A stretch of 60,000 nt of DNA, taken from the NCBI RefSeq assembly GCF_964204645.1, contig NC_134032.1, positions 8,552,275-8,612,274 of the forward strand, given 5' to 3'. Position numbers and translations under genes: made by a program. The notes below the pieces were generated by a model, which was not told the origin of the DNA, ran no database searches, and saw only the letters and a list, made by a program, of their open reading frames with translations. Below, piece after piece: positions 1-60,000 of this stretch (positions are counted from its first letter, which is position 1; every line of letters starts with the position of its first letter). The stretch comes from Tubulanus polymorphus (Eukaryota; Nemertea; Palaeonemertea; Tubulaniformes; Tubulanidae).

Positions 1-1110
1 TATATGCATATTTTTTTACGACGACGCAGGGCTGTCTCATTTCGTGCGATTGAAACTAAAACTTACGTGTGTGGTAGCGATTGAAGAGTTCAGGACCCAC
101 TTCCGCAGTCCACGGTTGACTCCGAGTTAACTCAGCGAAAATGAACTAATTTCAACTTGGAGACTTACAACTGTGGAACTGGATCCTGGAGCCGGAATTC
201 GCGACAATTTCACTGGATAGAGTTCGGCAGTTCCCAGCTATACTCTCCAGGATTGAGACATCAGTAATTAACCGATTTGAACTCGATTAGGTCGCTCTAA
301 ACCGGCAATTGCCAAAATTATCAAAAAAAAGTTTTCTGTTAGAAATGGTTGTGCTAACCTAACTAGCCAGGGGTCAGTTGCTCACAAGTCGAGTTGGACT
401 GAAATGTCGCGCTAAAACCTTGGTTACAATATGTTTTCAATGTTCATTATGGCATTTATCCCCCGGTCGATGTAATACATTTGATTCGAGGAAAGCAGCG
501 AAACATATTTCCAAGGGTTTCCTTGTGTTGGGTACTTTTATAAAGAACGTGGTCTCAGGAAACAATATTTCCGAGTTCAAACGTGTTTAATTCCGTGTTT
601 CCCTGCGTCACGTGCGTCGGGCTTTACCAGATTTTGTCGAGCGACTGTCCCCCCCCCAGGCTTGCACTGCCGTTTCAAAATTTTCATGGAAGCAAATGTT
701 TTACCACGAAATAGGGCGCCTTCGTTCGTCGTTCGACCTTTCTAGCCAGGATTAATCAGATCTGTTAAAAGCTTCATCTTATCTATTGCCACGTATTTCA
801 GCTAACATGATTTTCAGGCTCCGAGTTCCACGATTGCCGGATGAATCGAATGGGACCCTGGACGGTTATGGCCGCTTTCGAATCCCCGAATCCGTGGAAC
901 TCTGGTCCGAAGCAATGTTGTGCATATTAAATGATGTTGTACATATTTTCTCTCTTGAAATAACTAACTTTACCCGCAGCGTTCTCCGCGAAAGGTTTTT
1001 TAAAGGGTCGGACGTTTTTACATCCTCATCCGAAATCGGCGTCGGATTGTTCATAGAAAAATCTGTCTGCTTTACTTTCGACGAGTTGAAGTCAGATGAC
1101 ATCGAGGACT
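1..1110. repeat. intron-1 block of copy A, duplicated in copy B (51411-52170)
   Basis: Bases 1-1110 align in the same orientation with 51411-52170. Shared stretches include TTTTTTACGACGACGCA, TTCCGTGTTTCCCTGCGTCACGTGC and GACATGATTTTCAGGCTCCGA, with indels between. Position 1 therefore corresponds to about 175 bases after the copy B signal-peptide exon, which puts the missing signal exon of copy A just before this window. No exon is seen inside the block. Confidence 0.75.
85..190. repeat. palindromic MITE (GGACCCAGTTCCAC family), copy 1
   Basis: An arm like GGACCCACTTCC(G)CAG with GTTGACTCCGAGTTAACT is mirrored by AACTGTGGAACTGGATCC, with AAATGAACTAATTT in the middle. The same ~105-bp palindrome occurs at 11014-11126, with partial forms at 8740-8990, 25780-25865 and 51480-51575. 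Confidence 0.6.
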
Positions 1111-1135
1111 CTATGTCGCGCCGTGGCATTCAAGG

Positions 1136-1362
1136 ATTCCACCTGTGGCAAGTAAAGATCCACCAGGTGTGCTAGTGTGCAGTAAGACATAGACCACTGT
1201 GATAATAATGGCTTCCTCCATTTGTTCGAGTGAGGATACCCAGGTGCACAAGTTTGCAGTATGACATTACTGTGGCAATAGAGGATTCCTCTACTTGTGG
1301 CAAGTGCAGATTCCACCTGTGGCGAGTGAGGATCCACCAGGTGTCACTACTGTACAATGGGA
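1136..1362. repeat. degenerate tandem repeat GATTCCACCTGTGGCAAGT
   Basis: GATTCCACCTGTGGC(A/G)AGT followed by GATCCACCAGGTGT appears at 1136 and again at 1308. A rearranged third unit lies between (1225-1300), with GTTTGCAGTATGACAT and GATTCCTC motifs also doubled. The repeats give short ORFs on the - strand that are not genes. Confidence 0.65.
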
Positions 1363-1771
1363 CAACGATACAGGATTTCTTCGATTCAATTAAAGCCTAT
1401 CCATGATTTCGCAAATATGGCGAACGATGAATAAAAAGTTATGCTACACAACGAATAATTTGCCTAATGCTTCAGATGGTAGGCTGAAGATCTAGATTTT
1501 GATCGGGTTATTCCATCGATACAAACACCATCTGGTGGGATAGCCTATGGCACGAGGACCTCATTGCTTTGTACAGTAGTCAGTATATATGATGGATTGC
1601 ACTATAATTGAGCTTATAAATGGTGTTTTTTTGGGGGGGGAAACCCAAACCTCCTACAAAAACCACTGCATTCGGTGTCCACAAAAAGAAGAAGCATGTA
1701 CGTACAGCCCCCTCTAAAATCCCAACTTGTGGAGAACACTGCTCTTCCGTCCAGGCAAAATATAACGCAAA

Positions 1772-1860
1772 TTCTTAATCCCAGCCTAATCTTAATCCCA
1801 GTTTAATGTTGATTCCGGCCTAATCTTAATCCTGGCCTAATCTTAATCCCGGTCTATTCT
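1772..1860. repeat. 17-bp minisatellite CCTAATCTTAATCCCGG
   Basis: About five imperfect direct units of (C/T)CTAATCTTAATCC(C/T)(A/G)G. Confidence 0.75.
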
Positions 1861-1862
1861 TC

Positions 1863-4800
1863 ATTCGTGTCTTCGTGTCTCGCATGTAAACAGGAGGTTT
1901 CCCACCCGAAATGTATGAGAAAGCAGAGGGTAAGTTTTTGTATCTCTCAAACAACCTCGATAGATGTCGCCAGCGAACGTTTCGTCCCCGGCTCGCGGTG
2001 CTGGATATGATAAACAGCGGGAATCGCGGACTCGGTCACTGTCCGCGAGGATGCTTTTCCGAGAAAGAGAGCGATTTCGATCGGAGGGGTAGGGTTATCG
2101 TGGGCGGATGGGTCTTTTCATCCGGGAGAAGTTTCCGGGAGATCAAAATTTCGATCGGATTTCGATCAGAAAATAAGTGAATTATTCAGGAACTTAATTT
2201 GGCTTCGGAGGTACGAATACTTACAAATTTAGATGCCCGTAACATAGCACCTCGAACCTGATGTCTCTCTTCCGGTCTATGAACACGAAACAACAATGCT
2301 TGTATGGTTCGTGATTGGTGCGCTTTGTCAGAAAATGAGAAACACAGAGAAACACGGTCGTAGCTAAATATGAAACGCCAATGCGCAATAACCGATCGGT
2401 AACCGCCACCAACTCCTGAATCTCCGGTCGATTTCCTCTCTCGGAACTCGCTTTGAATATTTTACAAGATAAACCGGCTCCCACCTGCCTTTAGTAGTTT
2501 ACGTACGGTTAAGTGTAGTTTTAGAACGCTTTGAATATATGTATATATATTTATACTGTCGACGCTATGGAGACAAATTTTTCTCGGTCCGGATCAATTG
2601 ATGAAACCGGATTTCGGCATAATCCGGATCATCCGTGCCCCGCATGATCCGGATCAAGCATATGTTTTAAAGTACCTCGCGATTATTGCTATTCCGCGAC
2701 GGTTTAATCCGGATTTCTCGCGAAGCGGATGAAGTTCGTCGGTCTCAAACGATCCGCGTTTAAAGCCGGCTGCACGATAGCGACGAGTTTGCCGCCACGA
2801 GGGGTTGTTGAAATTTCGAGGCGTATTTGTCGCTTGCGGCTTCGACGTTTGATATTTTCCACGCGACGCAGCGAGTACGCCACGGCGTAAGTGACGCTGG
2901 ATTCAGTTTCAACGTGCATACGTCGAGATCGCAGGTGCAGTATGCAAAGCTACGCCATTGTTGCCGGGAAGTCGTTTTCGGCGGCGATATTGCCGCGGCG
3001 TAGTCGTCGCCGGTGCGCGCCCGGCTCGAAGCGGGTTTCCGTCGTAGCTAGGATTTCTCGTAATCTGAATCGAAGTACGATTCCGGTGAATCCGCTATCG
3101 AACCCCTTGGCGTTTCTCGGGAATCCGGATTAAAGGTACGACGAACACGCAGGTTTCTCGTGTTATTATCGTGTATGAAATTTTTTCCTATTTCAGCGAT
3201 TGAACTTCTCTATATAAATGTCTCTCTATCCCAGACCCCTGTACGTCTTGTTTTTACTGTTCTCTCGTCCATTAATCCCCTGTTTCTAAATGTCGTATTT
3301 TACCTTTCAGTATTTTTTTCAGAGATGAAAAATTGTTTTTTACTTCTTCTTTAATGTTTATATATGTATGTGACATTGAAACTTGTTGTATTTTCGCAGT
3401 ATCCAATTTTTCGGGAAGCGTAGCTGAATTTTAACCATACTTATATATCTTGCTCCTGCAAATCTGCTCCCCCTTAGCATTAGTCCTCCTTCCTTCTCTC
3501 CTACTCTCTGTCAAATGTCTTCCGTCTCCTTTCAATCTTTTTCTCATCAATAACCGTGTGTGCATATACACCATCGCTACCCCCGTCCCTCGTTTAAGAA
3601 AAATCTGAAAAAGAATCTATCCTCGAGATTTTCTCAAGATGGTTTCGCTGAAGTCTAGGTTCTTTATTTGCAAGAAAATGAAGAGGCCGTTATCGATGGG
3701 TTTATTGAAGATGCATTCGAATAAGCGTTTTAAGCCTACGGCGGTTTTTATCCTAGGAAAAAAATGTAGGCCCGTGCGGTGGACAGATTTTTTGTCCCGA
3801 TTTTCATTTGAACAAAAACTAACATTTTCTAAATTTATGAATTCTGATTTCGGCATGATGTGGAATTTTTCTAAAAGCAGATGACATTCAAAGTTCACCG
3901 CAATCCGAGCCGAAACCCGAGCCCGAATCGGCGGCCGTTGATCGTGAGTATATCCGCTGAAATGCAATTTTTTATGCCAAGGTTTCGATACTGTGTATAT
4001 TTTAACCGCATGGTGTTTTCACGATTTGCGAATTCGAGAATGGCCTTGAAATTAATTGAAAAAATTTTAAATTTTTGTTTCGAACGATTTTTATAGTTTT
4101 TTGTACGAGAGTTCTTCCGTTACAACGCAACATGAATTTCATGTCCTGTTATATGCGACCGGTTTCATCAGTCGCGCGAGTTTAATTGACTCCGGAGTCG
4201 CGTGGGATAGTTTATTCGTAGATATTTTGACTCCGATGTAAGTGCGAATTTCAATTTCGGAATTCATCAGTTAACTTAAATCGTTTTGACTTTGCAATAA
4301 AAATTGATCGAATTCCAATTTTGATAAGAAAATAAAGCCTAGCTCAGGTCGACCTACGACCCAACTAGATGGCCGTAAGAACAGCGGTAGTACATACGTG
4401 ATAGCTGATTGCCGATTTGTCTTAAGAGCACTCGGGTCGCAACTACGACTCGGTTATTACAGAGTTTCATGGTTGATTGACTCGCTATTACCGATGCTCA
4501 TAGTCATGCGATGCAGAACTCGTCGAAGAACTATTTTATATCCAACTATTTCAACTCTGGAGTCTTTTAACTCGCCATCATATTCCTTTTTTAACGGCAC
4601 GAAATTTTCCTTTTTATTTTCAAATTGTATTTGAATTTGCGATAACGAAATTTAATCATATCCGAGTATGAAAGCTAACGAATCTTAATTAACGTATGAT
4701 AATCAATTTATTTATTAGATCTTATCGATTTTAAAGTTCGAAGGTAATAACTTTAGCATGATTTGTGTATACAGCGTATTAAACGGAATATTTAACCATG

Positions 4801-5060
4801 AATTCGTATGTAATAACTTATTTATCCAGTTGAAATATTTTCAAAGAAATATGTATATAATCCATAGAATGTATTTAAGAAAAAAGAAAATCATCTATAT
4901 TTTAATGTTGTTGAAAGCTCAGCTGAAACGTATTACATTTTCGAATGGTACATGGTACAATATTTCCCAATGCTCCATAATATGGAAGTTAGATGACTGT
5001 TTTACTATGTACGTCGTCGAAGATTAAGTCCATTTATCAGAGGAGTCTGCTTCGATTCAG
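1863..5060. other. intron 1 of copy A, no recognised feature
   Basis: Non-coding by inspection. Bases 2580-3150 are clearly more GC- and CpG-rich than the surroundings, with repeated AATCCGGAT words and open frames on both strands, but no recognisable protein. The rest is AT-rich with no exon bounded by good splice sites that I can support. Confidence 0.5.
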
Positions 5061-5625
5061 CCATGTTTGTAAAGTTTATCTGATTGAGTTTGGAAGTCAT
5101 CACTCAGTTCGTATCGCTGTGTATATTCTCCAGACTGAGTTCATCGTAGAATGTTAAAATCAGTTGCGCTCAAAGACGAAGAAAGTTAAACGCAGTATCA
5201 TCTGTTCAATTGTCGGTTCAAAATTAGTCGTAGCGTGAAGCCATGTTTCGAGCGAAACTGGTCATCACTTGGTTACAGTGTATCGATGTGAATATTCTTC
5301 AGACCGAGTTCATCGTAGATAGTTGAAATTCGTTACACAGTACGGTTCACATGTCGATTCTAAATCAATCGTAGTCCTCTAAATCAATTGTAGTCCGAAG
5401 CCGTGTTTTAATGGTCAAATGGTTTGAAAGCCGTCACTCAATAACGGTTGACATGAAGAATATTCTTCGTAGATGTTTGAAATCAGTTGTGTTAGGGTAC
5501 TAGAAAGCTTCGCGGTATCATAAGCTGAATTGTCAGTTCAAAATCAATCCATGAATCTATGTCGTGTAAGCCGCCATGTTTTGGTAGTTCGAAATCAATC
5601 CATGTCGTGTAATCTGCTGTGTTTT
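5061..5625. repeat. degenerate satellite, about 170-bp unit, 3.3 copies
   Basis: Units begin at 5061, 5241, 5401 and 5574 with CC(A/G)TGTTT. Each of the first three contains (A/G)TCACTCAGTT-like words, ATATTCTYCAGAC or its remnant, GTTCATCGTAGAT and TCAATC-TAGTC or relatives. The units are well diverged, so the array is old. Confidence 0.65.
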
Positions 5626-5987
5626 GGTTGATACGCGTGTATCCTTAAAAGAGTGAAAATAACCTAATCAATATATTTCCAGCCATCCCTTTCTCTAATA
5701 AGTGATATTTGGAGCAGTCTCTCTAGTGGATGGCTCCAAGAATATTTGGAAAAATGTAATATTTGGAGCAATATCTAATGAATTGCGCCGATGATATATA
5801 TAGCGCATTCCCTTTCTCGAGTGGGTGACAGTTTTGGCGTAGGCTATGATCGCCCATCGTGGAAACTGTGTATGTACTGTTACTGTTTGAATTTTGCAGG
5901 CTAAAATAACGGGGAAACTTTTTCCCAAGATCCTTGAAAACGTTTTCGAAACTCGAAATTTTCTAATCGTATGCGAAAATATTTCAG

Positions 5988-6050
5988 GCCCGCCACAACA
6001 CGACTACCGCGATCACGATCCCTACGATATATACCTGTACACCGAGTCCG
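5988..6050 (+). CDS. candidate optional linker exon between signal peptide and Ig1 (copy A)
   Basis: A 63-nt stretch is bounded by ATTTCAG and by G|GTAACA. It starts and ends in phase 1, so it could be inserted between the signal exon (ends phase 1) and either Ig1 exon (starts phase 1) without a frameshift. It reads GPPQHDYRDHDPYDIYLYTE plus Ser and a split Gly, an acidic, His/Tyr-rich linker. It is GC-rich in a very AT-rich intron. Vertebrate L1, neurofascin and NrCAM genes have small optional exons at this same place. Copy B has no counterpart that I can find. It could still be a chance ORF. Confidence 0.5.
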
Positions 6051-8690
6051 GTAACAACGTTCGTTTTAGTTCGTCGTTTTCGGTTTTTTTTCTTTATTTT
6101 GTTTTCCATTTTTCTGGCGCCGTAAAAAAAAACAGCCCAAATTTTCGACGTAACTTCATCAGATTTTGGGATTTTCGAAGTTTTCATTTCTCATCGAAAT
6201 TTTTCGCTCGTTCGGAATTCGGAAGATCTCGATGTCTAATTTGAATCCAAAAAACTTCTCTTTCGAAACTTTTTTCAATCTTCCCTGAAATATATTTTTT
6301 CGTTTCGTTTTAAAGACTTTTTCTGATATTTTTAAATCTTATGTTATCAATTTTTTTCTTGTAAACAACATTCTCGAATTTAATTTACACTTTTTGGCCG
6401 TAAATTGAAATATTTTAAAACTTTTCCCATAAATTTCTTTTTTCTCTTCGTTCCAAATCTTGTCTGTCGTTGCTTAAATAAAATTGATAAAAATCTGTAT
6501 ATTAAACCTTTCTTCGGTATTTCAATATTTCTAAGGTGGTTTCTCAATGAGATAAACTTTTGCAATTATTTCTCGCGAAAATTAATCGCGGCACATTTTA
6601 TCGAATCCATTTTACCAAAATCTGTAAGTTATTGGCAAAATCGGGGCTGCCATTTATGATTTTATCGTTAATTAAGATATAGTCCGTGTTCAAGATATAT
6701 GGTTGTTAGATATTACTACTAGTGCCCCCTTCTGGATATTTTACTAACATTTCAAATAAGCCAGTTTTTTAACGAAATATAGAATGGTTGATTTTTATCG
6801 GAAAGTCGCGTTTATGCTATAGTTTTCGTACTACTTGTGAGCGTCGATTTCCAAAATAGTTGAAGTAGCAAGCGTTAAAAGAATGAACAATTATCTAATC
6901 ATTGAGAATGTTGCAGTTTGCACCGTAAAGGGTTAACTTGAATTTCCCTAGCCATAATTACACCGTCTTCCTTGCCCCCTTTACTACCCTCCCCCCTTTA
7001 CTACCCCCCCCCCCTTTCCTCAACTCACCCTCACCTCACGATACCCATTGAATATTGTTAGTTTGCTCGAGTAGGTTTTCATCAAATGCTACACGAATCG
7101 TAGTTCTGTTAAGTTGCACGGAGTTGCCCGGTGTTGCACGAAGATGCCTGCAGTCATCTACGGTTGCCAGAAGCCTTATTTCGCTATGTATTTTTACTAA
7201 CGGTCTATAGCTTCGTTAATCGATTTTCAGTTGAGACCCCCACGCCTGCGTTATTTTCATTTCAACATGCGAACTCACAAATCTTTTGTTGTTTTCCATT
7301 TTGTGTTTTTTAAGCTGGATATCCGATAGAGGGTACGTTATCCTCGATTGCGCCCCCTATTATTCGATCGACCCCGAATATTTTTATATTCGATCGAAAT
7401 TATCATATTAGCATCGATTGAACTTACCTTCCCTGAAATTCTCCATTCCCCTCCCCCTGCACCGTAGTAGTCCTAAAACGCTAATCGAAAGGATCCTCGC
7501 CCCTGCAGACGCTTCCAAAAAATCTACTATCATAAATCTACCCACGTTATCAAATCTCCCCTATAGACACTTTTTGAAAAGATGGTCGCCTACGAAAATC
7601 CCCCTATGACATCAGCTAATCGCCATTAGTAAATTTACATTAATTGCCGTGGAATCTTATCAATATGATGTCATAGGGGGATTATGGGGGATTTATCATC
7701 TTTTTTCGGAATGTCCGTGGGGAAAAGTTCAGGACGTGAAAGCGGCGGGAACCTTTTTTCGTACGGGTCTTTCGGATTGATTTGATGACGTCATAGGGAG
7801 ATTTGTATATGCAGCCATCATTTCCGGAAGTGTCTCTAGGCGGTGATCAATGATATCGTGATAGGGAATCATTGGAGCCAGCCGTCGGACCTCGAATCCA
7901 ATTTTTTCTCAGAACCCAGAATTCTCTAAATTCTGATTGCAGCGACAGCGGCGACTGCGCCCGGATCGGCTGCGTCCGAAGAAAAAACGATCACTGGTGA
8001 TTACTAAGAAATATTTACTATATATATTACGTCGAATTTTGGCCACCAGGGGGCACCGCCAGGCTGTGGGTTTGTCGGAATGATAAAACAATTCGATTAC
8101 GCACCTGTATTTTTGGAATCGGTGATTCAGGCAACAAATGATGAACGGTTCTGCTTCGATGTGGGTTTCAAGTTTGCACGCGGTAACGAAAAGAAATGCG
8201 GCCTTTTTTAAACGTCTCCGCCCTCGTATCATCATCGCCCATCCTGTGTAAACAAAAATCTAAATATCACGTCTAATTATAAAAATCATAGCACCCCTCC
8301 GCCCGAAAAGTTCGCAGTTTCACGGTTGCTGCATAATTACGACTATAAAGTTATTAAGTCGAATTTCTTCGTTGAAATTCGAAGGGCGGTTTCGTTAACA
8401 TATTTCAGAAAGAACGTATGATAACTTCGATGTAGTTAACTCGCAACCATGGAACGCGTCTTGAATCATTGAATGTATATTTCACATACATGTGTTTTTT
8501 GTGACGCATCCCGAATTTTTAAAAATTTTTTCGAACAGTTTTCGCACCATTTTTTCGCGATGTCTCAATTTCGCGATTTTCAAATTTTTCCCATTGCTAA
8601 AAGCCATTGAATTTTCTTCCAGCTCCTAATTCTCGATGCCGCCACTTTTATCCATCATGCATCGTACTTATAAACGCTACTGCGCTTTGT
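6051..8690. other. intron 1 of copy A, mixed non-coding DNA
   Basis: Bases 6665-7325 align with copy B 55735-56300 (shared GATATAGTCCGTGTTCAAGATA, TAGTGCCCCC, GTTGCACGAAGAT). 6951-7022 is a C-rich stretch with two long poly-C runs around CCCTTTACTACC. A motif around ATGACATCA(T)A appears several times between 7600 and 7860 in both orientations, perhaps a decayed short repeat. No gene seen. Confidence 0.55.
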
Positions 8691-8739
8691 CCGGAATTGT
8701 GTACCCGGGTTTCTTCGGAAGCCAGAGTACACATTTCCA

Positions 8740-8992
8740 CAGTGGTCGGAGTTAAATTTTGCCCGTTCAGTCAAAGTGATTGAAAATGAACTAATTTTGA
8801 CTGTAGAGTTCAATTAATTGGAAATGAATTTATATTGACTGGAAATGAACTAATTTTGACTGTGGAGTTAAAGTAATTGAAAATGAATTGATTTTGACCG
8901 TAGAGTTAAAGCAATCGAAAATGAATTGATTTTGACTGAAAATTAACTAATTTTAACTTTAAGAAATTGAAAATTAACCTATTTTGACTCTT
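8740..8992. repeat. internally expanded copy of the palindromic MITE
   Basis: TTCCACAGTGGTCGGAGTTAA opens the element. The core GAAAATGAACTAATTTTGACTG with GTAGAGTTAAAG then repeats about five times in roughly 45-bp units. Confidence 0.6.
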
Positions 8993-9049
8993 TTTGACGG
9001 TAAAATCTAACTCGAAACTGTGGAAGTTGGTCCAGATTATATTCAGGTT

Positions 9050-11000
9050 TTTAGGATTGTTGCTCGTTGCTACGCCGGTGTTGCTACGCTGTTATTTCGC
9101 TTTAGATCGGCGATCGTCGCAACCTGATTTTAGATCAAAAGCTTATGTACGCGCACCGCCAACCAAGTGGTCGCGAAAACCCTCGCTGACCTCGGCGGAC
9201 CATTTTTTCAGGTCCGGCTACGCGAGATGCTTTCCATCTCTACGATTCGCTTATCTCAACTTATTGATCCGTCGCTTTCGTATCAGCAAGGGTTTGAAAG
9301 TTAGATACCATTGCCACCTATTGTCTAGCGTATAGACCGCTTGTCCAATGACGACCCAGAGTTCGGCAGTCCGCGGGTAAGCGGATGAAATTGAATCATC
9401 GCGATTGTCAGAATCTAGATTGTCGAAGTTTTGATTCGGGAATCGACTTCATTCGGAAAAAAACACCGAATTTTGAATCAAAAATAGTTATAAGGTAGTC
9501 GAAAATGAACTAATCATGACTCCGCAATCAAAGCCATATCGACATTTGTCATGGCAGATTTGGCTCCTGACTTATTGAGCGAAGAAATTGAATTTCGACT
9601 ATTTTGACCGAACTGGGTCCGTCGTGTGCGTGCGTCTGCTTAGTATCTCGCTGCCTGGTTTTTTTTGGTGACGCTTCGCTTGAAAAAATCTCTAAATCGT
9701 TTTCTATGCTTTTACGTATATTTTTATAAGCAGTTCAGCCAGCTTCCTCCAATCGTAAGTAGTAGGCCGTTTGTCCACGTCCGTCGTTTACACAGCACCA
9801 CCACGAAACTGATCGGCATTGCTGTATATGTGTATTTCGTTTCATTGTCACGGCAAACACTTTTTAGTTTACAAACTAACCCCCTGTCCATGTACACCGT
9901 TAACTGTTGCAACCAAATTTTTGTTCGATTTTCCAATTTTGTTGTTCCGGAGGAAAAAGAACGGAATCTATTCCCGATGATAATACGAAAAGGGCTCTCT
10001 AATTCGCACAGCATTGCTCGTTCCTTAAGAAAAAGATTCTTCGGACAAAGGAAGATTTGAAGGATTTAATTTAATTTTGCAAAGTCGTTTTCATTTATTT
10101 TTGCTAAGACCCCTTGCTTTTTTATGGGAATAGTTCCGTTTTTTTTTTTAATGATTTCGGAGTCGAGACTTAACTTAAAATTTTTAGTCTCGACCCTGGA
10201 ACCGGTCTTTACGAATGAAAAAAATTGATTAGAAAAAAATTTGTCAGTTGTTTGTCCTTGAATGTTAAGACAGCCCTCGCACTTGCTAAAATACCTTTGA
10301 AATATCGTTTTCGAAAAAATCTCTGATTCAAAAAACAAATCGGCGTTTTAGCTCGTGTTGGGTCGGTGTTTCGTTAGATGGTTTTTAGACGGTCGCGGAA
10401 AATTATCGAAAATCCACTCACTTGTAGAATCGCACCCAGAAAACAACTTTATCCCACTTTTCCTGCGATTTTCGTTGATTTTTTCGAATGTTGAACCGTG
10501 CGCGAAAACGATTATTCGATATTCAAAAGTGTAGCAGAATTATGCCGCGTGGCCGTGTTCTATAGAACAGGGTCCCGAGTCCTGATCCACAGTTCTCTGA
10601 GATATAAGTTTGAACGGTATATGGAAAGAGTTTTAGTTACGATCATTCTCACGAATGAGTTACTGGTTTAGACGTCGAATGCCAGCTACAACTTGTATTT
10701 TGTGAATTGCCGTGCGGAAAACGGCCCCCACCCTTGTTTTTGTTCTCATTGAAAACTTGAAGTAACCGATTAACTAAACCAAAATCATAATGTGGGTTTA
10801 CATATTTACGTGAAACTGGACCCGAACTCGGAACTGTGGAATGGGGCTGAACGTGCGTAGGTATGAAAGTTTGCCTTTCAATAATGCTGACGCATTGAAA
10901 AAAGTAAGAAAGGGTAAATTTCGAACACCTGAACCGGGTTTCATAGATGCGGAAGCAAGATATTTGTCAGTTATAGCCATGGTTTCTCATTGTTACTACG
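9050..11000. repeat. large intron block of copy A, duplicated in copy B (56377-58445)
   Basis: Collinear, same-strand match to copy B. Markers: GCTACGCCGGTGTTGCTACGCTG (9071 / 56380), GGTGACGCTTCGCTTGAAAAAATCTC (9666 / 56918), AACTGTTGCAACCAAATTTT (9902 / 57149), GAACGGTATATGGAAAGAGTTTTAG (10611 / 58091). Open frames in it are not conserved between copies, so it is non-coding. Confidence 0.8.
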
Positions 11001-11013
11001 GTGGTTGTTATCC

Positions 11014-11126
11014 AGGGCCCAGTTCCACCGTCGTGAGTTAAGATTTGACTCAGAGTTAACCAATTGAAAATGAATTAATTTTAACTCAGAGTTAACTCTA
11101 ACTCACAACCGTGGAACTGGGTCCAG
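11014..11126. repeat. palindromic MITE (GGACCCAGTTCCAC family), best copy
   Basis: The left arm GGCCCAGTTCCACCGTCGTGAG and right arm CTCACAACCGTGGAACTGGG are inverted repeats, continuing inward through GACTCAGAGTTAAC and GTTAACTC. The centre is AAATGAATTAATTTT. About 110 bp, no coding capacity. Not present at the matching place in copy B, so it may mark an insertion. Confidence 0.7.
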
Positions 11127-11695
11127 ATTTAGTAGTTACCCCTAGGGATAATTTCGATACCAGTCTATGAAACCGGGGTCCTGTTCTATATAACAAGGCT
11201 CTTTTGGTGGTCGAAAAATGAAGGGACGCTTCGATCGGGTTCGTTTGAATCGAGAAATACACTCGATTCCGGAAGGAATAGTCGAACTCGTTTAAGTTGG
11301 CGTTTCCCAAATAACGACTTAGGTACACTTAAGTGAAATGAATAGCAATACATGTTGGGACTCAAAAACAAATTTTGTCGGTCCTCGCGACTGTTGACTG
11401 GAGCGATATGAGGACTCGACGGCGAGTTCAAACTATATCCACGAATCCGATCCGACTTCCTGTAATTCGCATTCGTTGAATCGTATTCACGCGAATTTCG
11501 ACTCTAACGCCAGAAAATCGATAGTCGTCTCGGAATTGTTCGAAGAATCATCTCAATCAAAATATCTTGATAAAAATATAACCTATTCCTAAATTTTCCT
11601 CTTTATTTCATTCATTAATTCATTCGCTCATTCTGTATGATATTTTTGTGCATCGCTTCAACGGCAGCCGTCGTGCTTCTCTTCGTTATTTTCAG
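11127..11695. other. intron 1 of copy A, segment before the Ig1 alternatives
   Basis: No gene recognised. TTGAATCGTATTCACGCGAATTTCGACTCTAACGCC at about 11477 is also in copy B at 58459, and the ATTCGCTCATTCTGTAT segment before Ig1a is shared with 59150. A TTCATTCATTAATTCATTC stretch here corresponds to an expanded TTCG microsatellite in copy B. Confidence 0.55.
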
Positions 11696-11798
11696 TGCGC
11701 ATCCCGCCGTCGATCAACTCGGTGACGCCGAGTTCGCTGATCTCGTCGAACGAACGCGCGACGTTGACGTGCAAGGCCAACGGCTCCCCGAAACCGAA
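11696..11798 (+). CDS. Ig1 first-half exon, variant a (copy A)
   Basis: The exon follows TTATTTTCAG and is followed by the donor GTAAGT. It is 103 nt, entering in phase 1 and leaving in phase 2. It begins VRIPPSINSV and ends with the B-strand cysteine segment TLTCKANGSPKPK, the first half of an I-set Ig domain. The last lysine codon (AA|G) is completed by the exon at 14226, which carries the core tryptophan (IRW). It is one of two alternatives; intron 1 of copy B and the reverse-strand copy C hold orthologous exons of identical length. Confidence 0.9.
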
Positions 11799-14700
11799 GT
11801 AAGTACCCCCCCAGCGTCGGCGCTCTGTTACCAGTCTGCTGACGGCGTTTTTCGTAAATTGTATGTTTTCAGTGCGCATCCCGCCGTCGATCGTGTCGAA
11901 ACTAAAATCGGCGTTGTTGGCCAGCTCCGAAAAAGCTGTGTTCAAGTGCAACGCCACCGGTAGCCCGAGCCCGAAGTAAGTAGTGTTATGTTGTTCGCAT
12001 CGTCGCCCGCTCGCCGCTGCCGCTACTGCCACCAGATGGCATTTCTTCGTGACGGGTTCCGCTTTAGATGACCTCGGAAGCGTGCGCATACACACATACG
12101 CATACCACATAACGCTCGCTCTTTAGTCTCCTATACGTTCCCGACCGGTCCTGTTTGCGAATCGTTCACATCAAGGATGATAAGGCTTAGTACCGTGGTC
12201 GAATCTGTACAAGGGAAAAACAGACCTGACTACGGCTACTATTTGATGGTAGTTTCTACCTTTTTGAGACCTCAATTACTTCCAAAGTCAAAGTGGTTTC
12301 TAGTTCATATTTTTATCTTACTAATTTTCCTGTCAAGTGACTCCCTTAAGTGGTGAAAACTATGCTAAAATGGAAACACCGAGTAGTCAGGTCTGGAAGA
12401 ATGTGTCAGAGTCTCACGATGCCGTTAGGTTCAAATCCCAGCCAGCAAGTAATGTCCCAGAGTCTTATGACATTATGAGGTTGAAATCCCTGTGCGGGAG
12501 GAATTTCGCGTAGTCTCATGATGTCATAAGATGGAAATCCCAGCAAGAGAGGAATGTGACAAAAGTCACGATGCCATCCGTTCCCTGCGAGGGAATAATA
12601 GCCACGACACCGTCAGGTTCAAATTCCAGCAATGTGCCGGAGTTTCGTGATGCCATCATGGCGCAAATCCCTGCGAAGCGGTGAGTCTCATGATGCCATC
12701 TGTTACTAATCCCTGCAAGGGAGGGATGTAGCAGAGTCTCTGGACGTCAACAGTCTCACGATGCCGTCTATTCTATGCTGGGGAATGTGCCGTAGTCTCT
12801 TGACGTCGCAACGTTCGACTCCCTGCAGGGGAGGGATGTTACCGTCTCCCGATGTCATCTGGTTCCAATCCCTGTCAGTGAGACTGACATTAAGTGTAAC
12901 ATCGATAGTTTCAAATGTGTGCTAATGAAGAACAAGCAATCAGAATTTTTTGGAACCAACCACCGGTCGGGATGGGCAGCTTACAGCAGTAAACATGTAG
13001 ATCGATATTGAAATATTACTTACCGTATTTATTTTCTAAACGAAAAGACAAATAGCGAATTTTGTAATGCTATCTACATTATAAACCTATAACGTAGTTC
13101 GACAGGTATGAATTGAAATTTCTGCATTTTGGCGAAATGCGATGATAATATTCGAACAGCCGATACAGCTGAAAATATAGTACTCTTCTTTTAGCCATGG
13201 TAATGGGAACAATAATGTATGTATAGTTACGCATGCGACTATATCGCTTTGAAATATAGAAAAATGTACGAAATAGGTAATTTCTCGCTACGTGGAATTT
13301 TACCCACTCGACGGTATTTGATTTTCGTCAGATCGCAAAATTTCGATTGGCGTCAGTGTTCATTGCTGCCTCCTACGTGCTTCTCAACATAAGGCTTATT
13401 TACCCCTGATCCCACATCTCCCCGCGACCCGATAAATGTGCCGTCAATGTTGATTTTAAAAGATGTCGATGTTCAAAAACACTATACGACCAAAAAATAT
13501 TTGTAATTGATGGCAGTGCGATGACTGAATAAATGATTTCATAAGGAGATTTATAAAAGCATTCATAATGGTTTATTGCTGTCCGAAGACCCAAAAATTA
13601 ATTACGGTAGCATTCACACTTGGCGCTACGCCGCATAGTTTTGCTATCAGCACCATCATTGGCTGAAAATTTCCTGGGGAATTTCATTACAAAGTTTTGA
13701 GGAAGAGATTTTCACGATGAAACTTTTGACATCCGTGAATTTTGAAAATTTCGGATCGGAAACGGTTTTTCCGCTTGAGGGTTATAGAATTTGATAATTG
13801 ATAAGTCTGCCCCTCTTGGGAGGTCATGGGAACCCAGCTCTCCCAGAGGTCCATCATCTACTCACCCTCTTGAGAGGTTAGACTGAAGTCATGAATTATT
13901 AAATCCACCTCATCAAGATGTCAATAAGTCTACCTCCCTGAGAGACCCACCATCCATCCATCCATCCAGACTGAACCCTTTGAGAAAGGTTAGGAGTCAG
14001 TCTCCCTGTAAGTTTGGAAGTGTTGAGTTCCTCTGGCTGAGGGTCCCGAACTCCCCTACCCTGCCCTCCTGCTAGTAGAAAACACATCAAAAATAGCACC
14101 AAAATATAGATAAACTTATATAGCTTCGTTAATGCCTTTACAATACATTAACCCTGTGGTGGTTTAGGTCTACAGTTGAACCAAGTTGCTCACAGTTGCC
14201 CGCACGGTCGTCTTCTTTCTTTTAGGATCCGCTGGATGATTAGTTCCGGTAACAGCGAGTTCTCTCCGGTCACTCACATCCCAGGATTCTATGAATTCCC
14301 GATTAAACCGGATGGAACGCGCGATCACACGCAGTTGAAGGTGCGACCGAGTCGCAACAACGAGTTGGCCGCAAAGACCCCGCCGGAGAACTTTAAATAC
14401 GCGTGCTACGCCGAGAACGATTACGGAAAAACGGCGTCGAACAACGTGGTCGTCAATGAGAAATGTAAGTTCACGGCTGTCCTTTGCCAACACCCATCCC
14501 CCCACTTTATTTAGACTAGTGAAAACGTTAGTACAGTTACCCCCCTTCCTCTCTCCCCACTCTTCCCCTCCTTTTTTTACTAACAGTTGGTGGTTGATTA
14601 ATAATGAAAGTTTATATCCCCTGCTCTATTTCCACCCCCATGTTTTGTCATGATTTGACCTGCATCACAAGTCCCGCTACACGCCTTATGTGTGCGGATT

Positions 14701-17700
14701 CTTTAGGCTTATGTCGTCATTCAAAACTTGAAATTAGACCAGTTCTTAGATTTGAACCAATCTTCGGACATAAGCCGCAGCAACCGTACTACCAATAGGC
14801 CCTGGATTATTGTGGGTTTTTTTTTAAATAGAAAATATCGATGAACCCGGTCCTTGTCAATTTCTGTAATGTGGAAAAATTTTCAAACGAATTATTAATG
14901 TAAAATCTTGTGTCCTCCTGCAGACACCGGTGACTTCAGCCCGGAGAATTTGAAGGTGAAACCGACGTTGCAGGTACAGGAAGGCTTGACCACCGAATTG
15001 AAATGCAACCCTCCGGACTCGTTCCCGAAGCGAGCCATCATCTCGTGGCTGATCATCAAAGGATACGGAAAGGTCGACGCCAGCACCGTACGCGCGATCA
15101 CCACCGATACGAGGGTTATGATCGGTCCAAACGGTAAGAGTTCGATCTGAAAAAAGAAATATGTACGTTTATATCCCATTATAACTGACTACTTAATACC
15201 CCTAAAGTGCTGGAGATTTTTAAAGATTTCATCCCAGTTTGTCACTGCCTTATGACATTTACACCGAGGTACAGCATATTGTTAGTTATTGATATTTCGG
15301 TATGTTTGCTGCTGTCTTTCAAATTACTATTGGCATCAATACACTGCGATAAGGTGTACTAGCAAAGTTCATCAATTTATACACCGCATTGCGGTGTAGA
15401 TGCACTGAAAGGGTTTTCTTTTGAAGAATGGATTTACTTAATTTTCCATGATATCGTGATGGGGGATTAATCTAGGCGGACATTATGTTTAAGTGTTCTA
15501 AAATGATTTGATCGTACATAGGTAACCTGTTTTTCTCGCAAATTTTACCATCCGACGCGACCAAACCGGACTCGGATGAGACATACGTCTGTCAGTACAA
15601 TAACGCCGCGCAGGGTACTATCAAACAGGGCAGTCCGATTTCCATCAAAGTGAAACCAAGTAAGTCAGATCACGTCAAATTTGAAGATAGCAAATGTTCT
15701 ATTTTTTTTTCTTGCCGTATCCTTTTTGAACAACAAAATTTTGTTCTAAATACAGAAATCTATTTTGACAAAACGTCTAGATTTATTATGAGTTTTAGTC
15801 GTTTGTTTTCAAGCTAGAAATATTGAAATGTTCATTATTCTAGACTAGGGATCAATCGACGTGAGTTGAAGTTGATTTTATGGACAAATTCAGATCAGAC
15901 ATTTCCAAAATTTGTGCTTGAAAATTGCGGTTTTTATTTAGCATTTTGTTTCAAGACGTCCAAACTTTTCGATTGCAGATCCCAACATGCCAAACAAGCC
16001 TCCGGCGTTGATGGCCAATTCGCCGCCAGTTGTAAGCGCATTAGAACGCGATCAGATCGACCTGTATTGTATTTCAAGCGCCAAGTAAGTGCTTAAAAAG
16101 ATTCGCTTTAATAGTCCGGTCATTCAAGTCGAAATTAGTTCATTTCCGATTTCGCTATTCCATTAACTACTACGTTCCATTCGAAATGAAGTCACCTTTT
16201 CACTGTAGTACATCGACTAGCCTAACACACCGGGGCTAGAAAGTGAATTTCATATCTTTTATGAGGCTCGTTTCGCAATATATTCGTGCTCGCGAGTTCA
16301 TAATATTTGAAGTCGAGACCCAGTTTCGAAAATTTGAAAACTGGAAGTGAACCAATTTTGGCCGACTGTTCGGTCATCGTGTCGGTGGGATAGTATTTGT
16401 GTACCTGCTGATTGTGTAAATATTTTTGCGTATATTTTATTTTTTCAGGCCGGTCGCTACCGTTTCGTGGCGTCGCCTCAACGGCAAGCCGATGCCGTCG
16501 AATCATTCGTATTCGAACGGCAACGTTCACTTGTATTTGAAAAACGTCGCACCGAGTTACGCCGGCGAGTACCAGTGTACGGTGTCGAACTCGATGGGCA
16601 GTAAAACGTCCACAAGCCGCGTTGAGATCATGAGTAAGTTTTTATAGCAGAAAAAGCCGTCAAAATTTCTTTTCTTTAAATATTAGTCTCGGGGAATAGT
16701 CAGGGAATTTTGTAAGGAAAAAAAGAAGCTAAAAATCAGGGAAAAGTCGGGAAATTTGTTGAAATTGTTATATCCCGCGTATGAGTGAAATTAAACAGTT
16801 TCCGTCTCTGTCTTATATACTTGACTGTGTTGATTGATTGGATTCTTAGCAGATTAAGTGATAACAACTTGAATCTCTGGGAAAAGTCAAATAAGAGTGG
16901 CCACCCTGTCAAATAAAAAGCCAATGATTCACGCGGAAAAGATATCTTAAATTGAACAATGTTAAAATTTAGACGAAATTGTGATTGTAAGGCGAATATC
17001 CACTCCGTCGTAGAATTGAGTCGTCACTCTCATGAGAATATCAACGTAATGCCATTTGGAGCAATCCCATTCTATAGAGGCTGGCTCCGAAATGATCAAA
17101 ACAGGTTTTTGAGCCATTAGGGTGAATCGATGATTTTCATAATGTTGTGTTCAGAGCCACTCTTTCTCTAGTTGGTGACTCGACTGATTATTACAGATCA
17201 ATGAGTGTAATTACAAAAAGAAAGGTGAACGTACGTATTCTCCTGAAATCGTTCATTTTTCTTGCGATTTTACTTTCAGCTTTACCGAAGTTCATCAAGA
17301 AACCGGTAGATTCGACGTACATTATCGGCGGCACAGCTAAATTCGAATGTCAGGCGACCGGTAACCCGACCCCGACTACTGAATGGCTCGAAAATCTTGT
17401 CCCAGTTCCCCGTAAGTGAATGAAAATTTTTCAATGAGCTTATGGAAGTGGGGGGCCGTAACTTCAAATCTTAAACACGACTGGAAAATTTGGAGAGTAG
17501 CTTTTTACTCGTTTCGTTGGTATCGGCGATTCCCATTGGTCAGTTTGCAGACGTTTCTTTCATGAACCAATCAAAATGGCGTCTACTTATTACTTGTAAA
17601 TAAAAATCAATAAAAAAAAATCATCCAAGAATCAAGTTAATACTTCTCTAAAATCAAAAGATATGTGATTTAGTTAGTAACTTAGGCTGAACGAAAGTGG

Positions 17701-20700
17701 TACCTTGTTTCTCCGCAGTGGCCAGGTCATTTCTATGGACTTTCGCTTAAGCAAAGTCCATTGTATTATTGCTTATGAGACTTTTTTCTTTTGGTACAAA
17801 GTAACATTCGAACGAGAAAATATTGCACAAGAAAACTTTAATCTTTCAATGATTTTTATTCAGCGAAAAGTGATAAAAAACTGACGGTAAACGCGAACAC
17901 TTACGAATTACGTAACCTCATCCGCGGCGGGGAAGGCAGCGTGAACACTCCCGATATGAGAGTCGTCCAGTGTCGGGCTAAAAACATACACGGTAGCATC
18001 ATAGCGAACGGATTTATAAACGTCGTTTGTAAGTAAAATGATTTGTATGCTTATTTTCTGGAGTATTCCAGGGAAATTGTTTGAAACTACTCAGTGACGG
18101 CCTTTTTATTCATTAGAATATGATAAGTTATTAACCCTTTCAGTGCTGACCATTTAATACCCTATCCCTGGGGTGCCTTGTGGTTCAAATATGACCCCTG
18201 TTATTAGCCTGTCATAAATTTAAGAACTGTTGATGGTGGGGTGCAAGAGTTCTTAGCTGTGTTTACTGTAGCACCTGTGATACCTAAAAAGCCCAATGTT
18301 CATATATGAGCCTTGTCGGTTAGTAGAAAACTCACCAGGTGGCGCTCCATGAAATAAGGATAACCACTTCGACCTAAGGGGTCATATATGACCCATGGCC
18401 AGAACATAGCTTGTACGTTTTCAATCAAAAAATTTGGGGTCATGTATAGAACACTCGACATTTAAGTTTCTCTGACAATTTTTATGTACTCAAAACTAAT
18501 AATGAAGCAGCCTGGGGGTTCATATTTGACCCATCCCAAAAAACATGTCAATGTGAAAATATATCCACTGATATTTTTTTGTCATTAGGGACCCAGAAAA
18601 ACATAAATGTGCGGTTTGCCCTTTTGCCAGAAACATGTTTGGGCAACGCAGGGCTATAGTGCTGGAGATAATTTGAAAATTTATAAAAAATTCCACCGTA
18701 GTGCGTTGAATAACGGAATCATCTTGCAATAGAGATAAAAACTAATCACTATTTACGGCAAAACATCGCAGTGCGGTGTACTAGCAAAATCCATCTCCGA
18801 TTTATCGCACTGCGGTGTAGACGCACTGAAAGGGTAAATGATGACCCCAGTCTCAATAAGATTTCGATTAGTTAATGATGAAGTTACTAACAATGACCTT
18901 CTCGTTCTCGACATCTTCGACGATTCAACCAATTTATGATAAGTTACTTATAACGACTTCTTATTCTCGATAAATTCAGCAATAAATGCGGATAAATTTC
19001 GAACAGTTGCTAACCATAAGCTTCTCGTTCGTGATGAAAACGATACCGTTGGAAATTGTCTTAAAGTTTTCTTGTTGTCTCCGCAGTGCCGCTCGTGATG
19101 CGCGAGCCAAAACCGAGCGACGGCAAGAACGCGTCGGTGATGACGTTCAAATTCAAAGAGACCGTCATTCTGCCATGCAAAACGCAATCGGATCCGGCGA
19201 CGATTCCGCAAATAGAATGGCTGTTCAACGACGGCAAGATCAAATACGTCGAGAACCAAATCTGGCAGGACAACTCGGACAACTCGCTGCATATCAACTC
19301 GTGGAAGTACAACAAAGAGGAAGACCTACGCGGCGACTACACGTGCATCGCTCGGACTATAACACCCGTACAGGTAGTACGCGGTACCTATACGCTCGCG
19401 TTCGAAGGCGTGGCAGGTATGTGTTGTTGTGCATGCATGTGTTCTGTTAACCTTTCAAGCAGCGAGCAACCAGAGCTGCCGACTATTCCTGATTTTCAGT
19501 ATTTGTTTCGATTTTATAACGAGAAATACTGATTCGATTAGTTTGATGCGTGAAGGAATATTACAGATGTTACTGAAGGTCTTAGTGTTAATTACTGAGT
19601 GATTAATTTTCTTTCATATTTTAATGAAATGTTACTCGATTTGTTACTGACAGCGCTTTTCAGGGGTTGCCCGCCCTGCAATTGCCACAGTCAACTAAGA
19701 AGTCCTCATTAGACGTTCTAAACCGGTCGGTTAATCATTTTACATTATCTATTTTTTCAGCGGTCGTCGCAACTGGTGGCACGAGTTTCTGGTGGGTGGC
19801 GATCGTCATCGCTCTCATTCTCCTGTTGATCATCATTTTCCTCATCATTTGTCTGATCCGTCGTAACCGCGGAGAAACGTATCTCGGTAAGTACGGCGAA
19901 CACCGCTCCGATTTTTAAAGACTTTCAATATTCAGCCACCCTCTGATTGGTGAGGTCATATAAATTTTACCTGTAACCTTCCAAATTTTGGACATGGACA
20001 TGAACCGTAAACAAATGTATATTTTGGCCTTGTTTGAGTACAAAATAATTCTTTGAAAAAGATGTAATACAATAAAAGATAGAACTTTTGCCAAACAAGC
20101 TCCAGTTTTCAAGGTAAACCACTTTGCCCATGGGCAATTTATTAAAGTATGTAGGCGACTATATCCTGGAATTCAACACATCGAGATTAGAGCGACGATT
20201 TATGATCTATTCTCATCTGGCCTCCAATTATTCTCGATCTTCTCGGATTTCTTCAACTAGTGTCACCATCCAAATAAAAATAGATTTTATACAGGATATA
20301 TGATCAGACCATGAACTTTGGGGTTGAAATCCTCTGTTGACTATCAACACGATACCGGGTGATACACGGTATTCGCAAACCTTAGTTCGCACTTAGGTGA
20401 GAAAACCACTGACCCGGAAAACCTGGAAAACTCAGGTAATCAGATAAAATAAGAAACAAGAGGACTTCAAAGTCCTGAGATTCGAAGAAGCAAAGTCTGA
20501 TGTATAAATTATAAATTACATAAAAGAAAGGCAAATTATGAAAAGAAATTGATATTCCATTAGAGAAGTTTGTTTAAAAAAATTCAGTTTGTTTTCCGTT
20601 TGCGTTACGTGCATGGTAATGTTATTGTTTACATCTGACGTCATCGATAGAATGAGGCGCGCAGCTGAGCCTGCCTGTCAATCAACATAATTGGTTTACA

Positions 20701-22916
20701 CTAAAAATGCGTTTACTTGAAAAACTATATAGTGTATCAATCTGGAATTTTCGGCACAATATCCGATGCTAAATACCTTACTTTAAAGGTTTATTTGGTG
20801 TAAATCGGATCACAAATATTTCTAAAATTTTGTTCTTAACTTTTGAAGTGGAAGCCGGTGTCTGCATTAACGTGTGTATGGCTGTATGTACGGGTACTGG
20901 CTCAGCATTGATGGTGTATTTATGCGCGAGTAGATGTAATGATTTGTTTCAACCGCTAAATCGGCATTCAGTACACATGATTTAAAGAAATGATATTCAG
21001 AGTATTTGCATATATTTATCATGAGAATTATAATATTCTTGAGACGAGCGAATTACGTATGTGGACCTATTTCATTGAGGCGTATCACTCAATCTGAAAA
21101 AAAATCTTCCGATCCTGTCACGTGACTTCATGACTGCAACTTGACGATAGCTTAGGTTCTCATTCTTCGAACCAAAAAACCCTGATTTTTTTATTAAGTG
21201 TTATTGATCGCTTGTTTCAAAATCAATATGTGATTCATAAAGAATGAATGAATTGTTACATTTCAAACCAAGAACTTTCTGGGATTCACTCTGGGGAATT
21301 TTGTATTATAACATGGAAAAATCAGGGAAAACTCGGGGTATTTGTATATTGTCTCCCTGTCCGACTATTTGTAGAATTTGTATGTAATATTTGTATTCGC
21401 GATTTTTTTTGCAGTCGACGAAAACGAACGAAAACAAGGAAATGACCCGGAAAAAGAGATGAAGGACGCCGGTTTCCATGACTACGTACGACCGTAAGTA
21501 GCCGATTTACTCCTTTAACTACAGTCCGAAATAACGTTGAAAGTTTTCATATTCTTTGAAAATTTTTCCTTCTTCGGCGCTCCCTCTTTCTAACTCCATT
21601 CTTTCTCTTCTCCCCTTCTTTCTCCTTTTACCAATCCTTTTCTCTGCTCTCCCTCTCTCCTACTCTTTCCTTTGTCCATTCCTCTGTTTCCGCTCTTCTT
21701 GCTGCCTTCTCTCTGCTCTCTATATCTCCTCTACTGCCACTTAGCTCTCCTCTGTTCTCTCTCCTATCCCTTCTCATTTCATCATCTCTCCTTTTCCTCT
21801 CTGCTCTCCCTCTCTTATTCCTTCTCCTGTCTCTCCTCTCCTCTTTGTTCTCTCCACTCTAACCCATCTCTCTGACTATCATAGCTTCCGTATTCTCCGA
21901 GACGAGGTAGCGACGTCTTACGTTTAGTCGCCGCAGTAACACAGGTATTGTCGCTAGCGCGCATGACAAAAATGAACGAAAAATCGATCGCACAAATTTT
22001 TTAAGAAATATCGACTCAAGTTTTTGAATCGGCATACTTTTTGTTGTTTGGTTAACAAACACAAGTAGTTAAAATATTTCAAATGCTAGTTCTCTTTTTG
22101 ACGTCGCTACCTTGTCACATATGTCATATTCGTACACCTATATTATTACAGCGTATAGTTATATCAATATTACCGGTAGAGATTTTTTGCTCGAAAAAAG
22201 CACATCTTCCCTCATGGAAATTTTTCGGAATGATAAATCATTTTATCCTCATTATTAAGATTTGTAGTTATCATAATAAATAGATTGATAGGTGATCGTC
22301 CCTGAGACCTGACTACAGCAACCATTTGAGAGTAGTTTCTATTCTAGTTAAGAGCTCAACTACGCCCTGAAATATCAAAATACTCTCAAAGTCGAATTTC
22401 TGAAAGAAGGTTTTCTCAAGAATATTTTCTGGTTCATTTTCAAGTTTTGATTACAAATTGCTCTTATTAATGGTGAAAATATGATTAGGGATGTCAAGTA
22501 GCCCTGTCTGTCTGTTTTAGTTGCGCCATCTTGCGTTGCTATAAGTTAATTGCACAATTTCAGAAAAGAAATCTCAAATTCTGCCCTTTAATCAAGACAC
22601 ACGATTACAAAAACACGAAGACACACGATTTGTAACGCCATCTGGTGGCTTATGAAGAAAGCACGCGCAACTGCGATTAAAATTTCCGAGAATTTCTTTT
22701 CTATTCCGCAGGAATCAAGACCCGATTAAAGGAAGTCGCGCGTCGTTGAACAGCGACATAAAAATGGACAGCGACGACGACAACGACTCGATGGCCGAAT
22801 ACGGCGACATCGACACCGGCAAATTCAACGAGGACGGCTCGTTCATCGGACAGTACGGAAAAGATCGCAAGGGGGCGCCGCCGCCTTATTCAGCTAACGA
22901 CTCGAACGTCGTATAA
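11696..22916 (+). CDS. L1-family cell-adhesion protein, copy A (5 Ig + TM + FIGQY tail), spliced gene
   Basis: Exons: 11696-11798 or 11873-11975 (alternatives), 14226-14464, 14924-15133, 15522-15659, 15979-16084, 16449-16633, 17280-17411, 17864-18028, 19087-19416, 19761-19886, 21415-21493, 22712-22916. Every junction is AG/GT and keeps phase. They give 672 residues after the signal exon (about 702 in all). Numbered from the first Ig1 residue: Ig1 C26/W38/C95, Ig2 C142/W156/C208, Ig3 C261/W273/C309, Ig4 C351/W363/C408, Ig5 C457/W471/C513, membrane helix about 546-569, FIGQY 649-653. In the L1/neurofascin/neuroglian family FIGQY binds ankyrin, and the first four Ig domains fold into a horseshoe used in adhesion. 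Ig2 and the end of Ig4 resemble L1 Ig2 and Ig4 closely. Family members usually have six Ig plus four or five FnIII domains; here Ig6 and all FnIII are absent. The signal-peptide exon is inferred to lie just outside the window. Transcript evidence is lacking. Confidence 0.9.
11873..11975 (+). CDS. Ig1 first-half exon, variant b (copy A), alternative to variant a
   Basis: This second 103-nt exon lies only 74 nt downstream of variant a, with acceptor TGTTTTCAG and donor GTAAGT. It has the same phases (1 in, 2 out) and the same start VRIPPSI. The middle differs: KLKSALLASSEKAVFKCNAT against the NSVTPSSLISSNERATLTCKAN of variant a. Both end in GSP-x-PK. Splicing both together would shift the frame of the rest of the protein, so they can only be used one at a time. 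Intact splice sites and conserved Ig residues argue that it is functional in copy A. Confidence 0.85.
12210..12404. mobile_element. MITE with CAGACCTGACTAC inverted ends, copy 1
   Basis: Begins CAGACCTGACTAC and ends GTAGTCAGGTCTGG, about 190 bp, non-coding. A second diverged copy is at 22297-22508 (GAGACCTGACTACAG to CAAGTAGCCCTGTCTG), sharing the interior GTAGTTTCTA and GGTGAAAA words. Confidence 0.6.
12397..12895. repeat. about 50-bp minisatellite with tRNA B-box-like core, about 10 units
   Basis: Units follow the pattern GGAATGTG-cc-(A)GAGTCTC-(A)TGATGCCATC-AGGTTCAAATCCCTGC-AAGGGA, each diverged. Several units hold GGTTCAAATCC or GGTTCCAATCC, close to the RNA polymerase III B-box consensus GGTTCGANTCC. 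A single closely related unit with a perfect core (GGTTCGAATCC) is at 55662-55722. Confidence 0.65.
12896..14225. other. intron between Ig1 alternatives and Ig1 second half
   Basis: No additional Ig1 exon is visible. 13660-14010 aligns with copy B 59745-60000 (GAGGAAGAGATTTTCACGATGAAACTTT, GAGAGACCCACCATCCATCC). Within it short palindromic words such as CCTCTTGGGAGG and CTCTTGAGAGG recur at roughly 60-bp spacing. Confidence 0.5.
14226..14464 (+). CDS. Ig1 second-half exon (copy A)
   Basis: 239 nt after TTCTTTTAG, ending in T|GTAAGT. It starts with the G that completes the split Lys codon, then IRWMISSG with the core Trp. It ends with the F-strand motif YACYAENDYG holding the second Ig cysteine, then NNVVVNEK. 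It joins either Ig1a or Ig1b to make one complete Ig domain of roughly 114 residues. The C-D region (EFSPVTHIPGFYEFPIKPDG) is longer than usual. A damaged paralogue is on the reverse strand at 28448-28552. Confidence 0.9.
14924..15133 (+). CDS. Ig2 first-half exon (copy A)
   Basis: 210 nt after CTCCTGCAG, ending G|GTAAGA. It encodes TGDFSPENLKVKPTLQVQEG, then ELKCNPPDSFPKRAIISWL with the first cysteine and core Trp, and DTRVMIGPN. The C-N-P-P segment and the R-V-x-x-G-x-N-G turn continuing into the next exon are typical of Ig2 in the L1 family. Phase 1 at both ends. Confidence 0.9.
15195..15412. mobile_element. piggyBac-like MITE, copy 1 (intron of copy A)
   Basis: Left end ACCCCTAAAGTGCTGGAGAT, right end ACACCGCATTGCGGTGTAGATGCACTGAAAGGGTT. 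Same family as 18131-18838 and 26735-27031, whose ends CCCTTTCAGTGC / GCACTGAAAGGG next to TTAA are better preserved. Confidence 0.6.
15522..15659 (+). CDS. Ig2 second-half exon (copy A)
   Basis: 138 nt after TACATAG, ending A|GTAAGT. It encodes NLFFSQILPSDA, then DETYVCQYNNAAQGTIKQGS with the F-strand cysteine and PISIKVKP. The NL(Y/F)F start and the I-x-I-x-V-K end match L1-family Ig2. Phase 1 at both ends. Confidence 0.9.
15979..16084 (+). CDS. Ig3 first-half exon (copy A)
   Basis: 106 nt after GATTGCAG, ending AA|GTAAGT. It encodes a proline-rich inter-domain linker (PNMPNKPPALMANSPPVV) and then ALERDQIDLYCISSA with the first Ig3 cysteine. It leaves in phase 2, as the Ig1a/b exons do, so the Ig-half exon boundaries follow the same rule. 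Confidence 0.88.
16449..16633 (+). CDS. Ig3 second-half exon (copy A)
   Basis: 185 nt after TTTTTTCAG, ending A|GTAAGT. It encodes VATVSWRRLNGKPMP with the core Trp, a possible N-glycosylation sequon (NHS), LYLKNVAPSYAGEYQCTVSN with the D/A-G-x-Y-x-C motif, and SRVEIM. It is a textbook I-set second half. Confidence 0.92.
17280..17411 (+). CDS. Ig4 first-half exon (copy A)
   Basis: 132 nt after TTACTTTCAG, ending C|GTAAGT. It encodes LPKFIKKPVDSTYIIGGTAK and FECQATGNPTPTTEWLENL with the first cysteine and core Trp. G-x-x-x-x-x-x-C-x-A-x-G-x-P-x-P is the standard I-set signature. Phase 1 at both ends. Confidence 0.92.
17864..18028 (+). CDS. Ig4 second-half exon (copy A)
   Basis: 165 nt after TTTTATTCAG, ending T|GTAAGT. 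It encodes NTYELRNLIRGGEGSVNTPD, then MRVVQCRAKNIHGSIIANGF. V-x-Q-C-x-A-x-N-x-H-G-x-x-x-A-N is the characteristic end of L1-family Ig4. The exact F-strand tyrosine of most Ig domains is replaced by V-Q before the cysteine, as in L1. Confidence 0.9.
18129..18840. mobile_element. piggyBac-like non-autonomous element, copy 2 (intron of copy A)
   Basis: TTAA precedes CCCTTTCAGTGCTGACC at 18131, and the mirror-image GACGCACTGAAAGGGTAAA ends at about 18838. A TTAA-like target and C-C-C-T ends are piggyBac traits. About 700 bp with no transposase frame. It contains several ATATTTGACCC / ATATATGACCC words and the CACTGCGGTGTA hairpin. Confidence 0.65.
19087..19416 (+). CDS. Ig5 exon, whole domain in one exon (copy A)
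   Basis: 330 nt after TCTCCGCAG, ending G|GTATGT. Unlike Ig1 to Ig4 this domain is not split by an intron. It encodes TVILPCKTQSDPATIPQIEW (first cysteine and core Trp) and LRGDYTCIARTITPVQVVRG (F strand with the second cysteine), with a possible sequon NAS near its start. The next exon, 344 nt downstream, is already the membrane helix, so Ig6 and FnIII domains are missing from the gene. Confidence 0.9.
19761..19886 (+). CDS. transmembrane exon (copy A)
   Basis: 126 nt after ATTTTTTCAG, ending G|GTAAGT. A short Gly/Thr stalk (ATGGTS) leads into about 24 hydrophobic residues starting FWWVAIVIALILLL and ending ICLI, then the stop-transfer RRNRG. R-x-x-R-G-x-x-Y directly after the helix matches the juxtamembrane region of the L1 family, where FERM proteins can bind. 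Confidence 0.92.
19917..21414. other. large intron before cytoplasmic tail exon 1 (copy A)
   Basis: 1.5 kb of AT-rich intron. No exon or known element recognised. At 20448-20500 a GACTTCAAAGTC palindrome and a GCAAAGTC word resemble 17735-17760 (TGGACTTTCGCTTAAGCAAAGTCCA), so a short dispersed repeat may be present at both places. Confidence 0.4.
21415..21493 (+). CDS. cytoplasmic tail exon 1 (copy A)
   Basis: 79 nt after TTTTTGCAG, ending CC|GTAAGT. It encodes VDENERKQGNDPEKEMKDAG and FHDYVRP. The E-x-x-M-K-D-x-x-F-x-(D/E)-Y pattern is shared with L1-family tails. In vertebrates the alternative RSLE mini-exon lies in this part of the tail; I see no such exon here. Confidence 0.88.
21580..21880. 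repeat. 300-bp polypyrimidine (C/T) tract in the last intron
   Basis: Almost pure C and T on the + strand, rich in CTCTCC, TCTCC and CTTCTCC words. Such mirror-like pyrimidine tracts can form triplex structures and may affect splicing; here only the composition is certain. Confidence 0.7.
22297..22510. mobile_element. MITE with (C/G)AGACCTGACTAC end, copy 2
   Basis: Matches the element at 12210-12404 across most of its length. The right end is degraded. Confidence 0.5.
22712..22916 (+). CDS. final exon with ankyrin-binding FIGQY motif and stop (copy A)
   Basis: 205 nt after TATTCCGCAG, ending with TAA at 22914-22916. It contains an acidic run (MDSDDDNDSMAEYGDIDTG), then KFNEDGSFIGQYGKDRKG with FIGQY at 22842-22856. 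The tyrosine in FIGQY controls ankyrin binding by phosphorylation in the known family. The end, GAPPPYSANDSNVV, contains PPPY, which fits the PPxY consensus for WW domains. Confidence 0.95.
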
Positions 22917-23640
22917 GCGCGTCGCTCGCCGTCGTGTCAAAACGTTCGATTTTATTAATATTATTTTAAAGAGACAAAATAAACCCACGCGTCGCGCGAA
23001 TAGTTTTAGCGAATTTGAAAGTACGAGAGGAAGTTAAAAGTCTGCCGGTCGCCGGGTTAACAGCGGTTTTCGAGAAGGCGTCCGACGCTTGGAATCGTCG
23101 AATTGATTAATTAAAAATATTTGATTAGGTATTGTTTCTTTTTAAACGAGTATCGAAAATAAACGACCGTTCAGTTCGGTCGTTAACGTTATTGGAGTAG
23201 TAGCTGTTTAAACCATTGTCAGTGTCCGCCGCCGAGCGAGTGTCCATCTATTCCGAGTGTGCGCGTCTGCTTTGCATCCGCGACTACCGAGTGTGCATCT
23301 GCTGTGAGTGTGCGTAAGCCAGCGAGTGTGCATCTGCGATTGTTCCGCGCGCGCGCGAATGTCTTCGAACGTATATACCAAGTATATATCTCAAGCATGC
23401 GATGGAACTATTTACGGTGCCAACTATCGACGCGTTTTCGTACAAACGAAAATGATCGGCTCCTGCGTAGCTGACCGCCGACGAAAAACGCGGAAAAAAA
23501 AATGAAATCGTTCGAGTTTTTCGAAGAAACGCTCGCAAGCCGTCGTCGCGCTGCGTCGCTTACAGTTACCGATCGGAACTATCGTCGTCGATGTTATATA
23601 ATGAAAAGAGATAAACGTACTCCATAATAAACGCTATGTT
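22917..23640 (+). other. 3' UTR and downstream flank of copy A
   Basis: No coding potential. AATAAA polyadenylation signals occur at about 22978, 23157 and 23625, so the 3' end could be any of these. The stretch around 23220-23360 is CpG-rich, with repeated GAGTGTGC(A/G)-type words and a CG dinucleotide run. Confidence 0.55.
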
Positions 23641-24011
23641 TCAACCTTTATATTCATCGTGTAATCTAACGTAGGAAAAAAATATAAACGACGTCTTCTT
23701 TTTTCGCTAGTAATCAACGTAGCTTCGAAATGGCGAATAACTCGAAATCGAGCGATGTTGTCGGGTTTCAGAACGATATATTCATATGTATAAAAAAGTA
23801 TATGTATTTTTTAGCGGTTTTCTTTGAAATGCGGCGGTACCGAGATCGGCCTCGGCCGTTTTCGAATTTTTCCCCCCGCACGAAAAAAGCGCTAGAATTT
23901 TGCACGCGCGCACGTTTTAATTACCTAACAGATTTATGTAAATAAGAATAAATTATATTATTATTATCATTATTATTATAATTATTATTATTATAATGTG
24001 TATGTATGACT

Positions 24012-24013
<2 letters not shown>

Positions 24014-24073
<60 letters not shown>
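24014..24073. repeat. (AT)n microsatellite
   Basis: About 30 uninterrupted AT units. Confidence 0.95.
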
Positions 24074-24076
<3 letters not shown>

Positions 24077-26730
24077 GCTTAGCGCCACGTGTTGTCGGCA
24101 TCAACGAGTAAGAATATGCTTAGCGATAGTAATCGTAGCGTAGATTGTTGTTCTCGTTATGTACCGTAGTGAGCGTCTTTACGCGCCGCGTGCGTTTTTT
24201 CGGCGCGTTATTTCGTCGATCGATGAAGTTGTGATCGATTCGAGCCCGGTTAGGTCTTCTGTTTCTTTTTCGATTCAGGGGTCGCGGGCGCCTCGGGGTT
24301 GCGTCGAAATATTCTAGTTATATCGGGGATATAAAAAGATACTTTTTTATGGCCATAGAAAAAATGTTTTAGAAGATTCCAATATTTTAACGTTCACGTT
24401 TTGCGCCCGATAAACGGAAATGAAATGCTACCCTTAGAATGGGGGAGTGAAAAATTCTGCATATTTAGTTTCGAAATTGCAGTTTATTTGCGACCTACGA
24501 TCCGCTTCTCTAGTCCTGGATTAATGAGTTTGAAAAAAAATCAACAAACGAATTTACTTCTATAAACTGGACTCTAGAAATTGATTTCAAATCCAGTTAT
24601 TTCGACCTGAATTTTAGCTGGGACCCGGAACCGCGTATGAGTTCTCGAATCGGACCATACAAATTGAAAAAAACACATAAATAAATTTTGACTTTTCATG
24701 GCTCTTCTCTCGAGAGTTATCCGGCCGATGCCTGCGGAACCTACGTGCAAGAGTTTCGTAGCGCACCCGACCAACCCCTGGCCTGTCATCCTCCGAGAAT
24801 ATAAATTTGTGCTAATCGTGTATCAATCTGTATATATATACATATATATACTCCGGCCTACGATGGATGCGCCCTCTAGTGGACTAAATCGATGTTACTA
24901 TTTATATAAAGCTTTTCGCATCAGATTGTAATTAAATGTTGTTCAGAAAGAAAGAAAGAATGAAGGAAACGCCACTTGTATTATATAGAAATCAGCACGT
25001 ACCGATATCCAAGCTACCCCCTCCCCTCCCTATTCCTACCCCTTACCTTGCATCTGCGGCTTCCTTTCGTTGTAGATATCGAGTGTTTAGACAAACTATA
25101 TTTTATACGTCCTTAAAAACAAAAAATATGTATACATGAATATGTCATGATCCATCATCACAATTATTATGAAATATAATTATTATTAATATTATTATTA
25201 TTACCGGTATTGATATTGATGAAATCGCCGTGTCTGGAATAACGAATATAGCCTAGAAGCGGTGTGTATATCTGCCGCATTGCCACGGCATCTCGTAGGC
25301 ATGCACGCGCATAAATTTGAATATTTAATGATGTTATAATATGATGGGGGGTCTCTTGTTTTGAATATTGTGGGTGTCGGTGTGTGAAGCTATTTTTCGA
25401 ACTGTTGTTGTGAATTCGTCTATGCATGTATTACGTATCGTTTCTGTTTTCTTTTTTTTTTTACTCTCGTTTGGACCGGATTCGAAAATTAGAAACGATA
25501 ATTTCGCGTTTCTGGAGTCGGTGTTGAAATTTAAACACCGATGCTAGAGTTTAATACAGACCCTACATTCACCGCAGTTCGTTTTCATAGTCTTAGAATT
25601 AGAAAGTCTTAAGGTAAGACCAGTCGAAGCTGATCGTTGAACTAAGATTGCCCTCGGAGTAACCATTCCGGTCGGAATGATTATACGCCCATGATTTCAA
25701 TGAGGCCAATTATCTTCGTCCGGTTCGTGTTCCTCAGTTGCGAGGTCTGATTGTGGAGATTATCGAAAAAAAACCAACCAATTTCAACTTGAAGTGAATC
25801 TGTGAACTGTGGAACCGAGGGTGCTGATTTTTGAGTTAAAAGGTTAAGTTATCGAAAATGAACTACAATAACCTCATTCGGGCAAGACCTACTGGGACTT
25901 ATGACTAACTTGAACAAAAACCGAACCATTTTTCTGACCTTACCCAAATTCCCATCCTTTGTTATCTCGGACCAATTTTGCCACTCCCAGTTCGTCCGGG
26001 TTAGGCGAGGTTCGCAACAATTTTGGACGTGTCCGCCCAACCCCCTAAGACAATCTGCTGTCTGTACCCACACCGATTCAGACCAGCGAACATACTTACA
26101 ATACCCGATGACCCAAGTCTCCTGTCCGGACGAAATGTCGTTTTAGGCTGCAGGTCGTTTCAAGGGGCCAGACGGGTACGCAGGCAGCAGGTGGATTGAG
26201 CATTACGAAAAACGATAGCGAATCCATTTGTTTGAAAACGCATGCGTTCGTATGTGCGGAATACTGAAATTGACGAAAAACAAATAAACAAAAAAATCCT
26301 CGAAAATGTTTCTATATAAATGTATGTACGGTGTATATATTCTCTGCCCCATTCACTATCTGTGTGCAAAACGCCTTTTTCTTTACGCGCGAAATATTTG
26401 TTGTTTTTCTTTTCCCTCGGTGAGATTTTTGAGAGATTCAGAAAGATCAAAGATGTACAGTCAAACTCATTTGCCGATAAGCGGTCATCTCTATTTTTTA
26501 AGTCTGATTTCGATTTTCAATTCACGAAGCGTAAGTCGTCATCTGGATAAGTTGTCGATAAAAAGCACTGACTGCGACAATTCAAGCGAGTTTGACTAAG
26601 AAAAATGGAGATTTTATCGGATTTAATATAAGATAATCTTGTAAAAAGTTTAGGGCTCAGTCGTCTTATTCAAAAAAGAATTTTATTCATCAGGATCAGA
26701 ATAGAGTTCAGTATTATTTCAATTACTGAA
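24074..26730. other. intergenic DNA after copy A, no gene recognised
   Basis: No coding exon with splice sites or recognisable protein. 25780-25865 holds a partial palindromic MITE (GAACTGTGGAACCGAGG). 25175-25203 is a TTA-rich simple repeat. Copy C, on the opposite strand, should have its downstream exons here if it were complete, and none is visible. Confidence 0.5.
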
Positions 26731-26732
26731 AT

Positions 26733-27033
26733 TAGACCCTTTCAGTGTTGACTAATAGATAATCTTAAGTGCTGGAGATAATTTGAAAATTTTTGAAAGA
26801 TTCCACCCTCCAGTACATTGAACAACAGGCACACTGCTGTAATGCGTTTACACCGCTGTGCGATGTATTGTTAGTTACCCATACTAGTTTTAATTTCATT
26901 TGACAGGTGCTGCCATCTTTCATTGGAGACAAGTTTATTACTAATACATCAATGCACTGAGGCGCAGTGAACTAGCTAAGTCCATCACCTTTTTATACAC
27001 CGCACTGCGATATAGACGCACTGAAAGGGTTAA
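26733..27033. mobile_element. piggyBac-like MITE, copy 3
   Basis: CCCTTTCAGTGTTGACTAA at 26738 and TAGACGCACTGAAAGGGTTAA at 27012-27033 are inverted ends, the right one next to TTAA. The interior shares GTGCTGGAGATAATTTGAAAATTT with the 18129 copy. Confidence 0.65.
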
Positions 27034-27845
27034 GCTAAAATGATCATAATTTCGTTGGCAGTCTTCGGAAAAACCATAGTATAATTGGAGTTAATGATTT
27101 TCTTTTTTAATTTTCTTGAGACAGGTTATAATAGTTTTAGAAGAAACGGAAATTATAGATAAGATGTCTGTTTATTAATTATTATGATTATTATTATCGG
27201 AGTTATATTAATCACCGCGGTAACCGCGCGAACATGAAATAGAAACGACGTTTTTATAACTTTTTATTATAAGTTCTGTGTCAAACATTAAGATAATGAA
27301 TAATTGCAATAAAATGCTGCTTATGAATATATACGAAATGAGTTTTCAGGTTTTGGTTTCTTTGTGCGTTTCTTTTCTCGAGCCCCGAGTAAGTTGAGCG
27401 TGGGAGCTACAATCAAACTCCGATATACTGCCCTTCCATATACCGCCACCCCCGCCTTCCGTCAATTTTTCTCAATACTAGCACATAGTAAAACACCCCC
27501 GATTTACCAGCATACTCTATACCGCCAAAATCGTTCTGCACCGATGTGGGCAGTATATCGGGGGTTGACTAGAGGTATTAACTGGGGCCAGTGAGAGCTT
27601 GGATGTAAGACCGCTTTAGCCAACGTCATATACTAGGCTATAGGATTTGCCCTTGTCATATCTCGTAACAACCAGGAACTGCAACTCGACAAATGGGCTG
27701 GTTTTTTTTTTGTTTAGACTGGACTAAAATACCTTAATTTAACTCAATTTATCAATTGACGGAATTTACTATGTAAAGTTTACTTAAGCCTCTTCTGGAC
27801 TGTATTAATGCAAGACCTCCACTTGAGTGCACCGTTTTCCCTTCA
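27034..27845. other. intergenic, nothing recognised
   Basis: AT-rich at first, then a moderately GC-rich part with a chance 76-codon frame at 27364-27594. No motif or splice structure supports a gene. Confidence 0.4.
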
Positions 27846-28338
27846 CCAAGAATCTTAGTGTCTGATGTACCATAGTTGGTTACACTAAGATCGTAGAGCG
27901 ACGGAGATCACTGGTGGAGACAACCGCTGCCTGTGCTGGGTGAACGTTTTCCCCTGCCTTGGAATGTTGTCCCGTTGTTGGCCTTCATTCACGGAGAGTG
28001 TCGCTGAATTTCTTTGGGTGCCCTCTCTTCCCATCAGCAGTCCATATCAGGATATCCTTATGTGGTGATCTGGCGGCAAGCGGCAGACTTGACCAACCCA
28101 CATCCAGCGCCTCCTTATCACAGTGTTACTTGGTTCGCGGTCAGTTTTTTTTACAGTAGTCCTTATAAATTGCTGATGGTGTTCGGCAATTTTTGTTAAT
28201 GTTCACGATTTTATGCAGGCATTTGTTTTGAAAGATCTCAAGCTTGTGTATAAATCTATTCGTCACTAAAGCTATAAAGCTAGCTATTTTAAATCCAAGA
28301 GTGCGTAGCTCGAAAGAAGGACTATAAGCACAATTCAA
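27846..28338 (-). pseudogene. non-LTR retrotransposon remnant, C-terminal end of ORF2
   Basis: Read on the - strand, two frames together resemble the end of LINE reverse-transcriptase proteins: LEIFQNKCLHKIVNI (28141-28338), then, after frame changes, ILIWTADGKRAPKE, matching the W-(T/N)-P-x-G-K-R-x-x-G-R-P-K motif common at that end. Frameshifts and stops show it is dead. It directly abuts the broken downstream end of copy C, so LINE insertion or a rearrangement there may have cut that copy. Confidence 0.6.
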
Positions 28339-28447
28339 TCAATAGCCACCTAACGCCGAGTGAAAGGATAGGGAGAGATGAGAGGCAGGGAAGTGAATGC
28401 AAACATTTTATCATCGATCTGAATGGCGATTGTAGTTGTAAACTTAC

Positions 28448-28552
28448 ATTTCTCATTGACGACCACGTTGTTCAACGCCGCTTTTCCGTAATCGTTCTCG
28501 GCGTAGCACGCGTATTTAACGTTCTCCGGCGGATTCTTCGCGGCCAACGAGA
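28448..28552 (-). pseudogene. copy C: remnant of Ig1 second-half exon
   Basis: Reverse-strand translation LAAKNPPENVKYACYAENDY, then GKAALNNVVVNEK and donor T|GTAAGT, nearly identical to the 3' half of 14226-14464. The 5' half, including the core Trp and about 46 residues, is missing. The sequence upstream (CAGTTGAACC...GGTTTGCACGCATGG) resembles the intron that precedes the copy A exon, so an internal deletion has removed the acceptor and the first half. Copy C therefore cannot make a normal Ig1 here. Confidence 0.85.
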
Positions 28553-28632
28553 TAAGTACACACAGATACCATGCGTGCAAACCTATGGGAAACTCGGTTC
28601 AACTGTCGACTCGAACGACCAAAGGGTACTAC

Positions 28633-28735
28633 GTCGGTTTCTGAACGCCGCTGGCTTTGCACGTCAACGTGGCGCGTTCGTACGACGACACCAGGGAACT
28701 ATTCGACACCGAATCGATCGACTGTGGAATCCGTA
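28633..28735 (-). CDS. copy C: Ig1 first-half exon, variant a type
   Basis: A reverse-strand exon of exactly 103 nt after TGTTTTCAG and before the donor GTAGTA, with phases 1 and 2 as in copy A. It reads VRIPQSIDSVSNSSLVSSYE and then RATLTCKASGVQKPT. The open frame and Ig cysteine are intact, but the donor is weaker than GTAAGT and the following exon is damaged. It is probably part of a pseudogene, or of a gene with a different downstream partner. Confidence 0.75.
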
Positions 28736-29276
28736 CTGAAAACACAAATGAATGACCAACAGCTCGGTTTCGATTGAGCATATGAATTTTCTGGAATGTG
28801 ATTTTTTTTTTTTGGGGGGGGGGGGCATTCTATTTCAAGAAAAAAGGCACCTTTTACTGTGAAAAGGGAAACTTTCCTATTGAAAGCGTCACAGATCTTA
28901 GATATGAAGTGCCCGGGAACCTGAATAAATCATCTGAGCTTGAATTCATTTTCATTTTCCAAAACGTATCTAAATATGGAAAATCGTGACCCAGAATTTT
29001 GTACACTTACACGAAAGGCAAAAAAATATATATAGAGTATTCTATCGAGTACATAATTCTTTTTTTAGATAACGAAGTTCAGAGATCACGAGTGTTTCAA
29101 AAATAAACAAGATCCTCGGAAAATGGTCCTTAGCTTGGAACGGATATGGATCGGTCTTCAAGGTAGGTCTGGAACGGCCTAAAATGGAACGAACCAATTT
29201 GGATTGGACTTTTTGCTAGTGTGAACGCTTGGTCCGTAATAAAGTTGAACGGGCCAAATATAGACCCGTTCCAAAA
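28736..29276. other. intron 1 of copy C, left part
   Basis: Contains a T12-G13 homopolymer junction at about 28801-28826 and, near 29120-29276, several CGGAACGG/CCGTTCC words in both orientations (for example GAACGGGCC and ACCCGTTCC). These suggest a decayed DNA-transposon end that I cannot classify. Confidence 0.4.
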
Positions 29277-29372
29277 TACGTAAGTAATTACAAAATATGA
29301 TTTTGAAACCAGGGTGAGAGGGCGATTCGCCACCACTAATTTTTTTTCTATATGTATGGGAGATAGAAAAGC
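29277..29372. repeat. left terminal inverted repeat of the pPolB element
   Basis: Matches the reverse complement of about 36753-36850 with a few indels; the right copy has an extra CGTCCGCCGAAG segment. Ends with ATGGGAGA, the same sequence that starts the right-hand ORF. Confidence 0.8.
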
Positions 29373-29419
29373 GTTCTTAACATCAATGAATAACAGAATA
29401 AGACCAACAAAAAAACAAT

Positions 29420-29689
29420 ATGAAATTTAAAAAATTAGTCGATGTTTCACAAGAAATCGAACATAAAATATTAAAATTAGAAAAAATAAAAACTAAATAG
29501 GTCTATGGTGAAAAAATATCGGCAAACTTAAGTTATTGTAATGTTAGTACAACACGAGAATTTAAAGCATTTTTACCTGATAAATTGGTTTCATTAAATA
29601 AGGATGAATTAAAAGATTTAGAAGGTTATAAAATAATTTATCATGGAAAAAATGAAGATGGCCATCATGATTTAGAAATTGTTGAATAA
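29420..29689 (+). pseudogene. small OB-fold-like ORF of the pPolB element, one internal stop
   Basis: A 90-codon frame from ATG at 29420 to TAA at 29687-29689, broken by one in-frame TAG at codon 31. Visible pieces are KIKTK followed by YGEKISANL, FKAFLPDKLV and LEGYKIIYHGK. A pattern of K-x-x-T-K-Y-G, a later F-L-P and a K-I-I-Y-x-G-K is what I recall of short single-strand-DNA-binding-like proteins beside pPolB genes in animal elements; this is a tentative fold guess. Just inside the left inverted repeat. Confidence 0.45.
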
Positions 29690-29744
29690 ATATTTTTAAA
29701 ATAATAAAGAATAAAAATGATTAAAAAAATAATGGAATAATAAA

Positions 29745-29950
29745 ATGATACGAATTTATATATCAAGAATCCGAAATGAAATGAAAAATGAAATAGAACA
29801 ATCTAAAGAAATTATAGAAAAACAATTAGATGAAAATCTAAATGAAAATAAAGAACACCTATGAATAAAATTTATAAATATTTAATTCAAAGTGTTAATC
29901 ATCAAAATATAGAACATTTAGAAGATGAAGAATTAGAAGATGATGATTAA
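29745..29950 (+). other. two tiny overlapping acidic ORFs of the pPolB element
   Basis: ORF 29745-29864 (39 residues, MIRIYISRIRNEMKNEIEQS...) overlaps by ATGA with ORF 29861-29950 (29 residues, ending LEDEELEDDD). After that stop the same frame continues with EDDELFPMKQF, so a nonsense mutation may have shortened it. Function unknown. Confidence 0.3.
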
Positions 29951-29982
29951 GAAGATGATGAATTATTCCCAATGAAACAATT

Positions 29983-30800
29983 TCATAATAATATAGATAA
30001 TTTATGACCGTAAGGTAATGAATTTATTCCATCATCCAAAATATATCTTTTTATCATCGAATGGATTTAAACTAGTTTTTTCAACTTCATTTATATACAT
30101 TTCGTGGTCTTCTGATCTTAAACAATTCATTTTATGTTTCATTGTTATTGATTTATATAAACAATTTATGTTATCTCTAAATTCTTGATGTTTGTTAACA
30201 TCATGTTTTGTTACAACTTTTTAGCTTCATGATCTTTATTAGTTTTATAACTATACATTTTAGTTCTTATCCCAACAAATTCAATCATTTCATCACCTCC
30301 TAATTCATCTTTAAACTTTCCAGGTAGTTTATTATTTTCACTTCTAAATAATTCATAATATTTTGGAATGATTACTTAATTCGAAATGATGTTTAAATGT
30401 TTTCAAATATTTTGTTATGTTATTTGTTTTTATCTTTAATATGTAACTGTCAGTATTTTCCAGACTTAATGAAAATCCAAAAAATTAAATTTACCATCTT
30501 CAGTTGTTAAATCATAAACATAGTCGGTAGGATTATATATTACAAATAAATCTCTTACCTCATCAGATAATTCATTTTCTACATATGTTTATTGAAATAG
30601 ATTTGATTTATCCTTTCTGATCGTAACTTCCATATTAAAACCTAATGAATTGCAAAATATATTTAATCCACTTATTGCACATTTCCCTTTTTGTGCATAT
30701 TGTATCATTTTCTGCTTTATATAGTTTTTTTGTACCATCTGCAGCATAAAGTCCTATAGAATACCATTTTCTTAAATTGTATTTTGCATTTAATACATAA
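29983..30800 (-). pseudogene. pPolB C-terminal segment, degenerate
   Basis: Reverse-strand frames include KWYSIGLYAADGTKK, FIGIRTKMYSYKT and, at the end, KRYILDDGINSLPYGHKLS. These correspond to the region after the polymerase active site and the extreme C-terminus of Polinton-type pPolB, where a G-x-R-(A/T)-K-x-Y-x-Y segment and a D-D-G-I-x-x-L-x-x-G-H end are usual. Several stops and frameshifts interrupt it. Confidence 0.6.
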
Positions 30801-30819
30801 TCTAGGCACTATCTTTCCT

Positions 30820-31995
30820 TATGTGTTTTTTTTTACATATATGACTTTATTTGACAAAAAATTATAATGTTAAAGGTTTGCTCACGTACAAAGTACACAT
30901 TGATAGCAACACCATGATAATAATTGTTTACAAGAAAGGGGTCAAGTCATGTACATTATTAACATATAGATACATAAGATTGAGAGAACATAAGAGTAAA
31001 AAGACAATAACAACAGTGGTAATAATTGAAGTGTGAGAAGAGAAAGAAAAACAATTTAAAAAAAAGAAAAGAAAATTTATAAAGGAAAGAAAACAATTGT
31101 CGGTTACTAAAACAGTGTACTGGTGGTGATGTATAAATTTTGCAGTATTCCGAATGACTGTAGAGTTAATGTTGAATGAAAAGTTAGAGTCAACAAATAG
31201 TAGTATATGACATTTTTCAGATGACGATTTTGAAAAGAAAAAGTTCGATAAATCGGGGGATATTTCATCAAGGTTTGTAAGTAGTGCCTGGATGTGACAT
31301 CGATGAGGGATATGCCGGCACTGAATTAAGAAGTGCTGCAGACTAAGTCTAACGTTACAAAAATGATATAGTGGATTTGTTTTGACAAAATTGTGGTCAT
31401 AAAGTTGGGAGCGAAGAAAAAGGTCAACCCTTAATCTATTCAGACATATCTCCTCCTTGCGATTAAGGTTCGGAAGCGTGGAAGTAGATGAAATTTGTTT
31501 ATTCTTCCTATAACAGATTTTGCTCTTGAACTGAGAAAAGGTAGGAATTTTACGAGTAATTACATCAGTGTTATTCCAGGCTCTTATTAAATTCAGCAGT
31601 GGAGAAGTTATAAATTTCTCACTTAAATTTGGTGGGATACGAAAAGGTAAACGATTTCGCAAGTCTCTAGCTGGACGCTTGCGGTAGCGTTGAAAGAGAT
31701 AAGATACGGAGGAGACATGCCTTTATCTTGTTTAAACACGAAAATTTGTTGGCGTTCAAAACGTCTGAATGAAAAGAGTCTGCCAATTTAAAACGTTAAG
31801 TACCTTGGCAGTGTTGGAGCCATGAATACACCCCGATACGTATATGGCTGCTCTATAATGCAGTCTTTCCAAACTATCAAGATTTACCTTATTTGCGCTA
31901 TTGTACAGCAAGTCGCAATATTCGCAATGTGGGTAAATATATGAATGGTATATAGTTTTCAGGTAAAAGGGCAAGTTAAGTAGCCATGCAGACAA
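30820..31995 (-). pseudogene. non-LTR retrotransposon fragment inserted in pPolB
   Basis: 31756-31995 (-) reads LKTIYHSYIYPHCEYCDLLY and LERLHYRAAIYVSGCIHGSN, the thumb region of LINE reverse transcriptases. After a frameshift, 30928-31662 (-) continues with LRNRLPFRIPPNLSEKF, then LNRLRVDLFLRSQLYDHNF and CNVRLSLQHFLIQCRHIPH, the zinc-knuckle-like C-terminal end. The 3' end faces the T-rich run near 30828. It is 5'-truncated and dead. It splits the pPolB gene. Confidence 0.75.
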
Positions 31996-31999
31996 AACA

Positions 32000-33160
32000 A
32001 GAGTTTAAAAATATGAAATTTCAGTGCAATTTTATACAATTTCTAGGTACTGAGACATCTTATTAGTTGCTGGTGGAAAAAGAGCCGTGAAAAATATTGC
32101 CGTTGTATTTTCAAAACGGCATAGGAAAATAAATTGCGACAGGAGCAGGTGCGTGTTGTGTTCCCGTCTGAATCTGCCACCGAGGTCTTTGTTAGATTAT
32201 TTCCATGACTTTTTTGCAGAAACTTCGTTCGGAAAGACAGGAATTATCTTAAAGAGTGATGGGAACACATCATGTTCAGGGGGTACGTGCATTAATATTT
32301 AAGAAAGTAACCTTAATCATGTTAATAGTTGAGCCAAGTAAACTTTATGAAAATCTGTCAAATGAAACGATCTCAGCATTATACACACGTAATAATCACA
32401 TGCAATTGCATGACTCATGAATATGAAAGTGGTAGTGGGTTTTCCCCAATGACACAAATAGACACGCCCCGTACAGCATAAACCGCTTATGCTGAATGAT
32501 TTGATTTACGTATAACATACACTGTGTATGGAATTAAAATGAAGTTTGAAAGACAATTTATGGTTATAAATTGAAAAATTACCAAGATTCATTTCCTCTT
32601 TTTAGATTTCAACATATTTCGTTTATTTATCCAATCAGCCCGTTTTAACAAATATTTAGCCCGGGTGCGCTTGGTGGCGGAGGCTTTCTCTAACACACTT
32701 CTCAGAGGTTCATACGCGGAGAAAATAGGCCGCCAAAATATTTCCTCAATCGACGATTTTTTTTCACAGTCACATGTGGAACCTGGGCAATTTTACCTTC
32801 AATCATCAGGGTCGGACCTAGCCAACGAATGTTTGCTTCCGACGTGTCTGTTAAGATGCGTGTTCTTTGATCACAGGTGCGTCGACATGTATCACATTTT
32901 ACATTTACTCGTTTGACATGTGCATGTTACTGGATGAAAACCACCACGTTACAGGATAAAATCCACTCGCGGTGAAATGACTGCAATTTTTGCTTATTTC
33001 GAGAATTGCATAAACGCGGCTCATTAATTGGGCTTATCGACTTGGGGCAAAACTTTTGTCGGAAGATTTCAAGGACCGCTAGTTAAAGATGATAATGCGC
33101 GTTTGAAATTAAATTTCTCTCAGCTGTTTTAACAGCAGCTTAGCGAAATTTCGCTGATAG
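32000..33160. other. insertion DNA within the pPolB element, unclassified
   Basis: Less AT-rich than the element around it. Bases 33015-33190 are repeated in inverted orientation at 46400-46565 (shared ATCGACTTGGG(A/G)CAAAAC and TTAGTGCAAAGCC(G/T)TTGCAATAGAC), so part of this insertion belongs to a dispersed repeat. Confidence 0.5.
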
Positions 33161-33162
33161 CA

Positions 33163-33710
33163 TTTTATTTTAGTGCAAAGCCGTTGCAATAGACAGCAGC
33201 GGAGCTGCCGCTAAAATTGGTTTATTAAATTTCATTGCCGTTCTTTTTAATTCTACTGCTGTTAAATAATCCTCAAATCTTTTATTTTGTAAATGTCTAG
33301 GACTTGATTGTAAATGTCTCAATCTTCCAGAATCATTTACTAATTCAATATCACTTCTATTTCTAATACTTTCACATGTTTTACCATAAAACTATTGTAC
33401 ATTAATTTAAAGAAATCTTTTTCAAAATCTCTTTAGTGCATTCATTTTAGTGCAAAGCCGTTGCAATAGACAGCAGCGGAGCTGCCGCTAAAATTGGTTT
33501 ATTAAATTTCATTGCCGTTCTTTTTAATTCTACTGCTGTTAAATAATCCTCAAATCTTTTATTTCGTAAATGTCTAGGACTTGATTGTAAATGTCTCAAT
33601 CTTCCAGAATCATTTACTAATTCAATATCACTTCTATTTCTAATACTTTCACATGTTTTACCATAAAACTATTGTACATTAATTTAAAGAAATCTTTTTC
33701 AAAATCTCTT
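33163..33710. repeat. tandem duplication, 277-bp unit, spanning the insertion junction in pPolB
   Basis: TAGTGCAAAGCCGTTGCAATAG occurs at 33171 and 33448, and the two 277-bp units are almost identical up to TTTTTCAAAATCTCTTT. On the - strand each unit carries pPolB sequence (LTAVELKRTAMKFNKPI) fused to insertion sequence. The duplication therefore happened after the insertion. Confidence 0.85.
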
Positions 33711-34530
33711 TTTGATATGTTTCTGTGTTGAGTATGGAAATCTATATATTTTCTTCGAACCATTTCGATTGGTGAAATTCAACCAATCTATGAACTTTCG
33801 TTAGTTCAATTTTCTGTGTTATGTAAAATTTTAACATTCTATAAACAATATAATTATATCTACGATGTTGTGTTAATATTAATTTTTCTGTGAAAACATG
33901 ATCTTTAGGTTTAATTTTTTTCTGGTATTCACTTATAATAGCTATCATTTACGGTTATATGTTCAGGACAAAATGGTAAATTTTCTTATTTAAATTTTAT
34001 TTCATCAGGATATTCTTAATCAACTACAAAGAAATAACCGATTGAAGCATCATCTTTTAAACTCATAATGGCGCTTTCCCAATCAGTTTTATCATCATTT
34101 TCAACTTCTGTTAATATGAAATTATAATATGGTTAATATTCCATCATGGCCCAACCATATAAATTATTTTCATCTATATATAATAATTTGTATTCATCAT
34201 TTGCTTTAAAATTTCTGTATCCCATAACACCACTAATTCCACCTCTAACTTATTTTTCAGACAACAATACCATATCTGGTTCTTTTACAAAATCTAATTC
34301 TACATTTGTATATTTCAAACCCAATTGCCAGGTTAAACCAGGACTTGAATAACAATAACAAGGATCAACATTGAAATAATTTAAATGATTTAAATTTAAA
34401 GCTTTTCTAAATTTTTCGAATATATCTGCTAATATTATTACATCAGATTTTAAATACAAATCTACTAATTATCCAAATTTTTTTCATTCCAAAATAATGC
34501 CACATATTTAAAGTTCTTTCAAAAACTTCA
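33710..34530 (-). pseudogene. pPolB palm and exonuclease-to-palm segment
   Basis: 34250-34459 (-) encodes YLKSDVIILADIFEKFR and YSSPGLTWQLGLKYTNVELD, a signature of Polinton-type pPolB. Immediately downstream on the - strand comes LYIDENNLYGWAM, the palm motif with the first catalytic Asp, after an in-frame stop. Further down is DFEKDFFKLMYNSFM, motif B. I cannot find the Y-x-D-T-D-S motif that should follow; the insertion lies there. Confidence 0.7.
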
Positions 34531-34532
34531 TC

Positions 34533-34925
34533 TTAATTGATCTTTAAAATCATCGTGTGTTTTATAAAAAAACTATAAGGAATTGCACCTTCATATCTCA
34601 ATAATTTAAAATCTTGTTCATTTGGATAATAATATCGCGTTATTATCAAATCACTGTCAACTAAACTTTTTGCTAAATTTTCTAATGAACTCGCTAAAAA
34701 TCTAAAGGAATCTAAAAATCTCAAACATCCAAATTGAGACGAAAAATAATTTTCAGGTGTTTTAGCTAATAATTTAAAATCAAATTTCCTCACATTTTCA
34801 TAATTTATAGCATTATATTCTTCTATTTCTTGATTAATTACACCTAATTTTCTTGATAAATGTTTTATAAATAAATGAGTATCATTTTCTGATAAATTAT
34901 GAAATAATATTGGTACGAAATTCAC
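34533..34925 (-). pseudogene. pPolB exonuclease domain, second part
   Basis: A 130-codon frame with VPILFHNLSENDTHLFIKHL, then FGCLRFLDSFRFLASSLENL. The F-H-N-L-x-x-x-D and L-R-F-(I/L)-D-S-F-x-F motifs are Exo II and III blocks of protein-primed PolB. It is separated from its neighbours by stops. Confidence 0.7.
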
Positions 34926-35158
34926 TTTTTTAGCTTGTAAATTTCAATCTTCATGAGCAGCTCCACGATTTTTTGAACTTACATGATCACGATCTGTAAC
35001 TTTTTTCTCAAATGAATGAAAACGCTTTTCACAATAACAACAATGAGTAATCAGAAGCATAATCAGAATCAACTTCATCTTCTTTTGTCATAACTATTTT
35101 TTCAATTTTGTCTTATAAGTGTGCAAAATCACTTTCTTATTTGAATATTTCATTTATA

Positions 35159-35960
35159 TCAGATATTTTTAATTGTATCTTCATTTAATTCATTTCCTTT
35201 ATCCATTGAATTTGAAAATTGCTTTTTGTTGTATACTTCTTTTCTATCTTGATCAGTTAATTCTTTATTTAACGATTCAAAATCTCCATTTATTACAAAT
35301 GGAATTATATTCTTAAATTTATAGTTAGTAAATTTCAATTTATAATCTTTTTCCGTGGGCATTATCAATTTACAAAATTCTTTACTATCACATAATTCTT
35401 TATGTTTTAGTAATGCATTTGCTGTCATTAATTTAGATAAACATTTTCTACGATGGTAATCATTTTCTGTTCTGAAAAATAAATCTATTTGTTTTAACCA
35501 CATATAATGTTCATTTTCATCTTTTTAAAGTACAATATATAATATTTTAAATCTATTACATTTTCATCATCATTATATTCTGTTAGATATAAAGCTTCTA
35601 ATGTATAATGTTTAATATTTTCTCCTTTTGTCTCTGGTAATTGCATTAATTCGAATACATTTATTTTTAGATCAACTTCTTCTATTTTAAGAATCATTTT
35701 TATAGTTACTGGATATTGATCAATTCTATATAATGATTCATATTTCCGATAATCTGTTATTCTATAAACATGTTTAATATCTTCTGTTGGGTGTAAACAA
35801 CTTATAATCGCCCACAAAAAAATATTTATTATCGCATTACTGCATTAGTTTTAAATGGCAATTTGAAATAACTTGATGCTTCAGTCCTTTTCTGTTGAAA
35901 ATTTTGAATCATTTGGAAACAATTTATTACTTTTTGTTGTTTTATTCCTTTTTGTATTAT
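35159..35960 (-). pseudogene. pPolB N-terminal region and first exonuclease motif
   Basis: 35494-35817 (-) encodes WAIISCLHPTEDIKHVYRIT, and 35159-35503 (-) continues, after a frameshift, with LLKHKELCDSKEFCKLIMPT and IIPFVINGDFESL. D-F-E-S is the Exo I motif, preceded by a degraded zinc-knuckle (K-x-x-L-C). A related but separate copy of the first part is at 53480-54150. Confidence 0.7.
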
Positions 35961-36757
35961 AAATATTTAAATCTAGAAATATAATTTCATTCAATGTTAA
36001 ACCAGAACCTTCAAAATATCTTTCTTCGATATGACGTTTAAATTCATTAATTTTTTTCTAATTTCTCTTTGATTTGTGTTTTTGAAATAATTTCTTCGGA
36101 ATGTGTTTGAATATTACAATCCATTTTTTCTTCTGATCTTATAAAAACCTACTTTTCCAGAAATACTAATTTTTGGATATTCAACATCTGTAACGAAATC
36201 CATTATTTTTTCTATTATTTCAATAAATTTACTTTAATCTTCTATTGTTGTTCCTTTAAAAAATCTAAATATAATAGCTGCAGGTCCAATTTTACTACGT
36301 AATATTTCTAAAATTTCAATTGTATCTTTTATTCCTAGTGAATCAATGCAATTTCTAACATTTTCCGTATGAGGTTTATTTGAAATAGATTTGGTTTTTT
36401 CAATAGATTTTTTTACTTGTTGAGATTCATCATCAAAATATTCTGTTCCTAAAATATTTTTACTCAAATTTTGTTGATGTTTTTGTGCTTTAAGATGTCT
36501 GTTATAATTCCTTTTTATTATAATGTAAATTCATTACAAACATCGCATTTAATTTGATCTATATTCATATTTTTAATCGTTCCTTTCTTCCATTAGAATT
36601 TTCTGGAGCTTCAAAATCTATAACATTTTTTTCATGGTTTGCAGATTTTTCATGTCGAGATTTTTTTGTGATTTATCGATGTATTTCTTACAATATGGAC
36701 AATAATATTGATTTTTATTGACATAATTTTTTCTGTTTGGTGTTCACTCTCTCCCAT
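35961..36757 (-). pseudogene. zinc-finger protein of the pPolB element, frameshifted
   Basis: Start codon at 36755-36757 just inside the right inverted repeat (MGESEHQTEKI). Frames then show CPYCKKYIDKS and IKCDVCNEF with a downstream H, two C2H2-like fingers, followed by NILGTEYFDDESQQVKKSI and ILRSKIGPAAIIFRFFKGTT. At least three frameshifts or stops. It may be the N-terminal part of the polymerase protein or a separate gene. A second damaged copy is at 52259-52740. Confidence 0.6.
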
Positions 36758-36850
36758 TTATATAGAAAAAAATTACTTCGGCGGACGAGTGGTGGCGAAT
36801 CGCCCTCTGGCCCTCTGGTTTCAAAACCACATTTTGTAATTACTTACGTA
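36753..36850. repeat. right terminal inverted repeat of the pPolB element
   Basis: Inverted partner of 29277-29372. A fragment of this end also appears at 52233-52290 inside copy B's intron. Confidence 0.8.
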
Positions 36851-37357
36851 TTGTGACACTTGTCGACAACGTAAAGAGTAAAGATTAGTTAAATTTCGAT
36901 ATTTTTACTAAATAGAACACTGAGTAGAATCATATAGAAGGATTCTTCAATTGCTGTCTCAAAGTTATAATCGTTTTATTCGGTTTGTTTTTCAATCGCA
37001 CGAAACGAGGGTCTTGTGTTGCAAAAATAAATGTGAATTCTAAAAGAGTTCAAGGCTTAGAATTTGCTCGAATAACGTTATGAAAGAACTCGAACCTGGG
37101 ACTCTGTTTATCCGAAATTTCCCAATAAGGGACTCGTTAAGGGACACCAAAACAAAGCAAATCAAACGAAACCTACCAATCAAATAAATAATCGCATCAA
37201 ACCTGTTTTAAGATCAACATGTAAAACAATCTACAGTAATCCTATCAGTTTAAACAAATCTAGAATAAAATTTGAACCGGCGTTTTTGGAACTGGGTGCG
37301 GCCGTTGGCTTGCCTGGGAACAAGATCGAGAAGGCACGGGAGACTTTAAAGACCTAC
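36851..37357. other. intron 1 of copy C, right part next to the signal exon
   Basis: Non-coding. Contains GGAACTGGGTGCGG at 37289, a possible remnant of the palindromic MITE family. Confidence 0.4.
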
Positions 37358-37451
37358 CATCATAGTTCTTCGCTAGTGTTAATGTGTTCAGCACCGAGAT
37401 GGCGATCACTGCGAATGACACCAACGTTAGAAACCTCACAATCGGCGACAT
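37358..37451 (-). CDS. copy C: start codon and signal-peptide exon
   Basis: On the - strand the frame starts ATG at 37449-37451, reads MSPIVRFLTLVSFAVIAISV and then LNTLTLAKNYD, and ends G|GTAGGT in phase 1. It is a classical signal peptide: short N-region with Arg, about 14 hydrophobic residues. The first eight residues (MSPIVRFL) and the donor region GATG|GTAGGTCTTTA are the same as in copy B, while the hydrophobic core differs. It should splice to the 103-nt Ig1 exon at 28633-28735. Confidence 0.8.
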
Positions 37452-37720
37452 GTTTTCTACTTGTTCGGATTTCAATTTTTAACACCCGATCGACACGAAA
37501 TCTGTCCGCAGAATGCCACTCCGTTGACCATATACCTGATAAATGAGCTAAGAAGTTGTTCGACAGTTTGATTGAGGTGACTAGTGGCTTACAATTTTCC
37601 CGAATCAGGCCGCGAGAATTTATCGCGGGAATTTCCCGTTTGTAGTTGAAAATATCAAAACCAATCACGGTGACTTTTAAACAGACACAAATCGATAACA
37701 GCAAACGATAAACCGATGAT
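37452..37720 (-). promoter_or_regulatory. copy C: 5' UTR and promoter region, conserved with copies B and D
   Basis: Reverse-strand sequence from CTGTTTAAAAGTCACCGTGATTGG to the start codon matches 43370-43607 (copy D) over about 240 bp, and parts match 50640-51143 (copy B). It holds GGGAAATTCCC (37627-37637), a palindrome that fits the Rel/NF-kB consensus, 176 bases before the ATG, and GCGATAAATTCTCGCGGCC beside it. Conserved spacing suggests a real control element; binding is not shown. Confidence 0.55.
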
Positions 37721-38334
37721 TAATAGGAAAACCGGAGTCAATAGAATTTTTCTTTTTTTACGGTGATCCGCCTACTTCCGCGTATCAATGAATCATAGCA
37801 ATTTTCTAAATTCTATGAATTCTCATAACATATGGGTCATATTTTACATATTTTCCGGATATTTTGTTTAAAAAAATTTGACTTCAAATACGTCATCTCG
37901 GTTAGCAATTAAATTTCATTGAATTTGAGTGATCGACGATCTCATCTCGGTATGATAAAAGTTATTTTTCTAGAAAAAATATCCGACAAAATATGAAATA
38001 TGACTCCAGCATGCATTTATTACTGATATAATATGATTTGAAGAGTTGAAATCGATAAGGAATAAATAAATATGTTATATTTCATGTCATCTCGGTTCAT
38101 CTCGGTAAATTACGTTATCTCGGTAATAAGGAGGACCGTAAAATATACCCAAAACTGCGGCCTACATCTGTGTGCTGGCCAAAAGAGCGCACAGATCACA
38201 CTATAACCAATCCGACCGCTAGAAATACTTTTGAACTATTGTTATATTTGCCATCTTGTTAAAAACAATTTTTTGTAAATCTGTACTTTTTGCTCTATGC
38301 AAATTATTTTTTGTGAGCATTTTTTTGTGAATAT
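37721..38334. other. intergenic AT-rich DNA
   Basis: No gene seen. The word CATCTCGGT(A/T) recurs five times between 37895 and 38125, a weak dispersed direct repeat. Confidence 0.4.
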
Positions 38335-38364
38335 GAATGAATGAATGAATGAATGAATGAATGA
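38335..38364. repeat. (GAAT)n microsatellite
   Basis: About seven perfect GAAT/TGAA units. Confidence 0.9.
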
Positions 38365-38569
38365 AAGTTACCAACTGCTTTGTTACAACCTTCCGATTAT
38401 CTAGTGCGTTTCTCCCTGGGTATATCATGTAAACCGGACTATAATGATACCATAGATTATTTTAATATGTATCAACGCGTTGTCCGAGAATGGCATTCTG
38501 AGTGTACTGGCATTCTGAGAGACTGTTTAATAACAATAAACTCACTCCAGTGTTTACCGTAGAACAGAC

Positions 38570-39274
38570 AGAATGTAGGAAACAATGGCCAAGGAAAAAT
38601 GGCCAAGGAAAAAATGACCAAGAAAAAATGGCCAAGGAAAAAATGGCCACGGAAAAAAGGCCAAGGAAAATTTACTATTTTTTGAGAACTACTGCCAATG
38701 ATGATAAAACATTAAGCTTTAAATTTAATGACATCATATATTTTTCATGGGCTTAAACAATTAAAATCGGTATTAATGAGTTCCAAAATGTGATGAACTT
38801 ATATTTCATTTCATTACATATAATGAATATATCAAGAACTATCATGCAATTGGTCAATGAATAAACTTACTAGTGATGAACTTAAACTTAATAAAATAAC
38901 TAAGTTAATAATTCAAAACATCTAAGTAAGCTATTAGGGCACAGATTGTCTCAAATCATCAAAGGTAAATGCATCGAACTTGTGTGGTAATTTTATAGCA
39001 AACTGGTGCAGCGTCCGATAACATCAAAGTGAGATATGATCATCGTAAATCTACCTAAACTAATTCAGGAATTGATCTAATAATCTCAAAAAGTGACATG
39101 CCAAAACATCGGAAAACATCAATGCATTTTATTTCATGTTAGTTAATAAAATGACAGTCAGTTTTCCATTTATTTTTCCTTGGCCTTTTTTTTCCGTGGC
39201 CATTTTTTCCTTGGCCATTTTTTCCTAGGCAAATACCTTGGCCTTTTTTTCCTGGGCCATTTTTTCCATTCACC
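38570..39274. mobile_element. fold-back element with minisatellite arms (GGCCAAGGAAAAAAT)
   Basis: The left arm (38570-38672) has about seven units of (A/G)TGGCCAAGGAAAAA, the right arm (39166-39274) has the same units inverted (CCATTTTTTCCTTGGCC). The 490 bp between are AT-rich and non-coding. GAACAGAC flanks both sides (38562-38569 and 39275-39282), a possible 8-bp target duplication as in hAT transposons. Fold-back elements with tandem-repeat arms are known in flies and sea urchins; class here is inferred. Confidence 0.65.
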
Positions 39275-39548
39275 GAACAGACCAACTCGTCAAGCTTTCT
39301 TTCATGAGATTTATGTATTTATTTTCGACTCGCTGAATATTGCCCGGTTGGTAGAATAACATTTTAGTAAGAACTCCAAACACAGTCTGTCTTTTACATT
39401 AAAGATGTTTCATTTATACATTCTTCACTACAGACTAATGTTTTGCAAAACTGTTAATTACACCAATTAGTGTCAGACAGGTCTTTGCTCCTAGACATAT
39501 AGATAACACCAAAATGGCGAATTATTGGTTTGTTAACTGAGTTAAACC

Positions 39549-39582
39549 ATGGACGTATAATCTAGTTTATACGTCCACGGTG
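39549..39582. repeat. short palindrome CCATGGACGTATAATC / TATACGTCCACGG
   Basis: CCATGGACGTATAA and TTTATACGTCCACGG are inverted. Half of it (TTTATACGTCCATGGTT) is found at 42129, where the GPCR pseudogene stops, so it marks the duplication boundaries. Confidence 0.6.
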
Positions 39583-39769
39583 AGACCAACAACTGGAGAA
39601 TTGAATAACAATTGGTACAATTGTTAAGTGCCATTACAGCGGAGATTGTATAGTCGCATTACAGTAGGAGCTACGGATGAATGTAAAACTTGACGAACAA
39701 AATACAAAATCAGAAACATTTTTCTTCTGAACAGACATCTTTCCGATAAATCATCCAAAATGAGAGTTG

Positions 39770-40861
39770 TTACCCGTGAACACCATTTGCATCGCGGCTC
39801 TGTCGTCTCGAACAGCGACACTTACTCCAAAAACTTTTGAATATTTTTATCGCTTCGGCCCTGAATCTGTCGTTAGTCCCGCAATAAACGAAATAATTGA
39901 CGCTCGAATCTAACGGGGTCATCACGTCAGACCCAAAAGTTGATATACGGATAAGTTTTTGCAGAAGTGCACCGCCACTCGGCCTTGGTACGCCTAGGTC
40001 AAATAGCATAACTGCATAAACCCAAAGCGAAGAAGGGAACTCTAGAATGATGAATAAAATGACAATAGCGAGCGACATTTTAGTAGCTTTTCGGTCGAGA
40101 TTGCTAAATTTCGAATTTTGGGTGCCAAGATTTTGTCTATTTCTACCGATTCGTTTCAGCAAATATATAAGAACGACGTTTAGGATTATAAGCAATAGAA
40201 TCGGTATTAGACTCGTCAAAAGTGTTGTTAAAATCAATTCTCCCCAATAATGAATACCGTACTGAATGTGAGTTAATCCCCTTCGGGCCAGTATTGGAAC
40301 GTAAAATTTTGTACACGTATCAAACCAATAGAATAAATGGCTTATATTCACAAAATATGGAAGACCAAAGCAAGCGAAGAAAATGTATTGCAAGCAAACG
40401 CATATCAATAAGCGTCGTTTGGTGATGTGAGCCTGGGCGAACAGCGGGAAACTAAGACTGATAACCCGCTCCGTCGCTATCAGAACCGTTATCCAGTTCC
40501 TCGTCAATTTCGTAGAACGATTGAGGATAAACGCAGCAAAATACATCCAATAAAACCCCATAAAATTTAATTCATAATCAACATCGGCGCGTTGAATTGA
40601 AACTCCGTAAACTAATACATTCAGCGACGGACGCAGGACGTCGCGAATGAATTTGACGGTGAGATAAGAAATATCAGCGACGGCCAAAGCTTCGAGCAGA
40701 AAGAGCGACCGGTGCTGCGACGATTGTCGTTTCAGGATCACAATACTGAGACTGTTGAAGAAAATACCGAACGTTATCGACATGGGTAGAAATGTGACTC
40801 GCTGTATGAATATACTAGATAACTCAAGTTTTTCGCCGCACTTTGATTCATTTTTCGACAT
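39770..40861 (-). CDS. rhodopsin-class neuropeptide-type GPCR, FMRFamide-receptor-like
   Basis: An uninterrupted 363-residue frame in a single exon with seven hydrophobic segments. TM1 about 24-44 (N36), TM2 with LEALAVAD (D63), TM3 with NWITVLIATERVISLSFPLF (ER in place of DRY, R132), TM4 151-170, TM5 207-235 (P220), TM6 262-285 with ILEFPSSLW (P276), TM7 with DSSVNYFVYCGTNDRFR (NYxxY-type). N-S-S-V-N-F-x-x-Y-C-x-x-x-x-x-F-R is the usual TM7 of the FMRFamide-receptor-like branch, so a peptide ligand is likely, Gq/Gi coupling unknown. The normally conserved Cys at the top of TM3 is Tyr107 here, while extracellular loop 2 has C183. The N-terminus is short, with an NES sequon. Not part of the Ig gene system by any visible evidence. 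Confidence 0.8.
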   Translation of the reverse strand: MSKNESKCGEKLELSSIFIQRVTFLPMSITFGIFFNSLSIVILKRQSSQHRSLFLLEALAVADISYLTVKFIRDVLRPSLNVLVYGVSIQRADVDYELNFMGFYWMYFAAFILNRSTKLTRNWITVLIATERVISLSFPLFAQAHITKRRLLICVCLQYIFFACFGLPYFVNISHLFYWFDTCTKFYVPILARRGLTHIQYGIHYWGELILTTLLTSLIPILLLIILNVVLIYLLKRIGRNRQNLGTQNSKFSNLDRKATKMSLAIVILFIILEFPSSLWVYAVMLFDLGVPRPSGGALLQKLIRISTFGSDVMTPLDSSVNYFVYCGTNDRFRAEAIKIFKSFWSKCRCSRRQSRDANGVHG

Positions 40862-41542
40862 CGTGTCTCAGGTGCCGTTACCGTCACGAATTTGATATAT
40901 AACGGCGAATGCCAGACGATGTACTCCTACACGAGTTCTCCTACACACGTCAGGAACGACTGCTGTGGATACTATACAGTTCGGATCTTAGATTGAATAC
41001 TGATTATCTAAACGCGCATCTAAAATTCCGATGCATTACCCGTTTCCCTAATGCTGTTTTTAATATTAAGTTAGTACATTATTGTTGATGTATCGGACTG
41101 CCTGAAAAGTATAGAGAAAAGTATAGAGTTTGTGAGAAAGAGGAAGAGCAATAGGTCGGTATATTTAGAATAAAAGGACTTTTAGGGTATGGTTAGCGTA
41201 GTCCAGGAGGGAGTAGAAAGGAAGTAGCAGGGATTAAACATACCAAATAGGGTAAGGTTAGAAGCGGGTGAGGTCATGGTTTAGGAATTTGAAAAAAAAT
41301 GTACAAATTCGCATATAAGTCTAAGGTTTTTGAGTTAGAGAGGAAGAGAAATCAGAAAGAAATGTAACAACTAGAAAAGAAATAATAAAGAAATCATACC
41401 AGATAAAAGTGCTAGTATTCAATAATCTACTTGAGGAAGAGGCAGTTCAGCGGAAAGAACCAGATACATAGAAGATCCAGCGGTACAACATTAGTGCGAA
41501 CAACGATAGATGACACAACGAGTGGTGGAGGTCTTCGTGAGA
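40862..41542. other. upstream region of the GPCR gene, nothing recognised
   Basis: Lies 5' of the - strand GPCR. A/G-rich from 41100 to 41420 on the + strand. No clear promoter motif identified. Confidence 0.35.
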
Positions 41543-42128
41543 CCAACAACTGGAGAATTGAATAACAATTGGTTCAGATTGTTAAGTGCCATTACAGTGT
41601 AGATTGTATAGTCGCATTACAGTAGGAGCTACGGATAAATGACTACTTTAAATTTGACGTACAAAATACAAAATCAGAAACATTTTTCTTCAGCGACACT
41701 CACTCCAAAAACTTTTTGAATACTTTTATCGCTTCAGTATAAACGTTTTTACGGGGTCATCACGTCAGACCGAAAAGCTGATATACGGATTAGTTTATTC
41801 CGAACTTCATTGCCAACCGGGTTTGGTACACCTAAGTCAAATAGCATAAGTCCATAAACCCAAAGCGAAGAAGGAAACTCTAAAATGATGAATAAAATGA
41901 CAATAGCGAGCGCCATTTTAGTAGCTTTTCGGTCGAGATTGCTTAACTTCGAATTTTGGGTGCCAGTGTCTATTTTTACCAATTCGTTTCAGCAAATATA
42001 TTAGAAAGACATTGAGGATTAGAATCGGTATCAGACTCATCAAAAGTGTTGTTAACATCAATTCTCCCCAATAATGAAGACCGTACTGAATATTAGTTAA
42101 TCTCCTTCGGGCCAGTATTGGAACGTTT
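41543..42128 (-). pseudogene. truncated duplicate of the FMRFamide-receptor-like GPCR
   Basis: Matches 39585-40310, covering the 3' flank and roughly TM5 to TM7, with about 85% identity by eye. The frame LDRKATKMALAIVILFIILE and FPSSLWVYGLMLFDLGVPNP is readable. A deletion has removed the TM7 NYxxY segment and much of the tail, and everything before TM5 is absent. Frameshifts are present near 41970. It cannot be a working receptor. Confidence 0.8.
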
Positions 42129-43335
42129 AGTTTATACGTCCATGGTTAAACGAACAATTCATGTCATTTTGTTTTGCTACTTTACAACCTTACTTTCACA
42201 GAGCTCTCGTCCCCAAAAGCAAAAATTTACATCAGGTGAAAAATGATACTAGTTACTTGTTTTTGTATTAACGTAGGTTCTCGCATAAACGGTTATATGA
42301 CACATGACAATAATTCCATCAATTTAACAAAGCTAAAGCGACTTAAAATATGTTGTATTCATCACAAAGATTATGCGGCACAGTAGCAGAAAATATATCA
42401 TATCATCATAATTTTTTTTGCAATCAAAACGACCCTAGGACATACTTTGGATGAAAAGGCCAAGCGCCCTAGCTGCTACGTTTATCATAAATAAAAAAGC
42501 ATTAAATATAGAAATGTCAAAAACGCCCTAGCGTTATGTAATATTAAGAAAATAATTAGATAATCATAAGACGAGGTCAAACGCCCTAGCTGTTTGACCT
42601 AATTAATTAGGTGATACGCCAGTGGGCTCAAAAATGCCAAAAAGGGGTCAGAAAAAAGGGCGCCGGATCGGAAGGTGCTAAGGAAGGGGATGGTGGGATA
42701 AACGTAACCTTTCACGCTCGGGATGCGGAAGGGAAAGGGATGTAAACTCAACAGTGATTGGCTGAGAGACCGAAGCTATGGCGGCGCCACAGGCTGGAGA
42801 CGCCTGGCAAGGCGCTCGGTTCGCTTCTGTCGCAAAAACGTTGATGAGCAATCGTTGCTCGCACATATCTTGATACTTTCCTCCTAGTCTTGATACAACC
42901 CTATCTAAGATATTTACTACCATCTTCGACTATAAGAATGCGCTCTAGAATTATTGTTATTATTTGGAAAGCAACATGTTCTTTGATTTAGGGCCTGTAT
43001 TTCTAGATCTTAAGATCTGAGCAGTTTGTTTAGTTCATTCGTAACGAATTTTTAAAAGTTTCATTGGTTAATTTCAAACACTAACTTCAAGATCGTTGCT
43101 AACTTGTAACTTCTTGCACTCATCGATTTGATACCTGCCAAAATTAATTTAGATTTATCACGATGATGTATGGTATCTTTATTGCCCATTATGGTACATG
43201 TATATCAGTTAGCTCTGAACCAAGATCCATAGCTGTAGGTATAATTCATAGGAAATTCTTAGAATTTGCTATGGCATTAATTCGGAATTGCGATTAATCA
43301 GCATAAAAAGAGGAATTTTAATGTCTTCGGTTTTT
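42129..43335. other. intergenic, no gene recognised
   Basis: 42440-42600 contains (A)CGCCCTAGC three times, the last inside the inverted pair GGTCAAACGCCCTAGCTGTTTGACC. 42640-42860 is GC-rich (GGCGGCGCCAC, GGCGCTCGGTTCGC) and unlike its surroundings, possibly a foreign repeat. No protein recognised. Confidence 0.4.
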
Positions 43336-43337
43336 TT

Positions 43338-43632
43338 TTATTTTCGTAACGTTTCATCTCCTATTATTGTCTGTGCCTGTTTAAAAGTCGCCGTGATTGG
43401 TCTCATTTTTGACGACAAACGGGAAGTTCCCGCGATAAATTCTCGCGGCCTGATTCGGTAAGATTTTAAGCCCCTTATCTCCTCACTCGAACTATCGAAC
43501 AACGTCTGTGTTCGTTCATCAGGTATATTGTCAACGAAGTCATATTCCACGTACAGATTTTTTTGTCGATTACATGTTAAAACTCGAAAACCGTACTAGT
43601 AGAAAATATGTCGCCGATTGTGAGGTTTCTAA
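43338..43632 (+). pseudogene. copy D: orphan promoter, start codon and first residues
   Basis: Matches copy C's upstream region in inverted orientation from about 43360, including GGGAAGTTCCC (43421-43431, 177 bases before the ATG) and the ATG at 43608 followed by MSPIVRFL. Similarity ends after GTGAGGTTTCTAA; the frame runs into ISELSGIM without a signal-peptide core or donor site. No Ig exons follow before 50 kb. Confidence 0.75.
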
Positions 43633-43639
43633 TCTCAGA

Positions 43640-44530
43640 GTTAAGCGGCATAATGTTTCCACAAAACTGTGTAACTGGTTACTGGCAACTGTTGACTGAA
43701 GACATTAATCATTAGAAATGAACCACTGTAATATGAATACAGAAATACGCAGAAATATTCACGAATTTATCGTCTCGTCAAGTTTAGTGTCAGATTTCTG
43801 AGGACTGATTTTCTATTCGCTGTTAACAATAAATCTTTCAAATGAGCTGTAATGTAAAGACTTTAATTGATGATATCTTCATACGTATGTTAAATTCATT
43901 TTCTGATACTCGACAGGACACAGCGCCAGCTACAGTACATTCTCAGACAGGCAGCGCATTTTAGAACAGTTTTAACAACGCTATATGTCCATGATAATTG
44001 TTATATACATTTCATCTATATTCCATATTCCTTTATTGAAAAAATGTCTTTGTGTAATTCCTCTATGTTTGTTGAGACAGTCTGTCTGTGTCTAATGTGC
44101 TCATTGTTGTTTTTCTCGATGTCATGTCACTTCTCATCACCTATCACCTATTTCTGTATCATACCATGTCTCCACCTGTCTCGTATCTCAAATTTCTAGA
44201 TGGACAGGATGATGATGGAGGTCTGGGGAGAGAGGAATGGATCAAGAGCCATAATTTTGATTTTGACTGTTACAAAAGTTTTGATATTTTTGGCCCTAAT
44301 TTGTATTCACGTAGACTATTTACATGAACGCCGATGACAGCACCATCATCCGACCATCCCTAACGTTAGGTCACAGGGGCTCGTCACGACATTTTAGCAT
44401 CCAAAACCAAAGCTCTACTCGAGTACCCTGATTCACGTGTATAGAATAGATTAGATTAGAAATTTTATTGTCCACAAAAAAAATTTGCATTGACAAAAGC
44501 TGTTTCAATGGTTAGTGCACGATATTAGTT
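43640..44530. other. intergenic, no gene recognised
   Basis: An 80-codon frame at 44088-44327 has no recognisable motif. ATTAGATTAGAAATTTTATTGTCCAC at 44448 resembles the 3' ends of LINE or SINE elements but is too short to call. Confidence 0.35.
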
Positions 44531-44532
44531 AT

Positions 44533-44678
44533 AGGGTATATGTCTTTTCATGCCAGAGGTCGAAAGGTCGAGCTCATAAAAAATAAAAATAAATTCTCAC
44601 ACGCTCGAATTTATTTTATTTTATTTTTTACTCACTCAACCTTTCAACCTCTGGTATGAAAAGACATATACCCTATTA
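44533..44678. repeat. 146-bp near-perfect hairpin palindrome
   Basis: ATAGGGTATATGTCTTTTCATGCCAGAGGTCGAAAGGTCGAG is mirrored by CAACCTTTCAACCTCTGGTATGAAAAGACATATACCCTAT. The inner part is AT-rich and partly inverted too (AAAAAATAAAAATAAATTC / GAATTTATTTTATTTTATTTTTT). GGTCGA(A/G)AGGTCGA is also found at 52202 at the start of the pPolB fragment. Confidence 0.8.
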
Positions 44679-44736
44679 CTCTAATAATTTCATATATATG
44701 AATATCATATATATGAATATCACATATATGAAAATC

Positions 44737-44855
<119 letters not shown>

Positions 44856-44873
44856 TAAATATACATCAATTTC

Positions 44874-45050
44874 AAACATAAAAAGTGTGAGTAAAGTGAT
44901 TGGATCAATTTATATTTTAAACATATTTTGATATTTATATTTGTATGAGTTAGATTTTTTAACATAAAAGGTGTGAGTAAAGTGTGAAATAATTCATATT
45001 TTAACATTAGATATTCATATTTATATTTGTATGAGTTAGATTCATTTTAA
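44874..45050. repeat. two-copy tandem repeat upstream of the orphan ORF
   Basis: ACATAAAA(A/G)GTGTGAGTAAAGTG ... ATTTATATTTGTATGAGTTAGATT occurs at 44876-44954 and 44960-45041. Confidence 0.75.
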
Positions 45051-45063
45051 TAGAAATTTTGTT

Positions 45064-45504
45064 ATGAAAATGAACGAAGAAGAACCCAAATTTAAAATTG
45101 AAATCAAAGAAACTAATAACTTATTTTCATTAATTAACATTAAAAATTATATCTCAGCAACAAATTTAGTGTATGGAAGACAATATAAAATTGATAATAT
45201 TACCATAATTTATCAAATATTATCAAATGAAATATATTCAATTATTGAACTTATAGATACTTTAGATAATGGCGCTAAAAATCCAAAAATATTTAATACA
45301 GTTTTAAATTATAAAGGTAATTTAGATGAAAAAATTATAAATATTCTTGAAACTCCTTTTAATGAAAGAAATCATGATTTAATAATTTCTAAAGGTAACA
45401 ATGATATAGACTTAAGAATTGAAAAACGACAATTATATAATTTTAATTTTGATAATAAACAAATTATTTATAATGAAAATTCATCAAATATTGGAGTTAG
45501 TTAA
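45064..45504 (+). CDS. orphan 146-residue ORF, AT-rich, unknown function
   Basis: ATG at 45064, TAA at 45502. Intact 146-codon frame, strongly biased to A/T-ending codons, unlike the GC-rich host exons but like the pPolB element. It reads KFKIEIKETNNLFSLINIKN, later YKIDNITIIYQILSNEIYSI and HDLIISKGNNDIDLRIEKR. It is highly charged and rich in Asn and Ile. No signal peptide, membrane segment or known domain is recognised. An A/T-rich intact frame of this length is unlikely by chance, and it is probably a gene of a Polinton-like or related element. Whether it is expressed is unknown. Confidence 0.5.
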   Translation: MKMNEEEPKFKIEIKETNNLFSLINIKNYISATNLVYGRQYKIDNITIIYQILSNEIYSIIELIDTLDNGAKNPKIFNTVLNYKGNLDEKIINILETPFNERNHDLIISKGNNDIDLRIEKRQLYNFNFDNKQIIYNENSSNIGVS

Positions 45505-47035
45505 GTAGAATTCTTGCTCACAGTTAGTTTTTAAGTATTGGTAAGTCGCAGCCTTTGGGGAATTGATACAATTAAGTCGCCATTTTTGAATAAACTGGCC
45601 TTTTAATCTAAGTTTTACCGACTGGTTAATAAGTTCTTGACTAGGTATATTATGATTGGTATCTATTATCTAGGTACATTATGATTGGTATGGATTATAT
45701 ATGAGGTATACCCTGCGTTGTATGTTATACAGTGTGAGCAGGGCTAGTAGTAGGCCTACCGACACAGTTCAATCAGGCAGGTGGGATTTCATTTCACCTG
45801 CTTGGTCGACAGTACTTCAACTTTCATTTTTTTCAACTTTGCACTGGATTTCTTATACACTTGTATCGAAGTGGACCACACATTATCAAACGAGCCCCAA
45901 AAAGATCTAAGTTGCACTTCTCTATATCCTCGGAATCAATTAATTAACACGCGGTAAAGTTTGAAGAAAATTTGATTTCAAATTGCAGTTACGCGGAACT
46001 ATACTAGCAAAACGTGGTAGACCCTCACTTGCCATAGGTGGAAACCTTTGTTGCCACGGCCCTAGTTGATGAGATAAGATATAACTTTATCCTCCTGTCT
46101 AAAATTGATAGTATAAGGAGGTCTAAAAAGATCGATATATAGAAAAATACAATACACGAAAGACATAAAATAACACAAGCATTGATCACTACTTTCTCGT
46201 TTTATCTAAGTACTTTAAGACTAGTTTCATACGCGTTGACTTATTTTCACAGTTTAGTAATTCGCTCTACATTATGAGAGTATTTGGGCGTTTCCAGAAT
46301 TTGTCTGGTATATACTTTTTCCTTAATTCTAAGTGTTGTGGACATATTAATAAAGAATGAAATTCGTCACCTAGATCGCCTAAAGTTATATTTTTTAGCG
46401 ACTGTCTATTGCAGCGGCTTTGCACTAAAATGAAATGCTATCGGCGAAATTTCACTAAGCTGCTGTCAAGACAGCTGAAAGGAGGTAGATTTCAAACACG
46501 AATTATCATCTTTCACTAGCATTCCTTTAAATCTTCCGCCAAACGTTTTGTCCCAAGTCGATAATAGAGGAATTGATAGAAGCAGTCATGCTTTCAGCAA
46601 GGATCTAAGCCTGTAAGGGAAAATTTGATGGTCTTGCCGCCAGAACCTATGTTAGGGGTTTAATCAATTTTCTGGGGCAGCGACTTTATCTTTGGAAAGG
46701 TCTGCGGTGACATCTCGTCGAATAGATGGCTGCCTCCGGGAATCCACCTATGACATCATCTAATTTCCCTCTTCTATTATTGGCAATATGTTTATACTAG
46801 TGGGATAGGAAATGTTTGATGGAATTACCGGAAATTTCAGTAATCAGCATCGGAAAATTCGTGACCTTAATGTTGTGTACACAACAAACTTTCGGTCGAG
46901 TTTTTCTAAATAATGCGAATCGACACTGAACATTGTGTGTGCAGCGAGCTGGTGTTTTTGAGTGAGGTGTATTTATTAGTATCAGTATAATATTTTCACC
47001 ACCTGTTCCGCGGACATACTGCAGAAATATACAAT
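45505..47035. other. intergenic, no gene recognised
   Basis: 46400-46565 is an inverted copy of 33015-33190 (see there). The rest has no recognisable feature. Confidence 0.4.
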
Positions 47036-48030
47036 TCAATTCAATTCAATCTTTATTCAGCATAAACATTAATAAAACATTGTTTGCAACTGATACAAAT
47101 TCGGTAAAATCAGATATGGGAAAAAACCGGGACCACAGCATATGCTCGCACAAAGGAGCGAGAACCACTATGGCTTTCCTATCTTGATTCCCTAAGTCTA
47201 ATAACCCCCCCCCCCCAACAGCACAGCTGCCCTAACCAACTCTACCAAAGCCAAACTGACTTCTTCCGTCTGACCGCAGCGCGACGTAGTGAGAATAGTC
47301 GCCGAAAAATTGAATCCACACCCTCAAAACAGATCGTACCGTATCCCAAAGGCAACTTAAAGGGGTATACTAAACCACCCCTCCCCCAGCCAACACGACC
47401 GAAGCCATGACAACGGACAATAAGAGGCCCGCGGCTAGAGAATCGAAAACAGGATGCAATAAAACAACAAATTGAAATTGATAGATGATCTAACTTTATT
47501 TCAAGCGTAAACAATCATCTGGTTTAAGACGCTCAAATCCTTTGCAACCGACTATTTCCACTTTGAAAACGGTAAAAGCCATTGATCATCAAGTAAGACC
47601 AGTGGAATACAAAGGCAAATGCAAAAGAAGCTGACATGCCATAAACAAAACAAAGAACGCGCTAAAATCCGAGCGGTCAAAAGGCTCGCATAAAACTAAA
47701 AATGTTGGGTATTTGACACGCGTCTCACACGAACGGAGCAAACTAAATCACGCGTAGAGTGCGACTAAACTCTCCATGGAAACGAAAATGCGCTAAATAA
47801 AATCGCCGAAACAGATCAGAAAACCGAAATGATAGACGAACTCCCTGACCGATAAATCTCACTATAGTGGGACTAACGTAGTAAACCGAAATACACAATA
47901 CAAATGGAGAACCATCAACCATGACCTCTCGAGTTTTCTCTGCCCTAAAATTCATAATTCATATATACTCTTATTTTTATACTCATTTTTCTTTTTTAGA
48001 CGTAACGATTCTTCCATTCTTTATCACATA
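47036..48030. other. intergenic, unclassified repeat-like DNA
   Basis: Starts with four CAATT units at 47035 (AATTCAATTCAATTCAATC), often found at retroelement 3' ends, followed by moderately GC-rich DNA with a C14 run at 47207. Open frames on the - strand have no recognisable motif. Confidence 0.35.
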
Positions 48031-48245
48031 CAGCAGACTACGGGGCACACAGCCCTCCAGCCCACAGGCAGGCAACAGGACACAGTCCTACGAGACACAA
48101 AGCCTCTAGTCCACACATAGTAGACTCCAGGGCACACAGCCCTCCAGCCCGCACACAGCAGGCAAACAGGACACACAGTCTCGGAGGCACACAGCCTCTA
48201 GTCCGCACAGAGTAGACTCCGGGGCACACAGCCCTCCAGCCCGTA
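48030..48245. repeat. about 88-bp minisatellite, 2.4 copies
   Basis: (T)AGACTCC(A/G)GGGCACACAGCCCTCCAGCCC starts units at 48033, 48121 and 48212; each continues with CAGGCAA(A)CAGGACACA and GCCTCTAGTCC(A/G)CACA. Confidence 0.85.
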
Positions 48246-49075
48246 CGCATCCTCTCTTTTGGCTGGGTGCGAATTTAGAGAGGGTGGCACTTATTTGATT
48301 GCGTGAGGTGGCGACTGCGAGCGACGCAGATGCGAAGCCCCACGAGGGGGTTTGGGGGTCGTCCCCCAAGAAAATTTTGAAAATGGAAACGCTTTAGATG
48401 CATTTCTGGCCAAATTTTAGAATATTTCACATAAGAATGTCACTGAAAAAAATGTACTTAATCCTTAAAACACCCAACGCACCCCCTCCCCGGGTACGGG
48501 CCTGTAAGTAACTCTGGATGTTTAAAATGTTTGCTAACTGCATTCGTCTTGGGCGTTATCCCGAGAATATTTTCGTCACAGCTTTTCTATCTAAATATCC
48601 TCATTGTAATGTATGCGCATGAAGGCCAAAGAGGTCCTTCCATCATTGCATACGTAGTTGTTTCGCCAACGTAAGATGACTAGTGAATTTGAAAATTATT
48701 TTTTGTATAAATCTGTAATTGCTGGAGCAATATTCTTAAAAAAAATATCTATAGAATCACCGAAATGTAATTTAAAAGAATACTATGATGAAAATGTTAT
48801 TAAAGTAATATGAAAAAAGTTTTTTGATTCGTCAACACTGTGTGATCCTAGTGTGAGCCATATGTGTTTCTGTAAACATTATAAACGAACGGACTGTCCG
48901 CTGAGTCACCGGTAGGATGTAGCCTACACTGGATCTCAAGTGGTGCCTCTGAACCTGTTACATAGGCTAGAAATTACCAAAATCATGAAGGGCAACTTTC
49001 TAAAAAGGGGTGTTCGTTCGAACGGACGAACCCCCTGGCTACGGGCTTGATAATAATATAGATAACAGATAGGTA
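48246..49075. other. intergenic, no gene recognised
   Basis: 48330-48375 has GAGGGGGTTTGGGGGTCGTCCCCC, resembling a G-rich element common in decayed repeats; otherwise nothing. Confidence 0.3.
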
Positions 49076-49079
49076 TGCA

Positions 49080-49729
49080 TGAATTTTACTTAAGTAGCTT
49101 TAGACCAGCATTTACAAATCTAGCGAGTCTAATTAATATATTGTTATTTACAGCATTAAGTATAGTTGTGACGTTTTCAAAAGTGTTAGGTCTATTTACA
49201 TAAAAAGGTGTTAGGAAAGCTCTTCGTATATTCTTTAGTTTGGAACATTCAAAAAGAAAATGGAATTCATCGCCGACTTTGTTAAGACTACAATATGTAC
49301 AAATACGTTCGTTTTTATCAATATTTACATAGCTATGTTTGTTGGCATCTAATTTACGGCTACCGATCCGAAATTTAGCGAGACTACATGAGGTGGTTTG
49401 GTACAACGGATAAATATTTTCATAATCATATTCAAGTTAAAAGATTCTATAATTTACGCTTTAATGTCACTATTTTGCAATTTTTCCCTCCATGTCTGAA
49501 TGTATCTATCTTTTAGAGATTGTTTTATGAAATTTATCGACCGCAGATCGCTTACCTGATCTTGCCACACATAGTTCAGCCCACAGTTTTGTATAATTTC
49601 CTTAATTTGGCAAATCCGATCTGATGCATATAAATCTTTTTTGTAAAAGTCGTACACAATATTATTCATTACTACATTCAGCTTTGACTTGTTTCTTCCG
49701 TCTGTCCGCAGCGCCATGGTGTGAGTCAT
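49080..49729 (-). pseudogene. non-LTR retrotransposon fragment, ORF2 C-terminus
   Basis: The upper - strand frame (49454-49729) reads INFIKQSLKDRYIQTWREKL, and the lower (49086-49406) reads LAKFRIGSRKLDANKHSYVN followed by ERICTYCSLNKVGDEFHFLF and ECSKL. Q-x-L-x-D-x-(Y/F)-x-Q-x-W and C-x-x-C-x-x-x-x-(V/I)-x-D-E-x-H-F-L-x-x-C are typical for LINE C-terminal regions in invertebrates. A frameshift separates the two frames. The 5' part is absent. Confidence 0.75.
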
Positions 49730-50600
49730 TGGGCGGTCTTATCAGAGTGTTATCAAAGTATGAAAGACTGCCTAACGACAAAAGGATATTATCGCACGGA
49801 TATAAAGACAGCGGTATAGTGTTTTGATACTGATTACTAGCGTTATAAACTCGGGATTGACGAATATCAACGTGGAAACTATTTTTCCGTCTCGGCCCGA
49901 GGTACGCGCAGTGAGTAGATGATGGTAATTCGATCATAACAAATAGTTAGACAGTAAGCTTTATTCACGGGGTCTTATTTCGTGAGATATCTTTGATCTT
50001 ACAGACAGTTAGGTTATTAAAATGGTTGCCTATTCATAAATTCCTTAATGATTGGCCTATCGTCTATAGGTTTCCCTCTTGGCGACTGGAGCTGGCATTT
50101 CTACTAGGCTGGGAATGGATATGGCATCCTTGCTGTATTATTGAAATTATCTATAACTCATTAGACTTAATGTCAATTAATTTTTTTCTGTATATAATGT
50201 TTCTATGTTGTACGTTATTTCAATGAATTCAGGAACAAAGAATATCATATCATATCAAAGTAATACCAGTCTATAAAACCGGGCCTGGGTTATTGGTAGT
50301 GAAAAGCAGTTCATTTTCATTGAAATTTGAAGAGACTTCTTAGGCTTCCGAATCTGTCAATGCCAACGCTGAATTGATTTAATGATGAGAAAAGTTGACA
50401 TGACTTTTATTGAAATGTCGAGGAGATTGATGCGCAATAACCAATTTCAACTAGCGATCCCAGTGGATTATTGCCAAATCCTCGCTTGCCACTGTAGCGT
50501 TGCCGGTATTCGGATGAAAAAAATTAATTTCGATAAAATTCAAATTTCCACGTGTAGGGAGTTGATGGGGGAACTGAGGAAAGTTTCCAGATGGATCAAT
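49730..50600. other. intergenic region before copy B
   Basis: No gene recognised; TCTATAAAACCGGG at 50269 resembles ACCAGTCTATGAAACCGGGG at 11160 in copy A. Confidence 0.35.
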
Positions 50601-50639
50601 GCAAAAAAAGATGGAAGTGAACGACTTCCGCCATCATCC

Positions 50640-51143
50640 TCATTGTTTCCTATTATTGACAAAGTGTCTGTGCAAACGTCCTCTTTGCTTGGTAATAGGT
50701 GTATTTTTAGCCAAAGGTGGGAAATTCCCGCTATCAATTTGAATTTACATAGCCTTATTTGGTAACTAAGCCACACATCTCGTACGAACTATCGTTTGAC
50801 GCCGGTATCTACATGCCCGGTAGGGAACCTGTCTCATCCCTTTCGCAAAATCCGCTTGCTGCCGGGGACCGTCCTTTTGGCGTTAAAGATATTTCACTTA
50901 AAGATAGTTCGCTTTCAAAAAACGGACCGTTTGCGCTTCACGTGTCTAGGGCCTTACTAGATACAATTTTAATCGAAAATGAACTACTAACACTAGATAT
51001 AGGCCTATAGATATTAGTTATGATAACGATGTAATAACGATTTTTTTTCTATCGTTTTCAGGTATTTGTTAACGGAGTCTTTTCACATTCCACGTACAGA
51101 TTTCGTGTCCTTTTGTATTTGAAATTCGAAAGAAGCGCAGAAT
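50640..51143 (+). promoter_or_regulatory. copy B: promoter and 5' UTR region
   Basis: Shares with copies C and D: CCTATTATTG, (G)TGTCTGTGC, GGGAAATTCCCGC (50719-50730) and, next to the gene, GGTAT(A/T)TG(G/T)(T/C)(A)ACGGAGT and CACGTACAGATTTCGTGTC. Compared with C and D it has about 240 extra bases between the GGGAAATTCCC motif and the start codon. The extra piece ends in a polypyrimidine stretch and TTTTCAG at 51060, so in copy B it may be a 5' UTR intron. The ATG is at 51144. Confidence 0.5.
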
Positions 51144-51234
51144 ATGTCACCGATCGTTAGGTTTTTGATGTTGCTGTGGGTCGCGGCCGTCGCCGTGTCG
51201 GCGCAGAACGCGTCTCCAGTACCGAAGGACGATG
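51144..51234 (+). CDS. copy B: start codon and signal-peptide exon
   Basis: Reads MSPIVRFLMLLWVAAVAVSA and QNASPVPKDD, ending G|GTAGGT in phase 1. The N-region has Arg6, the hydrophobic core is LMLLWVAAVAV, and cleavage is most likely after AVSA. It would splice in frame to the Ig1a exon at 59223 (G|TG = Val). The exon is 91 nt, three less than in copy C. It is too short to score as a normal ORF but is supported by two related copies and a good donor. Confidence 0.88.
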
Positions 51235-51410
51235 GTAGGTCTTTATATAATCCCCCTGCGCCTCTTCGCTCAAGCTCCTCGCGGGACCCAGTTTAATGCA
51301 ATCGTAACTCGCAATCGGGGTACAGGGCCCGGGCGCGAGCTATTCGATATCGTAACTCGAGCTGATTCTTAAAAAAAATTATTAATCAGCTGTTCATGAA
51401 ACGAAATTTT

Positions 51411-52170
51411 TAAATATGCTTTTTTACGACGACGCAAAAGGGTGTTTCATTTCGTGTATGGTAGCGATTGAAGACTTCAGAACGCAGTTGCACGGTTCCA
51501 CGGTTGCCTCTGAGTTAACTCAGCAAAAATGCACTGATTTTTACTCGGAGAACTCACAACTGTGAAACGGGGTCCTGGAGTCGGAATTCGCGACTCTTAA
51601 ACTGGATAGAGTTCGTCAGTTTCCCGTCGTTTAGACTCCCCGGGATCGAGACATCGGTAATTAACTGATTTGAACTCGATTATGTCGCTCTAAACTGGCA
51701 GCTGTGAAAATAGAGAAACGGGTGTCAGGAAACAATGTTTCCGCGTTCAGACGTGTTTGATTCCGTGTTTCCCTGCGTCACGTGCATCGGGCTTTACCAG
51801 CTTTCGAGCGACTGTTCCCCCAGGCTCGCACTGCCGTTTTCCTGGAAGCAAACCACGAAAGTAGGTCATTTGTTCGTCGCTCGACATTTCTAGCCAGGAT
51901 TAATCAGATTTTTAAAAAAGCTTCATCTCGCCTATTATTATCCAAGTATCTATTATCCAAGTATTTAAGCTGACATGATTTTCAGGCTCCGAATTCCACG
52001 AATGCCGAATGAATCCGATGGGACCCTGGGCAGAGTTCGAATCACCCGATTCCGTGGAAGTCTGATCCGACAGTTGTGCATAGTAAATGACGTTGTACAT
52101 GTTTTTTATTTCATGAAAGAAATTAACCCGCAGTGTTCTCCGCAAGAAGTTTATTTTAAAGGGTCGGACG
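51411..52170. repeat. intron block of copy B matching copy A 1-1110
   Basis: Includes a copy of the palindromic MITE at 51480-51575 at the matching position, so that insertion is older than the gene duplication. Confidence 0.75.
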
Positions 52171-52199
52171 TTAGTAATTGGAAAATCAGGGGTTCAGGC

Positions 52200-52740
52200 A
52201 AAAGGTCGAGAGGTCGACACATCACTCATCACCACTATTAATTTTTTTCCCTTATAAATGGGAAAAAGTGAACACCAAACAGAAAAAATTGATGGTAATA
52301 AAATTCAATTGTCTATATTGTAAAAAGAATGATAAATCACAAAAATCTCGAAATGAAAAAACTTTAAATTATAAAAACTGTTACAGATTTTTGAAACTCC
52401 AGAAAATTCCAATGAAAGAAAAGAACGATTAAATGATATGAAGAAAAGATGAAATTAAATGCGATGTTTGTAATGAATTTATAAATAAAAGGGATTATTA
52501 TAGACATCTTGAATCACAAAAACACCAACAAAATTTAGGTAAAAATATTTTAGGAACAGAATATTTTGATGATTAACCTCAACAAGTAAAAAATCTATTA
52601 AAAAATCTAAATCTATTTCAAATAAACGTAATATGGAAAATGTTAGAAATTATATTGATTCAGAAGAAATAAAAGATACAATTGAAATTATAGAAACATT
52701 GCAGCTATTATATTCAGATATCTCAAAGGAACAACATTCG
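52200..52740 (+). pseudogene. fragment of pPolB element: right end and zinc-finger ORF
   Basis: 52233-52290 matches the inner part of the right inverted repeat, including ATGGG(A)AAAAGTGAACACCAAACAG. Frames then show KSQKSRNEKTLNYKN and, after a stop, IKCDVCNEFINKRDYYRHLE with H-x-x-x-x-x-H and NILGTEYFDD. The C2H2 finger is better preserved here than in the element at 36 kb. Confidence 0.7.
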
Positions 52741-53477
52741 AAGAATATAGCTGCATAGCAGCGATAACAGGCTTCTTTTCGGGAAGCGTCATCGAAATAA
52801 TTCTAATCAGTCCATAACATATAACATATGAATGAAGTCCCCTGGTCGCAGTTGCATGAACTAGTCTGTCGAACATGCTCTCCTTGCGCGTTTTGATCCG
52901 TAATTTCGTTAATACTAGGTTGACCTTCATGCATCAATTTGTTCAGTGAGGAATTTGCATTCAGTTAACAAAGTTGTTTTTGTTTTCATTTATCAGTGAC
53001 AGTTTACATACTGCACATATGTTTGAACTATAACAAGTTTGAAAACGAACGTATACTCAATGAATAGTTATTTACTTCAATCACAAAGAGGGAATTATAG
53101 GTAACAAAATGGCTTTTTGAATTGCTCATATATTAATCAGATAGCAAGAATCGACGTGTCCGGACTATTGCGAGTCCGAATTCGTGATTTACGGTTGAAT
53201 TGACGCTCAAGGTCGTTCGGTAATTTTAGGCTTTTCGGGGTGCACTTTTATCAATGGATGACGATTTTTTACGTTATTCTGTCGCTGTTTAGACCCGGTA
53301 ATTTCTATACGAAAATTCGAAATGGTCAGGCACTGAGTTATATTTCTAACAGAATTGAAAATTACGTTTATTAGCTGTTAGTAGTCAAATCTGAGAGGAG
53401 TTACATTTTATGAAAAATTGTTTGCTGGAAAGTGGAAAATTTATAATAATAATAATAATCAACAGAATTACAAGAGG
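52741..53477. other. insertion between two pPolB-element fragments
   Basis: Starts ATAGCTGCATAGCAGCGATAACAGGCTTCTTTTCGGGAAGC and ends with GGGTTTCTGCGAAAGCAGCAGAAACCC (53480-53508). A similar ATAGCTGCAAAGCAGCGACAACGGGTTTCTGC motif is at 54262. These GCTGC/GCAGC hairpin ends suggest one further small mobile element family. Confidence 0.4.
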
Positions 53478-54200
53478 GTTTCTGCGAAAGCAGCAGAAAC
53501 CCTAATGATAGCAAATATATTGAAATAATGGAAAAAATAATGGATTTTGTAACAGATGTTGAATATACAAATTCTGAATAATTTCAAAAACACGACTAAA
53601 AGAAAAATTAGAAAAATTATTCAATTAATTTAAATGTCATATTGAAGAAAGATATTTTGAGGGTTCTGGTTTATCATTGAAAGAATTGTATTTTCAGATT
53701 TGAGTATCTATAATACAAAAAGGAATAAACCATCAAAAAGTGATAAAATGTTCCCAAATAATTCAAAATTTACAATCGAAAAGGATATTGAAGCATCAAG
53801 TTATATCAAATTGCCATTTAAAACAAATGCAGTAAAAATGTGCAGAATGAAGATAATGCATGTTTTCTGCGGGCAATTATAGGTTGTTTACACCCAAAAG
53901 AAGAACATGTTTATAGAAAAACAGATTATCGGAAATACTAATCATTATATAAAATTTATTATATCCAGTAACTATAAAAATAATACCAAAAATAGAAAAA
54001 AAGTTAATAATTTGAAAATTAAAGTATTCGAATTAATGCAATTACCAGAGACAAAAGGTGTAAATATCAAAGATAGAGCAAAAGATGAATTTAACAATAT
54101 AAGTGAAGATAAATTAAATAAATACGTTTAATAAACTCTATAATTGTTTTCTAAGGGTTTGAAAGTTGATGATAGGCATCTTTGTAAACAAATAGGCGAA
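53478..54200 (+). pseudogene. fragment of pPolB element: N-terminal polymerase region
   Basis: Homologous to the - strand at about 35600-36245: shared IYNTKRNK, NNSKFTIEKDIEASSYIKLP with FKTNAV, and FELMQLPETKGVNIK. Several stops. Same strand and order as the 52200 fragment, so both come from one decayed element. Confidence 0.7.
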
Positions 54201-54470
54201 GATGAACGTGATAAAAAAGAAAGAAATTGAGCAATGCATGGAGGGAATTAAAAATAGAAATATAGCTGCAAAGCAGCGACAACGGGTTTCTGCCTTGCTG
54301 GTTTAAATGTCGCACTGGGAAGCGCACAAAGATTTCACCAAATAATTCTTATCAGTTTTATAACATGCGACTATTTTGAAGGAGCGCGACACATATCCTG
54401 GGTGTGTGGATCCACAAGGGCTACCACGTAAAAAGTGCTGATGAACATTGTTTTGTGTTTGGTATAGTAT

Positions 54471-55265
54471 AGTGTAGTGTAGTGTAGTGTAGTGTAGTGT
54501 AGTGTAGTGTAGTGTAGTGTAGTGTAGTGTAGTGTAGTGTAGTGTAGTGTAGTGTAGTGTAGTGTAGTGTAGTGTAGTGTAGTGTAGTGTAGTGTAGTGT
54601 AGTGTAGTGTAGTGTAGTGTAGTGTAGTGTAGTGTAGTGTAGTGTAGTGTAGTGTAGTGTAGTGTAGTGTAGTGTAGTGTAGTGTAGTGTAGTGTAGTGT
54701 AGTGTAGTGTAGTGTAGTGTAGTGTAGTGTAGTGTAGTGTAGTGTAGTGTAGTGTAGTGTAGTGTAGTGTAGTGTAGTGTAGTGTAGTGTAGTGTAGTGT
54801 AGTGTAGTGTAGTGTAGTGTAGTGTAGTGTAGTGTAGTGTAGTGTAGTGTAGTGTAGTGTAGTGTAGTGTAGTGTAGTGTAGTGTAGTGTAGTGTAGTGT
54901 AGTGTAGTGTAGTGTAGTGTAGTGTAGTGTAGTGTAGTGTAGTGTAGTGTAGTGTAGTGTAGTGTAGTGTAGTGTAGTGTAGTGTAGTGTAGTGTAGTGT
55001 AGTGTAGTGTAGTGTAGTGTAGTGTAGTGTAGTGTAGTGTAGTGTAGTGTAGTGTAGTGTAGTGTAGTGTAGTGTAGTGTAGTGTAGTGTAGTGTAGTGT
55101 AGTGTAGTGTAGTGTAGTGTAGTGTAGTGTAGTGTAGTGTAGTGTAGTGTAGTGTAGTGTAGTGTAGTGTAGTGTAGTGTAGTGTAGTGTAGTGTAGTGT
55201 AGTGTAGTGTAGTGTAGTGTAGTGTAGTGTAGTGTAGTGTAGTGTAGTGTAGTGTAGTGTAGTGT
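54471..55265. repeat. (AGTGT)159 pentanucleotide array
   Basis: 795 bp of perfect AGTGT, framed by AGTAT variants at both ends. It gives a 309-codon spurious frame of repeated LHYTT on the - strand. Confidence 0.98.
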
Positions 55266-55346
55266 AGTATAGTAGATATTTATTACTCATCACAGGTGTG
55301 CAAAATGGTTTGATAGGAAATGGTTTGCATGAACTAATCGTACCCG

Positions 55347-55413
55347 ACATTTCGATCTCACCCTAGAGATCATCGTCATGTGTCAGATCTCTAGGGTGAG
55401 ATCGAAACGTCGT
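55347..55413. repeat. 67-bp hairpin GATCTCACCCTAGAGATC
   Basis: CATTTCGATCTCACCCTAGAGATC and GATCTCTAGGGTGAGATCGAAACG are inverted around ATCGTCATGTGTCA. It resembles fold-back ends of small DNA elements. Confidence 0.7.
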
Positions 55414-55661
55414 GTGTTTTGCATATTTTAGATTGTTCGAATACAAAAACTACTTGATTTTTTAAATTCTTTTAATTTGTAGATAGTGGGTTTTTATCTT
55501 ATAAAATGCGTTCACTACGTTTGAGTGTGGTTATCGTTCTACCCGCTGGCATGGCACTGTGTATATGTACTTACACAGTATATCCGGATATCCGATTGGC
55601 TAATAATGACATCATCTAAGCTGCGCTTGTAGCTGCGCACCCGGTCTAGTGTGGCAGGATT

Positions 55662-55725
55662 TCGTACCTTGGCAATTTCGATGCCATCAGGTTCGAATCC
55701 CTGCCGGGGGAGAATGTGTTAGGAT
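55662..55725 (+). repeat. single tRNA-derived-like unit with B-box GGTTCGAATCC
   Basis: TTTCGATGCCATCAGGTTCGAATCCCTGCCGGGGGAGAATGTG matches the consensus of the minisatellite at 12397-12895. GGTTCGAATCC is a perfect B-box. No cloverleaf or A-box is clear, so it is a SINE fragment rather than a tRNA gene. Confidence 0.5.
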
Positions 55726-55734
55726 ATTAGGATA

Positions 55735-56310
55735 TAGTCCGTGTTCAAGATACGTATATATGTTTGTTAGATATTACTACTAGTGCCCCCGACTGGTTAT
55801 TTCACTCATTAACACTTCAAATAATCCGTTTTTCTTTACGAATTATAGAATGGTTGATTTTAATCGGAAATTTCATAAAGTCGCGTTTTGCTTAGTTTCC
55901 GTACTACTTGTAAGCATCGATTTTGGATAAAATTATCTAGAATTCGTGTTAAGCGTTTACAGGATAAACAGCTTTTTAATAATTGCGAATTTTGCAGTTT
56001 GGACCGTAGGGTTTTGCAGGGTTTACTTGAATTTCCCTAACCATTATTACATTGTCTTCTTGCCCCCTCCGCTAACCCCCTTACCTCTCACCTCACGATA
56101 CCGAGTATATGTTGTTCGTTTGTTCGATGAGGTTTTCGTCAAATACTAAACGAATTTTAGTTGTGTGAAGTGGCATAGAGTTGTCAGGTGTTGCACGAAG
56201 ATACCTGATGTCGCCTACTGTTGCCAGGAGCCTTATTTCGCTATGTATTTTACTAACGGTTTATTACTTGATTTTCAGGTTAGACCCCCACGCCTGCGCC
56301 CCCTATTACT
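55735..56310. repeat. intron block of copy B matching copy A 6670-7330
   Basis: Collinear match beginning GATATAGTCCGTGTTCAAGATA. The candidate linker exon of copy A (5988-6050) lies just outside this block and has no counterpart. Confidence 0.75.
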
Positions 56311-56376
56311 CAATCGACCCTGAATGTTCATAAATTATATTCATATATTATATTTTATTATATTATATTACAGTGT

Positions 56377-58445
56377 TTATTGCTACGCCGGTGTTGCTAC
56401 GCTGCTATTTCGCTTTTGTTCGGCGATCGTCGCAAAATCGGAATATTCTCAAAAGCTATTGTACGCGCACCGCCGACCAAGTAGTCACGAAAACCCTCAC
56501 TGACCGCTGCGGACCATTTCTTTTAGGTCCGGTTACGCTGAATGGTTTCCATCTCTATAATTCGCTTATCTCAACTTATTGATTCGTCGCGTATCGGCGG
56601 GGGTTTGAAAATTAGTCACTATCGCCACCTATTGTCTAGCGTGTAGACCGCTCGTTCGACGACGACCCAGTTCCGCAGTCCGCGGATGAAATTGAATCGC
56701 GATTGTCGGAATCTAGATTGTTGACTTTTTGATCCGCGAATCGACTTCATTTGGCAGACAACTACGAATTCTGAATCAAAAATAGTTACAAGGGATTGGA
56801 AAAATCGTGTGTCGCATTTGACGAATTACTTAGTTAACGAATTCAATTTCGACTCGGGCGTCTGGAACTGGGTCCGTCACGTGTGCGTTTGCTTTGCATC
56901 TCGCTGCGTTTTTTTTGGTGACGCTTCGCTTGAAAAAATCTCTTAATCGTTTTTCTACGCTTTTACGTATATTTTTATAAGCAGCTTAGCCAGCTTCCTC
57001 CAATCGTAAGTAGTAGGCCGTTTGTCCACGTCCGTCGTTTATACAGCACCACCGCAAAGCTGATTGCTGTATTTATGTGTATTTTGTTTCATCGTCACGG
57101 CAACCACATTTTAGTTGACTAACTAACCCCCTGTCCATGTACACCGTTAACTGTTGCAACCAAATTTTCGTTCGATTTTCCAAGTTTGTTATTCCCGTAA
57201 AAAAAGGAATCTATTCCCGATGATAATTCGGGAGAGGCTCTAATTCGCAGAGAACAGCGCTGCTCGTTCCTAAAGAAAAATAAAAAGAAGATATTGTCGT
57301 TTTCAATAAAATTTTCAATTATTTTTGCGATGACCTCTAGTTTTTTTATGGGAATAGTTCGTTTTTTAGTGTCCTTTAGTTTTTTTATCAATCAAAGATT
57401 TCGGAGTTGAGACTTAATTAAATCCAGGTTTCGTTTATCGGGCGTTTCCGTATATCTCGCACGTAGCCAAAGTTTTTAGTCTAGACCCCGGAATCGGTCT
57501 TTACGAATAAAAGAAAATTTATTCGAAAAAAATTCACCGTTGTTTGTTTGTCCTTGAATGTTTAGACGGCCCTCGCACTTGCTAAAATACATTTGAAATA
57601 TCGTTTTCGAAAAAGTCTCAAAATTTCAAAGATTCAAAAAACAAATCGGGTCAGTGTTTTTCGTTAGATAAATGTTAGACGGTCGCGGAAAATTATCGTC
57701 AAATCCACTCACTTTTAGAATCGTAGAATTTTGGTTTCCATAGACAAGGGGCTGTCCAATATCAATTAGTCGACAAAAACCCACAATAAAAAAGAAAAAA
57801 AAAACAGTTTTTGAAAATGGCTCATAGATTTGAGTCGAAACGTCAAACTATCAGATAGTTTTTCTTTTTTATTGTGGGTTTTTGTCGACTCGTAGAATTT
57901 TGTTCCATCGCACCCAGAAAACAACTTTATCCCACTTTTCCTGCGATTTTCGTTGATTTTTTCGAATGTTGAACCGTGCGCGATAACGAGTATTCGATAT
58001 TCGAAAGTGTTGTGTAATTTTGCCACGTGGCCGTGTTCTATAGAACAGGGTCCCGAGTCCTGTTCCACAGTTCTCTGAGATATAAGTTTGAACGGTATAT
58101 GGAAAGAGTTTTAGTTATGATCGTTCTCACAAATTAGATACTGGTTTAGACGTCGAATGCCAGCGATATAACTGCGTGCGGAAAGTGGCCCACCCTTGTT
58201 TTTGTTCTCATTGAAAACTTGAAGTAACCGATTGCGATCAAACCAAAATCAAAATGTGGGTTCACATATTTCCGTGAAACTGGACCCGGCAGTTGAATCG
58301 ATCTCGGAACTGTGGAATGGTGCTGAACCTGCATAGGTATGAAAGTCTGCCTTTCAATAATGCTGACGCATTGAAAAAAAAATGTTTGAAGGGTAAATTT
58401 TAAACACTTGGACTGGGTTTCATAGATGTGGAAGCAAAACAGTCT
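56377..58445. repeat. intron block of copy B matching copy A 9070-10960
   Basis: See the copy A block. Differences include a MITE insertion at 57719-57905 absent from copy A, and a later local duplication of 56850-57400. Confidence 0.8.
57740..57905. mobile_element. MITE with AGTCGACAAAAACCCACAATAAAAAAG inverted ends
   Basis: AGTCGACAAAAACCCACAATAAAA at 57770 is inverted at 57870-57893 (TTTTATTGTGGGTTTTTGTCGACT). Flanks on both sides read TCGTAGAATTTTG. Copy A at 10425 has the uninterrupted sequence GTAGAATCGCACCCAG. Confidence 0.75.
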
Positions 58446-58504
58446 CCAGTCGCATTTGTTGAATCGTATTCAGACGAATTTCGACTCTAACGCCGGAAAA
58501 TCGA

Positions 58505-59056
58505 AAATCGACTCGGGCGTCTGGAACTGGGTCCGTCACGTGTGCGTTTGCTTTGCATCTCGCTGCGTTTTTTTTGGTGACGCTTCGCTTGAAAAAATCT
58601 CTTAATCGTTTTTCTACGCTTTTACGTATATTTTTATAAGCAGCTTAGCCAGCTTCCTCCAATCGTAAGTAGTAGGCCGTTTGTCCACGTCCGTCGTTTA
58701 TACAGCACCACCGCAAAGCTGATTGCTGTATTTATGTGTATTTTGTTTCATCGTCACGGCAACCACATTTTAGTTGACTAACTAACCCCCTGTCCATGTA
58801 CACCGTTAACTGTTGCAACCAAATTTTCGTTCGATTTTCCAAGTTTGTTATTCCCGTAAAAAAAGGAATCTATTCCCGATGATAATTCGGGAGAGGCTCT
58901 AATTCGCAGAGAACAGCGCTGCTCGTTCCTAAAGAAAAATAAAAAGAAGATATTGTCGTTTTCAATAAAATTTTCAATTATTTTTGCGATGACCTCTAGT
59001 TTTTTTATGGGAATAGTTCGTTTTTTAGTGTCCTTTAGTTTTTTTATCAATCAAAG
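58505..59056. repeat. about 550-bp identical repeat of 56848-57400
   Basis: From CGACTCGGGCGTCTGGAACT to TTTTTTATCAATCAAAG the two stretches show no difference by eye and are 1658 bases apart. Both contain the same 90-codon open frame on the - strand, which is not conserved in copy A and so is not a gene. Confidence 0.9.
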
Positions 59057-59136
59057 TTCGTTCGTTCGTTCGTTCGTTCGTTCGTTCGTTCGTTCGTTCG
59101 TTCGTTCGTTCGTTCGTTCGTTCGTTCGTTCGTTCG
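59057..59136. repeat. (TTCG)20 microsatellite
   Basis: Twenty perfect TTCG units directly after the 550-bp repeat. Copy A has only a short TTCATTCATTAATTCATTC stretch at the same place. Confidence 0.97.
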
Positions 59137-59222
59137 TTCATTTCATTCATTCGCTCATTCTGTATTACATTTTTGCGCATCGCTTCAACGGCAGCCGTCG
59201 TGCTTTTCTTCGTTATTTCCAG

Positions 59223-59325
59223 TGCGCATCCCGCCGTCGATCAACTCGGTGACGCCGAGTTCGCTGATCTCGTCGAGCGAACGCGCGACGTTGACGTGCA
59301 AGGCCAGCGGTTCCCCGAAACCAAA
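59223..59325 (+). CDS. copy B: Ig1 first-half exon, variant a
   Basis: 103 nt after TATTTCCAG, donor GTAAGT, phases 1 and 2. It differs from copy A's variant a at two residues (SSSERATLTCKASG against SSNERATLTCKANG). Splices in frame from 51234. The second half of Ig1 should lie just beyond the window end. Confidence 0.88.
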
Positions 59326-59375
59326 GTAAGTACCGCCCCCTCAACCCCCAGTTTTTCGTAAATTGTAGTTTCCAG

Positions 59376-59450
59376 TGCGTATCCCGCCGTCGATCGTGTC
59401 GAACCTACAATCGGCGTTGTAAGCCAGCTCCGAAAAAGCTGTGTTCAAGT
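59376..59450 (+). pseudogene. copy B: dead Ig1 variant b exon
   Basis: Begins, after TTTCCAG, as VRIPPSIVSNLQSAL and then has TAA where copy A has TTG. About 48 bases covering the exon end and its donor (GTAAGT) are deleted, so the sequence jumps from TGCAACGCCA directly into intron sequence (TCGTCGCCCGC). It cannot be used as an exon. Confidence 0.9.
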
Positions 59451-59512
59451 GCAACGCCATCGTCGCCCGCCCGCCACCGCCGCAAGGTAGCGTTTCTTCG
59501 TAACGGGTTCCT

Positions 59513-59642
59513 ATTTTGTTTTGTATATATGTATATAATTCTGTTCATGTTTTGTAAATTTTTATATTCCATATTTTGTATTCAATCTTGCCTCCACGTA
59601 CCATTCTTATGGTTGGAGTGAAATAAATATCTTATCTTATCT
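59513..59642. mobile_element. LINE 3' tail insertion ending in (TATCT)n
   Basis: About 130 bp from TTTTGTTTTGTATATATG to GAAATAAATATCTTATCTTATCTT, typical of CR1/L2-type LINE 3' ends with a terminal short tandem repeat. Copy A at 12053-12062 has the uninterrupted GGGTTCCGCTTTAG; copy B has GGGTTCC, the insert, then CCGCTTAAG, so TTCC is the likely target duplication. Confidence 0.75.
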
Positions 59643-60000
59643 TCCGCTTAAGAAGACCTCGCAAGCGCTCGCACACGTACACGCACACGCACACACTACA
59701 CACGCGCACACAACACACGCCCGCACTTATGCGACTGAAAAATATCTTGGGAATTTCATTACAAAGTTCTGAGGAAGAGATTTTCACGATGAAACTTTGT
59801 GTATCCGTGAACATTTCGGATCGGAAAAGGTTTTTCCGCTGGAGGGTTATGAATTTGATTATTGATAAGTCTGCCCCTCTTGGGAGGTCATGAGAACCCA
59901 GTTCTCTGAGAGGTCCATCATTAAGATCTCAATTAGTCCAACTCCCTGAGAGACCCACCATCCATCCAGACTGAACCCTTTGAGAAAGGACAGGAGTCAG
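59643..60000. other. intron of copy B up to window end
   Basis: A CA/CG-rich simple stretch (59665-59730) precedes a block matching copy A 13680-14010. The Ig1 second-half exon is expected about 200 bases past the window end. Confidence 0.6.

Follow-up and report, generated by a model that had tools for sequence, protein, structure and literature searches.

A probable mutually exclusive exon pair for the first Ig domain of a shortened L1-family gene in the nemertean Tubulanus polymorphus

The gene P1 and its L1-family identity

The window (the whole stretch of DNA analysed here, 60,000 nucleotides) lies on contig C8 (16,677,571 bases) of the 267.8 Mb genome of the nemertean Tubulanus polymorphus. 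Its forward strand carries P1, a gene whose signal-peptide exon is located upstream of the window, at positions −331 to −241 (C8 about 8551944–8552034). A mini-exon of 36 nt, GGFPPEMYEKAE (1894–1929), ends at phase 1 and is followed by two alternative exons for the first part of Ig1, here called A and B, and by exon 2. Exons 3 and 4 (14924–15133 and 15522–15659) form Ig2, exons 5 and 6 (15979–16084 and 16449–16633) form Ig3, exons 7 and 8 (17280–17411 and 17864–18028) form Ig4, and exon 9 (19087–19416) encodes the fifth Ig domain. Exon 10 (19761–19886), which encodes the membrane span, is spliced directly to this fifth-Ig exon, and exons 11 and 12 (21415–21493 and 22712–22916, to the stop) supply the cytoplasmic tail with its FIGQYG motif (Pfam PF13882). 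All of these exons lie on the forward strand.

Built with exon A, the P1 model is identical over its whole length to the RefSeq protein P0001 (714 residues, 'neural cell adhesion molecule L1-like isoform X3', Tubulanus polymorphus), in which the mini-exon is also matched exactly; the B form of P1, used as the query, is 97% identical to it. RefSeq 'X' isoforms are predicted models. P0001 is one representative of a 90% cluster with 10 members, and the use of A is read from this representative; no other Tubulanus protein was found among the 38 proteins listed, a list limited by length and annotation. The mini-exon is in frame, no copy of it was found near the leader of the paralog P2, and it may be optional.

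The product of P1 thus modelled has five Ig domains, a membrane span and a FIGQYG tail. The tail matches PF13882 with 62 bits, above the cut-off, and Ig1–Ig4 align with neurofascin (7ok5 and 3p3y; E 6e-41 and 1.6e-37), the best solved relatives. Together with the RefSeq name, these results bear out the L1-family assignment made in an earlier reading of the sequence alone. No fibronectin domain was found in P1, and PF00041 is absent from the domains listed for P0001. Typical members of the L1 family have six Ig domains and four or five fibronectin domains. Compared with L1, neuroglian and neurofascin, P1 therefore lacks one Ig domain and all fibronectin domains and, judged by its sequence, is an L1-family derivative rather than a typical L1.

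The genome contains three FIGQY exons: one in P1, one in P2 and one in a longer L1 gene (contig C3), whose fibronectin exons were recognized by eye. The longer gene has a single exon for the first half of Ig1, with the same phases as A and B, followed by an intron of 84 nt; the split of Ig1 falls at the same place and in the same phase in P1 and in this gene.

The two alternative exons

Exon A occupies positions 11696–11798 and exon B positions 11873–11975, with an intron of 74 nt (11799–11872) between them, and exon 2 (14226–14464), which follows B after an intron of 2250 nt and is common to both forms, supplies the rest of Ig1 from strand C. Both alternative exons are 103 nt long, enter in phase 1 and leave in phase 2. 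The sequence-only reading had given their coordinates, lengths, phases and spacing correctly to the base, and the start that it proposed for the next exon is indeed that of exon 2. Each exon is directly preceded by TTTTCAG and directly followed by GTAAGTA; exon B has an open frame and both of its splice sites are intact, with a pyrimidine tract that by eye is weaker than that of A.

The products of exon A, VRIPPSINSVTPSSLISSNERATLTCKANGSPKPK, and exon B, VRIPPSIVSKLKSALLASSEKAVFKCNATGSPSPK, are identical at 20 of 35 residues (57%) and differ at the other 15. Exon A finds exon B by tblastn with an E value of 1.4e-9, so chance similarity can be ruled out. A tandem gene duplication mimicking an exon pair was also rejected, because the two exons, separated by 74 nt, are flanked by a single leader and a single exon 2. 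They are of similar length and the same phases, homologous and neighbouring, as exclusive exons are defined in an excerpt of a published survey (PMC3228551). In that survey, as excerpted, 90 of 16180 non-exclusive exons on the Drosophila X chromosome had the features of exclusive pairs (PMC3228551). A tblastn search found no other P1 exon duplicated within the gene; only the first Ig1 exon is present in two copies.

The Ig cysteine is kept in both exons, and the strand-C tryptophan, positioned from the neurofascin alignment, is encoded by exon 2 (KPK-IRW across the junction). Because this tryptophan lies beyond the alternative exons, A and B cover what we take to be strands A, A' and B and the B–C turn, and the proposal that they extend from strand A to strand C had to be shortened by one strand. 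By reading, each exon has one N-glycosylation motif (N29-G-S in A and N27-A-T in B); the two motifs are two residues apart, and the motif is absent from the A exon of P2. At their starts, A and B have 7 intron and 20 exon bases in common, a block that may reflect conversion between them.

In a transcript that contains both A and B, the frame is shifted and a stop is encountered inside exon B, and in one that contains neither, a stop follows after four codons. Exactly one of the two is therefore needed for an open frame, which upholds the view that each transcript has to choose.

Paralogs, history and constraint on exon B

Seven L1-like copies without fibronectin domains, P1–P7, were found in tandem on both strands in the 180 kb examined around the window, from 11.7 to 70.2 kb in window coordinates and on C8 up to about 8662 kb. 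P1 and P2 have leader, Ig, membrane and tail exons; P2 lies at 51.1–70.2 kb, and its splice sites were checked in part. Its exon A (59223–59325, forward strand) is intact, and its exon B (59376–59458, forward strand) is a relic with an in-frame TAA whose 3' end and 5' splice site are deleted. P3 is fragmentary: on the minus strand (28449–28736) it has an A-type exon and part of exon 2. P4–P7, on the minus strand at 82–110 kb, match Ig1–Ig5 only, and tblastn found no membrane or tail exon in them at E 0.01. P5 lacks the beginning of exon A; in P6, exon A has a deletion of 2 nt, and exon B has lost its start and contains a stop; P7 has an exon 2 split between two frames. In P3, P4, P5 and P7, A occurs alone: tblastn revealed nothing resembling B next to it. 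Exon B is thus recognizable in three paralogs (P1, P2 and P6) and usable in P1 only, and since it is dead in P2 and P6 it must be dispensable at least there. Within about 120 kb, the locus offers a natural series for the birth and death of exclusive pairs: an intact pair in P1, a pair with one dead exon in P2, a pair with both exons damaged in P6, and A alone in P3, P4, P5 and P7.

Two further similarities were observed around P2. Positions 14608–16741 of P1 and 60840–62972 of P2 (beyond the window) share 2.1 kb at 96% identity, whereas the neighbouring blocks are at 85–87%; the patch looks like gene conversion over exons 3 to 6. Just upstream of P2, 549 bases at 56849–57397 and 58508–59056 are 100% identical, which points either to a duplication of very recent date or to an effect of the assembly.

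In the exon tree, which takes P5-A without five non-exon bases (the 5' end of P5-A is deleted, and its row in the A–B rate analysis includes these bases), the three B copies (P1, P2 and P6) cluster together on a long stem with support 100. It follows that the A/B duplication arose once, before these copies split. P1-A and P2-A form a clade with support 88, joined by P6-A at 62. In the gene-body tree, for which the exon ends of P4–P7 were set by hand from tblastn matches, P6 groups with P4 (93) and P5 (100) and not with P1 and P2. The conflict between the two trees implies that losses of B or recombination must have occurred; on these alignments, either P4 and P5 would have lost B or P6 would be a recombinant.

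The B exons of P1 and P2 differ at five sites, of which four could be polarized by eye on the alignments (three by P6-B and one by the A copies), and all four changed on the P2 branch. The branch lengths since the split are about 0 for P1-B and about 0.065 for P2-B. This 4:0 relative-rate result would be in line with constraint on P1-B and is weak by itself. The 41 nucleotide changes between A and B cause 15 amino-acid changes, against a mean of 22.3 in a neutral simulation (P 0.00015), or 20.8 when the common 5' block is left out (P 0.001). Codons that differ only synonymously number six, with 3.1 expected (P 0.07), and the fact that no stop occurs is unremarkable (P 0.39). As dN (0.67) is higher than dS (0.44), the dN/dS ratio gives no proof of purifying selection on A and B. 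The picture suggested by the A/B alignment is one in which structural positions are fixed and others change freely, as a recognition surface would show, in an exon too short for proof.

Exon choice, rival readings and known systems

We consider it probable that A and B are a genuine mutually exclusive pair in a shortened, membrane-anchored L1-family gene, with B presumably used in transcripts as A is in P0001. A single leader, consisting of the signal-peptide exon and the mini-exon, would be joined to one of the two exons, which in turn would be joined to the shared exon 2. The outermost Ig domain would then differ between the two forms in strands A, A' and B, including the 15 divergent residues; everything from strand C through the membrane span to the ankyrin-binding tail would be the same in both. 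The result would be a two-way switch in that part of an L1-type protein which faces other cells, and the swap may alter binding.

How exclusion could be enforced was examined on the intron between the two exons. By eye, CTGAC is its best branch-point match; the A of this motif is intron nucleotide 44 and lies 30 nt from the 3' end. A steric mode of exclusion like that of alpha-tropomyosin and OGDH, in which the putative branch point for B would sit too near the 5' splice site of A, is possible, if somewhat doubtful. Excerpts of the published work give a minimum of about 50 nt between branch point and 5' splice site in human extracts (PMC6692369) and report that branch points 25–41 nt from the 5' splice site keep the OGDH exons exclusive (PMC7969005). 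Those two genes, as described in the same excerpts, likewise have two exons with the intron branch point near the upstream 5' splice site (PMC6692369, PMC7969005), whereas in P1 the whole intron is short and its branch point is a prediction from sequence. The shortest in a small sample of myosin introns (six resolved of ten tried) was 84 nt, the same length as in the longer L1 gene, which agrees with a steric bar. Against it, spans from GTAAGT to TTTTCAG of 70–74 nt occur 193 times in the genome and 104 times in the control, and the numbers are 727 and 487 for spans of 60–79 nt and 1119 and 560 for spans of 80–99 nt. Since such spans exceed the control, introns of 70–74 nt are probably spliced in this genome, which weakens the steric argument. 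The idea that the short intron hinders the joining of A to B is thus only weakly sustained: the spacing of the candidate branch point speaks for it, and the apparent splicing of introns of this size elsewhere in the genome speaks against it. RNA pairing across the intron was unsupported: the intron with its flanks, the region folded, gave a z score of −0.32, and 69 of 200 shuffles folded at least as well. Because introns of 70–74 nt are probably spliced and the fold is ordinary, we take as the main route a regulated choice combined with the removal of frameshifted double or empty products by nonsense-mediated decay, to which the branch point 44 nt from the A 5' splice site may add steric help.

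On the minus strand of contig C4 (4125126–4126944), positions 112–152 of the myosin head model are matched by four neighbouring stretches, which probably form an alternative-exon array within a muscle myosin gene.

Two other readings of the pair itself have to be weighed. B could be an undecayed relic of a pair that was once used, with only A spliced today and P1 as the last copy in which B looks intact. Its decay in P2 and P6, the lack of any B found near A in the other four copies, the use of A in the single RefSeq protein seen and a dN/dS between A and B that is not below 1 would all fit such a relic. In P1-B, nevertheless, the frame, the two splice sites and the Ig cysteine are all intact, and its branch has remained at about zero since it separated from P2-B, which gathered changes and a deletion over the same time; we therefore regard a relic as unlikely. 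It is highly improbable that each of the two exons has a promoter or leader of its own and serves as an alternative first coding exon. Just upstream of A there is indeed a hydrophobic open frame that contains an ATG, but it is not in the Ig frame and the ATG is missing at the matching place in P2, so an alternative promoter for A was rejected; moreover, RefSeq joins a leader 11 kb upstream to A, and strong 3' splice sites precede both exons.

A genuine exclusive pair in P1 would have several known counterparts. In FGFR2, two mutually exclusive exons, IIIb and IIIc, each supply half of an Ig domain, and the choice between them changes binding. FGFR2 is a receptor kinase and the half concerned is the second of Ig3, whereas P1 encodes an L1-type adhesion protein and has alternatives for the first part of Ig1. 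Exons 4 and 6 of arthropod Dscam1 are likewise exclusive exons for part of an Ig domain in a neuronal adhesion protein, each of them encoding half of such a domain. According to excerpts of the literature, skipping of Dscam exon 4 leaves a partial Ig2 (PMC4835542), and each Dscam cluster contains 12 to 48 variants, with competing RNA structures (PMC11802352). P1 differs in having two exons and no large array, in varying Ig1 rather than Ig2 or Ig3, in belonging to the L1 family, and in that its A–B intron with flanks has no notable fold.

The closest parallel in logic to the P1 array, as far as an excerpt of PMC4835542 describes it, is the chelicerate sDscam, a shortened adhesion gene that has lost Ig and fibronectin domains, has been multiplied and has a variable N-terminal Ig domain. 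In sDscam, whole Ig domains are varied through 5' cassettes with their own promoters (PMC4835542, same excerpt), whereas P1 varies half a domain behind one leader and most copies in its array are broken or incomplete. Searches of open-access papers turned up no description of an exclusive Ig1 exon choice in an L1-family gene. If B is used, the L1 family would join Dscam in the exclusive splicing of part of the outermost Ig domain, with a case from a phylum in which little is known about neuronal recognition. A broader reading, rather unlikely at present, is that this locus is the L1-family counterpart of shortened Dscam, in which fibronectin loss, tandem multiplication and a choice of half of Ig1 would let a nemertean diversify the outermost face of an ankyrin-anchored recognition protein. 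Should it be true, both the acquisition of an exclusive pair and its loss would be on record in the remaining copies of a single locus.

Two other features of the window lie on the minus strand. A long tandem repeat at 54306–55286 reads ...HYTTLHYTTL... in three overlapping open frames, and open frames at 49089–49738 resemble, by eye, the end of a retrotransposon polyprotein.
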